A DNA stretch of 64,000 nucleotides from Methylotenera sp. (lineage in GTDB: Bacteria; Pseudomonadota; Gammaproteobacteria; Burkholderiales; Methylophilaceae): contig SHXQ01000002.1 of assembly GCA_009693255.1 (NCBI GenBank), forward strand, positions 95,420-159,419. The letters are read 5' to 3'. A program made the position numbers and the translations under genes. Under the pieces are notes generated by a model. The model saw nothing but the letters and a program-made list of their open reading frames with translations, was not told where the DNA came from and made no database searches. Shown one piece after another: positions 1 through 64,000 of the stretch (positions within the stretch are counted from its first letter, which is position 1; every line of letters starts with the position of its first letter).

Positions 1-314
1 CCATTTGCACAGGAACCCATGGATATGACCCAACGCGGTTCTGCCATTTGATCATAAACTTTACGAAGTGCTGGCGCCATCTTATTCACTAAAGTGCCAG
101 CCACTATCATTACATCAGACTGGCGAGGACTACCACGGAACACAATACCAAAACGATCCAAGTCGTAGCGCGAAGCCCCTGCATGCATCATTTCAACCGC
201 GCAACAGGCTAAACCAAAGGTCATAGGCCACATTGAACCGGTACGCGTGTAATTAATCACCGTATCGAGCGTAGTCGTCACGAACCCTTTTTCTAAAAGA
301 CCCTCAATACTCAT
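1..314 (-). CDS. nuoB: NADH-quinone oxidoreductase subunit B (truncated at window edge)
   Basis: Reverse translation from ATG at 314: [81 protein letters not shown]..., recognisable NuoB; runs off the left edge. Confidence 0.95.
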
Positions 315-321
315 AACGAAC

Positions 322-678
322 TTAATCCCACTCTAATGCGCCCTTCATCCATTCATAAATAAAGCCGATGACTAGGACCCCAAGAAATACCATCATGGCA
401 ATGAAACCAAATAAACCAATTTCTTGAAGCACCACCGCCCACGGGAATAAAAAAGCGATTTCTAAATCAAATAGAATAAATAGTATGGCGACTAAATAAT
501 AGCGCACATCAAATTTCATACGTGCGTCTTCAAACGCCTCGAAGCCACATTCATAAGGGGAGTTTTTTGCAGAGTCCGGCTTATGCGGAGAGACCAACAA
601 GCCCAACACAAGAGGACCAATGCCGACCGCTAAGCCTACGAGAATAAATAACAATATCGGAAAGTAATTTTCTAACAC
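322..678 (-). CDS. nuoA: NADH-quinone oxidoreductase subunit A
   Basis: 118 aa with NuoA motif [43 protein letters not shown]; adjacent to nuoB. Confidence 0.96.
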
Positions 679-999
679 TTACTAGTCCTAAACTAAATAG
701 CTGAAACCTAAATTTTTAAAAACCAATCAAGAAAATTTAATTAACGATAACACTTTATTTTTACATTTTCTTATGACGTGGTCATGACAAAAACTGCAAG
801 AACTAAGGCCAGTCTCGACCATTTAACGCTTAGTAACAGTTTCATTTAACGCTTTATTCAGACCTAAATACACCTAACTCAAATTAAGTTAGCATTATAA
901 CTCAATAGCCATACGCCTAGCCATAAGCTAGTAACTAAATTGCAGTTATGGTCAGCACAAACAATCCAATGAGAAATGTGATGCGACTCAGAAAAAAGT

Positions 1000-1988
1000 T
1001 TAAACTGCGTTTCTGCTCACCCAAATTTCTAGCAAAGCAATGGTAACCACCAATGTAATCGGACCCAAAATAAGACCTGCGGCACCAAATATGAGCAAGC
1101 CTCCCACTACCGACAAAAAGGTTAGAACTGTATGCAGTCTGAGCCGATTACCGACTAAGATTGGACAAAATAAATTATCAATAGTGCCAACCACAAACAT
1201 GCCCCATAGCGTAAGTATTAATGCACTTCCAAAATCTCCTTCAACAGCCAAAAATAACGCCGCAGGCGCCCAAATAACGAAAGCCCCCAACATAGGCACC
1301 ACCGCTAGCAAGCCCATGACTAAGCCCCAAAGCAAGGGTGCAGGTAAATCTAGCCGCCAGAACTTCAGTTCACCCAAAAATCCTTGTACGGAAGCAATCG
1401 CAAAAGTGCCGTAGACGGTTGCATAAATAGTGTCGCCAATTCGACTAAACAGGCCAGCCATCTCAACCTGCGAAAGTGGCGCCAACGACACAATGGACGC
1501 TAAAGCTACCTTACGATCACGAAGGAAGAAGAATAGGATATAAAAGATTAAGCATAATCCTAACACTTGAAATATGGAGGATTTTACAATGTCGCCGGCA
1601 TTAGAATCTAACCACGTGGTGATGGTTTTTGCGCTTCCTGAAAAGTCCATTTTCTGCACAATCTTATCTATCATTGGCGCTAATTTTTGTTGCGTTTCTA
1701 ATGTGTGCAGCCAATCTTCAGAACTTAGCTTTGCCTCGATTAATTGACTGCCTTTCACCGCATGTAAGGCCAATTGCTGGCCAACAAACGCGCTGGAATA
1801 ACCATAATTAAACCAATCAATAACACTGAAACAGACGCAGCCAAACTGGCAGACTTTATCTTAGACTTAAACCATTGCTGCCAAGGACTAAACAAAACAG
1901 CCAACGTCAACACCCAAACAAGCACCGCTAAAAATGGCAAAGCCATCAGGTAACATAAATAAATACCAAACACTGTTGCCATCATCAC
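1000..1988 (-). pseudogene. AI-2E family transporter (PerM-like), split by a frameshift
   Basis: Two minus ORFs (1755..1988 and 1000..1773) form one AI-2E transporter-like protein. Continuity ...LIMVIPA|FVGQQLALHAVKGSQ... is restored by changing the CGCGC run at about 1789-1793. Confidence 0.75.
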
Positions 1989-2139
1989 CAGCGAATGAAC
2001 GTGATTTCTCGACCCCTAGTCATTGCCGACGCTAGCATCTGCGCGTTTATTTTTTGTTCTCTCATACCTTAACTAACAGCTCCATGATATTTTTACTTTA
2101 TTTGAGAGGTATACCGATTTGTGTATGCGCAGAAATTTA

Positions 2140-2430
2140 TTAGGGCTTTGATTTATTGCTCAGTTTTTGCAGAATCTGCCAAGCTAGCCAGCCGCGTCGA
2201 AACCATTTTCCAAACCGGCTGGGTCGCAACATTGAAAGTACGGCCGTACCGCCGCCAGCTATCATGATTGGGTGATTTCTAATATAGCGTAATACATTCA
2301 AACCTTGATCTGCCATAGTCAAGGGCTTGCTCCATACCTCAACATTTTGCGCTAAGGCTAATCTTTGCGCTTCAGCTTTTTCCACCAAGTGTTCGCGCCG
2401 TTTTGCCAACCTAAGTAAGTTCTGGTTCAT
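2140..2430 (-). CDS. YqjK-like family protein
   Basis: MNQNLLRLAKRREHLVEKAEAQRLALAQ...; follows YqjE- and YqjD-like ORFs. Internal ATG preferred over the ORF-track start at 2463. Confidence 0.65.
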   Translation of the reverse strand: MNQNLLRLAKRREHLVEKAEAQRLALAQNVEVWSKPLTMADQGLNVLRYIRNHPIMIAGGGTAVLSMLRPSRFGKWFRRGWLAWQILQKLSNKSKP

Positions 2431-2431
2431 G

Positions 2432-2839
2432 TTATTTTTGGTCGCTACTTTGCTGTGGATCAAGCGTCTGCCGATCTTTTTGCAACTCTACTAAGCTAGC
2501 TAAAAAGAGTCTTGGTTTTGCTTTGGCTTTACGCTTAGCAAAGTGCCATGCAATCAGCCCTGCTACTATAAAAAAACTAGCGAGTGCGCCTATTGCGGCT
2601 AATCGATAGCTTGCCCATAAGGCGACTATGATAAAAACTGCCATTAACAACAGTCCTAGCATCAAGAAAAATAGCGCGATGAGCGACAGTTTAAGCAGGG
2701 ATAAGATATGCTCTCGCTCCTCTTCAATATCTGTCGATAAAAGTTCTAGTCGCGTATGTATGATGACAACAAACGTACTGACTAGCGCAGCTAGCGAATC
2801 CATTAGGCCGTTACTTTGCTTAGGGTTATTGTCCGGCAT
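2432..2839 (-). CDS. Phage holin family / YqjE-like membrane protein
   Basis: Two TM segments, DIEEEREHILSLLKLSLIALFFLMLGLLLMAVFIIVALW; yqjD-yqjE-yqjK order. Confidence 0.75.
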   Translation of the reverse strand: MPDNNPKQSNGLMDSLAALVSTFVVIIHTRLELLSTDIEEEREHILSLLKLSLIALFFLMLGLLLMAVFIIVALWASYRLAAIGALASFFIVAGLIAWHFAKRKAKAKPRLFLASLVELQKDRQTLDPQQSSDQK

Positions 2840-2849
2840 AATTGAGCAA

Positions 2850-3164
2850 CTAACGACGTCCTATTAGCAAGCCAATAACAACACCAACACTAGCTGCCAA
2901 GCCAATTGAGCGCCACGGGTTTTCTTGTACATAATCATTGGTGGCCTTAGCCGCCTCCTTAGTTTTAGCTAGCACTGTCGCTTGTGTATCGACCATCGTC
3001 GTCTTTACCGCACCAAGTGACGCTTCTGCCTTGGCGCGAACCACTGCCAACTTTTCACCACCAGTATTGGCCGTGGCTTTTAGTAAGGCCTCTACGTCAG
3101 CTACTACCGCCTTAAAATCTTTACTTAATTGGTCTTCGTTAAATTGATCTGATAACGGCTCCAT
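2850..3164 (-). CDS. DUF883 (YqjD/ElaB-like) membrane-anchored protein
   Basis: Coiled N-terminus and C-terminal NPWRSIGLAASVGVVIGLLIGRR typical of DUF883. Confidence 0.85.
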   Translation of the reverse strand: MEPLSDQFNEDQLSKDFKAVVADVEALLKATANTGGEKLAVVRAKAEASLGAVKTTMVDTQATVLAKTKEAAKATNDYVQENPWRSIGLAASVGVVIGLLIGRR

Positions 3165-3273
3165 ACTATTTCTCCAATTATTGACTCATAAATTTAAACA
3201 ATCATTACTTGTCAGGCTATCGACATAAAATCACTATACGCCGAGCTATACCGACAAACAACAAGCAGGCACT

Positions 3274-4458
3274 TTACTTTCCAGCCCACAATTGACTTCT
3301 ACGGATCATTAACCAACCAAATATTAAGTAACCCGCCATAGCTAAGGCTAAACCAGATGGCGCATACCAGACCAATGGCACAATTAAACCAGCTGAAATA
3401 GTCGACAGTAGCATCTGTATGAAAGCTTGACCAGATGCTGCAGTACCGCGAATTTTTGGATGGCGATCAAGCGCGGCAATAGACAGTACAGGCATCGCTA
3501 GCGCCATACCGACATTAAATAAAGCAATCGGAAAAATGTTATAAATCGCTTGTGCAGGCAAGGTAAAACTAATCAGCAAATTTAATATAGCCATAGCGGC
3601 CATCCAAGTGAAAGCAGCTTTTATTACCCATTGTTTGGCATATCTCCCCGCCGCACATTTTGCAAAATAAGAACCTAAAACCATGCCACACACGGTTGGA
3701 ATAAACATATAGCCGAACTGATGTTGACTTAACCCAAGCTGTTTAACTAAAAATACTGGGCTCGCTAGCACGTAAATAAAAAAACTAGCAAAATTTGCCC
3801 CCAGTGCGAACACCACTAAATTAAACTCTTTATCAGCAAAAATGATGCGATAGTCTTTGATCACCTGCTTGGCAGATAGCGGCAGACGCTTCGCCTTAGG
3901 CACTGTTTCAGGCAGGTAGCGTATAGCTGCCCACAAGCTCAGCGCAGCATACAAGGCCAAAAAGATAAAAATTGCTTGCCAATGTATACCAAGCAATACC
4001 CCGCCAATGATAGGGGCAACCGCAGGTGCTATGCCAAACAACATTTGCACTGTGGCCATCACCCGTTGTGCTTGCGGGCCTTCAAACAAATCACGCACCA
4101 TAGCGCGCGCCACAACGTTACCTGCACCGCCGGAAAGCCCTTGTAGTACCCGGAAAAACCAAAGAATCTCAACATTGGGTGCCAAAGCGCAGCCTATAGA
4201 GGCCAAGACAAAAACACCCAAACCCCATTTGATAGTAGTGATACGTCCTATCGAGTCTGAAATAGCGCCATGCCATAGCGTCATCAAGGCATAAGGTAAC
4301 AAATAAAAAGTAAGGCTATGCTGTAACTCTAGCGGCGTACCTTGCAAGGCCGTTTCTAATGTTAAAAATGCTGGCAGGTAAGTATCAATTGCAAACGGCG
4401 CTAGAGCGGCAAGACTTGCAAGCACCACGGATAGCAGAAATGGGGATGGTTTAAACAT
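3274..4458 (-). CDS. Bcr/CflA family multidrug efflux MFS transporter
   Basis: 394 aa, 12-TM MFS; APFAIDTYLPA and LQGLSGGAGNVVARAMVRDLF motifs. Confidence 0.88.
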   Translation of the reverse strand: MFKPSPFLLSVVLASLAALAPFAIDTYLPAFLTLETALQGTPLELQHSLTFYLLPYALMTLWHGAISDSIGRITTIKWGLGVFVLASIGCALAPNVEILWFFRVLQGLSGGAGNVVARAMVRDLFEGPQAQRVMATVQMLFGIAPAVAPIIGGVLLGIHWQAIFIFLALYAALSLWAAIRYLPETVPKAKRLPLSAKQVIKDYRIIFADKEFNLVVFALGANFASFFIYVLASPVFLVKQLGLSQHQFGYMFIPTVCGMVLGSYFAKCAAGRYAKQWVIKAAFTWMAAMAILNLLISFTLPAQAIYNIFPIALFNVGMALAMPVLSIAALDRHPKIRGTAASGQAFIQMLLSTISAGLIVPLVWYAPSGLALAMAGYLIFGWLMIRRSQLWAGK

Positions 4459-4482
4459 CTAAATAAAATTCTCAAATAAAAA

Positions 4483-4503
4483 AACGCGCTAAGCTAGCGC
4501 GTT
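4483..4503 (-). terminator. Intrinsic terminator downstream of pqqE
   Basis: Perfect stem AACGCGCTA-AGC-TAGCGCGTT; on the minus strand it is followed by TTTTTTATTT. Confidence 0.75.
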
Positions 4504-4541
4504 CAATTTAACCATACTATGACAAACTTATGATGAATTAA

Positions 4542-5771
4542 TTAAGGTAAGGAATGAAAGCCTTCAACACGGTCATTAAGCTCGCCCGCGATAATTCTCT
4601 TAGAGTTCTTATCATTACGAAACACTATTGGCTGAGCGACCAACACTGGATTTTTTGAGTCTTCAATCGCTTGATCAATCAAATGGCGATAAGGTGATTT
4701 AGTGCACACGGGATCAGCAATCTCAGCGTCACCGGACAACAGAAATGCCTGACAACGACAACCGCCCAAGTCATTTTCTTTTTCAGAACAACTGCGACAA
4801 GGTTCTTTCATCCAGCTATCACCGCGATACTTGTTAAATGCAGGAGAATCTTTCCATGCATAGGCTAGGCCGCTATCTCGCACATTTGGAAACTGCATAT
4901 TGGGTAATGATCTTGCCGAGTGACATGGTAATACATCGCCATTAGCAGTCACAATCATAAAGACTTCACCCCAGCCATTCATGCACTTTTTAGGGCGATC
5001 AGAGAAATAATCTGGAACCACAAAAAATATTTTCATCTTATTGTTAGGATTAGCTCTAAACTCGTTGGTAATTGCCTCAGCTTCATCTACTTGTTCTTTG
5101 GTTGGCATCAATTGGTTGCGATTAACTAATGACCATCCGTAATATTGCGTATTTGCCAGCTCAATGTAATCAGCACCAAGTGCTTGTGCCATCTCTAATA
5201 TTTCTTTCATGTGACCAATGTTGTAGCGGTGTATGACCACATTTAACACCATTGGATAGCCATGATTTTTAATCATGGCAGCCACTTTTTTCTTCAATTC
5301 AAAGGTTTTGGTATTGGTGATGAAATTGTTAATTTCTTCAGTAATATCATGCATAGAAAGCTGAATATGGTCTAAACCACCGTCTTTAAATGCTTGGATA
5401 CGCTTTTCAGTCAAACCTACGCCAGAGGTAATTAAATTACTGTAATAGCCAAGCTTTTTAGCTTCGATGACAATATCTTCAATATCGTCACGCAATAAAG
5501 GCTCACCGCCAGAAATACCCAGCTGAATAGCACCTAGCTTTCGTGCATCCCGTAAAGCCTCTATCCACTGCTCGGTAGTGAGCTCATTTTGGGTATGCTT
5601 ATCGTAATCGGTTGGGTTATAGCAAAATGCACAATGTAATGGACAGCGATATGTCACCTCTGCCAATAGCCACAGTGGCTGTGTATGCGTAACGGCGGCA
5701 GAAACACCATTATTTTGTTGCGCATGTACGGTTTTTTGTACGACTGATTCACCTAAAGAGGCTTGTGTCAT
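4542..5771 (-). CDS. pqqE: PqqA peptide cyclase (radical SAM)
   Basis: YRCPLHCAFCYNPTDY radical SAM CxxxCxxC motif and SPASM-type C-terminal cysteines; next to pqqD. Confidence 0.97.
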   Translation of the reverse strand: MTQASLGESVVQKTVHAQQNNGVSAAVTHTQPLWLLAEVTYRCPLHCAFCYNPTDYDKHTQNELTTEQWIEALRDARKLGAIQLGISGGEPLLRDDIEDIVIEAKKLGYYSNLITSGVGLTEKRIQAFKDGGLDHIQLSMHDITEEINNFITNTKTFELKKKVAAMIKNHGYPMVLNVVIHRYNIGHMKEILEMAQALGADYIELANTQYYGWSLVNRNQLMPTKEQVDEAEAITNEFRANPNNKMKIFFVVPDYFSDRPKKCMNGWGEVFMIVTANGDVLPCHSARSLPNMQFPNVRDSGLAYAWKDSPAFNKYRGDSWMKEPCRSCSEKENDLGGCRCQAFLLSGDAEIADPVCTKSPYRHLIDQAIEDSKNPVLVAQPIVFRNDKNSKRIIAGELNDRVEGFHSLP

Positions 5772-5807
5772 GTTGCTACTCCTAAATTTTTACGCATTAT
5801 TTAAACG

Positions 5808-6089
5808 CTAAAGCTTGCGTAACCAACCTTTACTTACCGCAAGTTCAAACATGCCAATAATGTCAGTTTCAATATTCACCGCATCAGGAAATGTTGCCTG
5901 CAAATCAGTAATTACATCAGACACGGTCACTTTTCCATCTAAGCGCTTCAAAATTTCACCCGCCCCCCCATGCAGTTTGACCATACCTTCAGGGAAAAGT
6001 ATCACATAATTTTGCTGCGCTTCTTCCCATTGAAAACGATGATGCAACGCAAGTGCATAGATATCTGAATGCTGTATATTCATGTCCAT
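5808..6089 (-). CDS. pqqD: PQQ biosynthesis peptide chaperone
   Basis: 93 aa PqqD-like (HHRFQWEEAQQNYVILFPEGMVKLHGGAGEIL). Confidence 0.96.
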   Translation of the reverse strand: MDMNIQHSDIYALALHHRFQWEEAQQNYVILFPEGMVKLHGGAGEILKRLDGKVTVSDVITDLQATFPDAVNIETDIIGMFELAVSKGWLRKL

Positions 6090-6101
6090 TATGGTGTAAT
6101 C

Positions 6102-6863
6102 TTAATTAAAATGAATAACCGGCTGACGCAAGTAATCTTTGCCTTCAACCTTAATATCTGTGCTTGCCAACATAATTGAATCTGCTATTACCCAAAGAAT
6201 ATCCAGCTTAAACTGTAATATATCTAAGGCTTTTAACTGCATTTCGCGTGACGTGCTAAAGTAATCCAAAGTCACGTTTAAACCTTGCTCTACATCACGC
6301 CGCGCTTCTGTTAAGCGTTTTTTAAAGTAGGTTAAACCAGTTTCATCAATCCACGGATACATACTAGGCCATGAGCTAATGCGTTGCTGATGGATATGTG
6401 GTGCGAATAGCTCGGTTAAGCTTGAACATACTGATTCTTGCCAAGTACGTTGTTTAGCAAAATTAATGTAAGCATCCACGGCAAAACGCACACCAGGGCT
6501 TACCATTTTAAGGCTAGTCACATCTTCTCGGCTTAAACCTACGGCAGCACCTAATTGAATCCAAGCTTCAATACCACCAACATTGTCACCAACGCCATCG
6601 TGGTCAGTAATGCGTACAATCCATTGCTTACGCACTTCTACATCAGGGCAATTAGAAAGAATTGCCGCATCTTTCATTGGAATGGCAATTTGATAATAAA
6701 AACGATTCGCCACCCAAGATTGCAATTGTTCTTTTGTTAATTTTCCTTCATACATCATCACGTGAAATGGGTGATAAATATGATAACCACGGCCTTTCTC
6801 ACGTAATTTATCTTCAAATTCCGCACGTGCCCAAGGTAAATTTTGATTTGCGGCTGCATTCAT
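6102..6863 (-). CDS. pqqC: Pyrroloquinoline-quinone synthase
   Basis: [32 protein letters not shown]... characteristic PqqC. Confidence 0.97.
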
Positions 6864-6872
6864 AATAAGTTC

Positions 6873-7805
6873 CTATAAAATAATATCCATGCCATCATAA
6901 GCCACTTCAATACCATGTTGAGTAAGCTCGGCACGCTCAGCAGAATCTTCTCGCAAAATAGGATTGGTGTTATTGATATGTATCAATATTTTACGCACAT
7001 TTTGACCATTTTTAGGGCCAAATTCATTAAGCTTTTCTATCATACCACCTTCACCAGACTGCGGATTGTGGCCGATACTACGTGCAGTTTTAGTCATCAA
7101 ACCCATGTCAATCATTTCGGTATTCGTCCAGAATGTACCATCCACCATAATGCAATCAGCCTGATTTATAAACGGCGGTAAATGCGGCTCTATTTCACCT
7201 AAACCTGGTGAGTACCAACATTTTTTACCTGTGCTAATCTCTTCAATCAGCACGCCGATGGTATCGCCAGCTTGCGGGTTATTACGGTGTGGAGAATATG
7301 GAGGTGCAGCACTCTTAAGTGATACAGATGTAAATTTAAGATTAGGTACATTAGGGATTTCAAAGCTAGTTTTGCCATCAATCGGCACTTGATGGTAATT
7401 AACGCCGCAGTAATGCTCTAATATATTCAATATCTGGTTACCAGAAGTCAGGTCTTCATACACCATATCTGTGCAATAAATCTCGCGTTTAATCTTGCCT
7501 TCACGCAACATAAATAAGCCAGTGGTATGGTCAATTTGCGCGTCAATCAACACAATTGCTTGAATACCTGAATCACGAATCGCACGACCCGGTTGTAATG
7601 GCGAAAAATCCTGAATCTGCTGCAATACATCGGGTGAGGCGTTAAACAACACCCAATTGACGCCATCCCCACTCACACAAATTGAAGATTGTGTGCGTTT
7701 AGTGGCTTTAATAGTCCCTTTACGCAGTCCATTGCAATTAAAACAGTTGCAATTCCATTGTGGAAATCCACCACCTGCGCCTGCGCCTAAAACATGTATA
7801 TGCAT
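6873..7805 (-). CDS. pqqB: PQQ biosynthesis protein PqqB (MBL fold)
   Basis: MHIHVLGAGAGGGFPQWNCNCFNCNGLR... characteristic PqqB N-terminus. Confidence 0.97.
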   Translation of the reverse strand: MHIHVLGAGAGGGFPQWNCNCFNCNGLRKGTIKATKRTQSSICVSGDGVNWVLFNASPDVLQQIQDFSPLQPGRAIRDSGIQAIVLIDAQIDHTTGLFMLREGKIKREIYCTDMVYEDLTSGNQILNILEHYCGVNYHQVPIDGKTSFEIPNVPNLKFTSVSLKSAAPPYSPHRNNPQAGDTIGVLIEEISTGKKCWYSPGLGEIEPHLPPFINQADCIMVDGTFWTNTEMIDMGLMTKTARSIGHNPQSGEGGMIEKLNEFGPKNGQNVRKILIHINNTNPILREDSAERAELTQHGIEVAYDGMDIIL

Positions 7806-7905
7806 ATAACTCTACAATTCCACTAAGTAATACTCTTTAAAAAAACTTGCTTAGCACATTCATCACTAAGACTTAGCCTATCCGCCAACTAATGGCTTTG
7901 GTATA

Positions 7906-7940
7906 TAAAAAAAGGCTGTCTTACGGCAGCCTTTTTTATT
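7906..7940 (-). terminator. Hairpin terminator between pqqA and pqqB
   Basis: AAAAAAAGGCTGTCTTACGGCAGCCTTTTTTATT: stem AAAAGGCTG/CAGCCTTTT with U-tracts on both strands. Confidence 0.75.
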
Positions 7941-7953
7941 AGCATAAGGCTAA

Positions 7954-8025
7954 TTATTTATTCATTACGTACATTGTTACTTCAAAGCCAAAACGCATTT
8001 CTGTAGCTGCTGGAGTTGTCCACAT
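7954..8025 (-). CDS. pqqA: PQQ precursor peptide
   Basis: Small ORF missing from the ORF track: ATG at 8025 gives MWTTPAATEMRFGFEVTMYVMNK*, with the PqqA E-x3-Y core (EVTMY), upstream of pqqB. Confidence 0.97.
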   Translation of the reverse strand: MWTTPAATEMRFGFEVTMYVMNK

Positions 8026-8171
8026 GATAATTTTCCTTTTTTAGTTAATTGATTTCGTTGCTGCAAATTGATTTCACCACAACGTGAAACGAATCATGCG
8101 CGCTATTATTATTTCACAACACTGCAAACTTACTGATTAAGCACTAAGTAAATTCATGATGCCTAGCCGAG

Positions 8172-9239
8172 CTACTTATGCCGACGCGACCGTACCGAAA
8201 CTGCCAGCGCTTCCAGCAACTCAACCGTATCTTGCCAACCTAAACAAGCATCAGTGATTGATGTGCCGTATTCCAATTGGCAGCCGGGGGTATGGTCTTG
8301 TCGACCTGCATTGAGGTGTGATTCCACCATCACACCGACAATACGGCTATCGCCATCGACTAATTGGCTGGCTACGTCACGCGCAACGTCAATTTGACGT
8401 AAGTAATTTTTACTGCTGTTGCCATGACTGCAATCTATCATTAATGCCGGCGCAAGACCCGCCGCCGTAAGCTTGTCGCAAGCGTCATTGACGCTATCTT
8501 TGTCATAATTAGGTTTTTTTCCACCACGCAGAATCACATGACAATCTTGGTTGCCCGTTGTCGAAAAAATAGCTGACTGCCCTTCTTTGGTCACGGATAA
8601 AAAATGATGTGGTGTAGATGCCGTTTTAATCGCATCAATCGCCACGCGCACGCCGCCATCGGTGCCATTTTTAAAGCCAACAGGGCAAGATAAACCAGAG
8701 GTGAGCTCCCGATGCACCTGCGATTCCGTTGTACGCGCACCTATGGCGCCCCAACTCACTAAATCAGCAGTGTATTGTGGCGTAATCATATCTAAAAACT
8801 CTGCGCCGGCAGGCATACCAAGCTCATTCACGTCCAATAAAAATTTACGAGCTATTTCTAAGCCTTCATTAATCTGATAACTGCCATCAAGATGCGGGTC
8901 ATTAATCAGACCCTTCCAACCTACCGTAGTGCGTGGTTTTTCGAAATAAACACGCATCACGATTAATAAGTCGGCTTCTAGACTTTTTCGGACTTCCATT
9001 AATCGGCGCGCATATTCTAGCCCGGCCTTGGTATCATGGATTGAGCATGGCCCAACAATTACCAGTAAACGGTCGTCAGATTGATGCAAAATACGGTGAA
9101 TATCCGCACGCGTAGCTAATATATTTTGTGTTGAATCAGTACTTTCCTTAAGGCGATCTAGTAGTGCTAATGGTGTGGTCAGTTTCTTAATTTCACGAAT
9201 ACGCACATCGTCGGTAGCTAGTTTTTTATATGGGCTCAT
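8172..9239 (-). CDS. aroG: 3-deoxy-7-phosphoheptulonate synthase (class I)
   Basis: LVIVGPCSIHD, VYFEKPRTTVGWKGLINDP, IDCSHGNSSK motifs. The isozyme letter is uncertain. Confidence 0.93.
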   Translation of the reverse strand: MSPYKKLATDDVRIREIKKLTTPLALLDRLKESTDSTQNILATRADIHRILHQSDDRLLVIVGPCSIHDTKAGLEYARRLMEVRKSLEADLLIVMRVYFEKPRTTVGWKGLINDPHLDGSYQINEGLEIARKFLLDVNELGMPAGAEFLDMITPQYTADLVSWGAIGARTTESQVHRELTSGLSCPVGFKNGTDGGVRVAIDAIKTASTPHHFLSVTKEGQSAIFSTTGNQDCHVILRGGKKPNYDKDSVNDACDKLTAAGLAPALMIDCSHGNSSKNYLRQIDVARDVASQLVDGDSRIVGVMVESHLNAGRQDHTPGCQLEYGTSITDACLGWQDTVELLEALAVSVRSRRHK

Positions 9240-10367
9240 TTATTCATTACTTTTTAATATTTGTGCTAATACGTCTAGAAAACGTGCATTTTCACTGAAT
9301 AAGCCTATGCTTACGCGCAAATAATCTGGCATTTCATAATTAGCGATTGCTCGCACTATCACACCACTCTGCAATAGCTTTTGATGCACTTGCGCCGCAT
9401 TAAGCGTGTTATTTTTCACAGCAAAACTAACAAAATTAGCAAATGAGTGGATGTATTCCAGTCCTAACTTATTAAAGCCTTGTGTCAACTGCAGCATACC
9501 CGCCTGATTTAATGCATAAGACCGCTCAACAAAATCATCATCTGTCAGCGAAGCAATAGCAGCGGCTTGCGCAATACTATTGACATTAAACGGCTGGCGC
9601 ACACGGTTCATCATATCAGCGATATCCGCATGACATAAACCAAAGCCAATACGCAAGCCCGCTAGGCCATAAGCTTTAGAAAAGGTGCGGGAAATAATTA
9701 AGTTCTCAAACTCAGCTAACCAGCTTATCGCTTCAGATTTATTCGCTGAAGATAAATATTCATCATAAGCTTCATCCAACACCACCAACACTTTTTTAGG
9801 CACTTGCTTTAAAAAAGCAAACAGTTCCTGTTTAGCAATCAATGTGCCAGTCGGATTATTAGGATTCGCCACAAATATAACACGTGTTTTTTCAGTAATC
9901 GCGGCAAGCATCGCAGACAAATCATGGCCGTAATTTTTAGCAGGCACCACCACGCCAGTGGCGCCTATTGCCTGCGTGACTAAGGGGTAAACTGCAAATG
10001 CATGTTGCGAATAGACAGCTTCACAGCCTGCCATTAGAAAAGCACGCGCGACAAGCTCCAGAATGTCATTCGAGCCATTACCGAAGACAATTTGTGCAGG
10101 GGCAACATTGAATTTTTGACTGACTGCCTGGCGCAGAGCAAAGCTATTCCCATCCGGATAGCGTGCAATATCAAGCAAAGCTTCTTGTATGGCAAAGTCA
10201 GCCTTAGGGCTAATGCCTAACGGGTTTTCATTGGAAGCAAGTTTGACAATATCTTCCACCTGCAATCCCATTTCACGGGCCAGCTCAGCGATAGGCTTGC
10301 CTCCTTGATAAGGTGCAATAGCGCGAATGTAATCTGGTGCTAAATGAGATAAATTACGACTAGGCAT
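9240..10367 (-). CDS. hisC: Histidinol-phosphate aminotransferase
   Basis: LASNENPLGISPKA, NPNNPTGT, SRTFSKAYGLAGLRIGF PLP motifs. Confidence 0.93.
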   Translation of the reverse strand: MPSRNLSHLAPDYIRAIAPYQGGKPIAELAREMGLQVEDIVKLASNENPLGISPKADFAIQEALLDIARYPDGNSFALRQAVSQKFNVAPAQIVFGNGSNDILELVARAFLMAGCEAVYSQHAFAVYPLVTQAIGATGVVVPAKNYGHDLSAMLAAITEKTRVIFVANPNNPTGTLIAKQELFAFLKQVPKKVLVVLDEAYDEYLSSANKSEAISWLAEFENLIISRTFSKAYGLAGLRIGFGLCHADIADMMNRVRQPFNVNSIAQAAAIASLTDDDFVERSYALNQAGMLQLTQGFNKLGLEYIHSFANFVSFAVKNNTLNAAQVHQKLLQSGVIVRAIANYEMPDYLRVSIGLFSENARFLDVLAQILKSNE

Positions 10368-10411
10368 ACTTATAAAAAAACCCTAAAGGCTGATGATTAA
10401 ACACAGGTGAA

Positions 10412-11494
10412 TTAAATAACAGCCACTGGGTAAGAACCCAGCACTTTTAGAAATGATGCGCGCTGTTGACACTCATTGAGCGCAGCTTTTACTTTTGCAT
10501 CAGTTTGATGACCTTCAATATCGACAAAAAATACGTAATCCCATAACCCTTGTTTAGACGGACGCGACTCGAATTTAGTCATGCTTACGCCATGTTTTGA
10601 CAATGGCTCTAACAACTCCACCATCGCCCCTGGTTTATTTTTAGAAGTCATCACCAATGATGTTTTATCATAGCCAGAGGCCGCCACCTCATGATGACCT
10701 AACACTAGAAAACGTGTCGTATTTTTAGCATCATCTTCAATATTTTCCGCCAGCACATTTAAGTCAAATAGCTCCGCTGCACGTTTACTTGCAATCGCTG
10801 CCGCAAACGTACCGTCCGCTGAAACTAGGTCGTGTATCATCTGTGCCGCACGCGCATTACTAGTCACCGCCTCGCGCCCAGCTTTGGGTATGGTCTTACT
10901 TAACCACTCATGGCACTGCGCTAAAGATTGCGTATGAGAAAACACATGTGTAATTTTCGTAATATCCGCTTGCTGGGAGAGTAAACAGTGATGAATCGGT
11001 AGCGTCACTTCGCCACAAATTTTCAATGAACTAGCAAGCAGTAAATCAAGCGTCAAACCAATAGCACCTTCAGTTGAGTTTTCAACTGGCACTACGCCAT
11101 AATCAACTTGATTAGCCTCAACCGTACGAAATACCTCATCAATTGAACCGCACACTAGCGCCGTTCTACCCAAACCAAATTGCTTAAGTGCAGCTTCTTC
11201 GCTATAAGTACCTAGCGGACCTAAAAAAGCAATGGAGAGTTCTTTTTCTAGCGCCCGACAATTAGACATCACGGCACGAAAAATATTGCTGACAGCCTCA
11301 TTAGACAGTGGACCCGCATTACTCTCCTGCAAACGACGCAACACCTGCGCCTCACGTTCAGGACGATAGATCACGCCATCCTCTTTTAAAGTACCTATTT
11401 GACGCGCAAGCTTTGCCCGCTCATTCACAAGCTTAAGCACTTGCTCGTCAATGGCGTCAATTTGATTGCGATGTTGTTTAAGTTGTTCTGACAT
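10412..11494 (-). CDS. pheA: Bifunctional chorismate mutase / prephenate dehydratase
   Basis: N-terminal CM (RNQIDAIDEQVLKLVNERAKLA), PDT (FLGPLGTYSEEAAL, TTRFLVLG), C-terminal ACT (ESRPSKQGLWDYVFFVD). Confidence 0.95.
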   Translation of the reverse strand: MSEQLKQHRNQIDAIDEQVLKLVNERAKLARQIGTLKEDGVIYRPEREAQVLRRLQESNAGPLSNEAVSNIFRAVMSNCRALEKELSIAFLGPLGTYSEEAALKQFGLGRTALVCGSIDEVFRTVEANQVDYGVVPVENSTEGAIGLTLDLLLASSLKICGEVTLPIHHCLLSQQADITKITHVFSHTQSLAQCHEWLSKTIPKAGREAVTSNARAAQMIHDLVSADGTFAAAIASKRAAELFDLNVLAENIEDDAKNTTRFLVLGHHEVAASGYDKTSLVMTSKNKPGAMVELLEPLSKHGVSMTKFESRPSKQGLWDYVFFVDIEGHQTDAKVKAALNECQQRASFLKVLGSYPVAVI

Positions 11495-11510
11495 TTTACT
11501 AAGTCACTCT

Positions 11511-12587
11511 CTAGTGAGCTTGTTCAAATTCTTGCATGTAGGTTACCAAAGTTTGCACACCTTCTATAGGCATTGCATTATAAATGCTAGCGCGCATTCC
11601 ACCTACGGTACGATGACCTTTTAGTTGCAATAAACCATGCGCTTCAGCGCCCTCCAAAAAGGCCTTATTTAACGATTCATCACGCAAGAAAAATGGAATA
11701 TTCATGCGAGAGCGATTGGCTATTGCAACAGGATTAACGTAAAAGTCCGTGGCATCGATATAGGCGTAAAGTAGCTGCGCTTTTGCAATATTTTCTCGCT
11801 CAATTGTGGCCACCCCACCCCTAGCAAGCAACCATTCAAACACCAAACCAGCAATGTAAATACTGTAAGTGGGGGGCGTATTCACCATAGACTGATTTTC
11901 AGCCTGCGTTTTCCAATTAAACACGGCAGGCGTCAGTGGCGAAGCTCTATCTAGCAAATCTTCGCGCACAATCACAATACACAAACCTGCTGGCCCTATA
12001 TTTTTTTGCGCGCCACCATAAATCACGCCATATTGACTAACATCAATAGGCCTTGAAAGTATGTGTGACGACATGTCAGCAACTATAGGCACGCCATATG
12101 TATCTGGAAGATCAAAAAACTCAACACCACTCATCGTTTCATTGGTACAAACATGTAAATAAGCAGCGTTTTTATTTAGTTTCCAACTTGAAAAATCAGG
12201 CACTTTTGTGTATTTATCACATTCACTACTAGCAACCACATTAATTTTTCCGTAAGCACTCGCATCTTCAACGCTACGCTTACTCCATCCGCCAGTTACT
12301 GCATAATCGGCAGATTTACTAGCAAGCAAATTTAGCGGAATCATCGCATTTTCAGCAATAGCCCCACCTTGTAAAAACAACACTTTATAATTGCTAGGGA
12401 CATTCAATAGCATACGTAAGTCAGCTTCTGTTTTAGCTAAAATACTCATGAAGTCTTTGCCGCGATGCGACATTTCCATCACGCTCATACCAGAGCCATG
12501 CCAATCAAGCATTTCAGCTTGAGCGCGCTCTAATACAGGCTTTGGTAATACTGCAGGCCCTGCTGAGAAATTAAAAATCCGAGTCAT
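11511..12587 (-). CDS. serC: Phosphoserine aminotransferase
   Basis: IFNFSAGPAVLPKPVL...EMSHRGKDF; GGWSKRSVEDASAYG. Confidence 0.96.
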   Translation of the reverse strand: MTRIFNFSAGPAVLPKPVLERAQAEMLDWHGSGMSVMEMSHRGKDFMSILAKTEADLRMLLNVPSNYKVLFLQGGAIAENAMIPLNLLASKSADYAVTGGWSKRSVEDASAYGKINVVASSECDKYTKVPDFSSWKLNKNAAYLHVCTNETMSGVEFFDLPDTYGVPIVADMSSHILSRPIDVSQYGVIYGGAQKNIGPAGLCIVIVREDLLDRASPLTPAVFNWKTQAENQSMVNTPPTYSIYIAGLVFEWLLARGGVATIERENIAKAQLLYAYIDATDFYVNPVAIANRSRMNIPFFLRDESLNKAFLEGAEAHGLLQLKGHRTVGGMRASIYNAMPIEGVQTLVTYMQEFEQAH

Positions 12588-12606
12588 TCTTCATGCTTTA
12601 TTGTAA

Positions 12607-15171
12607 TTAGGATTGGTCGTCTACTTCTGACTCTGAATCGTCAGTTTCAACAATTTTTTCAAGGCCAGAAAGCTTCTCACCTTCGCCTAAATTAATGAGC
12701 GTCACACCTTGTGTCGCGCGTCCTAGCTCACGAATTTCTTTAACGCGTGTACGAATCAATACCCCACCCGTCGTGATCAACATAATTTCATCTTCATCAT
12801 TCACTAGTTTTGCGGCAACGACTAAACCATTACGCTCACTCACTGCAATCGCTTTTACACCCTGCGTGCCACGACCTGAGTGGCGGAAATCGGCCAGTTG
12901 CGTACGTTTTCCATAACCATTCTCGGTAGCCACCAACACGGTTTGCTTGTCATCATCCGCAATTAACAATGAAAGCACTTGCTGTTTAGCGACCAACTTC
13001 ATGCCTCTTACACCGCGCGTAGCACGGCCCATTTGGCGCACAGCTTCCTCATCAAACCACACCGCTTTACCACCATTTGAAACCAACACAATATCGTTAG
13101 ATCCGTTAGTCACTTCAGCACCGATGAGATAATCACCCTCGTCTAAATTAATCGCGATAATGCCTGATTTACGTGGGTTAGCAAACTCAACCAGCGCGGT
13201 TTTCTTCACGGTACCAAGCGCAGTCGCCATAAAAATAAAACGGTTTTCGTCAAACTCTTTTACAGAAAGAATTGCATTAATTTTTTCGCCTTCTTCTAGC
13301 GGGAATAAGTTCACAATCGGTTTGCCACGTCCGGTACGGCTACCTTGAGGCACTTCGTATACTTTAAGCCAATAGACGCGCCCACGGCTACTAAAACACA
13401 GTATGTAATCATGCGTATTAGCAACAAACATCTTATCAATGAAGTCATCTTCTTTAGTTGGCGCAGCTTGCTTGCCTCGACCACCACGGCGCTGAGCACG
13501 ATACTCATCTAAAGGCTGCGACTTAACGTAACCCGTGTGTGAAAGTGTGACGACAACATCTTGCGGTGTAATTAGGTCTTCCAAGGATAAATCTTGTGCG
13601 TTCACCACAATTTCACTACGGCGTTTGTCGCCAAATTGTTTTCTAATCTCAGCAAGCTCTTCACTAATGATGGTTGTCACACGTGATGGCGTAGCTAAAA
13701 TATGGAGTAAGTCCGCAATAATATCCATCACTTCTTTGTATTCACTAACCACTTTATCTTGCTCTAGGCCCGTTAAGCGCTGTAAGCGCATTTGCAGAAT
13801 TTCCTGCGCTTGCACATCACTTAATTTGTAACCGCTAGCCGTTAAACCAAAATCAATACTCAAACCTTCTGGACGTGAAGCTTCCATCGCGGCACGCCTC
13901 AACATATCTTCAACAACTGGCGATTTCCAAACTTCTGCCATCAAATCTACTTTTGCTTCAGGTGGCGTCGGTGCGGCTTTGATTAACGCAATCATTTCGT
14001 CCACATTAGCAAGAGCAACCGCTAAACCTTCCAAGATATGGCCGCGTGAACGCGCTTTTTTCAATTCAAATACGGTACGACGCGTAATCACTTCACGCCT
14101 GTGGCGTAAGAACGCCTCTAACATTTGCTTAAGATTAAGCAGTCGTGGCTGACCATCCAACAAGGCCACCATGTTCATACCAAACGTATCTTGCAGCTGT
14201 GTTTGCTTGTACAGATTATTCAGCACCACTTCTGCAATTTCGCCGCGTTTAAGCTCAATCACCACGCGCATACCAGATTTATCTGATTCATCGCGCAGAT
14301 CAGAAATGCCTTCAATCTTCTTCTCGTTAACTAATTCAGCAATTTTTTCAACGAAAGTTTTTTTATTCACCTGATACGGAAGTTCATCGACAATCAGCGC
14401 CTGCCGACCACCACGCTCCAAATCTTCCACATGCGTACGACCACGCATCACCACGCGCCCACGACCTGTACGATAACCTTCTTTCACACCAACTGTACCG
14501 TAAATAATACCCGCAGTCGGAAAGTCAGGTGCCGGAACTAGCTCAATCAACTCTTCAATACCCATTTCAGGGTTTTTAAGTAAGGCAAAACAAGCGTCCA
14601 ACACTTCATTTAGGTTGTGTGGTGGGATATTGGTCGCCATACCAACGGCAATACCTGAGCTACCATTAATGAGTAAGTTGGGAATACGAGCCGGCATAAT
14701 GAGTGGCTCATGCTCGCTACCGTCATAGTTAGGCCCAAAATCGACAGTTTCTTTATCGATATCGGCTAATAACTCATGTGCAATTTTTGCCATGCGGATT
14801 TCGGTATACCGCATCGCCGCTGCATTGTCGCCATCCACAGAACCAAAGTTACCTTGACCGTCTACCAACATATAGCGTAATGAGAAGTCTTGCGCCATAC
14901 GCACGATGGTGTCATACACCGCAGTATCACCATGCGGGTGATATTTACCAATCACATCACCGACAATACGCGCAGATTTTTTGTAAGGCTTATTGTAGTC
15001 GTTGCTAAGCTCATGCATGGCATATAAAACGCGGCGATGCACTGGCTTCAAACCATCTCTAACATCGGGTAAGGCGCGACCTACAATCACGCTCATCGCA
15101 TAATCAAGATACGATCTACGCATCTCATCTTCCAAGCTAATTGGCAGGGTTTCTTTAGCGAACTGATCCAT
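12607..15171 (-). CDS. gyrA: DNA gyrase subunit A
   Basis: 854 aa; [39 protein letters not shown] catalytic Tyr region, C-terminal beta-pinwheel repeats. Confidence 0.98.
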
Positions 15172-15301
15172 GTGTGAGCTGACTTTTAGTTGTTTTTGTG
15201 TAGCGCAATTTTAGCATGAATTCCCTGCAAATTAGTAGCGCTAACATTGATTAAAAGATGCTTATCATTCAGCAACTATCGCATCATAGCTATGATTTAC
15301 A

Positions 15302-16513
15302 TCATGAAACTGTAAGTGCTAATAAGTCAGCTTTCAGATCGTCAACATGCTCCAAGCCAACAGCAATTCTGACTAGGCTATCATCAATTCCAGTGGCAGC
15401 ACGGTCTTCTGCCGTCACCCGACTATGGGTAGTGGTAGCCGGGTGCGTAATGGTACTTTTTGCATCCCCCAAATTAGCCGTGATTGAAATTAGCCTTGTC
15501 GCATCAATGAGCGCCCAAGCAGCATCCTGGCTGGTTTGTCCGGCCTTTGGCTTGACTTCAAAGCTAACAATGCCGCCACCATTACTTTGCTGTTGCATCG
15601 CCAGTGCATGTTGTGGGTGCGATACCAGTCCCGGATAATACACACGAGCCACATTGGGCTGCGCCTCTAGCCACTTTGCTAAGGCTAAGGAATTTTTTGC
15701 ATGTGCATCCATACGAATATAGAGTGTTTCCAACCCTTTTAAAAATACCCAAGCATTAAATGCGCTCATGGTGACACCGGCTGTACGCAAAAATCCGTAC
15801 ACAGGCTCCATTAACACTTTAGAGCCCAGTACTGCGCCGCCTAAACAACGACCTTGCCCGTCTATATACTTAGTTGCGGAATGTATAACAATGTCCGCTC
15901 CCAATGCTAGCGGCTGCTGAATTACTGGCGTGCAAAAACAATTATCCACCACTAAATGCGCACCTGCTTTATGCGCAAGGTCTGCCAAAGCGCGAATATT
16001 ACAGACCTCAGTTAATGGATTTGACGGCGTTTCAACAAAAAATAATTTAGTATTGACTGTCACGGCGGATTGCCATTCATCTAAATTAGTCAGAGAAACA
16101 AATGTGACCTGCAGGCCCCACCTAGCAAGAATATTGCTAAAAAGTTGCACGCTAGTACCAAAAATACTACGAGAAGCCACGACATGGTCACCGGCATTAC
16201 ACAAACCCATCACACAAGCCAATATTGCAGACATACCAGTAGACGTCGCCACACATTGCTCCGCACCCTCTAAAGCTGCCAGCTTGTTTTGAAACATGGT
16301 AACGGTTGGGTTGGTAAAGCGTGAGTAAATATTGCCCGGTTCGCTACCACCAAAGCGGGCTGCCGCTTGTGCTGCACTCTTAAATCTAAAGCTAGAGTTA
16401 AGAAATAACGCTTCTGAATTCTCACCAAATTCAGTCATCTCGCTACCCGCGCGCACAGCCAAAGTTTCTGCTTGATAAATAGGCACTTCAGGATGGTGCT
16501 GATGTTTAGTCAT
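15302..16513 (-). CDS. metZ: O-succinylhomoserine sulfhydrylase
   Basis: Cys/Met metabolism PLP enzyme (IHSATKYIDGQGRCLGGAV). Start taken at MTKHQHHPEV (ATG at 16513, preceded by GAGAAT) rather than the ORF-track start at 16537, which abuts the terminator hairpin. Confidence 0.9.
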   Translation of the reverse strand: MTKHQHHPEVPIYQAETLAVRAGSEMTEFGENSEALFLNSSFRFKSAAQAAARFGGSEPGNIYSRFTNPTVTMFQNKLAALEGAEQCVATSTGMSAILACVMGLCNAGDHVVASRSIFGTSVQLFSNILARWGLQVTFVSLTNLDEWQSAVTVNTKLFFVETPSNPLTEVCNIRALADLAHKAGAHLVVDNCFCTPVIQQPLALGADIVIHSATKYIDGQGRCLGGAVLGSKVLMEPVYGFLRTAGVTMSAFNAWVFLKGLETLYIRMDAHAKNSLALAKWLEAQPNVARVYYPGLVSHPQHALAMQQQSNGGGIVSFEVKPKAGQTSQDAAWALIDATRLISITANLGDAKSTITHPATTTHSRVTAEDRAATGIDDSLVRIAVGLEHVDDLKADLLALTVS

Positions 16514-16539
16514 AATATTCTCGTGTGATCTGGGCATTA

Positions 16540-16578
16540 AAAAACCCGTTTAAGCTGTTGTGGCCAAAACGGGTTTTT
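16540..16578 (-). terminator. Intrinsic terminator in the metZ leader (riboswitch expression platform)
   Basis: Minus strand AAAAAAACCCGTTTTGGCCACAACAGCTTAAACGGGTTTTTT: stem AAACCCGTTT/AAACGGGTTT followed by a U-tract, between aptamer and metZ. Confidence 0.85.
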
Positions 16579-16587
16579 TTCACTCGC

Positions 16588-16659
16588 TTTAGCTGTATTT
16601 ATAATGCGCCCGCAAGCTGAGTAAGACCTTGTTTAAGTTAAGTCACTCAAATCAGCGCA
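16588..16659 (-). ncRNA. SAM-II (SAM_alpha-like) riboswitch aptamer upstream of metZ
   Basis: Minus strand TGCGCTGATTTGAGTGACTTAACTTAAACAAGGTCTTACTCAGCTTGCGGGCGCATTATAAATACAGCTAAA; matches remembered SAM-II landmarks (GCGCUGAUUU ... GCUUGC ... GCGC ... AUAAAU-AGCUAAA) with perfect P1 TGCGC/GCGCA. Confidence 0.82.
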
Positions 16660-16664
16660 ATTTC

Positions 16665-16693
16665 ATATTATGCGTAACTTGGCCAAAGGTCAA
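16665..16693 (-). promoter_or_regulatory. Putative sigma70 promoter for the metZ riboswitch transcript
   Basis: Minus strand TTGACC (16693-16688), 17 nt spacer, TAATAT (16670-16665), just upstream of the aptamer. Confidence 0.55.
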
Positions 16694-16705
16694 GAGGCTT
16701 ATTTC

Positions 16706-18244
16706 TTATTCCACCACTTCATCTTCAAAGTTATCGATTAAGTTTAAATCCATTTGCGTACTAGCATTCGATGGTTTTTGCTTTTTATTCACATCACCCC
16801 GCGCAGCTTCAATGTTGGCTAAATAAGCTTCACTGATATCCCCTGTCACGTATTTTCCATCAAAACAAGAACAATCAAAATCTTGGATTTTAGGGTTGCT
16901 TAACTTAACGCCGCTCACCAATGCATCTAAATCTTGATAGATGAGGGCATCTGCCCCTATTTCTTGGCAAATCTCATCATCAGTTCGACCGGTGGCAAGT
17001 AGCTCATCGCGACTAGGCATATCAATGCCATATACGTTAGGGAAACGGACTGGCGGTGCAGCAGAGGCAAAGTAAACTTTGTTTGCGCCAGCATCACGCG
17101 CCATCTGCACAATTTGTTGTGAAGTCGTTCCACGCACGATAGAATCATCCACAAGCAATACGTTTTTACCTTTAAATTCTATACCAATCGGATTGAGTTT
17201 TTGACGTACCGATTTTTTACGCAAGGCTTGGCCCGGCATAATAAAGGTGCGGCCGATATATCGATTCTTAATAAAGCCTTCACGATAGTCCAAACCCAAG
17301 ACTATTCCGACCTGCAAGGCACTGGGCCGACTAGTGTCTGGTATTGGAATGACCACATCAATTTTTTTATCCGACCATTCGCGCTTAATTTTTTCCGCCA
17401 AACTTTTACCCATGTCTAAGCGAGTTTGATAAACAGAGACATCATCAATCACTGAATCTGGTCGCGCCAAGTAGACGTATTCAAAAATACATGGGTTTAG
17501 TTTAGGATTTTCTGCACATTGACGGCTATAAAAATTACCGTTCATGTCGATGAAGATAGCTTCCCCTGGCGCGACATCCCGCACCATTTTGAAGCCTAAA
17601 ACATCAAGCGCAACGCTTTCAGAGGCCACTATGTATTCCGTGCCTTGTGCAGTTTCAAGCTTGCCAATCACCAAAGGGCGAATGCCATTTGGATCACGAA
17701 ATGCTAGCAAACCAAAATTGGCTATCATCGCCACCACGGCATAAGCCCCTTTACAGCGCTTATGTACACCGCTCACCGCATCAAAAGTCATATCGGTATT
17801 GAGTATAGCATTATGCGAAGTTTGTTCAATTTCGTGCGCAAGCACATTGAGTAGCACTTCTGAATCTGAATTAGTATTGATGTGACGTAAATCTTGACGA
17901 AACATCTCAGATTTTAATTGTTCTGAATTAGTTAGATTGCCATTGTGTCCAAGTACGATACCAAATGGCGAATTCACATAAAACGGTTGCGCTTCTGCTG
18001 CACTAGAAGAACCTGCGGTGGGATAACGCACATGCCCGATACCGACATTACCCACCAGACTGCGCATGTGACGTGTTTGAAAAACGTCTTTGACTAGACC
18101 ATTATTTTTATGCATGAAAAATGTATTGCCATCAGTGGTCACAATGCCTGCGGCATCCTGACCTCGATGTTGCAATACTAACAAACCATCGTATAGCAGT
18201 TGGTTAACTGGGTTTTTACCAACAATGCCTATAATTCCACACAT
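16706..18244 (-). CDS. purF: Amidophosphoribosyltransferase
   Basis: [60 protein letters not shown]. Confidence 0.98.
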
Positions 18245-18318
18245 GAATAAAGCCTTAAATGATTGATTCTATATTATAAAAATTTCTTTACTTACAAGAC
18301 AAGCTTGTCAGCGCTAAT

Positions 18319-18810
18319 TTAGTCGTATTTAATGTACTTAGCAATACTGACTGGCACCCACGGCAACAAACTGACGACTAAAGCCTCAATCGGCGCACTG
18401 AACATAGCGTTTTTCCAGCGATCATCTTGGGGGGCATCAGTAAGTCCGGCTAGAAATACTAGAATACAGACTACTAACAAACCACGAGCCAAGCCAAAAA
18501 AAGCACCAAATAAACGATTAAGCCAACCTAAACCTATCTTCTTAAAAATTGCTGAGAGTGCGATAGCCAACAAACTGGTAATCAATAATGTGGAAAAAAA
18601 TAGTACTAAGAGTGCCGCTAAAATACGTAGCGATTCTGTTGGTATATCTGTGGGCATCATCGGCACAACTTGACTCGCATAAGTTTTTGCCACAAAAAAT
18701 GCCGCCACCCAGCCGACAATAGATAAAGCTTCTGCTAGTAAACCGCGCATCACACCTAATATGATGGAAATTCCGATGATTGCCAGTACTAAATAATCAA
18801 AACCAGTCAT
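18319..18810 (-). CDS. cvpA: CvpA family protein
   Basis: FDYLVLAIIGISIILGVMRGLLAEALSIVGW; located upstream of purF as usual. Confidence 0.93.
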   Translation of the reverse strand: MTGFDYLVLAIIGISIILGVMRGLLAEALSIVGWVAAFFVAKTYASQVVPMMPTDIPTESLRILAALLVLFFSTLLITSLLAIALSAIFKKIGLGWLNRLFGAFFGLARGLLVVCILVFLAGLTDAPQDDRWKNAMFSAPIEALVVSLLPWVPVSIAKYIKYD

Positions 18811-18840
18811 GTACGCCTATTATTCCAGCCGAGGCAAACA

Positions 18841-19593
18841 TCATTCATGGCTAATGACCATACCCGACAAGCCTAGTCCCTGCAACTTCACCAGTGCATC
18901 AGCAGCCTCTGAGCGTGATGCGTAGTCACCCGCTCTTAAACGAACTTTTTCACCTTGTGGCGTAGTAATTTTCTCGGAATGAAATGTATAGCCGGCTTCT
19001 TTTAATTTAAGTTGTAACTGCTTGACGTTAGCGGCATCCGAATAAACCCCAACTTGTATGGAAAAATTGGTCTTATTGTTTTGCGTTTTAACTTCCACGG
19101 CTTTTGGTTCTGCTAGTTTTGGTTCGGCTAATGTGCTGACACCAACTTTCACTTCGAGTGCCTTATCTGGCTTAGCTAACAAGTTTTTATTTTCGTCATT
19201 TTTTTTCTCGGCTTCACTTTTTAGATTGCCAGGCCTATTGCTAGCGGCCACCCCTCCTACAGCCTCATTGGCTGCGCTAGGATCATCGGTAACAGCTGGC
19301 TGCACTGGCATAGTATCCAAAGGCGCAGCTATCACAAGCTTATCGACATTAACCTCGACAACACTGTTGCGCGCCTCAGGCATGATAATTTTAATGGCAG
19401 GCTGTGGTGCTAAGCTGACGCGGTCTTGCAAAACCATAGGTAAGACTGTGACCATGAGTAACACTAGCGCTATAGCACCCACCAAGCGGCGGCGTGCACG
19501 TTTTTTTAAACTTAATTCTTGATCATTCGCTAATTCAGGTGGCACTGCTGCTTTCCTTAAAGTGGTTTTTGAGTAATTAGCTAACGCTTGCAT
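18841..19593 (-). CDS. SPOR-domain protein (DedD-like)
   Basis: N-terminal cytosolic and TM segment, C-terminal SPOR (FSIQVGVYSDAANVKQLQLKLKEAGY); between folC and cvpA. Confidence 0.88.
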   Translation of the reverse strand: MQALANYSKTTLRKAAVPPELANDQELSLKKRARRRLVGAIALVLLMVTVLPMVLQDRVSLAPQPAIKIIMPEARNSVVEVNVDKLVIAAPLDTMPVQPAVTDDPSAANEAVGGVAASNRPGNLKSEAEKKNDENKNLLAKPDKALEVKVGVSTLAEPKLAEPKAVEVKTQNNKTNFSIQVGVYSDAANVKQLQLKLKEAGYTFHSEKITTPQGEKVRLRAGDYASRSEAADALVKLQGLGLSGMVISHE

Positions 19594-20969
19594 TCATTAT
19601 TAGACAATAATTGCATCACTGCTGAAACAGTAAAAAATGAACCGAAGACGATTATTTTATCATTTTCATTCACATCTTTATAGGTTTCTATATCAATACA
19701 AGCTTGTCGATAGGCATTCTCTGCACAATTAAAGACCTTAATACAGGCATTTGGTGTCGTGCGTTCAATTATCTCGGCTAAATCTGACGCTAAAGCGCCG
19801 CGCACATGGTCTATATCAGCGACATACCAACCATCAATCTCACCCTTTACCGCCTCTATAACGCCTTTAATATCTTTATCCGCCAACATAGCAAATACAG
19901 CAAAAGTCTTGCCGAGATGGCGCTTACCTTGCCTGGTGCTAGTTGCGCTTAAATTTTCAGCCAGCGCATTTGCCGCCTGCGGATTATGCGCGACATCTAA
20001 AATAAGACGATACAAGCGACTTTCTGACGGTAATCTGCTGACCGTTTGAAAACGACCTGCTAACTTAACTTGAAGCAGCGCACTTGCAATCGCTACCGTT
20101 TTTACGGGCAGTCTAGATTGCAAAGATTCAATGGCAGTGATGGCACAGGCGGCATTACTAAGCTGATAACGACCCTGCAATGCTGGAAGCGGCAAGCTAT
20201 GAACAGTTTTTTCATTCACCTGGTATTGCCAACCATCTTTATCTAGAAGGCAATCAAAATCTTGATGTATACACTTTAAGTCGGCTTGAATTTCATGCGC
20301 ATGAGTAAGTAAACTGGCAGGTGGTTTTATATCACCACAAATAGCTGGTACTGATGCTCTATAGATACCTGCTTTTTCAAAACCGATACACTCGCGCGTG
20401 TCACCCAAGAACTCTTGATGATCTAAATCAACGCTGGTTACTATCGCACAACTAGGATTAAATGCATTGACAGCATCTAATCTACCCCCTAAACCCACTT
20501 CTAAAATGGCCACATCAACGCCGACTTGCATAAAATTCCACACGGCTGCCAAGGTACCCACTTCAAAATACGTGAGCGGAATAGCAAGCTCATTTTCCGC
20601 TATTCTAGCGGCGTCCACCACGGTAAATGCTGCACAAAGATCTTCATCACTCACCTCAACACCATCAACACGCACGCGTTCGTTGTAGCGCAGCAAATGT
20701 GGGGACGAATAACAGCCAACACGATAACCAGCTTGCTGATAGATCTGCTCTAACATCGCGCAGGTAGAGCCTTTACCATTAGTACCAGCAACGGTAATAA
20801 GGGGAAATCTAGGGTCTAATTGAAGTCGATCTATCATTCGCTTCACGCGATCTAAACCCATAGCAATAGATTTAGGATGCAGACTTTCTATATAACTTAG
20901 CCATGAAGTTAAGCCTTTAGGCGCTAAGTCTTGAGAAGTAAGGTCTTGAGAAACTAAGTCTTTAGAAAT
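19581..20969 (-). CDS. folC: Bifunctional folylpolyglutamate synthase / dihydrofolate synthase
   Basis: ITVAGTNGKGSTCAMLEQI, HLLRYNERVRV. The conserved N-terminus SWLSYIESLHPKSIAMGLDRVKRM lies upstream of the ORF-track ATG (20861); the frame is open to an ATT at 20969 preceded by AAAGGG. Confidence 0.9.
   Translation of the reverse strand: MSKDLVSQDLTSQDLAPKGLTSWLSYIESLHPKSIAMGLDRVKRMIDRLQLDPRFPLITVAGTNGKGSTCAMLEQIYQQAGYRVGCYSSPHLLRYNERVRVDGVEVSDEDLCAAFTVVDAARIAENELAIPLTYFEVGTLAAVWNFMQVGVDVAILEVGLGGRLDAVNAFNPSCAIVTSVDLDHQEFLGDTRECIGFEKAGIYRASVPAICGDIKPPASLLTHAHEIQADLKCIHQDFDCLLDKDGWQYQVNEKTVHSLPLPALQGRYQLSNAACAITAIESLQSRLPVKTVAIASALLQVKLAGRFQTVSRLPSESRLYRLILDVAHNPQAANALAENLSATSTRQGKRHLGKTFAVFAMLADKDIKGVIEAVKGEIDGWYVADIDHVRGALASDLAEIIERTTPNACIKVFNCAENAYRQACIDIETYKDVNENDKIIVFGSFFTVSAVMQLLSNNECKR
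20907..20966 (-). repeat. Imperfect 15-bp tandem repeat (x4) in the folC 5' coding extension
   Basis: TCTAAAGACTTAGTT / TCTCAAGACCTTACT / TCTCAAGACTTAGCG / CCTAAAGGCTTAACT = SKDLV SQDLT SQDLA PKGLT. Confidence 0.8.
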
Positions 20970-21032
20970 GAAAAACCCTTTAAATTAGCAAATATTCTTT
21001 GAAATACGATGCTCGGTGAGAAGCCGTTGTAA

Positions 21033-21896
21033 TTAAGCCACTGCCGGCAAGCGCATTAAATTTGTCAATATTGACGCCAATCGATTACGCATTTCACGAC
21101 GATCAATAATCAAATCAATAGCACCATGCTCAAGTAAAAACTCTGCTCGCTGAAAACCATCAGGTAAAGTTTCACGCACTGTTTGCTCAATAACCCGAGG
21201 ACCAGCAAAACCGATTAAGGCTTGTGGTTCTGCTACGATTACGTCACCTAGCATCGCAAAGCTAGCTGAAACGCCACCCATAGTAGGGTCAGTCAAGACT
21301 GAAATAAACGGCAAGCCAGCCTTGCTTAGTTGCGTGAGCGCTGCACTTGTTTTCGCCATTTGCATCAGCGACAACAAGCCTTCTTGCATACGCGCTCCAC
21401 CGCTAGCAGAAATGCAAATGAAAGCCATTTTATTATTAATCGCCGCCTGCACGCCACGCACAAAACGCTCACCCACCACCGAACCCATAGATCCGCCCAT
21501 AAACTTGAATTCAAATGCAGCAACAACAACAGGTACCGCCTTCATACTGCCCTGCATGACGATCAACGCATCTTTTTCACCCACCACTTTTTGTGATTCT
21601 TTAATGCGCTCAGCATAACTTTTGCTATCTTTGAATTTCAATGGGTCTATAGGCTGTACAGATGCACCGATTTCAAATTGATTTTCTGGATCTAACAATA
21701 GCGCGATACGTTCTCGTGCACCAATACGATTGTGGTAAGCACATTTTGGGCACACTTCAGCATTGTCTTCAAGGTCCTTTTTATAGAGCACCGATTGGCA
21801 TGCGGGACATTTACTCCATAAGCCTTCAGGTACTGTTTTTTTATCACGCCCTACGACGCGTTTAATTTTTTGCGGTAATTGATTTAACCAACTCAT
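21033..21896 (-). CDS. accD: Acetyl-CoA carboxylase carboxyltransferase subunit beta
   Basis: N-terminal zinc ribbon [50 protein letters not shown]. Confidence 0.97.
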
Positions 21897-21927
21897 CGGA
21901 CTTTCCTTTTCAGTATAATCTTAGTCA

Positions 21928-22728
21928 TTAAGCAGCATCAACCGCTGCTTTTAGTTCGATCATTAATGTGGCAACATTACTCAGCAAGTTGTCCTCATTA
22001 GAAGCTTCAATCGCCAATACCATTCGACTACCCACCACGACAGCATCAGCAATCGCGGCGGTTGCTTTAGCTGTTGCAGCATCGCGAATACCGAAACCGA
22101 CGCCTACGGGCAAGTTGGTTTTCTGGCGAATCGAGGCCACGCGCTCAGCAACTTCTGCAATATCCAAATTAGCCGCACCGGTAACCCCTTTAAGCGACAC
22201 ATAATAGACAAAGCCACTCGCTTGACTCACGATCAATTCAACACGTTTGGGCTCAGTAGTCGGTGATAATAAAAAAACCGGATCAATATCACGTGCGCGC
22301 AGTTCTTTGACAAACTCACCACATTCTTCTGGTGGATAGTCTACCGTAATCACACCATCCACATCAGCCGCTTTTGCACGATCTGCAAATGCAAGAGCAC
22401 CAATAGCTTCTATAGGATTAGCATAGCCCATCAATATAATAGGTGTATTTTGATCAGTTTCACGAAACGTTTTAACCATTTCAAGTACTGTAGTTAAGCC
22501 AACTTTATGTAACAAAGCACGCTCACTTGCGCGCTGAATTACCGGTCCATCAGCCATAGGGTCCGAAAATGGCACGCCCAGCTCTATCATATCAGCGCCA
22601 TACTTAACCAAGGTATGCATCAAACTTACCGTGCACTTAGGATGAGGGTCTCCTGCTGTAATATAGGGGATTAGGGCTGTTTTACCTTGTTGCTTAAGTG
22701 TTGCAAAGACAGATTGGATTCTAGACAT
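21928..22728 (-). CDS. trpA: Tryptophan synthase alpha chain
   Basis: [32 protein letters not shown]. Confidence 0.97.
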
Positions 22729-22795
22729 AGTTGAGTTTAATTTTACTTATAATTCATTAGATAATCGGAGTGCTTGTACTAGAAGTATTCACATT

Positions 22796-23998
22796 TTATA
22801 AAGTAATGTTAGCAAGCTTAGCCACGGTATTAATATCTTTATCTCCACGACCGGATAAGTTCACCAAAACAATCTTATCTTTACTCATAGTCTTAGCCAA
22901 CTTTTCAGCGTAAGCAAGGGCATGGCTAGATTCGAGTGCAGGAATAATGCCTTCTGTGCGACATAGACTATGAAAAGCGGTCATTGCCTCATCATCTGTT
23001 ACCGCAACATACTCCGCACGCTTAATATCTTTCAACCACGCATGCTCAGGACCTACCCCAGGGTAATCCAAGCCGGCTGATATGGAGTGTGTTTCAATAA
23101 TATTGCCATCAACATCTTGCATTAAATAGGTGCGGTTGCCATGCAACACCCCAACCGGACTATTGGCGGTTAACGGGGCGGCGTGTTTACCTGTTTCCAT
23201 ACCAAGACCTGCAGCTTCTACGCCGATTAAGCGTACATTGGGCACATCAATATAGGGGTAAAAAATACCCATCGCATTTGAACCACCACCGACACAGGCC
23301 ACAACAGCATCAGGCTGACGACCGACCATTTCTTGCATTTGCTGCTTCGCCTCAACCCCTATCACGGCTTGAAAATCACGCACCATCATTGGGTAAGGGT
23401 GCGGACCCGCCACCGTACCTATAATATAAAAAGTATTATGGACGTTGGTGACCCAATCACGCATCGCTTCATTTAATGCATCTTTTAATGTTTTAGAGCC
23501 GCTTTCAACCGGCACCACAGTTGCGCCTAACAATTTCATTCTGTACACATTAGGTGCCTGACGCTTGATGTCTTCACTGCCCATATAAACGACGCACTCA
23601 AGACCTAAGCGTGCCGCAATTGTGGCTGTCGCTACACCGTGCTGGCCTGCACCAGTTTCCGCAATGACGCGTGGCTTACCCATACGTTTCGCGAGTAGCG
23701 CTTGGCCGACAGTATTATTTACCTTATGCGCGCCAGTGTGGTTCAAATCTTCACGCTTCAAATAAATCTGCGCACCACCCACCCGATCAGACCAGCGTTT
23801 TGCATGATAGATAGGACTTGGACGGCCAACGAAATATTTCAGGTCATAAGCAAGCTCAGCCAAAAAAACCGGGTCATGGCGATATTTTTCATACGTCATG
23901 CGCAATTCATCTAACGCCTCGACCAAGGTCTCAGCAACAAATGTTCCACCATATTGTCCAAAATGCCCACGCGCATCCGGCATATCATAAAGCTGCAT
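22796..23998 (-). CDS. trpB: Tryptophan synthase beta chain
   Basis: [26 protein letters not shown]. Confidence 0.98.
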
Positions 23999-24042
23999 TT
24001 CTAGTTCTCCACATTCAATATTAATACAGCCTAAGCGACAAA

Positions 24043-24660
24043 CTAATGGCTATAAACTTGCTGCATAAATGCAGTCATTTTCACTGCATCTTTTATGCCT
24101 TTTGATCGCTCAACGCCACCACTGACATCTACCGCATAAGGGCTTACTTGCCGAATGGCTTGTGCAACATTGTCGGCAGTTAATCCGCCTGCGAGTATTA
24201 CCGGTTTAGTTAAGACTTTCGGGATTAAATTCCAATCAAAAACATGCCCGGTACCCCCCGCCACACCTTCAGTATAGGTGTCTAGCAATAATGCTTTAGC
24301 CGCTGAAAACTCATGCGCACATTGTACCAAATTTGTGTCCGGCTTAACGCGTATTGCCTTGATAAAAGGCCGCAAAAATCCAGCACATTCTTCAGGCGTT
24401 TCATCCCCATGAAATTGCAAAATATCCAGCCTAACTTTGGAAATAACTTCATTAATGAAGCTAGCTTCAGCGTTAACAAACAGGCCAACCACACTAACAA
24501 ACGCCGGTACTTGATTCACGATCTCAATCGCCTTGCTGATACTCACATGCCGTGGGCTTGGCCCATAAAATACCAAACCAATCGCATCAGCCCCTTGTGC
24601 AACCGCATTTAAGGCATCTTCTACACGGGTAATACCACAAATTTTAACTCTTACTCTCAA
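24043..24660 (-). CDS. trpF: Phosphoribosylanthranilate isomerase
   Basis: [47 protein letters not shown]. Confidence 0.97.
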
Positions 24661-24721
24661 TGAATAGCTCTCAAGATTATCGGTGACATTGACGATTTAA
24701 AATAAAACGTTATTGTAACGC

Positions 24722-25513
24722 TTAAATGGGTAGCTTAATGGATTTGGCGTCTGATTTAACTATCGGCAAATGCCACTTATCATCATATCTAACTGCCGTA
24801 AGATATAGACCACTGGCGGAAAAGGTGGGTGGCGATAAATTCCGATCACGTTTCTGCAGTAACACTTTCATATAATCAGGGGGGTATGCGCCTTTACCGA
24901 TATAGATTAACGCCCCTATCATATTGCGCACCTGATGCTGCAAGAATGCATTTGCAGAAAAATTAAAAACGATATACTTGCCCACTGCACTCACCTCAGC
25001 TTGGTGTAGATGCCTAAGTGCTGTTTTTGCTTGGCACTCAGAAGCCCTAAATGCACTAAAGTCATGTTCGCCTAGCAAATAGGTCGCGGCTTCAGTCATG
25101 GCTGATAAATTAAGCGGCAAATGAAACCACCCGGCTTTAGTGGCCATTAGGGCCGGTGCCACAGGCGCGTTATAGAGCAAATATTGATAACTTCGCGCCT
25201 GCGCTGAAAATCTAGCATGAAAGTCATCGTCCACCTCATGCGCCCACTCGACGCGGATAGTCGCGGGCAAATAAGCATTTACGCCACGCACCCAAGCTGA
25301 AGTTGGTCTAAGGCTATCTGTATCAAAATGAACCACTTGCCCAACGGCATGCACCCCCGTATCGGTACGACCCGCAGCATGCACTCTTACCGAGTGCTGA
25401 GCAATCTTAGCGATGGCTGACTCTAAGGCATCCTGTACTCCGCATCTAGATGGTTGACTTTGCCAGCCGCAGAAATTAGATCCGTCGTAAGATAAGCCCA
25501 GTGCAACTCTCAT
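24722..25513 (-). CDS. truA: tRNA pseudouridine(38-40) synthase
   Basis: LGLSYDGSNFCGWQSQP, HAAGRTDTGVHAVGQVVHFDT. Confidence 0.96.
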   Translation of the reverse strand: MRVALGLSYDGSNFCGWQSQPSRCGVQDALESAIAKIAQHSVRVHAAGRTDTGVHAVGQVVHFDTDSLRPTSAWVRGVNAYLPATIRVEWAHEVDDDFHARFSAQARSYQYLLYNAPVAPALMATKAGWFHLPLNLSAMTEAATYLLGEHDFSAFRASECQAKTALRHLHQAEVSAVGKYIVFNFSANAFLQHQVRNMIGALIYIGKGAYPPDYMKVLLQKRDRNLSPPTFSASGLYLTAVRYDDKWHLPIVKSDAKSIKLPI

Positions 25514-26178
25514 GACAGCCACTTAGTGTCCGCTATAAACTTAACAACCAATAGCACACTAGGCATCAATAAAACCAAGGCACTCACCAGCATGACAATA
25601 ATCATTAACTTATCGGATAATTTAAAAGCGTGTTGCTGCAAAAATATAAGCTTTTCAGTGGGTAAATCATCTGTCGCTAAAGGTAATTCATCTAAGCGAT
25701 AAAAGTTAGTTTTTAAATCTTTTTTAACGGCTAATTCATCCACATAATCCAGCGTGAGTAATAGTCTAGCGGTAAATCTCTGCACATTAAACCCAATGTA
25801 GTTAAGGGGTGAAAGTAATATATATAAGCCAGCCATTAAATGTTCTTTTGAGCTACTTGCAAAAAGCATACTCAAGCTTGCCACTGCCGTTAGAAGCTTA
25901 GCAATCTGCAAAAAGCCCAATGCCACCCCCTCGAAAGTTGGGGAGAAATTAGCTGGAAAGTACTGAATATATTCGCCGGGTGTGCCGAAGGCATAAATAA
26001 TGCCGATAGAAATGAATAGCCATCGCATACGCTGTACAACACGTACAAACATTTCAAAATGCAATCTTGCTGCAATGACACAAACAAACAAACATAACAG
26101 CCAGACCAATTGATTGCCCAAAAAATTCATGAGTAATAGAATAAAAATAAAGGATAATATTTTTACAAATGGGTGCAT
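25510..26178 (-). CDS. CbiQ/EcfT-like ECF transporter T component (putative)
   Basis: Multi-TM protein MHPFVKILSFIFILLLMNFLGNQLV... resembling CbiQ family. Start revised from 26235 because a terminator hairpin (26208-26232) occupies that 5' part. Confidence 0.5.
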   Translation of the reverse strand: MHPFVKILSFIFILLLMNFLGNQLVWLLCLFVCVIAARLHFEMFVRVVQRMRWLFISIGIIYAFGTPGEYIQYFPANFSPTFEGVALGFLQIAKLLTAVASLSMLFASSSKEHLMAGLYILLSPLNYIGFNVQRFTARLLLTLDYVDELAVKKDLKTNFYRLDELPLATDDLPTEKLIFLQQHAFKLSDKLMIIVMLVSALVLLMPSVLLVVKFIADTKWLS

Positions 26179-26207
26179 GGTTGGGTATAAGTGCTCATTA
26201 TAATTAA

Positions 26208-26232
26208 AAAGCCGAGCGTGAAGCCCGGCTTT
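26208..26232 (-). terminator. Intrinsic terminator downstream of fimV
   Basis: AAAGCCGAGCGTGAAGCCCGGCTTT; minus strand continues TTAATTATAATGAG (U-rich). Confidence 0.65.
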
Positions 26233-26248
26233 CATTCACTGACATATA

Positions 26249-28375
26249 TTATGCCAAGCGATCTAGCAAGTGTTGTGCGCGTAGTTTCTTCTGAACACCA
26301 CCCTCTTTAATCACCTCAAGCAACAATTCACGCGCACCTTCTTTGTCATCCATCTCTATATAGGCGACCACTAAATCCAACTTGCTATTAATGTCTGGTG
26401 ATTCGGATGTAATATCCCCCGGCTCAACAACCTCCGGTACCACCGAGCTGGCTAGCGTTAATTCATTTTCCGTTCCGGCTAAATCCAAACTGATAGACGA
26501 CAAGTCAAATCTATTGGCTTCAACTTCATCAGATTTTGAACTGGACTCGACGGCACTTACTTCAGGGATATCCATGTCTGGCAAATCAAAAGAAATTTCT
26601 GCCACATTCAAGTCGGCTGCTGCATTGTCAGAAGGGCTTGGCACTTCTGCAGAAAAATTCAAATCAAACGAAATATCATCAATAGCGCTGCTGTCCATGG
26701 TTAGATTTTGTTCCGAAGCCGCTTCAACTTCGGCTTCAGTCAGATTAAAATTCACATCTAAAGGCGCTGACTGACTATTCTCAACAACTGGCGGGTTATT
26801 AGCGTCGCTAATAACCGCTGACACTATTGGATCACCAGCAACATTAGTCAAATCAAAATCTAGCAAATGCTCTGCCGCAAGGGTTGCGCCTGCCGGATCT
26901 TCAACGCTCATCACATCTTCCTCTACGCTAGCATCAGCAGCAGTATTGCCAAACACTGCGCTGACTTTCAGGTCGCCTGTGGTTAAGATGCCTCCCGCCA
27001 ATGCTTTTCTACGTTTATTGCGCAGAAAAAACCAGCCCGCACCTAGCAATACAGGCACTAATGCGCCGCTCAAAACGGTCGAATCAACCAAGCTCATTAA
27101 ATATTCAATGAAGTCAGTTTCAGACTGGAGTGACGGGGTAGGTTTAACGCTGGGTTTAGATACAGGTTTCTTAACGGTCGCTTCAACATTCTTTTGCAAA
27201 TCAACCATAGATTGGTTCTTCAAGGCCAACAATTTCTGCATATCTTGAATTTGTTTTTCTAAGGCTAAAGTACGGCCCTCAGCCTCTTTCAGGGCTTTAT
27301 CTCGTGCCGTAGCCTCCTCTTGCAAGGTTACAATTTTGGCGTCAAAGGCCTTGCCTGACTCTTTCTCCCCAGCAGAAAGTTTCACCACATCCTGAGCCCC
27401 AACTTTAACTGGTGTGGCGTTATCCTTAGCAGTAGAAATTTTTCCAGATGCCGATTGTTTTTGCTCAGCTTCAGGCATTACCGCTGCCGTTGTCACCGAT
27501 CCTGCCAAATCATTGCGATACGCATTCCAATTGGATGAATGCACCTTGACGATATTTCTTGCTTCTTTAGCCGTAATGGAAACTAGACTCTCTTTAGTAG
27601 GAACCTTAATAATTTGACCGACTTTTAAGAGATTCATATTGCCACTTAAGAATGCCTGCTGATTGCTTTCATACAAACCAACCAACATTTGATCTAAGCT
27701 CACGCTCTCAACTTGCAAGGCTTTAGCCACCAAACTTAAAGAGTCACCCGCTTTAGTCCTTAACTCCGGTGCCACAGCAGTATTAGTAAATTCATCAGCA
27801 GTGGCGGTTTTTTGTGCCTTAGACTTTCTTGTTTTTCTTGATTGACTTAACTCTGCTTGATCGGCACCATCCGTGCTGGTCGATACAAGATTACCGGAAG
27901 CATCATTATTGCTCGGCAGCCTTGTAGAAGGGAGGGTAACAGGCATTTCGGCAGCATTATCAGTTGCTGACTTATATCCAGGAGGATCAAGCAAAACTGT
28001 ATATTCACGTTGTAGGCGTCCTGTCGCCCAATCCACTTGGATAAGCATATCCAAGTAGGGGTCACTAATGGCTTGGCTGGAGCGTAGCTTTAATATGGGC
28101 GAACCCTCTATATTTTTAGCCAGTTCAACTTGAATAGTATTATGAACGCCAAGGCGCGTAATGCCTTGTGCTGCATAAGCTTCCTCAGAAGCAATAGAGG
28201 CCACCAAGCTTGAAAATTCTTCAGGACTCACCGATAAAAGTTCAATTTCTGCGATGAATGGCTCACCTAAACCAGAACTGATTTCCAGCTCACCTAAACC
28301 TGCCGCGTAAATAGAATAGGGCATCAACACTAAGCACACGGCTAGAGAAATTTGCTTTATTGTAGATTTACGCAC
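26249..28375 (-). CDS. fimV: FimV/HubP-family polar protein (LysM, TPR-like C-terminus)
   Basis: N-terminal AAGLGELEISSGLGEPFIAEIELLS, LysM-like region, acidic C-domain ending DLVVAYIEMDDKEGARELLLEVIKEG. Confidence 0.88.
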   Translation of the reverse strand: MRKSTIKQISLAVCLVLMPYSIYAAGLGELEISSGLGEPFIAEIELLSVSPEEFSSLVASIASEEAYAAQGITRLGVHNTIQVELAKNIEGSPILKLRSSQAISDPYLDMLIQVDWATGRLQREYTVLLDPPGYKSATDNAAEMPVTLPSTRLPSNNDASGNLVSTSTDGADQAELSQSRKTRKSKAQKTATADEFTNTAVAPELRTKAGDSLSLVAKALQVESVSLDQMLVGLYESNQQAFLSGNMNLLKVGQIIKVPTKESLVSITAKEARNIVKVHSSNWNAYRNDLAGSVTTAAVMPEAEQKQSASGKISTAKDNATPVKVGAQDVVKLSAGEKESGKAFDAKIVTLQEEATARDKALKEAEGRTLALEKQIQDMQKLLALKNQSMVDLQKNVEATVKKPVSKPSVKPTPSLQSETDFIEYLMSLVDSTVLSGALVPVLLGAGWFFLRNKRRKALAGGILTTGDLKVSAVFGNTAADASVEEDVMSVEDPAGATLAAEHLLDFDLTNVAGDPIVSAVISDANNPPVVENSQSAPLDVNFNLTEAEVEAASEQNLTMDSSAIDDISFDLNFSAEVPSPSDNAAADLNVAEISFDLPDMDIPEVSAVESSSKSDEVEANRFDLSSISLDLAGTENELTLASSVVPEVVEPGDITSESPDINSKLDLVVAYIEMDDKEGARELLLEVIKEGGVQKKLRAQHLLDRLA

Positions 28376-28493
28376 ATTGAGCCCTTGATCAAACTTTATT
28401 TCTGAATATTAAAATAACATCAAATAGTTAGCGATGCAAGCTGATAACGCACATTATATTTAATGGCTATCTATATACCGCCTTTAGCTGTTG

Positions 28494-29606
28494 CTATTTT
28501 TCTATTAAAATTCGCAACATACGACGCAACGGCTCTGCCGCACCCCATAGCAACTGGTCACCTACAGTAAAGGCAGATAAGTAGTCATTTCCCATGCTTA
28601 ACTTACGCAAACGTCCGACTGGCGTATTTAGCGTGCCAGTAACTGTCGCTGGGGTCAATTCACGCATACTCACCTCACGCTCGTTTGGCACCACTTTTGC
28701 CCACGGGTTTGCCTCAGCCAACATTTGGTTAATTTCGTCCAAAGGTACATCTTTAGTCAATTTGATGGTAAGTGCTTGGCTGTGACAACGCATAGCACCA
28801 ATACGCACGCACAAGCCATCAATAATAATTGGGTTAGCTTCACGTCCTAAAATCTTATTGGTTTCAACGCCACCTTTCCACTCCTCCTTGCTTTGACCAT
28901 TGCCTAAATCCTTATCAATCCAAGGAATTAGGCTGCCTGCCAACGGAACGCCAAACTGTGAAGTAGGAAATTTATCATCGCGCAAGGTACCCGCAATCAT
29001 GCGGTCAATGTCTAAAATGGCAGATGCTGGATCAGCCAATAAGTCGCTCGCAGCAAAATGTGCCTCACCCATTTGTTTGAGTAATTCACGCATGTTTTGT
29101 GCGCCAGCACCTGATGCCGCTTGATAGGTCATAGCCGTCGCCCATTGCACCAAATTAGCCTTAAACAATCCATGCAAGGCCATCAACATCAATGAAACGG
29201 TACAGTTACCACCCACCCAGTTTTTATTGCCCTGCGCATAAGCGTCCGTAATCACATGCATATTCACGGGGTCAAGAATAATCACCGCATCACTTTCCAT
29301 GCGCAGTGTTGAAGCCGCATCTATCCAATGCCCTTGCCAACCATCAGCGCGTAATTTAGGAAATATTTCACTGGTGTAATCGCCACCCTGACATGAAACA
29401 ATGGCATCCATGGCTTTCAACTCTGCAATATTCATTGCATTTTTCAAAGGCGCGGACTCTTTACCCACATGAGGTGCCTGAGCACCTGCTTGTGAGGTCG
29501 TGAAAAATTGTGGCTCGATTAGCGCGAAATCATTTTCTTCCATCATGCGTTGCATGAGGACAGAACCCACCATACCGCGCCAACCGACAAAACCTACTTT
29601 TAACAT
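28494..29606 (-). CDS. asd: Aspartate-semialdehyde dehydrogenase
   Basis: [34 protein letters not shown] active-site Cys; 370 aa. Confidence 0.97.
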
Positions 29607-29632
29607 TTCTAATCCAATATCAATAACTACTG

Positions 29633-29752
29633 TTATTTAGCTGACTTTTGCACGGCTTCACCCGCTTTTTCAAGGTCTTTTCCCACACCGCTAATGGTGT
29701 TACATGCGCCTAGCATCAATACCAACATGATCCACGTAAGATATTTCGTCAT
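29633..29752 (-). CDS. Entericidin A/B family small lipoprotein
   Basis: Small ORF missing from the track: [39 protein letters not shown], lipobox LGAC and entericidin signature. Confidence 0.88.
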
Positions 29753-29778
29753 AACCCCTCCTGATAGCCGCTATAAAA

Positions 29779-30849
29779 TTACATTGAAGCTACGATTTGG
29801 TCACCCATTTCAGAGCATGATACACGTTTCATGCCTGCTTCATAGATGTCACCAGTACGATAGCCTGCTGCCAATACTTTCTTAATCGCATTTTCAATAC
29901 GCACCGCTACCACCTCGTTATCAAAGGTATAACGCAGCATCATCGCCACTGAAAGTATCGTCGCAATTGGATTGGCTAAATTTTTACCTGCGATGTCTGG
30001 GGCTGAGCCGTGTGATGGCTCGTACAAGCCTTTTTTTGTTTCGTTGAGTGAAGCTGAAGCCAACATGCCGATAGAACCGGTCAACATAGAGGCCTCATCT
30101 GACAAAATGTCACCGAAGATGTTACCTGTCACCATCACGTCAAATTGTTTTGGGTTGCGGATCAACTGCATCGCCGCGTTATCCACGTACATGTGAGTCA
30201 ATTCAACCTCCGGGTATTCCTTCGCCACGTCAATGACGATTTCTTTCCAGAACTCAGTCGTTTCCAACACGTTGGCTTTATCGACTGAACAAAGCTTTTT
30301 GCCACGTTTCATGGCGATATCAAACGCCACATGGGCAATACGGCGCACTTCAGATTCTTTATAAATCATGGTGTTAAAGCCTTCGCGCTCGCCTTCTTCG
30401 TTCACCCGCATGCCGCGTGGTTGACCAAAGTACACGTCACCTGTGAGTTCGCGCACAATCATAATATCCAAGCCTGCCACCACTTCTGGTTTAAGCGTGG
30501 AAGCATTCGCCAATTCTGGGTACAACACGGCTGGACGCAAGTTTGCGAATAATCCTAAATCTTTACGAATTCCCAATAAACCACGCTCTGGGCGTAATGG
30601 ACGATCTAAATTGTCATATTGTGGGCCGCCGACTGCACCAAGCAATACTGCATCCGCTGCACGGCAGATTTTTTGCGTAAATTCTGGGTATGGGTGACCA
30701 TATTGGTCATAAGCCTGACCGCCCAAAGGCGCTTCAGTGAATTCCATCGCCATGCCTTCATTTTTCAATACCTCCAACACGCGCAACGCTTGCGTGATAA
30801 TTTCTGGGCCGATGCCATCACCGGGTAACACTGCGATTTTCATTGTCAT
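29779..30849 (-). CDS. leuB: 3-isopropylmalate dehydrogenase
   Basis: [42 protein letters not shown]. Confidence 0.97.
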
Positions 30850-30903
30850 ATTATTTCCCTTAAGTTCTAATAATTTTTATCATCATTGCGGCCTATTGCG
30901 TAT

Positions 30904-30929
30904 GAATAATGCGCTTTAGCGCATTATTC
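30904..30929. repeat. Perfect inverted repeat between leuD and leuB
   Basis: GAATAATGCGC-TTTA-GCGCATTATTC, 11-bp perfect stem, no strong U-tract. Confidence 0.8.
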
Positions 30930-30967
30930 TATGAGGATGACCTTTACGGTTAAACTGGAATCCAGCT

Positions 30968-31606
30968 TTAAGCAAACAACCAAGGCTGGTTTTGTTGATG
31001 CTTTTGTTCGAATGATTTAATCTTTTCCGCATGCATCAGCGTTAAGCCAATTTCGTCTAAGCCGTTCAATAAGTTGTGTTTAGACGTCGTGTTAATTTCA
31101 AAACTAAAAACTTCGCCAGAAGGCAAAGTGACTGTTTGAGAAAGCAAGTCTACGTTTAAAACATAGCCTACTGTCGCTTCACACTCTTTAAATAGTTTGT
31201 CGACCATGGCATGGCTCGCCACAATTGGTAACATGCCATTTTTATAGCAATTATTAAAGAAAATATCGGCGTAGCTAGCGGCAATAATCACGCGGAAGCC
31301 GTAATCTTCAATCGCCCAAGGCGCATGCTCACGGCTAGAACCGCAACCAAAATTCTCACGCGCGAGCATGATTTGTGCACCTTTGTAGCGCGGTTGATTC
31401 AGCACAAAGTCTGTATTCAACGGGCGATTAGTACAATCCATCCCTGGCTCGCCATGGTCTTGATAGCGCCACTCATCAAACAAATAGGGGCCAAAACCAC
31501 TACGCTTAATGCTTTTTAAAAATTGCTTTGGAATAATCGCATCGGTATCAATGTTGGCGCGATCAATCGGGCAAGCTAGTCCGTTTAACTGGGTAAATGC
31601 TTTCAT
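30968..31606 (-). CDS. leuD: 3-isopropylmalate dehydratase small subunit
   Basis: [35 protein letters not shown]. Confidence 0.97.
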
Positions 31607-31628
31607 TTTCTATTCCTTTTCGCCTGAA

Positions 31629-33038
31629 TTACACGCTACGCACGTCAACAAAATGGCCTGCGATCGCCGCGGCAACCGCCATGGCCGGGCTCACCAAGTG
31701 AGTACGTCCGCCTTGACCTTGACGACCTTCAAAGTTACGATTTGAGGTAGAGGCACAACGCTCACCTGGGCTGAGTCTGTCTGCGTTCATGGCTAAACAC
31801 ATACTGCAACCTGGCTCGCGCCATTCAAAACCTGCCTCAATAAAAATTTTATCTAGGCCTTCTGCTTCGGCCATGCGTTTCACTTGACCAGAACCCGGCA
31901 CCACCATGGCTAATTGAATCGAACTGGCCACTTTTTTGCCTTTTGCCACCGCCGCTGCTGCGCGTAAATCTTCTATGCGACTATTGGTGCATGAGCCAAT
32001 AAAAATTTTATCTAACTTAATCTCTTCAATTGGCGTGTTAGCTTTTAAACCCATGTATTTCAGGGCATTCTCAATACTGGTGCGTTTAGTAGCATCTTCT
32101 TCATGCGCTGGGTCTGGCACGCACCCGTTAATCGGTAATACTTGCTCAGGAGATGTACCCCAGGTCACTTGTGGTGCAATTTCTGCGCCTTTTAACTCAA
32201 CCACGCTATCAAATGTTGCGTCGGCATCCGTTGCCAACGTGTTCCAATAAGCGACGGCTTTATCCCAATCCGCCGCCTTTGGCGCGTATTGACGACCTTT
32301 TAAATATTCTGCCGTTTTCTCATCTGGCGCAATAATGCCGGCGCGCGCACCTGCCTCAATCGCCATATTACAAATGGTCATTCGGCCTTCCATGCTTAAT
32401 GCCCGAATCACTTCGCCACCAAACTCAATCGCAAAGCCATTGCCACCCGCGGTGCCAATTTTACCAATCACAGCCAAAGCCACGTCTTTAGCCGTTACAC
32501 CAACACCCAATGCGCCATCTACGCGCACCAACAATCGTTTAGATTTTTTGGCAATTAAGGTTTGTGTCGCCATCACGTGTTCGACTTCTGAGGTACCAAT
32601 GCCGTGTGCCAAAGCACCGAATGCACCATGTGTAGAGGTATGGCTATCGCCACACACCACGGTCATGCCTGGCAATGTAGTACCATTTTCAGGCCCAATC
32701 ACATGGATAATACCTTGGTTAGCATGCTTGAATGGAAAGTAAACCAACGCACCTGTTTCTTTAATATTGCTATCCAGCGTTTCCACTTGCAAACGAGAGA
32801 TTGGGTCTTCAATACCTTTTTCCCAATCTTTGGTCGGTGTATTGTGATCAGGGTTAGCTACAATGGTGTCAGAACGCCAAGGTTTGCGACCAGCCAAACG
32901 TAAGCCCTCAAACGCTTGTGGGCTAGTCACTTCATGCACCAAGTGTCTATCAATATAAATTAAACAAGTACCGTCAGCATCTTCATGCACCACGTGCGAA
33001 TCCCATAATTTGTCGTAAAGCGTTTTTCCCGCCATCAT
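31629..33038 (-). CDS. leuC: 3-isopropylmalate dehydratase large subunit
   Basis: [42 protein letters not shown]. Confidence 0.98.
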
Positions 33039-33183
33039 AGCTCCTTAAATTACTGCTGATTCAAACAAAGACGCAAGCATACCTGAGTTTTAATACCCTG
33101 ACAATGATATATGTTATACTAGTATTAAGCCTAATAGGCTAGCAACAAAGTTAGTAACAATACTAATAGAAAAGTGAACTAAA

Positions 33184-33981
33184 ATGGATACAAGACGCAA
33201 AGAGCTCGCTGAGTTTTTACAAGCCTTACGCCAACGAGGCGCCCCTGAAGAATTTGGCTTTCCCGCAGGTGCCCGTAGGCGCACGCAAGGCTTGCGCCGT
33301 GAAGAAGTCGCGCAACTCGCTGGCATCAGCGCCACATGGTATACCTGGATAGAACAAGGACGTCAGGTCAATGTATCGGCTGAAGCATTAGAAAGACTTG
33401 CCACCGCACTCAAACTAAGTAAATCAGAACGCACTTATTTGTTTGATATGGCTGACAGGCGCGATCCGCAAGCCCATATACTAGAATCTGACACCGCGCC
33501 AGATACACTGGTGCATATGCTTGACAGCATGCAAATCCCCGCCTACATCATGGGACGCACATGGGATGTATTGGCCTGGAACCTACCTGCCAGTGCATTA
33601 TTTGTCGACTGGCTAGCGCAACCTATGATAGACACACGCCCTAACCTGCTACGCTTTGTGTTTCAACAGCCAAGCGCTAAACAATTTGTTGTAGATTGGG
33701 AAATGCGCGCAAGACGTTTGGTCGCAGAATTTAGAGCCGATTGTCGTAGTCGTTTAGAGGAACCAGAACTAAAAAAACTAGTGTTAGAACTGACTAAAGC
33801 CAGCCCTGATTTTGAAGCTTTTTGGAAACAGCACGATGTATTAGAAAGACAAGGCGGTCAGAGAAAATTTATGCACCCAAAATATGGATTGATTAGTTAC
33901 CAACAAGTCACCTTAAGGCCCGTAGAGCAGGAACAGTTAAAACTGGTGCTATTACAGCCAGACTCACTTGCCAATCAGTAA
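33184..33981 (+). CDS. Helix-turn-helix regulator with MmyB-like ligand-binding domain
   Basis: RRRTQGLRREEVAQLAGISATWYTWIEQGRQVNVSAEALERLA HTH; C-terminal MmyB-like (AWNLPASALFVDW). Confidence 0.88.
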   Translation: MDTRRKELAEFLQALRQRGAPEEFGFPAGARRRTQGLRREEVAQLAGISATWYTWIEQGRQVNVSAEALERLATALKLSKSERTYLFDMADRRDPQAHILESDTAPDTLVHMLDSMQIPAYIMGRTWDVLAWNLPASALFVDWLAQPMIDTRPNLLRFVFQQPSAKQFVVDWEMRARRLVAEFRADCRSRLEEPELKKLVLELTKASPDFEAFWKQHDVLERQGGQRKFMHPKYGLISYQQVTLRPVEQEQLKLVLLQPDSLANQ

Positions 33982-35538
33982 CTTATACTCTACCGCATCT
34001 TTCAGCGCGCGCCATGAAGCTTCAATAATATCGGTCGAGACCCCTATCGTCGTCCAGCTTTGCTGATGATCGGTAGATTCAATGATTACACGCACTTTGG
34101 CGGCAGTGGCTTGGCTACTATCTAATACGCGCACTTTGTAATCCACCAGTTTAATCTCATTAATGGCTGGGTAAAACGACGCTAAAGCAGCACGCATGGC
34201 TTTATCAAGCGCGTTAACAGGACCATCACCTTGCGCGGTGGCGGTGGCGACTTGACCATTGACATTGACGTGTATGGTGGCGGATGAATTCAAGCCGTCA
34301 ACTGAAGGCTCAACAATACTGACATTGTATTGCTTGAGGCTAAAAAATGGCTCAAATTTACCTAACAGTTTATGCATGAGCAAATCAAACGAGCTTTCAG
34401 CGCCTTCGAATTGGTAGCCTTCATGCTCCAAGGCTTTGAGTTGCTCCAACACGCGGATGGTGTCTGGGGAATCTTTGGTGAGGCTAGGTTCGATTTGTTG
34501 CAACTTATTAAGCAGTGCGCCGCGCCCTGCGACCTCAGAGACTAAAATATGACGGGTATTGCCCACTTGCTCTGGGTTGATATGCTCATAAGAAATTGGA
34601 TTTTTGTTGACCGCATCAATATGCATACCGCCTTTGTGCGAAAACGCATCGTTGCCCACATAAGGTGCTTTATCGTTAAACGGCATATTCGCGACTTCAC
34701 TGACAAATCGCGCCACATGCGTCAGTGCACTGATGTTTTCCTGTGGAATACAATTTAAGCCTAGCTTTAATTGCAAATTGGGAATGATGGAACATAAATT
34801 GGCATTACCACAACGCTCGCCTATGCCGTTCATTGTGCCCTGCACTTGCCTTGCCCCAGCCTGCACCGCAGCCATTGAGTTGGCCACCGCCATTTCGCAA
34901 TCATTATGGCAGTGAATGCCAATGTGTACTTGCGGAAAACGTGCCACGGCCTTTTGGGTAATTTCAAACACCTCATTGGGGAAGCTACCGCCATTAGTGT
35001 CACACAGCACAAGCACATCCGCACCAGCCTCTGCCGCCGCTTGCAAGGTTTGCATGGCGTACTCGGCATTGGCTTTATAGCCATCGTAAAAATGCTCCGC
35101 ATCAAACACCACCTCTTTGCCCTGCGATTTTAGGTAAGCAATGGTATCACCTATCATGGCAAGGTTTTCGTTCAAGCTGGTGCGCAAAATATCGGTGACT
35201 TGGTAATCCCAACTTTTGCCAAAAATTGCAACAGATTGTGTATTTGCGCTTAATAAAGAACGTAGGTTATTGTCATCTGCCGCTTGAATGCCGATACGGC
35301 GCGTGCTGCCAAATGCAATAATTTTAGCGTGTTGTAATTTAAGCGCAGCCACACGCTTAAAAAACGCTAAATCTTTAGGGTTAGAGCCTGGGTTTCCCGC
35401 TTCAATGTAGCCTATACCTAGCGCATCTAATTGCGCAACAATTTTAAGCTTATCTTCAACGGTAAAAGAAACGCCTTGCGCTTGCGCACCATCACGCAGG
35501 GTAGAATCGTAAGCCGTTACTTTACTTTGTTGCATCAT
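33964..35538 (-). CDS. cimA: (R)-citramalate synthase-type / 2-isopropylmalate synthase family protein
   Basis: YDSTLRDGAQAQGVSFTVEDKLKI and length match CimA-type enzymes; start moved to MMQQSKVTAYDST. Confidence 0.87.
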   Translation of the reverse strand: MMQQSKVTAYDSTLRDGAQAQGVSFTVEDKLKIVAQLDALGIGYIEAGNPGSNPKDLAFFKRVAALKLQHAKIIAFGSTRRIGIQAADDNNLRSLLSANTQSVAIFGKSWDYQVTDILRTSLNENLAMIGDTIAYLKSQGKEVVFDAEHFYDGYKANAEYAMQTLQAAAEAGADVLVLCDTNGGSFPNEVFEITQKAVARFPQVHIGIHCHNDCEMAVANSMAAVQAGARQVQGTMNGIGERCGNANLCSIIPNLQLKLGLNCIPQENISALTHVARFVSEVANMPFNDKAPYVGNDAFSHKGGMHIDAVNKNPISYEHINPEQVGNTRHILVSEVAGRGALLNKLQQIEPSLTKDSPDTIRVLEQLKALEHEGYQFEGAESSFDLLMHKLLGKFEPFFSLKQYNVSIVEPSVDGLNSSATIHVNVNGQVATATAQGDGPVNALDKAMRAALASFYPAINEIKLVDYKVRVLDSSQATAAKVRVIIESTDHQQSWTTIGVSTDIIEASWRALKDAVEYKLLIGK

Positions 35539-35572
35539 CAATTTCTTTATTATTAAATGGAGATTAAAACGA

Positions 35573-36067
35573 CTAATCCCTGAAATTACCAAACTGCAAG
35601 GGGAAATCCGTCACACTCTTTTTTACAAAGGCAATCGCCTCTTGCAATAAATCGCGCTTAGCACCATTCACACGCACCGCGTCCCCTTGAATACTGGCTT
35701 GCACTTTTAAGCCAGAGTCTTTAATCAGCTTACTGATACGCTTGGCTAAATCACTGTCTACGCCTACTTTAATTTTAAGCTCTTGCTTCACTTTATTGCC
35801 GCCCATTTTCTGCACATCTTTGTGCTCAAGTCGCTTGGTCGAGTCTGGCTCTTTTTTCTCCATCCCCGGCAATAAAATATCTTTAATTTGATCTAGCTGA
35901 AAATCGTTATCACCAAACAAAGTGATGATGCTATCTTTTTCATTCAGCTCAACTTTGGCTGAAGTCCCTTTAAAATCATAACGATTAGTAATCTGTTTAC
36001 CTGCGGTATCAATGGCATTTTTTAATGCAACCATATCCACTTCAGATGAAATATCAAAACTAGGCAT
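35573..36067 (-). CDS. yajQ: YajQ family cyclic-di-GMP/nucleotide-binding protein
   Basis: MPSFDISSEVDMVALKNAIDTAGKQITNRYDFKGT. Confidence 0.96.
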   Translation of the reverse strand: MPSFDISSEVDMVALKNAIDTAGKQITNRYDFKGTSAKVELNEKDSIITLFGDNDFQLDQIKDILLPGMEKKEPDSTKRLEHKDVQKMGGNKVKQELKIKVGVDSDLAKRISKLIKDSGLKVQASIQGDAVRVNGAKRDLLQEAIAFVKKSVTDFPLQFGNFRD

Positions 36068-36175
36068 AATTTAATTCCCAATAAATCTATAAGCGCAGGT
36101 TATGCAAGGCATGAGCACAAAGGCAGCACGTTTAGTACAACAAGTATGAAATAACGCCGCAGCGCCCAACCATCT

Positions 36176-36484
36176 TTATTCAAAATGGCAAACGTAGTCT
36201 AGGGTTTCTGTCACTTCAATATCAAAACTTGAGTTTGCAGGTACGGTAAATTTTTCGCCAGCGCCGTAGGCTTTCCAATCATTATCACCTTTAAGACGCA
36301 CTTTGCACGCACCAAGATTAATTTCCATTAATTCAGGGGCAACGGTATTAAAGGTAAGTGAGCTAGGAAAAATAACGCCAATAGTACTGCGAGTGCCATT
36401 TGGAAACATCACTGTATGGCTCACGCACTTACCATCAAAATAGATATTAGCTTTAGTTTTTACACTAACATTGTCAAATTGTGC
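36176..36484 (-). CDS. ppnP: Pyrimidine/purine nucleoside phosphorylase (DUF1255)
   Basis: [38 protein letters not shown]...; short cupin. Confidence 0.85.
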
Positions 36485-36664
36485 CATTTTCTGAGCCCTC
36501 AAAAATAATTAAAACACTATTATCGCAGAAAAGCCGCACCTATCCAATGCTGTGAGGGTAAAGACCTTGCAGTACGGTATTACAAATTTTTGATTGGTGT
36601 ACAGACAACTAAAAACCTGAAAAGATTGCATCCATTCAAATTAAGCCGCGTACTCGGCTACTAG

Positions 36665-37561
36665 TTATTTTTGTAGATGTTCAACGAGCATGCGCGTTAC
36701 ACCGCTTTGCCAGTCGGGCAAATGCAGATTAAAGGTTTGCTGTAGTTTGTTGGTATTTAACCGAGAATTCAAAGGCCGCTTAGCCACTGTGACAAACTCA
36801 CTGCTAGGCACAGCCTGAATAGCTGCTTGCGCCACCTTAATGGCTACACCAGCTTTCCGCGCATACTCAATCACGAAACCAGCATAGTCATGCCAAGACG
36901 TTTCGCCACTAGCACCCAGGTGATACAAACCACTCACATTAGGTTTTTGTAATGCTGTGCAAATCGCATGCGCCGTCACATCTGCCAGCAAATCAGCACC
37001 AGTCGGCGCACCTATTTGGTCGCTCGCCACCTTTAAACTATCACGCTTCTGCGCAAGCTTTAACATGGTTTTGGCAAAATTATTGCCGCGCGCGCCATAC
37101 ACCCAACTAGTACGAAAAATTAAATGCTGACAAGCCGCCGCTATAATCGCCTGTTCACCGGCCAATTTGCTCGCGCCATAAACGCTTAATGGCGCGGTTG
37201 CATCAGCTTCTAGCCAAGCTTGATTGCCGCTACCATCAAATACATAATCAGTAGAAAAATGTACCAGCCATGCGCCACAACGTTTGGCTTCTTGTGCCAA
37301 CACTCCCGGTGCCAGCGCATTAATGGCATGCGCCAACGCCGGCTCGCTTTCAGCTTTATCCACCGCCGTATAGGCCGCAGCATTAACGATAATATCGGGG
37401 GCGACATCACGAATGGTTTGCGCAAGCCCAGTTAAATTGGCCAGATCACCGCAATAATCTTGACTCTGTGAATTTAGCGCCAACAACTCACCTAGTGGTG
37501 CAAGACTACGTTGCAACTCCCAACCTACTTGACCATTTTTACCTAACAACAGGATTTTCAT
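36665..37561 (-). CDS. rfbD: dTDP-4-dehydrorhamnose reductase
   Basis: ILLLGKNGQVGWELQRSL; VHFSTDYVFDGSG; YGASKLAGEQAI. Confidence 0.93.
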   Translation of the reverse strand: MKILLLGKNGQVGWELQRSLAPLGELLALNSQSQDYCGDLANLTGLAQTIRDVAPDIIVNAAAYTAVDKAESEPALAHAINALAPGVLAQEAKRCGAWLVHFSTDYVFDGSGNQAWLEADATAPLSVYGASKLAGEQAIIAAACQHLIFRTSWVYGARGNNFAKTMLKLAQKRDSLKVASDQIGAPTGADLLADVTAHAICTALQKPNVSGLYHLGASGETSWHDYAGFVIEYARKAGVAIKVAQAAIQAVPSSEFVTVAKRPLNSRLNTNKLQQTFNLHLPDWQSGVTRMLVEHLQK

Positions 37562-37891
37562 AACTTAAACTTTGTGTCGCTCATACTGACTCATCATACT
37601 ATAAAAGCCACATACCTCGAGGGGTCTGCGGATTTTATCTACTTCTTTCTACTTTATAGAAAGGTTGCTTGATTTATCTTCTATTTTTTCAATTACTTTG
37701 ATGAGGCGAGTGGATTGATTGAGTGGTGAGACTTAGAGACATCGACTCCCTGTAGCAGACGTTTTATTAAGTAGCTTCTACCCAAAGGATGCGGTCGAGA
37801 TATAACGCTATATTAATTTTCTAGTTTGCTTGGATTTTACGTAAATGAAATGGCTTGTAATTTAATTCAAAAAGTTGAATAATCAAGAACC

Positions 37892-38242
37892 ATGACCATT
37901 CAATCACCACTGAAGTATATTAAGTTTTTAAATTTAGCCAAAGCTATTCGTGATCTCACTCAATTTCCTTCATTAAATCCAATGGAAGAGTGCCTGCTGA
38001 ATAATTTTGCATTAGCATGGCAGGAAAATATAAAGCTTAGCGTATCTAAGGCCATGCGTTCATCACCTGACATGTCGCCGAGTACTGTTCATAGGTATTT
38101 AAAAGCACTAAAATCAAAAGGTTTTATCAGCTTGGATATTGATGATCAAGATAATCGTATTAAATATATCAGCCACACGCCTTTAAGCATTCATTATTTT
38201 TCATTATTAGGTCAATGTCTCACTGATTCAGAGAACCCTTAA
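37892..38242 (+). CDS. Winged-helix/MarR-like small DNA-binding protein (putative)
   Basis: 116 aa with SPDMSPSTVHRYLKALKSKGFISLDIDDQDNRIKYI, wHTH-like. Confidence 0.55.
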   Translation: MTIQSPLKYIKFLNLAKAIRDLTQFPSLNPMEECLLNNFALAWQENIKLSVSKAMRSSPDMSPSTVHRYLKALKSKGFISLDIDDQDNRIKYISHTPLSIHYFSLLGQCLTDSENP

Positions 38243-38275
38243 GTACAATCTATAACCGCAATAATAAAAATTACC

Positions 38276-38305
38276 CATATTCATATTCATATTCATATTC
38301 ATATA
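38276..38305. repeat. Hexanucleotide microsatellite (CATATT)4 CATATA
   Basis: Direct reading: CATATTCATATTCATATTCATATTCATATA. Confidence 0.95.
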
Positions 38306-38368
38306 TAATTAGCCATGGGAGCTATATTGCATCTGCTGTTAATTAATTCTATATAACGTTTATGATGC

Positions 38369-38575
38369 ATGATTAACCTCTACAATAAATTATCTAGGCC
38401 TGTTTTAATCACAACTCTCGGAGTTGTGACGTCACTTTTCTTATTCTGCGACCCGCTTATTAAGGATATGGGTAGCCATCCTGATAATCGTATTAAATAC
38501 ATCAGCCACACACCTTTAAACATTCATTATTTTTCATTATTAGGTCAATGTCTCACTAATTCAGCGAACCCTTAA
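38369..38575 (+). pseudogene. Chimeric duplicated fragment: 5' end of the GT4-like gene fused in frame to the 3' end of the wHTH gene
   Basis: MINLYNKLSRPVLITTLGVVTSLFLFCDPLIKDMGSHPDN (as in ORF 39245) then RIKYISHTPLNIHYFSLLGQCLTNSANP (as in ORF 37892). Confidence 0.85.
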
Positions 38576-39148
38576 GTGCCATCTATAACCACAATAATAA
38601 AAATTACTAAAGCTGCAATTATTGATGCGCTTATGGTTGTCCTGGCCTGGGTGATTTTCTACCGAATGAGCTTATGGCTATTTGCTTATTTTGAATACAA
38701 CCCACGTGTCTACTGGGTATTCCTACCTGCAGGCATCCGTATGATTTCCGTATTTATCTTTGGTTGGGCTGGAGTGCTAGGTCTTTTTATTGGCTCAGTT
38801 ATCACTAACGAAGCAGAGATGAGTAGTTATGTCATCTACTTGGCTGCCATTTCATCACTAGCGCCGATGGTAGCTAAACGAACTTGCAAGTGGTGGCTTA
38901 ACATCCCAGGCACACTGCAAGGATTATCGGGCAAGCAGTTGCTGGTCTTTTCAGTTGTTGGTGCCTTAGCTAACTCTCTGTTCAGCAGTCTGCACTTTTA
39001 CGTTAGTGGCGTATCCAAAGGCCTTAATGATTTCTTCCCGATGTTTGTTGGGGATTTGCTCGGCACCCTTGTTATTTTCTATCTCATCGCCAAAATACTG
39101 CAGCTAATTTCATTCATACATAAACAAATTACCCCCTCCATCCTATAA
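38576..39148 (+). CDS. Multi-TM membrane protein (MASE1-like, putative)
   Basis: 190 aa, GTG start directly after the preceding TAA; several TM helices (VYWVFLPAGIRMISVFIFGWAGVLGLFIGS). Confidence 0.6.
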   Translation: MPSITTIIKITKAAIIDALMVVLAWVIFYRMSLWLFAYFEYNPRVYWVFLPAGIRMISVFIFGWAGVLGLFIGSVITNEAEMSSYVIYLAAISSLAPMVAKRTCKWWLNIPGTLQGLSGKQLLVFSVVGALANSLFSSLHFYVSGVSKGLNDFFPMFVGDLLGTLVIFYLIAKILQLISFIHKQITPSIL

Positions 39149-39155
39149 ATTTATG

Positions 39156-39197
39156 AATATTCATATTCATATTCATATTCATATTCATATTCATATA
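39156..39197. repeat. Hexanucleotide microsatellite (CATATT)5 CATATA, second copy
   Basis: Direct reading; one unit longer than the copy at 38276. Confidence 0.95.
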
Positions 39198-39244
39198 TAA
39201 TTAGCCATAGAAGCTATGCTTCATCTGCTGTTAATTAATTCTAT

Positions 39245-40582
39245 ATGGCATTTATGATCATGATTAACCTCTACAATAGATTATCTAAACCTGTTTCAAT
39301 TGCAACTCTCGGAGTTGTGACGTCACTTTTCTTATTCTGCGACCCGCTTATTAAGGAGGTAGGTAGCCATCCTGATAATCTGATGCCAGTGAATGCTTCG
39401 ATGATAGGACATATCATCTTGGTTTTTATGCTGGCAACTATAGTCAGCTTTCTCCTCTGTGATCTTCTTGTACGCTATGCACATCTTCATCAACATTTAA
39501 CTGCCGATCCTTTCATTGGAAAGGTGCAAGCATTTCATTTAGAGCCAACACCTAGAATTGCTGGCGTAGCCATTTTTATAGCCACATTATCAGGATGCTC
39601 CTTATCGTGCGTACTTGAAGAGACGCAGCTACATAAAAATTTCTTCCTTATATCATTAATCATGGCCTCAATCCCTGCATTTTGCGGTGGATTAGCTGAA
39701 GACATATTTAAGAACGTAGGGGTTGCACAGCGCCTGTTACTCACCCTGATTTCGGCAGCAATCGCAGCTTGCATTATTGATAAAGGACTCACTCTTTATC
39801 ATGTAGATGCAGTCTGGATGGATAAGCTGCTTTCAATTGAAGTGATCTCTTTGCTATTTACATTGTTTGTAGTCGGAGGATTCACCAACGCCATCAATTT
39901 GATCGACGGTTATAATGGCTTAGTTGGTGGTTTTATGGTTGTCGCACTTACCGCCATCACAATTGCGGCTTTTCTGGTGAATGATGCAATGATTGCTAGC
40001 ATTAGCATCATTATGATTGGTGCTATTCTTGGATTTTTAGCATGGAATTGGCCTAGAGGAAAAATCTTCTTGGGGGACGGCGGATCTTATTTCATAGGGT
40101 TTATTTCAGCAGAACTTTGCTTGCTGCTCTTGTACCATAATCCAACAGTTTCACCATGGTTTCCATTAGCCATTTTCATTTACCCAGTGTTTGAGACGCT
40201 TTTTACGATGTTCCGTCGAACATTTATTCATAAAACCCTAAACACGGAGCCAGATGCCAATCATCTGCATCAGATGATTTTTAAATTATTGCTCAACAGA
40301 AATCAACTTGCGCTGTGCAAAAATCAAGTTAAAAAAATCAATCACGATGGAACTCCCTGTCAATTCATGAATACGTGTCCTCAAAAAATGCGCATCAGAA
40401 ATAACCGGGTAGCCCCTTATATCTGGAGCGCCACTGCCATCAATGCAGTTTTAGCAGTGATGTTCATGCATTCAACCATCATGTTAATGGGATTATGTCT
40501 TGCATCATGCTCAATTTATGTTCTTAGCTATTCGCTACTCACGACTAAGAAAATCCTCACTAAAGTAGTAACTATTAATTAA
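39245..40582 (+). CDS. MraY/WecA-like polyprenyl-phosphate glycosyl-1-phosphate transferase
   Basis: TPRIAGVAIF, NAINLIDGYNGLVGG, FLGDGGSYFIGF motifs. The start may be a downstream ATG (MINLYNRLS). Confidence 0.88.
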   Translation: MAFMIMINLYNRLSKPVSIATLGVVTSLFLFCDPLIKEVGSHPDNLMPVNASMIGHIILVFMLATIVSFLLCDLLVRYAHLHQHLTADPFIGKVQAFHLEPTPRIAGVAIFIATLSGCSLSCVLEETQLHKNFFLISLIMASIPAFCGGLAEDIFKNVGVAQRLLLTLISAAIAACIIDKGLTLYHVDAVWMDKLLSIEVISLLFTLFVVGGFTNAINLIDGYNGLVGGFMVVALTAITIAAFLVNDAMIASISIIMIGAILGFLAWNWPRGKIFLGDGGSYFIGFISAELCLLLLYHNPTVSPWFPLAIFIYPVFETLFTMFRRTFIHKTLNTEPDANHLHQMIFKLLLNRNQLALCKNQVKKINHDGTPCQFMNTCPQKMRIRNNRVAPYIWSATAINAVLAVMFMHSTIMLMGLCLASCSIYVLSYSLLTTKKILTKVVTIN

Positions 40583-40755
40583 GAACGGATGCCTGCCGGT
40601 GCCTAAAATATCTATAGTTTTACTAGATTTTATAATTTTTCCGCGTTACTGTTATCTGTTTCTGACAAGATGGTTGTTAATCTGTCTAAAATTAATTTCT
40701 GATGACTCATGATGTTTTCCTTAATTATTCAAGCACAACAAACACAGCCAGAACA

Positions 40756-40996
40756 TTACTTAAAAATTTGCCTATAATGAAAATCCCTCAGTAAAAGCTT
40801 GTCTTTATAAAAAATATTGACCAAACAAACTTCTGCTTTTGGCCCAAATGAACCATTCGAGTCAAATAAAAACTCGCCATAAAGTGCAGCACTCCAATGC
40901 CAATCTAAGCCCTCTTGGTTAAATACAGGTCAATGTCCGTCGCGCTCGGTATCCGCTAACGTGCCATCTACATCGAAAAATAAGGGCTTGTATCAT
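40756..40996 (-). pseudogene. CbbY-like HAD phosphatase remnant
   Basis: MIQALIF|DVDGTLADTERDGH*PVFNQEGLDWHWSAALYGEFL...: homopolymer frameshift, in-frame TGA and truncation relative to CbbY-type N-termini. Confidence 0.8.
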
Positions 40997-41107
40997 CGCT
41001 ATCTTTCACAGTCATTGCCAACATTGACCTAGCTAGTAGGTCGCAATATTTTGCATGACGTCAACTAGCGGAAACATAATGCGCGCTAACTCTGATAAAA
41101 TTGCGCC

Positions 41108-41707
41108 ATGTTTACAGGCATCATTCAGACTATCGGTCAAATCGAAAGCGCGCTCCCCGCGGGTGAAGACGTCAAGCTCAACATTGCTTGTGCAGGCTTA
41201 GGTATGCAAGACCTTAATATTGGCGACAGTATTGCGGTTAATGGCGTCTGCCTAACGGTTGTAGATTTTAGTGACACCCATTTTGATGCACACGTTTCCA
41301 AAGAAACACTATCCGTGACTACTGGCCTAGATGGGTCACATGCAGTTAATCTGGAAAAAGCATTACGGCTAAACGACAGATTAGGTGGTCATCTTGTCAG
41401 CGGTCATGTAGACGGGGTAGGCGCAGTGGTATTTTTTGAACAGCTAGGTGATTGCTGGAAGCTTGATGTTCGCGCCCCGCATGCTATTGCAAAATACATT
41501 GCCATTAAAGGCTCTATTGGGGTAAATGGCGTAAGCTTGACAGTGAACAGCATTCATAACGATGTGTTTAGCATGAATTTGATTCCGCACACACTGGAAA
41601 ACACCACCCTGAAATCTTTAAAACAAAATAGCTTGGTTAATCTAGAGGTTGACCAAATTGCGCGTTATGTAGAACGCATGATGCTCTGGGCTGAAGAAAA
41701 CGACTAA
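41108..41707 (+). CDS. ribE: Riboflavin synthase alpha chain
   Basis: MFTGIIQTIGQIES; duplicated lumazine-binding domains; GVSLTV. Confidence 0.96.
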   Translation: MFTGIIQTIGQIESALPAGEDVKLNIACAGLGMQDLNIGDSIAVNGVCLTVVDFSDTHFDAHVSKETLSVTTGLDGSHAVNLEKALRLNDRLGGHLVSGHVDGVGAVVFFEQLGDCWKLDVRAPHAIAKYIAIKGSIGVNGVSLTVNSIHNDVFSMNLIPHTLENTTLKSLKQNSLVNLEVDQIARYVERMMLWAEEND

Positions 41708-41746
41708 ATTTACCAAGCCATCAATTTAAGTAACTGGAAAGATAAC

Positions 41747-42835
41747 GTGACCATTAGTACTGCTAAGGAAATTATTGAAGAAATTAAACACGGCCGCATG
41801 GTGGTGTTGGTCGATGATGAAAATCGTGAAAATGAGGGCGATTTAGTGCTGGCTGCCGAATTTGCTACAGCTAAACACATTAACTTTATGGCCAAACATG
41901 GCCGTGGGCTTATTTGCTTAACGCTCACCGAAGCTCGTTGCAAACAATTGAATCTGACTAAAATGGTACAAAAAAATGGCGCCCGCATGGGTACCAATTT
42001 CACCATATCGATAGAGGCGGCTGAAGGCGTTACTACTGGAATTTCTGCGGCTGATCGGGCGCGCACCGTGCAAGCTGCCGTTGCAAAAACTGCCAAACCA
42101 CAAGACATTGTCAGCCCTGGTCATATTTTCCCACTAGCGGCCATGGATGGCGGCGTACTAGTGCGTGCTGGCCATACTGAAGCCGGTTGTGATTTAGCGC
42201 TGCTAGCTGGTTGCGAGGCAACCAGCGTCATCTGTGAAATATTAAAAGATGACGGCAGTATGGCGCGCTTGCCAGATTTGATGCTATTTGCTGCTGAGCA
42301 CCAGCTTAAAATTGGTACGATTGCGGATTTAATTCAATACCGTGCACAAACAGAACACCTAGTTGAACGTGCCGCTGAGCGCATGATTCAAACCCCTTAT
42401 GGCGAAATGAAGCTGATTGCCTATCACGATAAAATTACCAAAGAGACCCATTTGGCTTTGATTAAAGGCACGCCAACGCCGACTAAAGAAACGCTAGTGC
42501 GGGTGCATGAGCCGCTATCCATATTTGACTTACTTGATAGCTCTAGCTGCTCACATAGCTGGAATACACTGGCAGCAATGCAGGTGATTGCCAATGCCGA
42601 ATCAGGCGTAATCGTGCTATTGCATCAGCAAGAAACTGGCGAGGCGATCGTCGAGCGCATTCTGGGCGCAGATCTACCAGTTCGTATCAACCAAGAATTA
42701 CGCACTTATGGCATAGGCTCGCAAATACTATTGGATTGTGGTGTGGGCAAAATGAAGCTGTTGGCCAAACCACGAAAAATGCCGAGTATGGCGGGTTTTG
42801 GACTAGAGGTTACCGGCTACCTAGAGGCGAAATAA
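41747..42835 (+). CDS. ribB: 3,4-dihydroxy-2-butanone-4-phosphate synthase with degenerate GTP cyclohydrolase II-like C-domain
   Basis: DDENRENEGDLVLAAEFAT DHBP synthase motif; C-terminal RibA-like domain lacks the GxxCxCG zinc-cysteine motif. GTG start. Confidence 0.9.
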   Translation: MTISTAKEIIEEIKHGRMVVLVDDENRENEGDLVLAAEFATAKHINFMAKHGRGLICLTLTEARCKQLNLTKMVQKNGARMGTNFTISIEAAEGVTTGISAADRARTVQAAVAKTAKPQDIVSPGHIFPLAAMDGGVLVRAGHTEAGCDLALLAGCEATSVICEILKDDGSMARLPDLMLFAAEHQLKIGTIADLIQYRAQTEHLVERAAERMIQTPYGEMKLIAYHDKITKETHLALIKGTPTPTKETLVRVHEPLSIFDLLDSSSCSHSWNTLAAMQVIANAESGVIVLLHQQETGEAIVERILGADLPVRINQELRTYGIGSQILLDCGVGKMKLLAKPRKMPSMAGFGLEVTGYLEAK

Positions 42836-42883
42836 CTTCGTATTTATATATTTTTACTATAAAAAACAAACATCTATGTTAGA

Positions 42884-43468
42884 ATGAATAAATTGGAAAA
42901 CATCAATCTTACCGGTCACTTTCTCATCGCTATGCCCGCAATGACAGACCCATTTTTCGCTAAATCCGTCACATTCATTTGCACACATAATCAAGACGGC
43001 GCCATGGGCGTCATGATTAACCGCCCTACCGACGTCACTTACGAAACCTTATTTGAAAAAATAAATGTCGAATTACTGAACAGCGTCGTTGCACAGCAGC
43101 ATGTGCTGTATGGCGGCCCTGTTCAACCAGAGCGAGGTTTTGTGTTGCATCAACCCGCCGGCGAATGGGATAGCACCATTACCATCGCTGAAAATACCGC
43201 GCTCACCACTTCAAAAGATATTTTAGAATCAGTCGCAATAGGCGTTGGTCCAGAAAAAATGTTGCTCACATTAGGTTATGCCGGCTGGACACCCGGCCAG
43301 CTAGAACAAGAAATTGCACAAAATTCTTGGTTGTCTGTACAGGCAAAAGATATAGAGACGCTACATAAAATCTTGTACGAAACCAATCATGACGACAAAC
43401 TCAATACAACAATGGCTTTACTTGGGGTTAATCCGGCCATGCTGTCTGACGTGGCGGGTCACGCTTAA
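42884..43468 (+). CDS. YqgE/AlgH family protein
   Basis: NLTGHFLIAMPAMTDPFFAKSVTFICTHNQDGAMGVMINRP. Confidence 0.95.
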   Translation: MNKLENINLTGHFLIAMPAMTDPFFAKSVTFICTHNQDGAMGVMINRPTDVTYETLFEKINVELLNSVVAQQHVLYGGPVQPERGFVLHQPAGEWDSTITIAENTALTTSKDILESVAIGVGPEKMLLTLGYAGWTPGQLEQEIAQNSWLSVQAKDIETLHKILYETNHDDKLNTTMALLGVNPAMLSDVAGHA

Positions 43469-43962
43469 TGGTCATAGACCTTAATATCAAGCTGACGGGG
43501 CATGGCCAACTGATTGATAACGAAAATGTTTACGACGTAAAAGTAGTATTAGCCAGCACCGTCTTATGTTTTGATTTTGGTGAGCAAAGAATAGGCGTGG
43601 CAGTAGGTGAGCATGTTTTAGCCAATGCCAACCCACTCACGGCTATCGATAACGAAAGTAACGAGGTGCGCTTTGCCGTAATTACTACACTTATCAAAGA
43701 ATGGCAGCCAAAATTACTCATTGTTGGCTTACCATTAAGCTTAGATGGTAAAGAGACTAGCGTAACGCAGTTATGCAAAAAATTTGCGAGGCGACTCAAT
43801 GGTCGCTTTAATATTCCAGTGATGCTCATTGATGAGCGCTACAGCTCTGTTGAAGCCAGTGATTTATTAAGGCAAGCGGGCATTAAAGGTCGTGCGCAAA
43901 AAACACTACTAGACCAAATGGCGGCGCAGACCATATTACAAAGCTATTTCGATGAGATTTAA
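43468..43962 (+). CDS. ruvX: Holliday junction resolvase-like RuvX/YqgF
   Basis: VLCFDFGEQRIGVAVG; LIVGLPLSLDG; DERYSSVEA. Confidence 0.94.
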   Translation: MVIDLNIKLTGHGQLIDNENVYDVKVVLASTVLCFDFGEQRIGVAVGEHVLANANPLTAIDNESNEVRFAVITTLIKEWQPKLLIVGLPLSLDGKETSVTQLCKKFARRLNGRFNIPVMLIDERYSSVEASDLLRQAGIKGRAQKTLLDQMAAQTILQSYFDEI

Positions 43963-44016
43963 ACGTAGGGATTGATGACAACGCATGCTGATGATAATTA
44001 CGAGTAAAATAAGCCG

Positions 44017-44577
44017 ATGACTTCAAAAAATAGTAATCTACCCGACGCAGAAGAGCTGCTGATAACACTCGCGCAAAAGCTTAAACCGCTACTACAAAAG
44101 AATACTGCTCTAGTGGGCATACAAAGTGGTGGCGTTTGGCTGATGCAAAGGTTGCTCGTCTTGTTAGATAGCACCATTACTGCTCATGCCATTCCTCACG
44201 GGACATTAGACGTTTCATTTTACAGAGACGACTACGCTCAGCGTGGCCTAAAAACTGAAAATCGCCCGAGTCAGATTACCTTCGACGTTGAAAATAAACA
44301 CATCATTTTAATTGATGATGTGTTTTACACCGGTCGGACTACCCGTGCCGCCATGAACGAGCTGTTTGACTACGGTCGACCTGCTAGCATTGCATTGCTA
44401 GCCCTGGTCAACCGCGGCGGTCGTGAGCTACCAATTACGCCGCAGATTACCGCAGCGGATATTCAACTAACAGCAGCGCAAAATTTACAATTACTACAAA
44501 ATACCGATGGCACTTTACGCCTAGAACTAAAATTGGCGCCCCCATCAACTCATCAGGCACAACACACGCATGAATAA
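44017..44577 (+). CDS. pyrR: Bifunctional pyr operon regulator / uracil phosphoribosyltransferase
   Basis: PRTase loop [28 protein letters not shown]; upstream of pyrB. Confidence 0.94.
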
Positions 44578-45538
44578 CCCTCAATTAGATGCTGACGGCC
44601 GCTTACGACACCTTCTTTCTACCGAAGGCTTACCCAAGAAAATATTGAATCAAATTCTAGACACTGCCGAATCATTTGTCGGCGTAGCTGAACGTGAAGT
44701 CAAAAAAGTACCTTTGTTACGCGGTAAAACGGTATGTAACCTATTTTTTGAAAATAGCACCCGCACCCGTACCACCTTTGAAATTGCCGCCAAACGGCTA
44801 TCTGCAGACGTAATTAGTTTAAATGTGAACACTTCCTCGCAGTCTAAGGGTGAAACCATTTTAGATACGGTGGACAACCTCATTGCCATGCATGCAGACA
44901 TGTTTGTGGTGCGCCACTCACAATCGGGCGCGGCGCATTTTATTGCAAAACATGTTCCTGAGCATATTCATGTCATCAATGCTGGCGACGGTCGCCACTC
45001 GCACCCAACGCAAGGCCTACTGGATATGTTTACCATCCGTAAATATAAACCTGACTTGCATAATTTAAGAGTAGCCATTGTCGGCGACGTGCTGCACTCG
45101 CGTGTTGCGCGCTCTGAAATCCACGCACTCACCACCTTAGGTGTGCCTGAAGTGCGTGTCATTGCGCCTAAAACACTGCTGCCTGCACAAGTCGAAAAGT
45201 TAGGCGTACAGGTATTTCACGATATGAAAGCCGGACTTAAAGATGTAGACGTGGTGATGATGTTGCGCCTGCAGAACGAGCGTATGAATGGCGCAATGTT
45301 GCCCAGCGTCCAAGAATACTTCAAAACCTACGGCCTCACCCAAGAAAAATTGAACCTCGCCAAGCCTGATGCGATTGTATTGCATCCTGGGCCCATGAAC
45401 CGTGGCGTGGAAATAGACTCCAGCGTGGCTGATGGCAAACAATCGGTCATTCTGCCGCAAGTGACTTATGGTATTGCTATCCGCATGGCTGTCATGGCCA
45501 TGCTAGCAGGTGGGCAAATATCGGGAAATCAGTCATGA
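44570..45538 (+). CDS. pyrB: Aspartate carbamoyltransferase catalytic subunit
   Basis: [42 protein letters not shown]. Confidence 0.97.
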
Positions 45539-46809
45539 AAATTCACATCAAAAATGGTCGCGTCATAGACCCTAACAACAATATTGATCGCCAGCTCGAC
45601 ATATTCATTGGCGCCGGAAAAATCATCGCCCTAGGCAGCGCGCCTGACGGCTTTACCGCCAATCAAACCATAGACGCCAGCAACTTAATTGTTTGCCCCG
45701 GCTTAGTTGATCTGTCTGTCAGGCTACGCGAACCAGGTGAGGAATACAAGGCCACCTTAATCAGCGAGCTACAAGCCGCCGTCGCCGGCGGAGTCACGAG
45801 CCTAGCCTGCCTACCTGATACCGACCCAGTATTAGATGAGCCGGGCCTAGTCGAAATGTTAAAGCATCGGGCTAAACAACTTAATCTCGCTCATGTATAT
45901 CCGCTAGGCGCGCTCACACGCCAACTACAAGGCAAGATTTTGTCTGAAATGGGTGAGTTGCGTGAAGCGGGTTGTGTCGGTTTTTCTCAAGCAAACATAG
46001 CCATTACTGATACACAAGTGTTATGGCGCGCCATGGAATATGCAGCCACTTTTGGCTTCACCTTATTTTTACACGCAGAGGAGCCTTTTTTAGCCAAAGA
46101 TGGTGTGGCACATGACGGTGAAGTCGCTAGCAGATTGGGGCTGAAAGGCATCCCTAGTGCAGCTGAAGCGCTTGCCCTTGCTAGCATATTACGTATCGCC
46201 AAAGAAACCGGCGCAAAAGTACATATCAGTCGCTTATCTACCGCTGAAGGCGTAAGCATGATACGCGAAGCTAAAAAACAGGGCCTTAATATCAGTTGCG
46301 ATGTGAGTGCCAATCACTTGCACCTCACTGAGCATGATATTGGTTTCTTTGATGCAAACTGTCATCTAAAACCACCCCTACGGTCACAACGCGATAAAGA
46401 AGCGCTGAGTGCAGGCCTTAAAGATGGCACGATTGATGCGATTTGCTCTGATCATACACCGGTAGACGACGATGCTAAATTGGCGCCATTTGCTGAAGCT
46501 GAAATCGGCGCAACTGGTTTGGAATTGCTACTAACACTTACCTTAAAGTGGGCGCAACAAGAAAAAATTGATTTATTAAAGGCAATAGCACTCGTTAGCC
46601 TAGCCTCAGCGAAAATTTTAGGCGTACCTGCAGGCACCCTAGACCTGAATAGTGATGCTGACATTTGTATTTTTGACGAGAACAAATACTGGAAAATAAG
46701 CCCGACTAGCTTGAAAAGCCAAGGGAAAAATACGCCCTTTAATGGCTTGGAAATGGCAGGGAAAGTTAAATTTACATTAGTGCACGGGCAATTGGTCTAC
46801 CAAAGCTAA
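45535..46809 (+). CDS. Dihydroorotase-like protein (PyrC', probably non-catalytic)
   Basis: Type I DHOase fold ([39 protein letters not shown]), but the usual DxHxHxREPG reads [10 protein letters not shown]. Confidence 0.9.
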
Positions 46810-46848
46810 CTTCGAAGTTTCTTTGCCGACTAGTGCCGGTTAGCAATA

Positions 46849-47139
46849 CTAAACAATACCTAAGCTATCTAAGCCAGCGGGTAAATCTTTGTCATGGGTA
46901 GCTTTACCCTCTAATTTAATTTTTAGTCGAATATCATTCTCTGAATCTGCATTTCGCAAGGTATCTTCATAGGTAATGACGTCCGCCTCATATAAATCAA
47001 ATAGCGCTTGATCAAAAGCGGGTACGTTAATATTGCGTATGTCGCCATGCACACGAATCATTGGTGGCAAGCCTGCAGATAGGTGCAAGTCTGGAGTTTT
47101 ATTTTTAACTGAAAATTCCAGTAAATCTGAAATATCCAC
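46849..47139 (-). pseudogene. PilT/PilU deletion remnant (N-terminal PilT head fused to PilU-type tail)
   Basis: MDISDLLEFSVKNKTPDLHLSAGLPPMIRVHGDIRNINVPA + FDQALFDLYEADVITYEDTLRNADSENDIRLKIKLEG...; no Walker A/B; divergent from yggS. Confidence 0.85.
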
Positions 47140-47262
47140 AACTTGCTCCTGTTATAATTTATTGTGTTATATCTTAAAGTGCCATTACCAACGCGATGTT
47201 CAATACTGTCAATCCTCTATAAATGTTAATTCTAAATTTATTAAATTTAAGCTTAATGAATT

Positions 47263-47955
47263 ATGATCTCAATTAGCAATCGCTTGCAAGATATTCTAAC
47301 AACTATTCAATCAGCTCAATTGTCTGAGCATGCGGCTCGGTCAGTAAATCTTCTGGCCGTCAGCAAAGCGCAGTCAGCCTTGGCCATTCGTGAGGCTTAC
47401 GCTGCTAGCCAGATTATGTTTGGTGAAAATTATTTGCAAGAGGCGTTAGACAAGCAGTCTCAACTGACTGACTTAGCCATTGAGTGGCACTTTATTGGGC
47501 CAATACAGAGCAATAAAACACAATTAATTGCGCAGAATTTTAGCTGGGTACACAGCATAGATCGGCTAAAAATAGCGCAACGCTTAAATGATGCTAGAGC
47601 AGAAAACCTCCCACCCTTGCAAGTGTGTATTCAGCTCAACATTAGCAATGAAACGAGCAAAAGCGGCATTACCCCACAACAACTAGAAGCACTAGCGACC
47701 GCCCTTACTAAGCTACCCCGACTAAAGCTGCGTGGTTTAATGGCAATCCCTGAGCCCAGCAAAGACTATAATAAACAGCGTTTGCAATTCAAACAAGTGC
47801 GAGAATGTTATGATAACTTGATTGTAAAAGGCTTTGCTCTAGATACCCTTTCTATTGGCATGTCAGACGACTACGTTATCGCAATAGAGCAAGGTGCGAC
47901 TATTGTTCGAATAGGTTCAGCCTTATTTGGCGCAAGAAAATATCAAGCTCAATAG
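47263..47955 (+). CDS. yggS: YggS family PLP homeostasis protein
   Basis: LLAVSKAQSALAIREAY; FGENYLQEA; WHFIGPIQSNKT; SIGMSDDY. Confidence 0.95.
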   Translation: MISISNRLQDILTTIQSAQLSEHAARSVNLLAVSKAQSALAIREAYAASQIMFGENYLQEALDKQSQLTDLAIEWHFIGPIQSNKTQLIAQNFSWVHSIDRLKIAQRLNDARAENLPPLQVCIQLNISNETSKSGITPQQLEALATALTKLPRLKLRGLMAIPEPSKDYNKQRLQFKQVRECYDNLIVKGFALDTLSIGMSDDYVIAIEQGATIVRIGSALFGARKYQAQ

Positions 47956-47978
47956 ATTACATAGGATTATGCTAACAA

Positions 47979-48809
47979 ATGAATAATGAAATGAACCTTA
48001 GTTTTATTGGCGGTGGCAACATGGCTCGTGCCATTATGGGCGGTCTAAAAAACAATGGCTTTGACATGTCGGCAATTACAGTCATTGAACATGACGCACA
48101 GAAACGCGCGCAATTAGCCGCAGAATTTAATGTCCAAGTTAGTGACAGTTATGTCGAAAATAACGACAGCCAGACCTTCAATAACGTCATCGTTTTGGCA
48201 ATAAAGCCTCAACAAATGCAAGAAGTCTGTCGCCAATTAAGCCCAAAATTACGCGGGCAACTGATTATTTCAATCGCCGCCGGTATAAGAAGTAAAGATA
48301 TTTCGCGCTGGCTGGGTAATTATCAAACCATCGTACGGGTAATGCCGAATACACCTGCGCAGATACAGGCCGGGGTTTCAGCGCTCTATGCTATGCCTAG
48401 CATCAACCAAGCCCGGCGTAATCAGGCCACGACAATTTTAGATGCTGTTGGGAAAACACTTTGGCTAGAGGATGAAGCAAAAATGGATGCCGTGACCGCC
48501 ATCTCCGGTAGCGGACCAGCCTATGTTTTTTATTTCATTGAAGCATTACAAGAAGCCGCTATTGGCCTTGGTCTGACTGCGGCAGAATCTAGCATGTTAG
48601 CCATACACACTTTTTCCGGCGCTAGCTTACTTGCGGCTCAAAGTGCGACGGACATTCAAACACTACGCGCGCAGGTAACCTCAAAGGGCGGAACTACCGA
48701 ACAAGGTATTCTTGCGCTAGAAGCCGCTAATATCAAAGAAGCGATCATGACTGCAGCTAGAACCGCTGCTGAAAAATCGCGCACATTAGGAGATGATCTT
48801 GCTCAATAA
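47979..48809 (+). CDS. proC: Pyrroline-5-carboxylate reductase
   Basis: LSFIGGGNMARAIMGGL; RVMPNTPAQIQAGVSALY; AISGSGPAYVFYFIEAL. Confidence 0.97.
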   Translation: MNNEMNLSFIGGGNMARAIMGGLKNNGFDMSAITVIEHDAQKRAQLAAEFNVQVSDSYVENNDSQTFNNVIVLAIKPQQMQEVCRQLSPKLRGQLIISIAAGIRSKDISRWLGNYQTIVRVMPNTPAQIQAGVSALYAMPSINQARRNQATTILDAVGKTLWLEDEAKMDAVTAISGSGPAYVFYFIEALQEAAIGLGLTAAESSMLAIHTFSGASLLAAQSATDIQTLRAQVTSKGGTTEQGILALEAANIKEAIMTAARTAAEKSRTLGDDLAQ

Positions 48810-49389
48810 CGCCCTGTTATTTTTACTACACACAATACTAGGCCTGCTTAGCCTGCTATTTTTGTTACGCTTTTATTTTCAACTGACTAAAGTGTCTTTT
48901 CAAAATCAAGCCGCACAGATAATTGTAAGTCTCACCAACTTTGCGGTACAACCCATGCGCCGCCTGATGACCAGTCTAAGAAATTTGGGGGTTGCCAAGC
49001 TCGACATTTCTACATTGCTGCTCGCTTATCTCACGCAGTTAGTGCTTACCTTATTGAGCTTATGGTTAAAGGACTTTCCATTATGGATTGTTGGCAATAG
49101 CATCTGGTTGGCAATTCTTAGCGTCGCACTCATTGGCGTCATTAGCTTGAGCCTCACTATTTTCCTATATGCCGTGTTAATACAAGCGATTCTTAGCTGG
49201 ATTAATCCCCATACCCCTATTGCGCCTATATTAAATAATTTAACACACCCAATCTTGTCTTTGATGCGGAGATTTATTCCACCGGTGGGCAATGTAGACC
49301 TCAGTCCGCTCATCTTCATTATTACGGCACAATTATTGTTAGTTACCTTACTGATTCCAATCGAAAATAGCTTACTCTCTACGCTATAA
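48793..49389 (+). CDS. YggT family membrane protein
   Basis: Two YggT repeats; QAILSWINPHTPIAPILNNLTHPILSLMRRFIPPVGNVDLSPL. Confidence 0.93.
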   Translation: MILLNNALLFLLHTILGLLSLLFLLRFYFQLTKVSFQNQAAQIIVSLTNFAVQPMRRLMTSLRNLGVAKLDISTLLLAYLTQLVLTLLSLWLKDFPLWIVGNSIWLAILSVALIGVISLSLTIFLYAVLIQAILSWINPHTPIAPILNNLTHPILSLMRRFIPPVGNVDLSPLIFIITAQLLLVTLLIPIENSLLSTL

Positions 49390-49409
49390 GGTAGCGATAA
49401 AACCCTATT

Positions 49410-49978
49410 ATGAGTGCTCAAACATCGCCTAGCGCATCTAATCAGACAGATTCTAGCCTGAGTACAAAAATAACTGAGTATAGCGAGTGGCGTGGTCAAT
49501 AAGATTCACTAGAGACCATGCAAGAATTAAGGCTTTATGGCATTAAAGAAATATTAAAAAAGACCAATTAGTCATGGCATTTTTGGCGGAATTCTCACGA
49601 GGGAAAACTAAAACTATCAACACCCTGTTTTTTCCGACTTTAATCAACGTCTACTGCCTAGCGCGCCTGGTCGCACCACGACGTGTCCCACGGAAATATT
49701 TTGGGATGGGCGCACTTAAATTGCTCGCCCTGGTTAAACATCGTCATCGGTGAGCTTAAGACGCAAATTAACGCGCATAAAAAATCACGGGGTAAATGCG
49801 CAGAATCATTAATGGAATCGCATAACAATGCCGATAATCTCATTAAAACTCTTGAATTAGCCGAAAATTAATTTGCCAAACTACTGCTGCAATCCAATCG
49901 GCTCGATGCCATATTGCTAAAGCTTATGCATTGCGCAAAATTTAATGTAGATAAATCTAGCCATGCGGTGCGTTTTAA
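49410..49978 (+). pseudogene. Decayed dynamin-family GTPase gene
   Basis: Across two frames: QLVMAFLAEFSRGKTKTINTLFF | SDFNQRLLPSAPGRTTTCPTEIFWDGR, the G1/G2 region of bacterial dynamin-like proteins, with stops and frameshifts. Confidence 0.72.
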
Positions 49979-49979
49979 T

Positions 49980-51431
49980 CTACATCAAAATAATATCAAA
50001 CGATTCTTGGCTGTAATGTGCCTCCACCTGTAAAGAAATCGGCTTACCTATAAAATCAGATAAATTAGCTAAGCTTTGCGACTCCTCATCCAACAGCATC
50101 TCAATGACTTTTTGGCCGGCGAGCACCCGGAGCTCACGCGCATTAAACTGGCGAGCTTCGCGCAATAATTCACGCAAAATCTCATAACATACTGTTTGTG
50201 CAGTTTTCTGCTCACCACGCCCCTTACAAGTAGGGCAGGTCTCACAAAGCACATGTGCCAGACTTTCACGGGTACGTTTGCGCGTCATCTCCACCAAGCC
50301 TAATGGCGTAAACCCATTGACACCAGTGCGCGCACGATCGCGCGCGACGGCTTTCTGTAACTCATCTAACACGGCTTCTCGCTGCGTATCTTCATCCATA
50401 TCAATAAAGTCAATAATGATAATGCCGCCTAAATTTCTTAAGCGTAATTGGCGAGCGATAGATTGTGCTGCTTCTAAATTGGTTTTAAAAATAGTGTCCG
50501 ATAAATTTTTACCACTCACAAAGCTACCGGTATTCACATCTACCGTGGTTAAGGCTTCTGTCTGATCAAAAATTAAATAGCCGCCAGAATTAAGATCCAC
50601 CTTTCGTGACATCGATTTTTCAATTTCTTGCTCTATATTGTATAAATCAAATAAGGGGCGTTCACCTTGGTAATGGACTAGCTTATCCAGCGCTGTAATC
50701 GCATATAAATTAGCGAAATCTAGTAACTTTTGATAGGTTTCACTAGAGTCGATACGCACCATCTCAGTCTCGTCACACAGCACATCTCGCAATACCCGCA
50801 TGGGTAAATTCAAATCTTGAAAAATTAGAGATCGCTCAGGGACGGTGGTATTTTTTGCACGAATGTGCACCCAAGTTTTAGTTAAATAATCAATATCTGC
50901 CAGCAATTCTTCGTCTGTGGCAGTTTCCGACATGGTTCTGATAATATAGCCGCCAACACGATTCTCTGGCAGCAAACCAATCAATCGTGCTCTTAAAAGC
51001 TCGCGCTCAGCTTCATCCTCAATGCGCTGCGATACGCCAATATGCTCTTGCTGCGGCAAATAGACTAAAAAACGTCCAGCAATACTAATCTGTGTCGTGA
51101 GTCGCGCACCTTTGGTACCAATCGGCTCCTTAATCACCTGCACCATCAGCGACTGACCTTCATGTAACACCGCTTGAATTGGGATCTGTGTTTCTGATTG
51201 CCCGCATTCAAAAATATCCCCTGCGTGCAGAAAAGCAGCGCGCTGCAAGCCCATTTCAATAAACGCTGATTGCATTCCAGGCAACACACGACAGACTACC
51301 CCGCGATAAATATTGCCCACTAAGCCTAAGGACGAGCTACGTTCAATTTGTAGTTCTTGCACCACACCATTCTCCATCATGGCAATACGTGTTTCTTGTG
51401 GTGTTACGTTAATTAGTATTTCCTCACTCAA
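49980..51431 (-). CDS. rng: Ribonuclease G
   Basis: MSEEILINVTPQETRIAMMENG; GGYLIFDQTEALTTVDVNTGSF; CPTCKGRG. Confidence 0.96.
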   Translation of the reverse strand: MSEEILINVTPQETRIAMMENGVVQELQIERSSSLGLVGNIYRGVVCRVLPGMQSAFIEMGLQRAAFLHAGDIFECGQSETQIPIQAVLHEGQSLMVQVIKEPIGTKGARLTTQISIAGRFLVYLPQQEHIGVSQRIEDEAERELLRARLIGLLPENRVGGYIIRTMSETATDEELLADIDYLTKTWVHIRAKNTTVPERSLIFQDLNLPMRVLRDVLCDETEMVRIDSSETYQKLLDFANLYAITALDKLVHYQGERPLFDLYNIEQEIEKSMSRKVDLNSGGYLIFDQTEALTTVDVNTGSFVSGKNLSDTIFKTNLEAAQSIARQLRLRNLGGIIIIDFIDMDEDTQREAVLDELQKAVARDRARTGVNGFTPLGLVEMTRKRTRESLAHVLCETCPTCKGRGEQKTAQTVCYEILRELLREARQFNARELRVLAGQKVIEMLLDEESQSLANLSDFIGKPISLQVEAHYSQESFDIILM

Positions 51432-51496
51432 TTTTCATTCTCTTTTAACTTTAATTAATCTTTTATATACCGTTTATTTACCCGCACAAGCTGCTA

Positions 51497-52096
51497 TCAA
51501 AGGCTGATGCCATGCGCGCTTAACAAATTGGCAGTCTCATACAAAGGCAAACCCATTACCCCAGAGTAACTGCCTTCTATACGCTTAATCCACGCCCCAG
51601 CTGCGCCTTGAATACCATAACTCCCCGCTTTATCATGATGCTCACCTGTTGCAATGTAGGCATTAATTTGAGCTTCTGACAGCGCCATCATCTCGACTAT
51701 CGTCGTGGATAACACCACCTCAATATCACCATTAAAAGCTAAGGCTACTGCCGTATGTACCTGATGCTGACTGCCTGACAGCGCACTTAACATGCGCCTT
51801 GCATCGTCATCATGCTCAGGCTTACCCAACACTAAGCCCGCCAATACTACTGTGGTATCTGCCGCCAAAACAGGGTGTAAGCGTTGTGCTAAATTTAAAC
51901 TGAATAAACAGGCTTCTGCTTTCTGCCGCGCTAACCTTCTAACATAGCTTTCTGCCGGTTCATTGATGTATGGTGTTTCATCAATATCTGCTGGCAAAGT
52001 TTCACACGACACGCCAATCTGCTTTAATAATTCAACACGACGTGGGCTACGCGAGGCTAGATAAATAATGCCTGTTCTGTCAATTTTTTTGCTCAA
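51497..52096 (-). CDS. Maf-like nucleoside triphosphate pyrophosphatase
   Basis: IYLASRSPRRVELLKQIGV; YVRRLARQKA; AADTTVVL. Confidence 0.94.
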   Translation of the reverse strand: MSKKIDRTGIIYLASRSPRRVELLKQIGVSCETLPADIDETPYINEPAESYVRRLARQKAEACLFSLNLAQRLHPVLAADTTVVLAGLVLGKPEHDDDARRMLSALSGSQHQVHTAVALAFNGDIEVVLSTTIVEMMALSEAQINAYIATGEHHDKAGSYGIQGAAGAWIKRIEGSYSGVMGLPLYETANLLSAHGISL

Positions 52097-52163
52097 TTTT
52101 CGCTTACCCGTTCATGAACTGTAATTTAGTATGCCGAATATTAACAAAGCTTTAACGTAACCA

Positions 52164-52259
52164 GTGACTATTTTAACAATTAGCGCCATCATTTGTGTGC
52201 TGCTGATTGCCTTAGGCCTCATGTGCCTGTTTTTAAAAAAATGTTGCTTAAGCGTCTAG
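52164..52259 (+). CDS. Candidate 31-aa single-TM small protein
   Basis: GTG-initiated VTILTISAIICVLLIALGLMCLFLKKCCLSV*; hydrophobic helix, no homology evidence. Confidence 0.2.
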   Translation: MTILTISAIICVLLIALGLMCLFLKKCCLSV

Positions 52260-52340
52260 CACACCGGCGCACTAACTGATTACCATAATTAAGCGGTTAG
52301 TTTGGGTTAAAATAGCAAGATTCAATTAAAGACTAATATT

Positions 52341-52784
52341 ATGCAATGGATGCCACATGCCACTGTCGCGGCAATCGTAGAAGATCAGGGTAAATTTTTA
52401 TTGGTAGAAGAAATGACTGAGCGCGGCAATCGCTTCAATCAACCTGCAGGTCATTTAGAAGACAATGAAAAATTAATTGATGCGGTCATCCGTGAAACAT
52501 TAGAAGAAACAGCTTATTCTTTTAAGCCTGAGTCACTACTAGGTGTTTATCATTGGAAGCATGAACACAATGACACCACTTATTTGCGTTTCGCTTACAT
52601 CGGCAGTGTGAGTAATTACCAGCCCAATCTAGCGCTTGATGAGGGCATTGTTCGGACGGTATGGATGACCGTGGAAGAAATGCGGCGCAATGCCCTGCGT
52701 ATGCGTAGCCCACAAGTACTCAAGTGTGTTGAAGATTATTTAACTGGACAACAATTTCCGCTTTCTGTGGTGACACACTTATAA
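52341..52784 (+). CDS. nudJ: NUDIX hydrolase (NudJ-like phosphatase)
   Basis: Nudix box GHLEDNEKLIDAVIRETLEETAY; directly upstream of mnmA. Confidence 0.88.
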   Translation: MQWMPHATVAAIVEDQGKFLLVEEMTERGNRFNQPAGHLEDNEKLIDAVIRETLEETAYSFKPESLLGVYHWKHEHNDTTYLRFAYIGSVSNYQPNLALDEGIVRTVWMTVEEMRRNALRMRSPQVLKCVEDYLTGQQFPLSVVTHL

Positions 52785-52810
52785 CATTAAATTTTACGAT
52801 CTAAAAACAC

Positions 52811-53920
52811 ATGAATTTAAATAAACTGCAAAAGAAAAAAGTAGTCGTTGGCCTTTCTGGGGGGGTCGATTCGTCAGTGACTGCCTTGTTACTGAAAGAA
52901 CAAGGTTATGAGGTGACGGGTCTTTTCATGAAAAACTGGGAAGATGACGACACTGATGAATACTGTTCGAGCAAGCAAGATCTGATTGATGCGGTTTCGA
53001 TTGCCGATAAAATTGGCATTGATATAGAAGCGGTAAACTTTAGTGCTGAATATAAAGACCGGGTATTTGACAATTTTTTAAGCGAATACAAGGCTGGGCG
53101 CACGCCTAATCCAGATATTTTATGTAATGCAGAAATTAAATTCAAAGCCTTTTTAGACCATGCCATGAGCTTGGGGGCAGATGTCATTGCCACCGGCCAT
53201 TACGCACAAGTGCGTGAAAACCCACTAAAACCAGGGTTATTTCAGCTCATGAAAGCTGACGATGGTAGCAAAGATCAAAGCTATTTTCTATACCGTTTAA
53301 ATCAAGCCCAACTTTCTAAAACTTTATTCCCACTCGGCCAACTACTTAAGCGCGAAGTGCGTGAAATCGCGCGGAATGCAGGGTTAATTAACGCTGAGAA
53401 AAAAGACTCAACCGGCATTTGCTTTATCGGCGAGCGTCCTTTTCAAGAGTTTTTAAGTAAATATCTACCGCGCGAACCGGGTGACATCAAAACCCCTGAA
53501 GGTAAATTAGTCGGCCGCCATGAGGGCCTCATGTATTACACCTTAGGCCAGCGTCAGGGCTTAAAAATTGGCGGTAGCCGTGACAGCAATGGCGAACCTT
53601 GGTTCGTCGCCGCTAAAGATATGGCAAACAACGTACTCACCGTTGTGCAAGGTCATGAACATGCCATGCTTCTCAGCGATGGCTTAGTTGCCAGCCAACT
53701 GACTTGGGTAGACGTTGAGGCACCCATCCGCAATTGGGTATACTCCGCTAAGACGCGTTATCGTCAGCCCGACGCCCCTTGTGAAATTGACCGCTTAAGC
53801 ACTGAAATCGTTGAAATTAAGTTTGGGCAAAAACAGTGGGCGGTGACGCCAGGTCAATCGGCTGTAGTCTATGAAAGCAATGTCTGCCTTGGTGGCGGTA
53901 TTATAACCGCTGCCCTATAA
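52811..53920 (+). CDS. mnmA: tRNA 2-thiouridine(34) synthase
   Basis: [46 protein letters not shown]. Confidence 0.97.
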
Positions 53921-54088
53921 GCGCATTCAACCCAGCGGTCTAAGAGTAATTAATGCTAAATCAGCTTAGATGGGATACACTCCGAATCAAAGGTATGAAG
54001 CTGATTATTCCTTTTGTTTTTAGGATGGGCCTCACCAGCAAGTACTAAAATCATCCTATTAAAAAGCTACTAGGTTACGAAGATTGCT

Positions 54089-54384
54089 ATGCCTTATGTC
54101 TTTAAAAATGCGCAAGGGCGGATTACTGGCAGTGCATCGGAAAATATTGGTGCCGGTTGGGAGTTTGTTGAAGATGATACGCGTGAATATCTTGAATTTT
54201 TAGAAAGTGCGCTCACTGAAATTGCCCCATTTCGTGAAAGCGACATCCAATTAGGCGGATATTAGAAAGTCTCATTACCTTACTCATAGAGCGTGACATT
54301 ATTCGGTTTACTGACTTCCCGCCTGCCGCTCAAAAACGCTTGAACAGCAGACAAGTTTTACGCAAAAAAAACCCAAGTCTCTAA
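54089..54384 (+). pseudogene. Conserved small hypothetical protein with a frameshift
   Basis: MPYVFKNAQGRITGSASENIGAGWEFVEDD...FRESDIQLG | RILESLITLLIERDIIRFTDFPPAAQKRLNSRQVLRKKNPSL*. One extra base at about 54253-54257 rejoins the frames. Confidence 0.6.
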
Positions 54385-54567
54385 ACTGGTCGATGAGAAT
54401 CAAGATTCTATGCAATCTTTAACGACCCGTACAACCTATGGGACAACGACGACTATGATACCCCTGCGATAAACATCAATACCTACGCAGACAACCACTA
54501 ACAACAAAGAAAGGCAGTATCTAGTACGGAACAAACCACTACCATTAAGACAAATAGGGAGATAGAG

Positions 54568-54891
54568 ATGACTACCTACTCAAGCAATAAAGATGCAGGA
54601 CAATACGTAACAAACCGCGACCCGTTCAGAGGTTCAAATACATGGGGCGAATGGATAAAAGATTTATATGTAGTATATAGCTACGGCAGGCACTTTCCTC
54701 TATACGTCTGGGAAGATAATCTAGGTATGTGGTTCGGTAATGAGGATAAATACTCACGCTCTACTACACGACATCAAGGATACCTACGACCAACTACACC
54801 ATATATAAGTTACTACAACACAGAGGCACTACTAAAACTGGTATCTGCAGGTAGCGTAGCCGACTGGACTATTGAGAAAGCGAGGACATAA
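54568..54891 (+). CDS. Phage-like hypothetical protein
   Basis: 107 aa (YVVYSYGRHFPLYVWEDNLGMWFGNEDKYSRSTTRHQGYLRPTT) resembling short phage proteins from memory; GGGAGATAGAG ribosome-binding site. Confidence 0.5.
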   Translation: MTTYSSNKDAGQYVTNRDPFRGSNTWGEWIKDLYVVYSYGRHFPLYVWEDNLGMWFGNEDKYSRSTTRHQGYLRPTTPYISYYNTEALLKLVSAGSVADWTIEKART

Positions 54892-54917
54892 TGACTAGCT
54901 ACTTATTAACCATTCTT

Positions 54918-55535
54918 TTAATTGGGGATAGGTATGCTTTCTTTAAAAGACTGCCGCTTTAATAAAGAGACATGCAATCGCTCTAAATTCGGATATGTTG
55001 CCGCCAAATTCAGCACCGCACTAAAGCGTAAATTCACGTAGCCTAACATACAGCCCACAGCAATATCAGCCAGACTAAAAACACCATTTACGCACCATTT
55101 AGTTTTTCCTAAATCATCATTCAACGCCTGCAAGCCGCACATGACCTTATCCACTTGCTTAGCCACCAAAGCGGCATCTTGCGCTTGCGCTGGTTTGCGC
55201 TGCTCCAGCATAACGGCTACCGCAGCATCACAAACACCATCAGCAAGCGACTCCCAGCGGCGCACCTTAATTTTTGCACTTGGGTCTTGTGGTATTAAAT
55301 GTGCTAGTGGCGTGCGATTATCTAAATACTCCACAATCACACGTGAATCATACAAACTGTCGCCATCGGGCAAAATCAATACCGGCACTTTTCCCAATGG
55401 GTTATATTGCTTTACTGGGCAGGCTGGGTCGGCTAAAACCACTTCTTCAAGCAACATTTCAATGTGTTTTTCTGCTGCCATAATCCGCACCTTTCTGGCG
55501 TAAGGGCTGTTAATTGTGTATAAAAGTTTCATCAT
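54918..55535 (-). CDS. Glutathione S-transferase family protein
   Basis: LLYTINSPYARKVRIMAAEKHIEML; NPLGKVPVLILPDGDSLYDSRVIVEYLD. Confidence 0.93.
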   Translation of the reverse strand: MMKLLYTINSPYARKVRIMAAEKHIEMLLEEVVLADPACPVKQYNPLGKVPVLILPDGDSLYDSRVIVEYLDNRTPLAHLIPQDPSAKIKVRRWESLADGVCDAAVAVMLEQRKPAQAQDAALVAKQVDKVMCGLQALNDDLGKTKWCVNGVFSLADIAVGCMLGYVNLRFSAVLNLAATYPNLERLHVSLLKRQSFKESIPIPN

Positions 55536-55663
55536 ATTGGTTGGCGTAATTTTTCTAAGAATGTCAGGTTAATCGCATTATAATTCAAACATTGCTTGGT
55601 TTATCAAGGCAAGCTAGTTATCCTAATAATGTTTATTAAAAACAATATATAGTTAGCCATGCC

Positions 55664-56539
55664 ATGACGTTATTTGAACAACATCACCCATCACCGTCCA
55701 CCGCCTTTCATGAACTGGTTCGCAGGCAAGTGCAAGCCGCATTGGCTGAGGACGTTGGTTCCGGCGACCTAACAGCGCTACTGATTCCGCCATTACTCAA
55801 GGTCGGTGCTACCATACTCGCGCGTGAAACTGCTATTATTTGCGGCCTAGACTGGGTAAACGCCTGTTTTAAGCTGACTGATGCTAAGGTGGACATTGAT
55901 TGGCAGATCGCTGAAGGTGATCGCGTAGAAGCTAATCAAGTCTTGTGTGAAATTCACGGCTTAGCCCGTGCACTGCTCACTGCTGAGCGCTGTGCGCTAA
56001 ACTTCCTGCAAACACTGTCTGCCACCGCAACTGAAACACGCAAATATGTAGAGGCCATTGCTGGGACGCAGAGTCAAATTTTAGATACCCGCAAAACAAT
56101 TCCAAATTTAAGATTAGCGCAAAAATATGCGGTGACAGTAGGCGGCGGACACAATCAGCGTTTAGCTTTATATGACGGTATATTGATTAAAGAAAATCAT
56201 ATTGCCGCAGCCGGCAGTATTACTGCCGTTATGGCACAAGTACTTTCATTAAATACACACAAAAGCATACAGATTGAAGTTGAAAGTTTAATTCAGTTGC
56301 AAGAAGCGCTCAACGCAGGTGCTCACAGTATTTTGTTAGATAACTTTAGTCTTACACAGTTAAGTGCGGCTGTAAGTATCAATCAAAAGTCTGGCGGGCA
56401 CGCCATCTTAGAGGCCTCTGGCGGTATTAGCTTAGAAAACGTTAGAGGCATTGCGCTCACAGGGGTTGATCGCATTTCAATCGGCGCAATCACCAAGCAT
56501 GTCAAGGCGATTGATTTATCCATGCGTGTTAAGGCATAA
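55664..56539 (+). CDS. nadC: Nicotinate-nucleotide pyrophosphorylase (carboxylating)
   Basis: ALAEDVGSGDLTALLIPP; DTRKTIPNLRLAQKYAVTVGGGHNQRLALYDGILIKENH. Confidence 0.97.
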   Translation: MTLFEQHHPSPSTAFHELVRRQVQAALAEDVGSGDLTALLIPPLLKVGATILARETAIICGLDWVNACFKLTDAKVDIDWQIAEGDRVEANQVLCEIHGLARALLTAERCALNFLQTLSATATETRKYVEAIAGTQSQILDTRKTIPNLRLAQKYAVTVGGGHNQRLALYDGILIKENHIAAAGSITAVMAQVLSLNTHKSIQIEVESLIQLQEALNAGAHSILLDNFSLTQLSAAVSINQKSGGHAILEASGGISLENVRGIALTGVDRISIGAITKHVKAIDLSMRVKA

Positions 56540-56800
56540 ACCTACAAAATGCATGGGCTAAAATAAAGGAATGCGAATTTTAATTCTAAGGCCTTCTATA
56601 ATTTAATGCATGCAACACAGCAATTTTCAATCGGTTTTATTATCACAAATCAGCTTGTCACTCACTTATCATCCTTGACCAAATAGGCTCAAACCGTTAT
56701 GGTGTAGGGTTGGTATATAAACATAGCAAAAACTCACTAAATCTAATAAAAACAAGTGTTAATTTAGTGAAGAAGCACAACAATTAAAGTAAAAATAAGC

Positions 56801-58549
56801 ATGGAACAAAGTATGGAACAAGGCTCTAAAAAAATCACTGGCGCGGAAATTTTAACTCGCTGCTTGCATGAAGAAAAAGTTGAATTTGTATTCGGCTACC
56901 CAGGTGGCGCAGTGCTACACATTTACGACGCTATTTTTCATCAAGATAAATTTAAGCATATTTTAGTGCGTCATGAGCAAGCCGCCCTTCACGCGGCTGA
57001 TGCCTACGCGCGCTCCACAGGCAAAGTAGGCGTTGCGCTTGTCACGTCCGGTCCTGGCGCAACGAACGCGGTCACTGGTATCGCTACCGCCTATATGGAC
57101 TCTATTCCTATGGTGATTATTAGTGGCCAAGTGCCTACTTACGCCATTGGTGAAGATGCCTTTCAAGAGTGCGACACGGTTGGCATTACGCGCCCATGTG
57201 TAAAGCATAACTTTTTAGTTAAAGACGTCAAAGACATTGCCGCCACCATGAAAAAGGCATTTTATGTAGCCGCTAGTGGTCGTCCAGGTCCGGTATTGGT
57301 CGACATCCCTAAGGATATCACTGCGCATTTATGCCAATTTGATTATCCGGAAAGCGTTAATTTACGTTCATACAGCCCGGTCACTAAAGGTCATTTAGGG
57401 CAAATAAAGAAAGCCCTCAAACTGCTGGCTGAAGCGAAGCGGCCTATGGTCTATTCCGGCGGTGGCGTGGTGTTGGGCGAGGCTTCTGCGCATTTAATTA
57501 AACTCATTCAATCGTTAAATATTCCGATTACCAGCACATTGATGGGCTTGGGTGGCTTTCCTGCCTCGGATCAGAAGTTCTTAGGTATGCTAGGTATGCA
57601 CGGCACTTACGAGGCTAATATGGCTATGCAAGAGTGCGATGTACTGCTTGCCGTTGGCGCCCGTTTTGATGACCGCGTGATTGGTAATACTGCACACTTC
57701 TTATCAAATCCACGCACAATCATTCATATTGACATTGACCCCTCTTCAATCTCAAAACGGGTAAAAATTGATGTGCCTATTGTTGGCGACGTTAAATCTG
57801 TACTTGCCGACATGAATGAACTCATTGCCAGTGAAAAGCCTGCACAAAATACTAGCGCGCTAGCGGCTTGGTTTAAGCAAATTGAAGCATGGCGTAGCAA
57901 AAAATGTTTATCCTTTACGCAAAGTACAGAGTTTATTAAGCCACAATACGTCATTCAAAAATTACATGAAGTCACTAAGGGTGAAGCTTTCGTGACGTCT
58001 GACGTTGGTCAGCACCAAATGTGGGCCGCGCAATATTACAAGTTTAATGAACCTCGCCGCTGGATTAATTCTGGTGGCTTAGGCACCATGGGCGTTGGCT
58101 TGCCATATGCCATGGGCGTTCAGTTTGCGCACCCGAATGCACAAGTAGCCTGCGTCACCGGTGAGGGGAGTATTCAAATGAATATCCAAGAGCTTTCAAC
58201 TTGTGCGCAATACCATTTGCCGATTAAGGTCATTATGCTTAACAATCGCTACTTAGGCATGGTGCGTCAATGGCAAGAGTTTTTCTATGAGAATCGCTAT
58301 TCAGAGTCGTATATGGACAGCTTGCCCGACTTCGTTAAACTGGCCGAAGCTTATGGCCATGTGGGCATGCAAATCACCAAGCCTGGCGATGTTGAAGGCG
58401 CATTGAAAGAAGCTTTTGATATGAAATCACGCTTTGTATTTTTAGATTTCATTACCGATCAAAAAGAAAATGTGTTCCCGATGATTCCAGGTGGTAAGGG
58501 TTTGTCTGAAATGATATTGGCGAATGATATTGGCGCGGAGGATCTATAA
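56801..58549 (+). CDS. ilvB: Acetolactate synthase large subunit
   Basis: [38 protein letters not shown]; 582 aa; followed by ilvH and ilvC. Confidence 0.96.
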
Positions 58550-59056
58550 ATGACTACCCATAACCCACGTCATATTATTTCATTACTCATGGAAAATGAA
58601 TCTGGCGCCTTATCTCGCGTCGCCGGTTTATTCTCTGCGCGCGGCTACAATATTGAATCACTGACGGTTGCCGCGACTGAAGACCCCACATTATCACGCA
58701 TGACGATTGTGACCTCCGGTTCTGAGGCAGTAATCGAACAGATCATCAAACAGTTAAACAAACTGATTGACGTAGTCAAAGTGCTCGATTTAAACGATGG
58801 AAAATTTATTGAGCGCGAATTAATGCTCGTTAAAGTGAAAGCCACTACTGCGTTTAGAGAAGAAATGAAACGTATGTGCGATATATTCCGCGGCCGTATT
58901 ATCGATGTGGCCGACGGCAGTTTTACGATTGAGCTTACCGGCTCAGGTTACAAGTTAGACGCTTTTATAGAAAGTTTAGATAAAACAGCGATCTTAGAAA
59001 CAGTGCGCACAGGCGCATCTGGCATAGGTCGTGGCGACAGAATTCTGAAAGTTTAA
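58550..59056 (+). CDS. ilvH: Acetolactate synthase small subunit
   Basis: HIISLLMENESGALSRVAGLFSARGYNIESLTVAATEDPTLSRMT. Confidence 0.97.
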   Translation: MTTHNPRHIISLLMENESGALSRVAGLFSARGYNIESLTVAATEDPTLSRMTIVTSGSEAVIEQIIKQLNKLIDVVKVLDLNDGKFIERELMLVKVKATTAFREEMKRMCDIFRGRIIDVADGSFTIELTGSGYKLDAFIESLDKTAILETVRTGASGIGRGDRILKV

Positions 59057-59065
59057 TATACACAG

Positions 59066-60233
<1,168 letters not shown>

Positions 60234-60264
60234 TTTCTAGTCATTAGTCGATAGACGTTAGTTA

Positions 60265-60295
60265 GGGCGGGGCTAAACAGCATCCCGCCCTTTTT
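60265..60295 (+). terminator. Intrinsic terminator after ilvC
   Basis: GGGCGGGGCTAAACAGCATCCCGCCCTTTTT. Confidence 0.85.
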
Positions 60296-60306
60296 GTTAG
60301 GAAATC

Positions 60307-61170
60307 ATGATGAAATTAGCTGTTTTTTTACAATATATAATGCCCAAGCAAGCCATCACCGTGCTTGCAGGTAAGCTAGCCAAACGGCAAGGCGGCAACT
60401 TTACGACCGCCGTTATCCGCTGGTTTGTAAAGCGTTACAGCGTGAATATGGCAGAAGCTGCACAGTCTGATATCAGCACCTATAAAACCTTTAATGATTT
60501 TTTTACCCGCCCTTTGAAGCCAAATGCAAGGCCACTAGCGCAGGTTGAATTTATTTGCCCAGTAGATGGCGCAATTAGTCAATTTGGTAACATTGCAACT
60601 GATCAAATTTTTCAAGCCAAAGGGCACACTTACTCCACAAGCGCATTAGTTGGTGGCGATACTACCTTAGCCAAGCAATTTGAAAATGGTCACTTTGCTT
60701 GCCTGTACCTAAGTCCAAAGGACTACCACCGCATCCACATGCCTTGCGACGGCGCCTTACAACGCATGACTTATGTACCGGGCGCTTTATTTTCAGTAAA
60801 CCCGACCACCGCGCAAGGCGTGCCTGGGTTGTTTTCCCGTAACGAGCGCGTCGTTTGCGAATTTACTTCAGCCCAACACGGCCGCTTCATTATAGTGTTA
60901 GTCGGCGCCACCATCGTCGGCAGTATGGCAACGGTTTGGCACGATGCGGCCCAGGGCATTATTAACCCGCCACGCACCCATAAACCACGGCAATGGACCT
61001 ATGACAATAAAAATATTTCACTCAAACAAGGCGAAGAAATGGGCCGATTCTTACTCGGTTCGACCGTAGTGATGCTATTTGAGAAAGATACACTGCAATT
61101 TAATGCAGATTGGCAACCAGCCCGTGCAATCAAGCTTGGTGAGATGATGGGAATAAAAGCAAAAACCTAA
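60307..61170 (+). CDS. psd: Phosphatidylserine decarboxylase
   Basis: FFTRPLKPNARPLA, YHRIHMP, C-terminal LGST processing motif. Confidence 0.96.
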   Translation: MMKLAVFLQYIMPKQAITVLAGKLAKRQGGNFTTAVIRWFVKRYSVNMAEAAQSDISTYKTFNDFFTRPLKPNARPLAQVEFICPVDGAISQFGNIATDQIFQAKGHTYSTSALVGGDTTLAKQFENGHFACLYLSPKDYHRIHMPCDGALQRMTYVPGALFSVNPTTAQGVPGLFSRNERVVCEFTSAQHGRFIIVLVGATIVGSMATVWHDAAQGIINPPRTHKPRQWTYDNKNISLKQGEEMGRFLLGSTVVMLFEKDTLQFNADWQPARAIKLGEMMGIKAKT

Positions 61171-61174
61171 AGCG

Positions 61175-61217
61175 TATGGTAGGGGCGGTCACAGACCACG
61201 CCTACCATAGGCTTTTT
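61175..61217 (+). terminator. Terminator hairpin after psd
   Basis: TATGGTAGGGGCGGTC-ACA-GACCACGCCTACCATA then GGCTTTTT; 14/16 paired. Confidence 0.75.
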
Positions 61218-61252
61218 CATGAATATTTACTTAGACTGGCTCAGGAAATAAA

Positions 61253-61738
61253 CTACTTGATCACCTTATGGTGTAAATGTGGTGCCAACTCATTTAACGC
61301 AGACTCATATACGCCGCGCTTAAACGCAATCACATCTTCTAGCGGCACCCAGTAGTCACTCCAGCGCCAAGCATCAAACTCCGGATGTTCGCTAGTGCGC
61401 AGCGAAACATCGCTGTCACGCCCAACCATGCGCAGTAAATACCAAATTTGTTTTTGGCCTTTATAACTGCCGCGATACTCGCGCTTGACCCAAGTTGCGG
61501 GCACTTCATATCTAAGCCAATCTTTGGTGCGACCCAAAATTTGTACATGCTCAGGTTTCAAGCCAACTTCTTCCATCAACTCGCGATACATCGCCTGCTC
61601 TGGACTTTCGCCGTGGTTAATCCCACCCTGCGGAAACTGCCAAGCATGCTCACGGATACGCTTACCCCAAAAAACCTGATTATTGGCATTACAGATAATA
61701 ATGCCAACATTCGGGCGAAACCCGTCTCGATCTAACAT
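61253..61738 (-). CDS. rppH: RNA pyrophosphohydrolase
   Basis: [23 protein letters not shown]; Nudix box [23 protein letters not shown]. Confidence 0.96.
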
Positions 61739-61857
61739 AACATTTTTACTGCCTTAATTATTTAATACGATTTTTTCATATTTTGAGTATTTTTGAAAGC
61801 AACCATTTGCGTATAATAGCTAATCCCATGAAAAAACAATCAATTCAATAGTTGAAA

Positions 61858-62823
61858 ATGCAGTTCTTTCTTATCATTTGGCTGGTTTTCACGATGAATG
61901 TGGTTGGCCACGCTAAAACTCAGGCTGAAACCAATCATTTTGCCTATATTACCAATCAGGGCGACGACACTGTTTCGGTGATTGATACCACGACCAATCA
62001 AGTGCTTAACACCATTAAAGTGGGTAAAGCGCCAGTTGGCGTTGCTATTTCTGCCAAACGACACCGCGCCTACATTTCTAACGTAGAAAGCCAAGAAATA
62101 TCCATCATCGATACGCAGCATAATAGCGTACTAGAAACCTTAAAAATTAACGGCTCACCTGTAGGACTAGCCTTATCGGTAGACGGCAAAACACTTTATG
62201 TCGCCGATTGGTTTGCTAATAAAGTGTTAGCCATTAATACCCAGCAAACCAATCAGCTACGCGAGATCAGTGTGGGTGATGCTCCTGCTGGTTTGGCTGT
62301 CAGCCCCAATAAGCGCTGGCTATATGTCGCCAATCGCGATAGTAACGACATTGCCGTCATCGACACCACAACACTCACCACTAAGCGGCGCATTAAAGTG
62401 GGCAAACATCCTTTTGGTCTTTTTGTGAGCGCCACTGGCAGATTATTAGTCAGCGTGAATGTAAAAGAAGATAGCGTCAGCATCATCAACACCAAAACCT
62501 ATGCACAGCGAAAAATAAAAGTGGGCTACCACCCCTATTGCGCCGCCATGACCTTAGATGAAAAAACACTGTACGTCAGCAATACCCAAGACGACAGCGT
62601 GTCAGTCATCGACATTGCCAGCGGCAATATAATCGCCAGCATTGCCGTTGGTAGTACACCTGAAGGCCTTAGCATCGACCACGCCAATCAACGCGCCTAT
62701 GTGGCCAATTGGGGTAGCAATAACGTCAGCGTCATCGATACCAGCACCCAGCAATTATTGACCACGATTAAAACTGGCGAAAAAAGCCGTGCCTTTGGGC
62801 AATTTATATTGCTAGGGCAATAG
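61858..62823 (+). CDS. YVTN/YncE-like beta-propeller protein (secreted)
   Basis: Signal peptide and seven or so repeats of the type AYVANWGSNNVSVIDTSTQQLLTTIKTG. Confidence 0.88.
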   Translation: MQFFLIIWLVFTMNVVGHAKTQAETNHFAYITNQGDDTVSVIDTTTNQVLNTIKVGKAPVGVAISAKRHRAYISNVESQEISIIDTQHNSVLETLKINGSPVGLALSVDGKTLYVADWFANKVLAINTQQTNQLREISVGDAPAGLAVSPNKRWLYVANRDSNDIAVIDTTTLTTKRRIKVGKHPFGLFVSATGRLLVSVNVKEDSVSIINTKTYAQRKIKVGYHPYCAAMTLDEKTLYVSNTQDDSVSVIDIASGNIIASIAVGSTPEGLSIDHANQRAYVANWGSNNVSVIDTSTQQLLTTIKTGEKSRAFGQFILLGQ

Positions 62824-62982
62824 CAACTCAAGTCTAGCGATATCCACGTCAACCTAGCCCTTGTCGCCTCGTTAACTCAAATACAATCCGCAGTATAGTT
62901 AACATTCTGAATGTTCTCATTTATAATGCTTTGTTGTTTCAACTAATTCCTCTCACCCTGAGAGCCATGGAGAAAGAAAAAA

Positions 62983-63534
62983 ATGAAAAAGATTTTAGCC
63001 TTATTGACACTTAGCCTAGGCATCAGCTTAGTGCCATTCAGTGCATCTGCACACGGCCCAGCACCACAAAAAGTTGAAAAAACCATCACCATTAAAGCTG
63101 CACCAGCCAAAGTTTGGACGATCGTTAAAGATTTCGGTGGCATTCACCAATGGCACTCAGGCGTTGCCAGTACTAAGCTAGAACAAAAGAAAGATGACAA
63201 TGGTAACCTTGCCACATACAGAACATTGACCTTTAAAGCGGGCGGTAGCGTTTATGAAAAACTCCGTAGCGCTGATGATGCGAGCATGAAAATAAAATAT
63301 GAGATTGTTTCTGGTACACTTCCGCTCACAGACTTCAACGCCAGCATGACGGTGACTCAAGGTGCAAATGCAAACGAATCTACCGTCACATGGGTAGGTC
63401 GCTTTTACCGCTTATACAAACTTAATCCACCAATTCCTGAAGGTCAAGATGACGCCACTGCGGTCAAAGCCATCACCGATGTTTTTGATGCTGGCTTAGC
63501 CAATTTACAAAAGGCAGCAGAAGCCGAAAAATAA
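62983..63534 (+). CDS. SRPBCC family protein, MxaD-like
   Basis: Signal peptide ..FSASAHGPAPQKVEKTITIKAAPAKVWTIVKDFGGIHQWHSGV; resembles MxaD from methanol-oxidation clusters. Confidence 0.82.
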   Translation: MKKILALLTLSLGISLVPFSASAHGPAPQKVEKTITIKAAPAKVWTIVKDFGGIHQWHSGVASTKLEQKKDDNGNLATYRTLTFKAGGSVYEKLRSADDASMKIKYEIVSGTLPLTDFNASMTVTQGANANESTVTWVGRFYRLYKLNPPIPEGQDDATAVKAITDVFDAGLANLQKAAEAEK

Positions 63535-63630
63535 GGCCTCGCCTGACAACTAGTCAGCTAATCTAACGGCAAGACTTGTGTCTAAGGATGGATAAAAGTG
63601 ACAATTTTTTTGCCAAGTTAATGCATGCCT

Positions 63631-63668
63631 AAACAAAAAAACGGAGCATTATGTTCCGCTTTTTTTCG
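63631..63668. terminator. Intrinsic terminator
   Basis: AAAAAAACGGAGCATTATGTTCCGCTTTTTTTC hairpin with U-tract. Confidence 0.7.
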
Positions 63669-63935
63669 TTTGCTTAGCCTGAGTGCCAATGGGTGCCGAT
63701 AAACTAGTGCTTATCAACGACTGGTGCAACAGCTACAGCAGGCGTTGCCCTAACTCCAGTGAATACTCCTACGTACCTACTGGTGCCGCTAATATGCTCT
63801 GGGCAAACACTGGAACGTCATGCGACACCACCAGAGGCTTTAAATCTGGTCAGGGTGACTGCCCATAGTTCCACTTAGTTGGCTTTTCAAACCCCTTCTA
63901 GCAAGGAGGTTTCTATTGGTAAAAACCGTAAAAAA

Positions 63936-63966
63936 AGCCCAGAACGTTAAATTTACTGGGCTTTTG
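63936..63966. terminator. Intrinsic terminator
   Basis: AAAAGCCCAGAACGTTAAATTTACTGGGCTTTT. Confidence 0.75.
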
Positions 63967-64000
63967 ATACCGATTAATGCATTGTGAAACACTAAAATGG

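Follow-up and report, generated by a model that had tools for sequence, protein, structure and literature searches.

The gap between purF and metZ in the 64,000-nt stretch of Methylotenera DNA analysed here (the window) raises the question of whether metZ is controlled by a SAM riboswitch, to which class such an RNA would belong and how it could act. A first-pass annotation had placed a SAM-II-type riboswitch with its own promoter and terminator in this gap. We found a promoter, a SAM-II-like pseudoknot, a hairpin inserted in its loop L1 and a strong terminator on the minus strand of the gap, and we consider it highly probable (about 0.9) that metZ is switched off at the level of transcription by a SAM-II-type (SAM_alpha) riboswitch that has an additional stem-loop in L1.

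Organisation of the purF-metZ gap

All the features described in the first-pass annotation, in position and content, are present on the minus strand. The layout of the region is as follows.

16706..18244, minus strand: purF, the upstream neighbour (TIGR01134)
16688..16693, minus strand: -35 hexamer TTGACC, from the sequence and the conserved TTGAC position in relatives
16665..16670, minus strand: -10 hexamer TAATAT, 17-nt spacer to the -35 hexamer
16654..16659, minus strand: P1 5′ strand, UGCGCU
16659-16649, minus strand: P1 5′ strand with UGAUUU (UGCGCU-GAUUU), TGCGCTGATTT
16649..16654, minus strand: UGAUUU of L1, invariant in alignment A1
16619..16648, minus strand: hairpin inserted in L1, 30 nt, 5′ arm GAGUGACUU (16648-16640), 3′ arm AGGUCUUACUC (16629-16619)
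16612..16621, minus strand: P2 5′ strand (pseudoknot), CUCAGCUUGC
16617-16612, minus strand: GCTTGC landmark
16605..16610, minus strand: P1 3′ strand, GGCGCA
16595..16604, minus strand: L3, A/U-rich, UUAUAAAUAC
16594-16585, minus strand: AGCTAAAGCG
16583..16593, minus strand: P2 3′ strand, GCUAAAGCGAG, of which GCUAAAGCG doubles as the candidate antiterminator 5′ strand
16563..16571, minus strand: terminator 5′ arm CGUUUUGGC, complementary to GCUAAAGCG and thus the candidate antiterminator 3′ strand
16539..16579, minus strand: intrinsic terminator hairpin and U-tract, stem CCCGTTTTGGC / GCTTAAACGGG, then TTTTTT
15302..16513, minus strand: metZ, O-succinylhomoserine sulfhydrylase, the putative regulated gene (NF006003, 684 bits against a cut-off of 522)

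The promoter, TTGACC-N17-TAATAT (16693-16665), would start transcription near 16658, in the first bases of P1. A simple scan of a 451-base region returned two promoter-like sites against 0.8 expected from shuffles, which is weak alone; TTGAC is also kept 35-38 nt upstream of the P1 GCGC in 112 of 156 related elements. The leader folds more stably than its shuffles (z = -3.4), and the terminator (16579-16539) ends in U6. We took ATG 16513 as the metZ start; an alternative in-frame ATG further upstream, at 16537, immediately follows the terminator. In SAM-II, the UGAUUU stretch is the triplex and SAM-pocket strand.

Membership of the SAM-II group

A scan of the whole window against Rfam at gathering thresholds gave no match, and the case is therefore built on comparative evidence. 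The first-pass annotation had proposed a check against RF00521 (SAM_alpha), with the lack of a match above threshold to count against it, and taken literally this is what the check gave: at permissive settings RF00521 was the best Rfam match (16668-16572, E 0.011), yet its 21.2 bits stay below the gathering score of 36 bits, and the alignment contains a stretch of 32 positions against 10 in the consensus. The element is the best RF00521 match in its own genome too, where no second copy was found. Elsewhere, homologues score 37-52 bits, and since insert-free Burkholderiales homologues pass the threshold at loci that are also found by our own covariance model (R1), the low score of the window element is not decisive. 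The architecture agrees with the class: a P1 stem stands directly 5′ of UGAUUU with its 3′ strand after GCUUGC, the 3′ part of the loop forms the P2 pseudoknot with the GCUAAAG region, and the pocket stretches UGAUUU, UUGC and GCUAAA are invariant in alignment A1 and align to the RF00521 consensus. The targets, by family models, are genes of methionine and SAM synthesis, metZ here and metX, metH and metK elsewhere. No match in the window was obtained for SAM-II long loops (RF01726, up to E 10) or SAM-V (RF01826), and in six relatives with a long L1, relaxing the threshold to E 0.05 still gave no Rfam match, these two families included. Hence, homology and architecture place the element in the SAM-II group, formally sub-threshold in Rfam, and it would be expected to bind SAM.

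Over 85 aligned homologues, 96.8% of the cells of P1 and the P2 pseudoknot are paired, compared with 21-54% (at most 53.6%) in slid controls, and the covariation score of 0.109 (0.059 when shuffled) was reached by none of 500 shuffles. For P1, 96.6% of cells are paired and two pairs show changes on both sides, counts that lean towards the structure because P1, but not P2, was part of the model used for aligning the sequences. Most of the covariation lies in the P1 closing pair (UA/CG/AU/UG/GU/GC) and the P1 pair adjoining L1 (CG/UG/UA); one Burkholderiales copy (L202) has GCGUC/GACGC in place of GCGCC/GGCGC. P2 is 94.8-100% paired over the 85 sequences with mostly invariant pairs, which fits the model and adds little covariation.

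Within Methylotenera, G/A at the last P1 position (16610) changes together with A/T just 5′ of GCUAAAG (16594), columns 55 and 71 of alignment A2. This co-change suggests a tertiary contact at the P1/P2 junction.

Distribution of the element

metZ was located in 57 of 61 relatives and the element was present at 25 of the 30 metZ loci read, in agreement with the proposed metZ target. As for the other loci, metZ follows purF directly, with no element, at two (L033, L035), the terminator is kept and the aptamer decayed at L021, metZ lies elsewhere at L012, and the sequence is cut off at L029. Loss (L033, L035) and decay (L021) of the switch thus occur inside the genus. R1, made from 14 congeneric (Methylotenera) aptamers only, matched 44 of 52 genomes when run within the genus, and 243 of 399 across Burkholderiales; most of its matches outside Methylophilaceae span about 60 nt, the size of a minimal SAM-II. 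RF00521 itself was found in 52 of 120 Burkholderiales genomes at E 0.001 (20 of 120 over the cut-off), in 0 of 14 control genomes and in none of the family-f1 genomes drawn. Where both tables list a locus, the coordinates of the two models agree (for example G071:C71, G142:C28, G052:C2 and G139:C28). This coincidence, together with the thresholds, argues for one continuous family whose Methylophilaceae branch falls under the Rfam cut-off; these copies are missed by automatic annotation because of the hairpin in L1.

At several Oxalobacteraceae loci, L056 and L074 among them, the element lies 5′ of metH (methionine synthase), which Leyn et al. 2014 (PMC4239095) do not name as a target of the metXZ element. 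At L057 and L203, a SAM-II element 5′ of metK is followed about 1.4 kb downstream by an above-threshold SAH riboswitch (RF01057). Oxalobacteraceae and Burkholderiales copies (L073, L083, L094 and L202) have a second variable hairpin in L3, besides or replacing the one in L1.

The L1 hairpin

The segment between UGAUUU and GCUUGC had been described as about 31 nt, as holding a potential hairpin and as longer than in a minimal SAM-II. It is indeed 31 nt and holds a GAGTGAC..GTCTTACTC hairpin, and the insert proved to be real, recurrent and variable in length. When named genomes were scanned with a pattern, copies with a long L1 turned up in Methylophilaceae, Oxalobacteraceae and other beta-proteobacteria; among the matches listed, the inserts are 12-39 nt long and unrelated in sequence, yet many form clear hairpins, for example GTACCGTGAATCACGGTA and CGGAGTTGCCGGCAACGGCGGCTCCG. 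The Methylotenera L1 stem reads GACUU/AGGUC or GGC/GCC, with A-U replaced by G-C at one pair, above GAGU:ACUC. As a set, the inserts fold better than expected (mean z -1.27 over 107 distinct inserts, 28% at p <= 0.05). A strong independent hairpin in each Methylotenera copy was considered and rejected, the short stem rarely beating shuffles alone.

ACUC is a strand both of the L1 hairpin and of P2b, and the segment after GCUAAAGC again reads GAGU, so that ACUC has two mutually exclusive partners in the window. Folding predicts that the lower L1 hairpin (GAGU:ACUC) holds the P2b strand as long as no SAM is bound. More tentatively, and at somewhat less than even odds, the L1 hairpin could be a second switching element in which ACUC picks the 5′ GAGU (no SAM) or the 3′ GAGU (P2b, SAM), so that SAM-II in Methylophilaceae might couple opening of the aptamer to antitermination through a duplicated GAGU, and SAM-II might be the main, so far unrecognised, methionine control of beta-proteobacteria.

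A conserved candidate antiterminator

The aptamer strand AGCUAAAGCG, which would lie in P2 on SAM binding, is complementary to the terminator 5′ arm and hence a candidate antiterminator. With counts taken over sequences that are related to one another, 9-10 of its 10 pairs can form in 61 of 66 family elements, and a contiguous helix of at least 9 pairs occurs in 76% of family elements against 2.4% of shuffles. Outside the family group the excess is small (12% against 2.2%), and other lineages may thus use other antiterminators. The terminator 5′ arm is near-invariant (entropy 0-0.4 bits in the first four inner columns) and its 3′ partner varies (0.9-1.6 bits), which is more than a terminator alone explains. 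At the outermost antiterminator position pairing varies with no clear covariation. Truncated transcripts fold into the antiterminator in 64 of 66 cases, the P1 letters of the other family members having been set to one consensus. These results support the transcriptional control that had been proposed for metZ.

A different antiterminator, GCGGG:CCCGU, which resembles the proposal of Leyn et al. on GC-rich regions, was rejected: it offers only about five pairs, and several relatives have GCGAG for GCGGG with CCCG unchanged.

In apo folding of the growing window transcript, P1, the full L1 hairpin and the antiterminator are predicted until the terminator 3′ arm emerges, after which the terminator forms. 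The whole leader with the terminator (-37.0 kcal/mol) beats the antiterminator state at equilibrium, and the switch would therefore have to be kinetic, depending on whether SAM has locked P2 in time. We propose that RNA polymerase starts just 5′ of P1. In the absence of SAM, the L1 hairpin would keep the P2b strand (ACUC), leaving GCUAAAGCG free for the emerging terminator 5′ arm CGUUUUGGC; the GCUAAAGCG:CGUUUUGGC antiterminator would then allow transcription of metZ. When SAM is plentiful, it would bind in the P1/P2 pseudoknot and CUCAGCUUGC would pair with GCUAAAGCGAG; with the antiterminator strand sequestered, the terminator would form and transcription would stop 5′ of metZ. By complementarity, the partners of GCUAAAGCG are mutually exclusive, and the model predicts that SAM turns metZ off.

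Relation to known elements

In the definition of SAM-II by Corbino et al. 2005 (PMC1273637), the promoter lies as far from P1 as it does here and terminators are likewise present. A similar control logic has been described for the SAM-II switch of S. meliloti metZ (PMC9373788). The window element shares with SAM-II (RF00521) the P1 stem and P2 pseudoknot, the landmarks UGAUUU, GCUUGC and GCUAAAG, a promoter just 5′ of P1, a terminator 3′ of P2 and a methionine biosynthesis target. It differs in its 30-nt L1 hairpin, in CUC:GAG in P2b, in its score under the Rfam cut-off and in its host, Methylophilaceae instead of alpha-proteobacteria. SAM-II long loops, which Weinberg et al. 2010 (PMC2864571) reported from Bacteroidetes and marine samples, likewise combine a SAM-II core with enlarged loops. 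SAM-V shares its pseudoknot core and binding site with SAM-II (PMC6061858) but acts by translational control, unlike the transcriptional control proposed here. The literature that we searched contained no report of SAM riboswitches in Methylotenera.

The element itself is not new: two earlier listings in related bacteria gave it other names and did not recognise it as SAM-II. Leyn et al. 2014 (PMC4239095) found SAM_alpha only in two alpha-proteobacterial orders, Rhizobiales and Rhodobacterales, and described a 'novel' orphan metXZ element of beta-proteobacteria, with a pseudoknot and terminator, 5′ of metZ in three Methylophilales. The genes, the taxa and the topology are the same here, a pseudoknot leader and terminator 5′ of metX or metZ in beta-proteobacteria including Methylophilales, and on these three, rather than on an alignment of the metXZ element, we identify the window element with it. 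The earlier description named no ligand and guessed an antiterminator through GC-rich regions 3 and 4, whereas here the strand is GCUAAAGCG and the class SAM-II. Khoo et al. 2012 (PMC3521395) reported an sRNA near purF, metZ and metX, Bp2_Cand287, detected by RT-PCR. In Burkholderiales, 13 of 19 matches of the corresponding Rfam family RF02424 (Bp2_287) lie antisense over R1 or RF00521 SAM-II matches; a 14th (L202) lies over a partial R1 match, with SAM-II and then metZ on the opposite strand. In the window, RF02424 remains below its cut-off (19.5 bits against 70) on the plus strand (16553-16621), again an antisense overlap. Hence, RF02424 appears to model the wrong, antisense strand of the SAM-II element, the complementary strand having been taken as the sRNA gene.

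Alternative explanations

It seems unlikely that the RNA works mainly through translation or RNA stability, or that termination releases it as an sRNA that acts in trans, like RZ of S. meliloti. The S. meliloti metZ leader does give an sRNA and a SAM-dependent stabilisation (PMC9373788), but here the metZ start and a weak Shine-Dalgarno-like GAG lie outside the aptamer, past the terminator, and the conserved alternative structure is an antiterminator. Decidedly improbable, in our view, is that the beta-proteobacterial metXZ element forms a class of its own, a SAM-II lookalike whose pseudoknot senses SAH, methionine, homocysteine or another ligand. Such a class would fit the 'novel' label and the two-order range of SAM_alpha in Leyn et al., as well as the sub-threshold Rfam score; however, the SAM-II landmarks are kept, many homologues exceed the RF00521 threshold, and the targets are methionine and SAM synthesis genes, as in SAM-II.

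The loss of the element at L033 and L035 and its decay at L021 would be expected if the gap held a constitutive purF terminator and a leftover aptamer with no regulation. We give this very little credence, as the element has its own promoter, its core and antiterminator strand are near-invariant in 44 of 52 congeners, and a terminator between promoter and metZ would silence metZ if read-through were not controlled.

Implications

Three things are new: the element is assigned to SAM-II, a variant with a hairpin in L1 is described, and a specific, conserved antiterminator is proposed that is precise enough for testing by mutation. The assignment supplies a ligand class for the metXZ element known since 2014, SAM being the probable ligand, and suggests that the sRNA family RF02424 of Rfam is annotated on the wrong strand. 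With it, SAM-II, so far a mainly alpha-proteobacterial class, becomes a common control in Burkholderiales as well.
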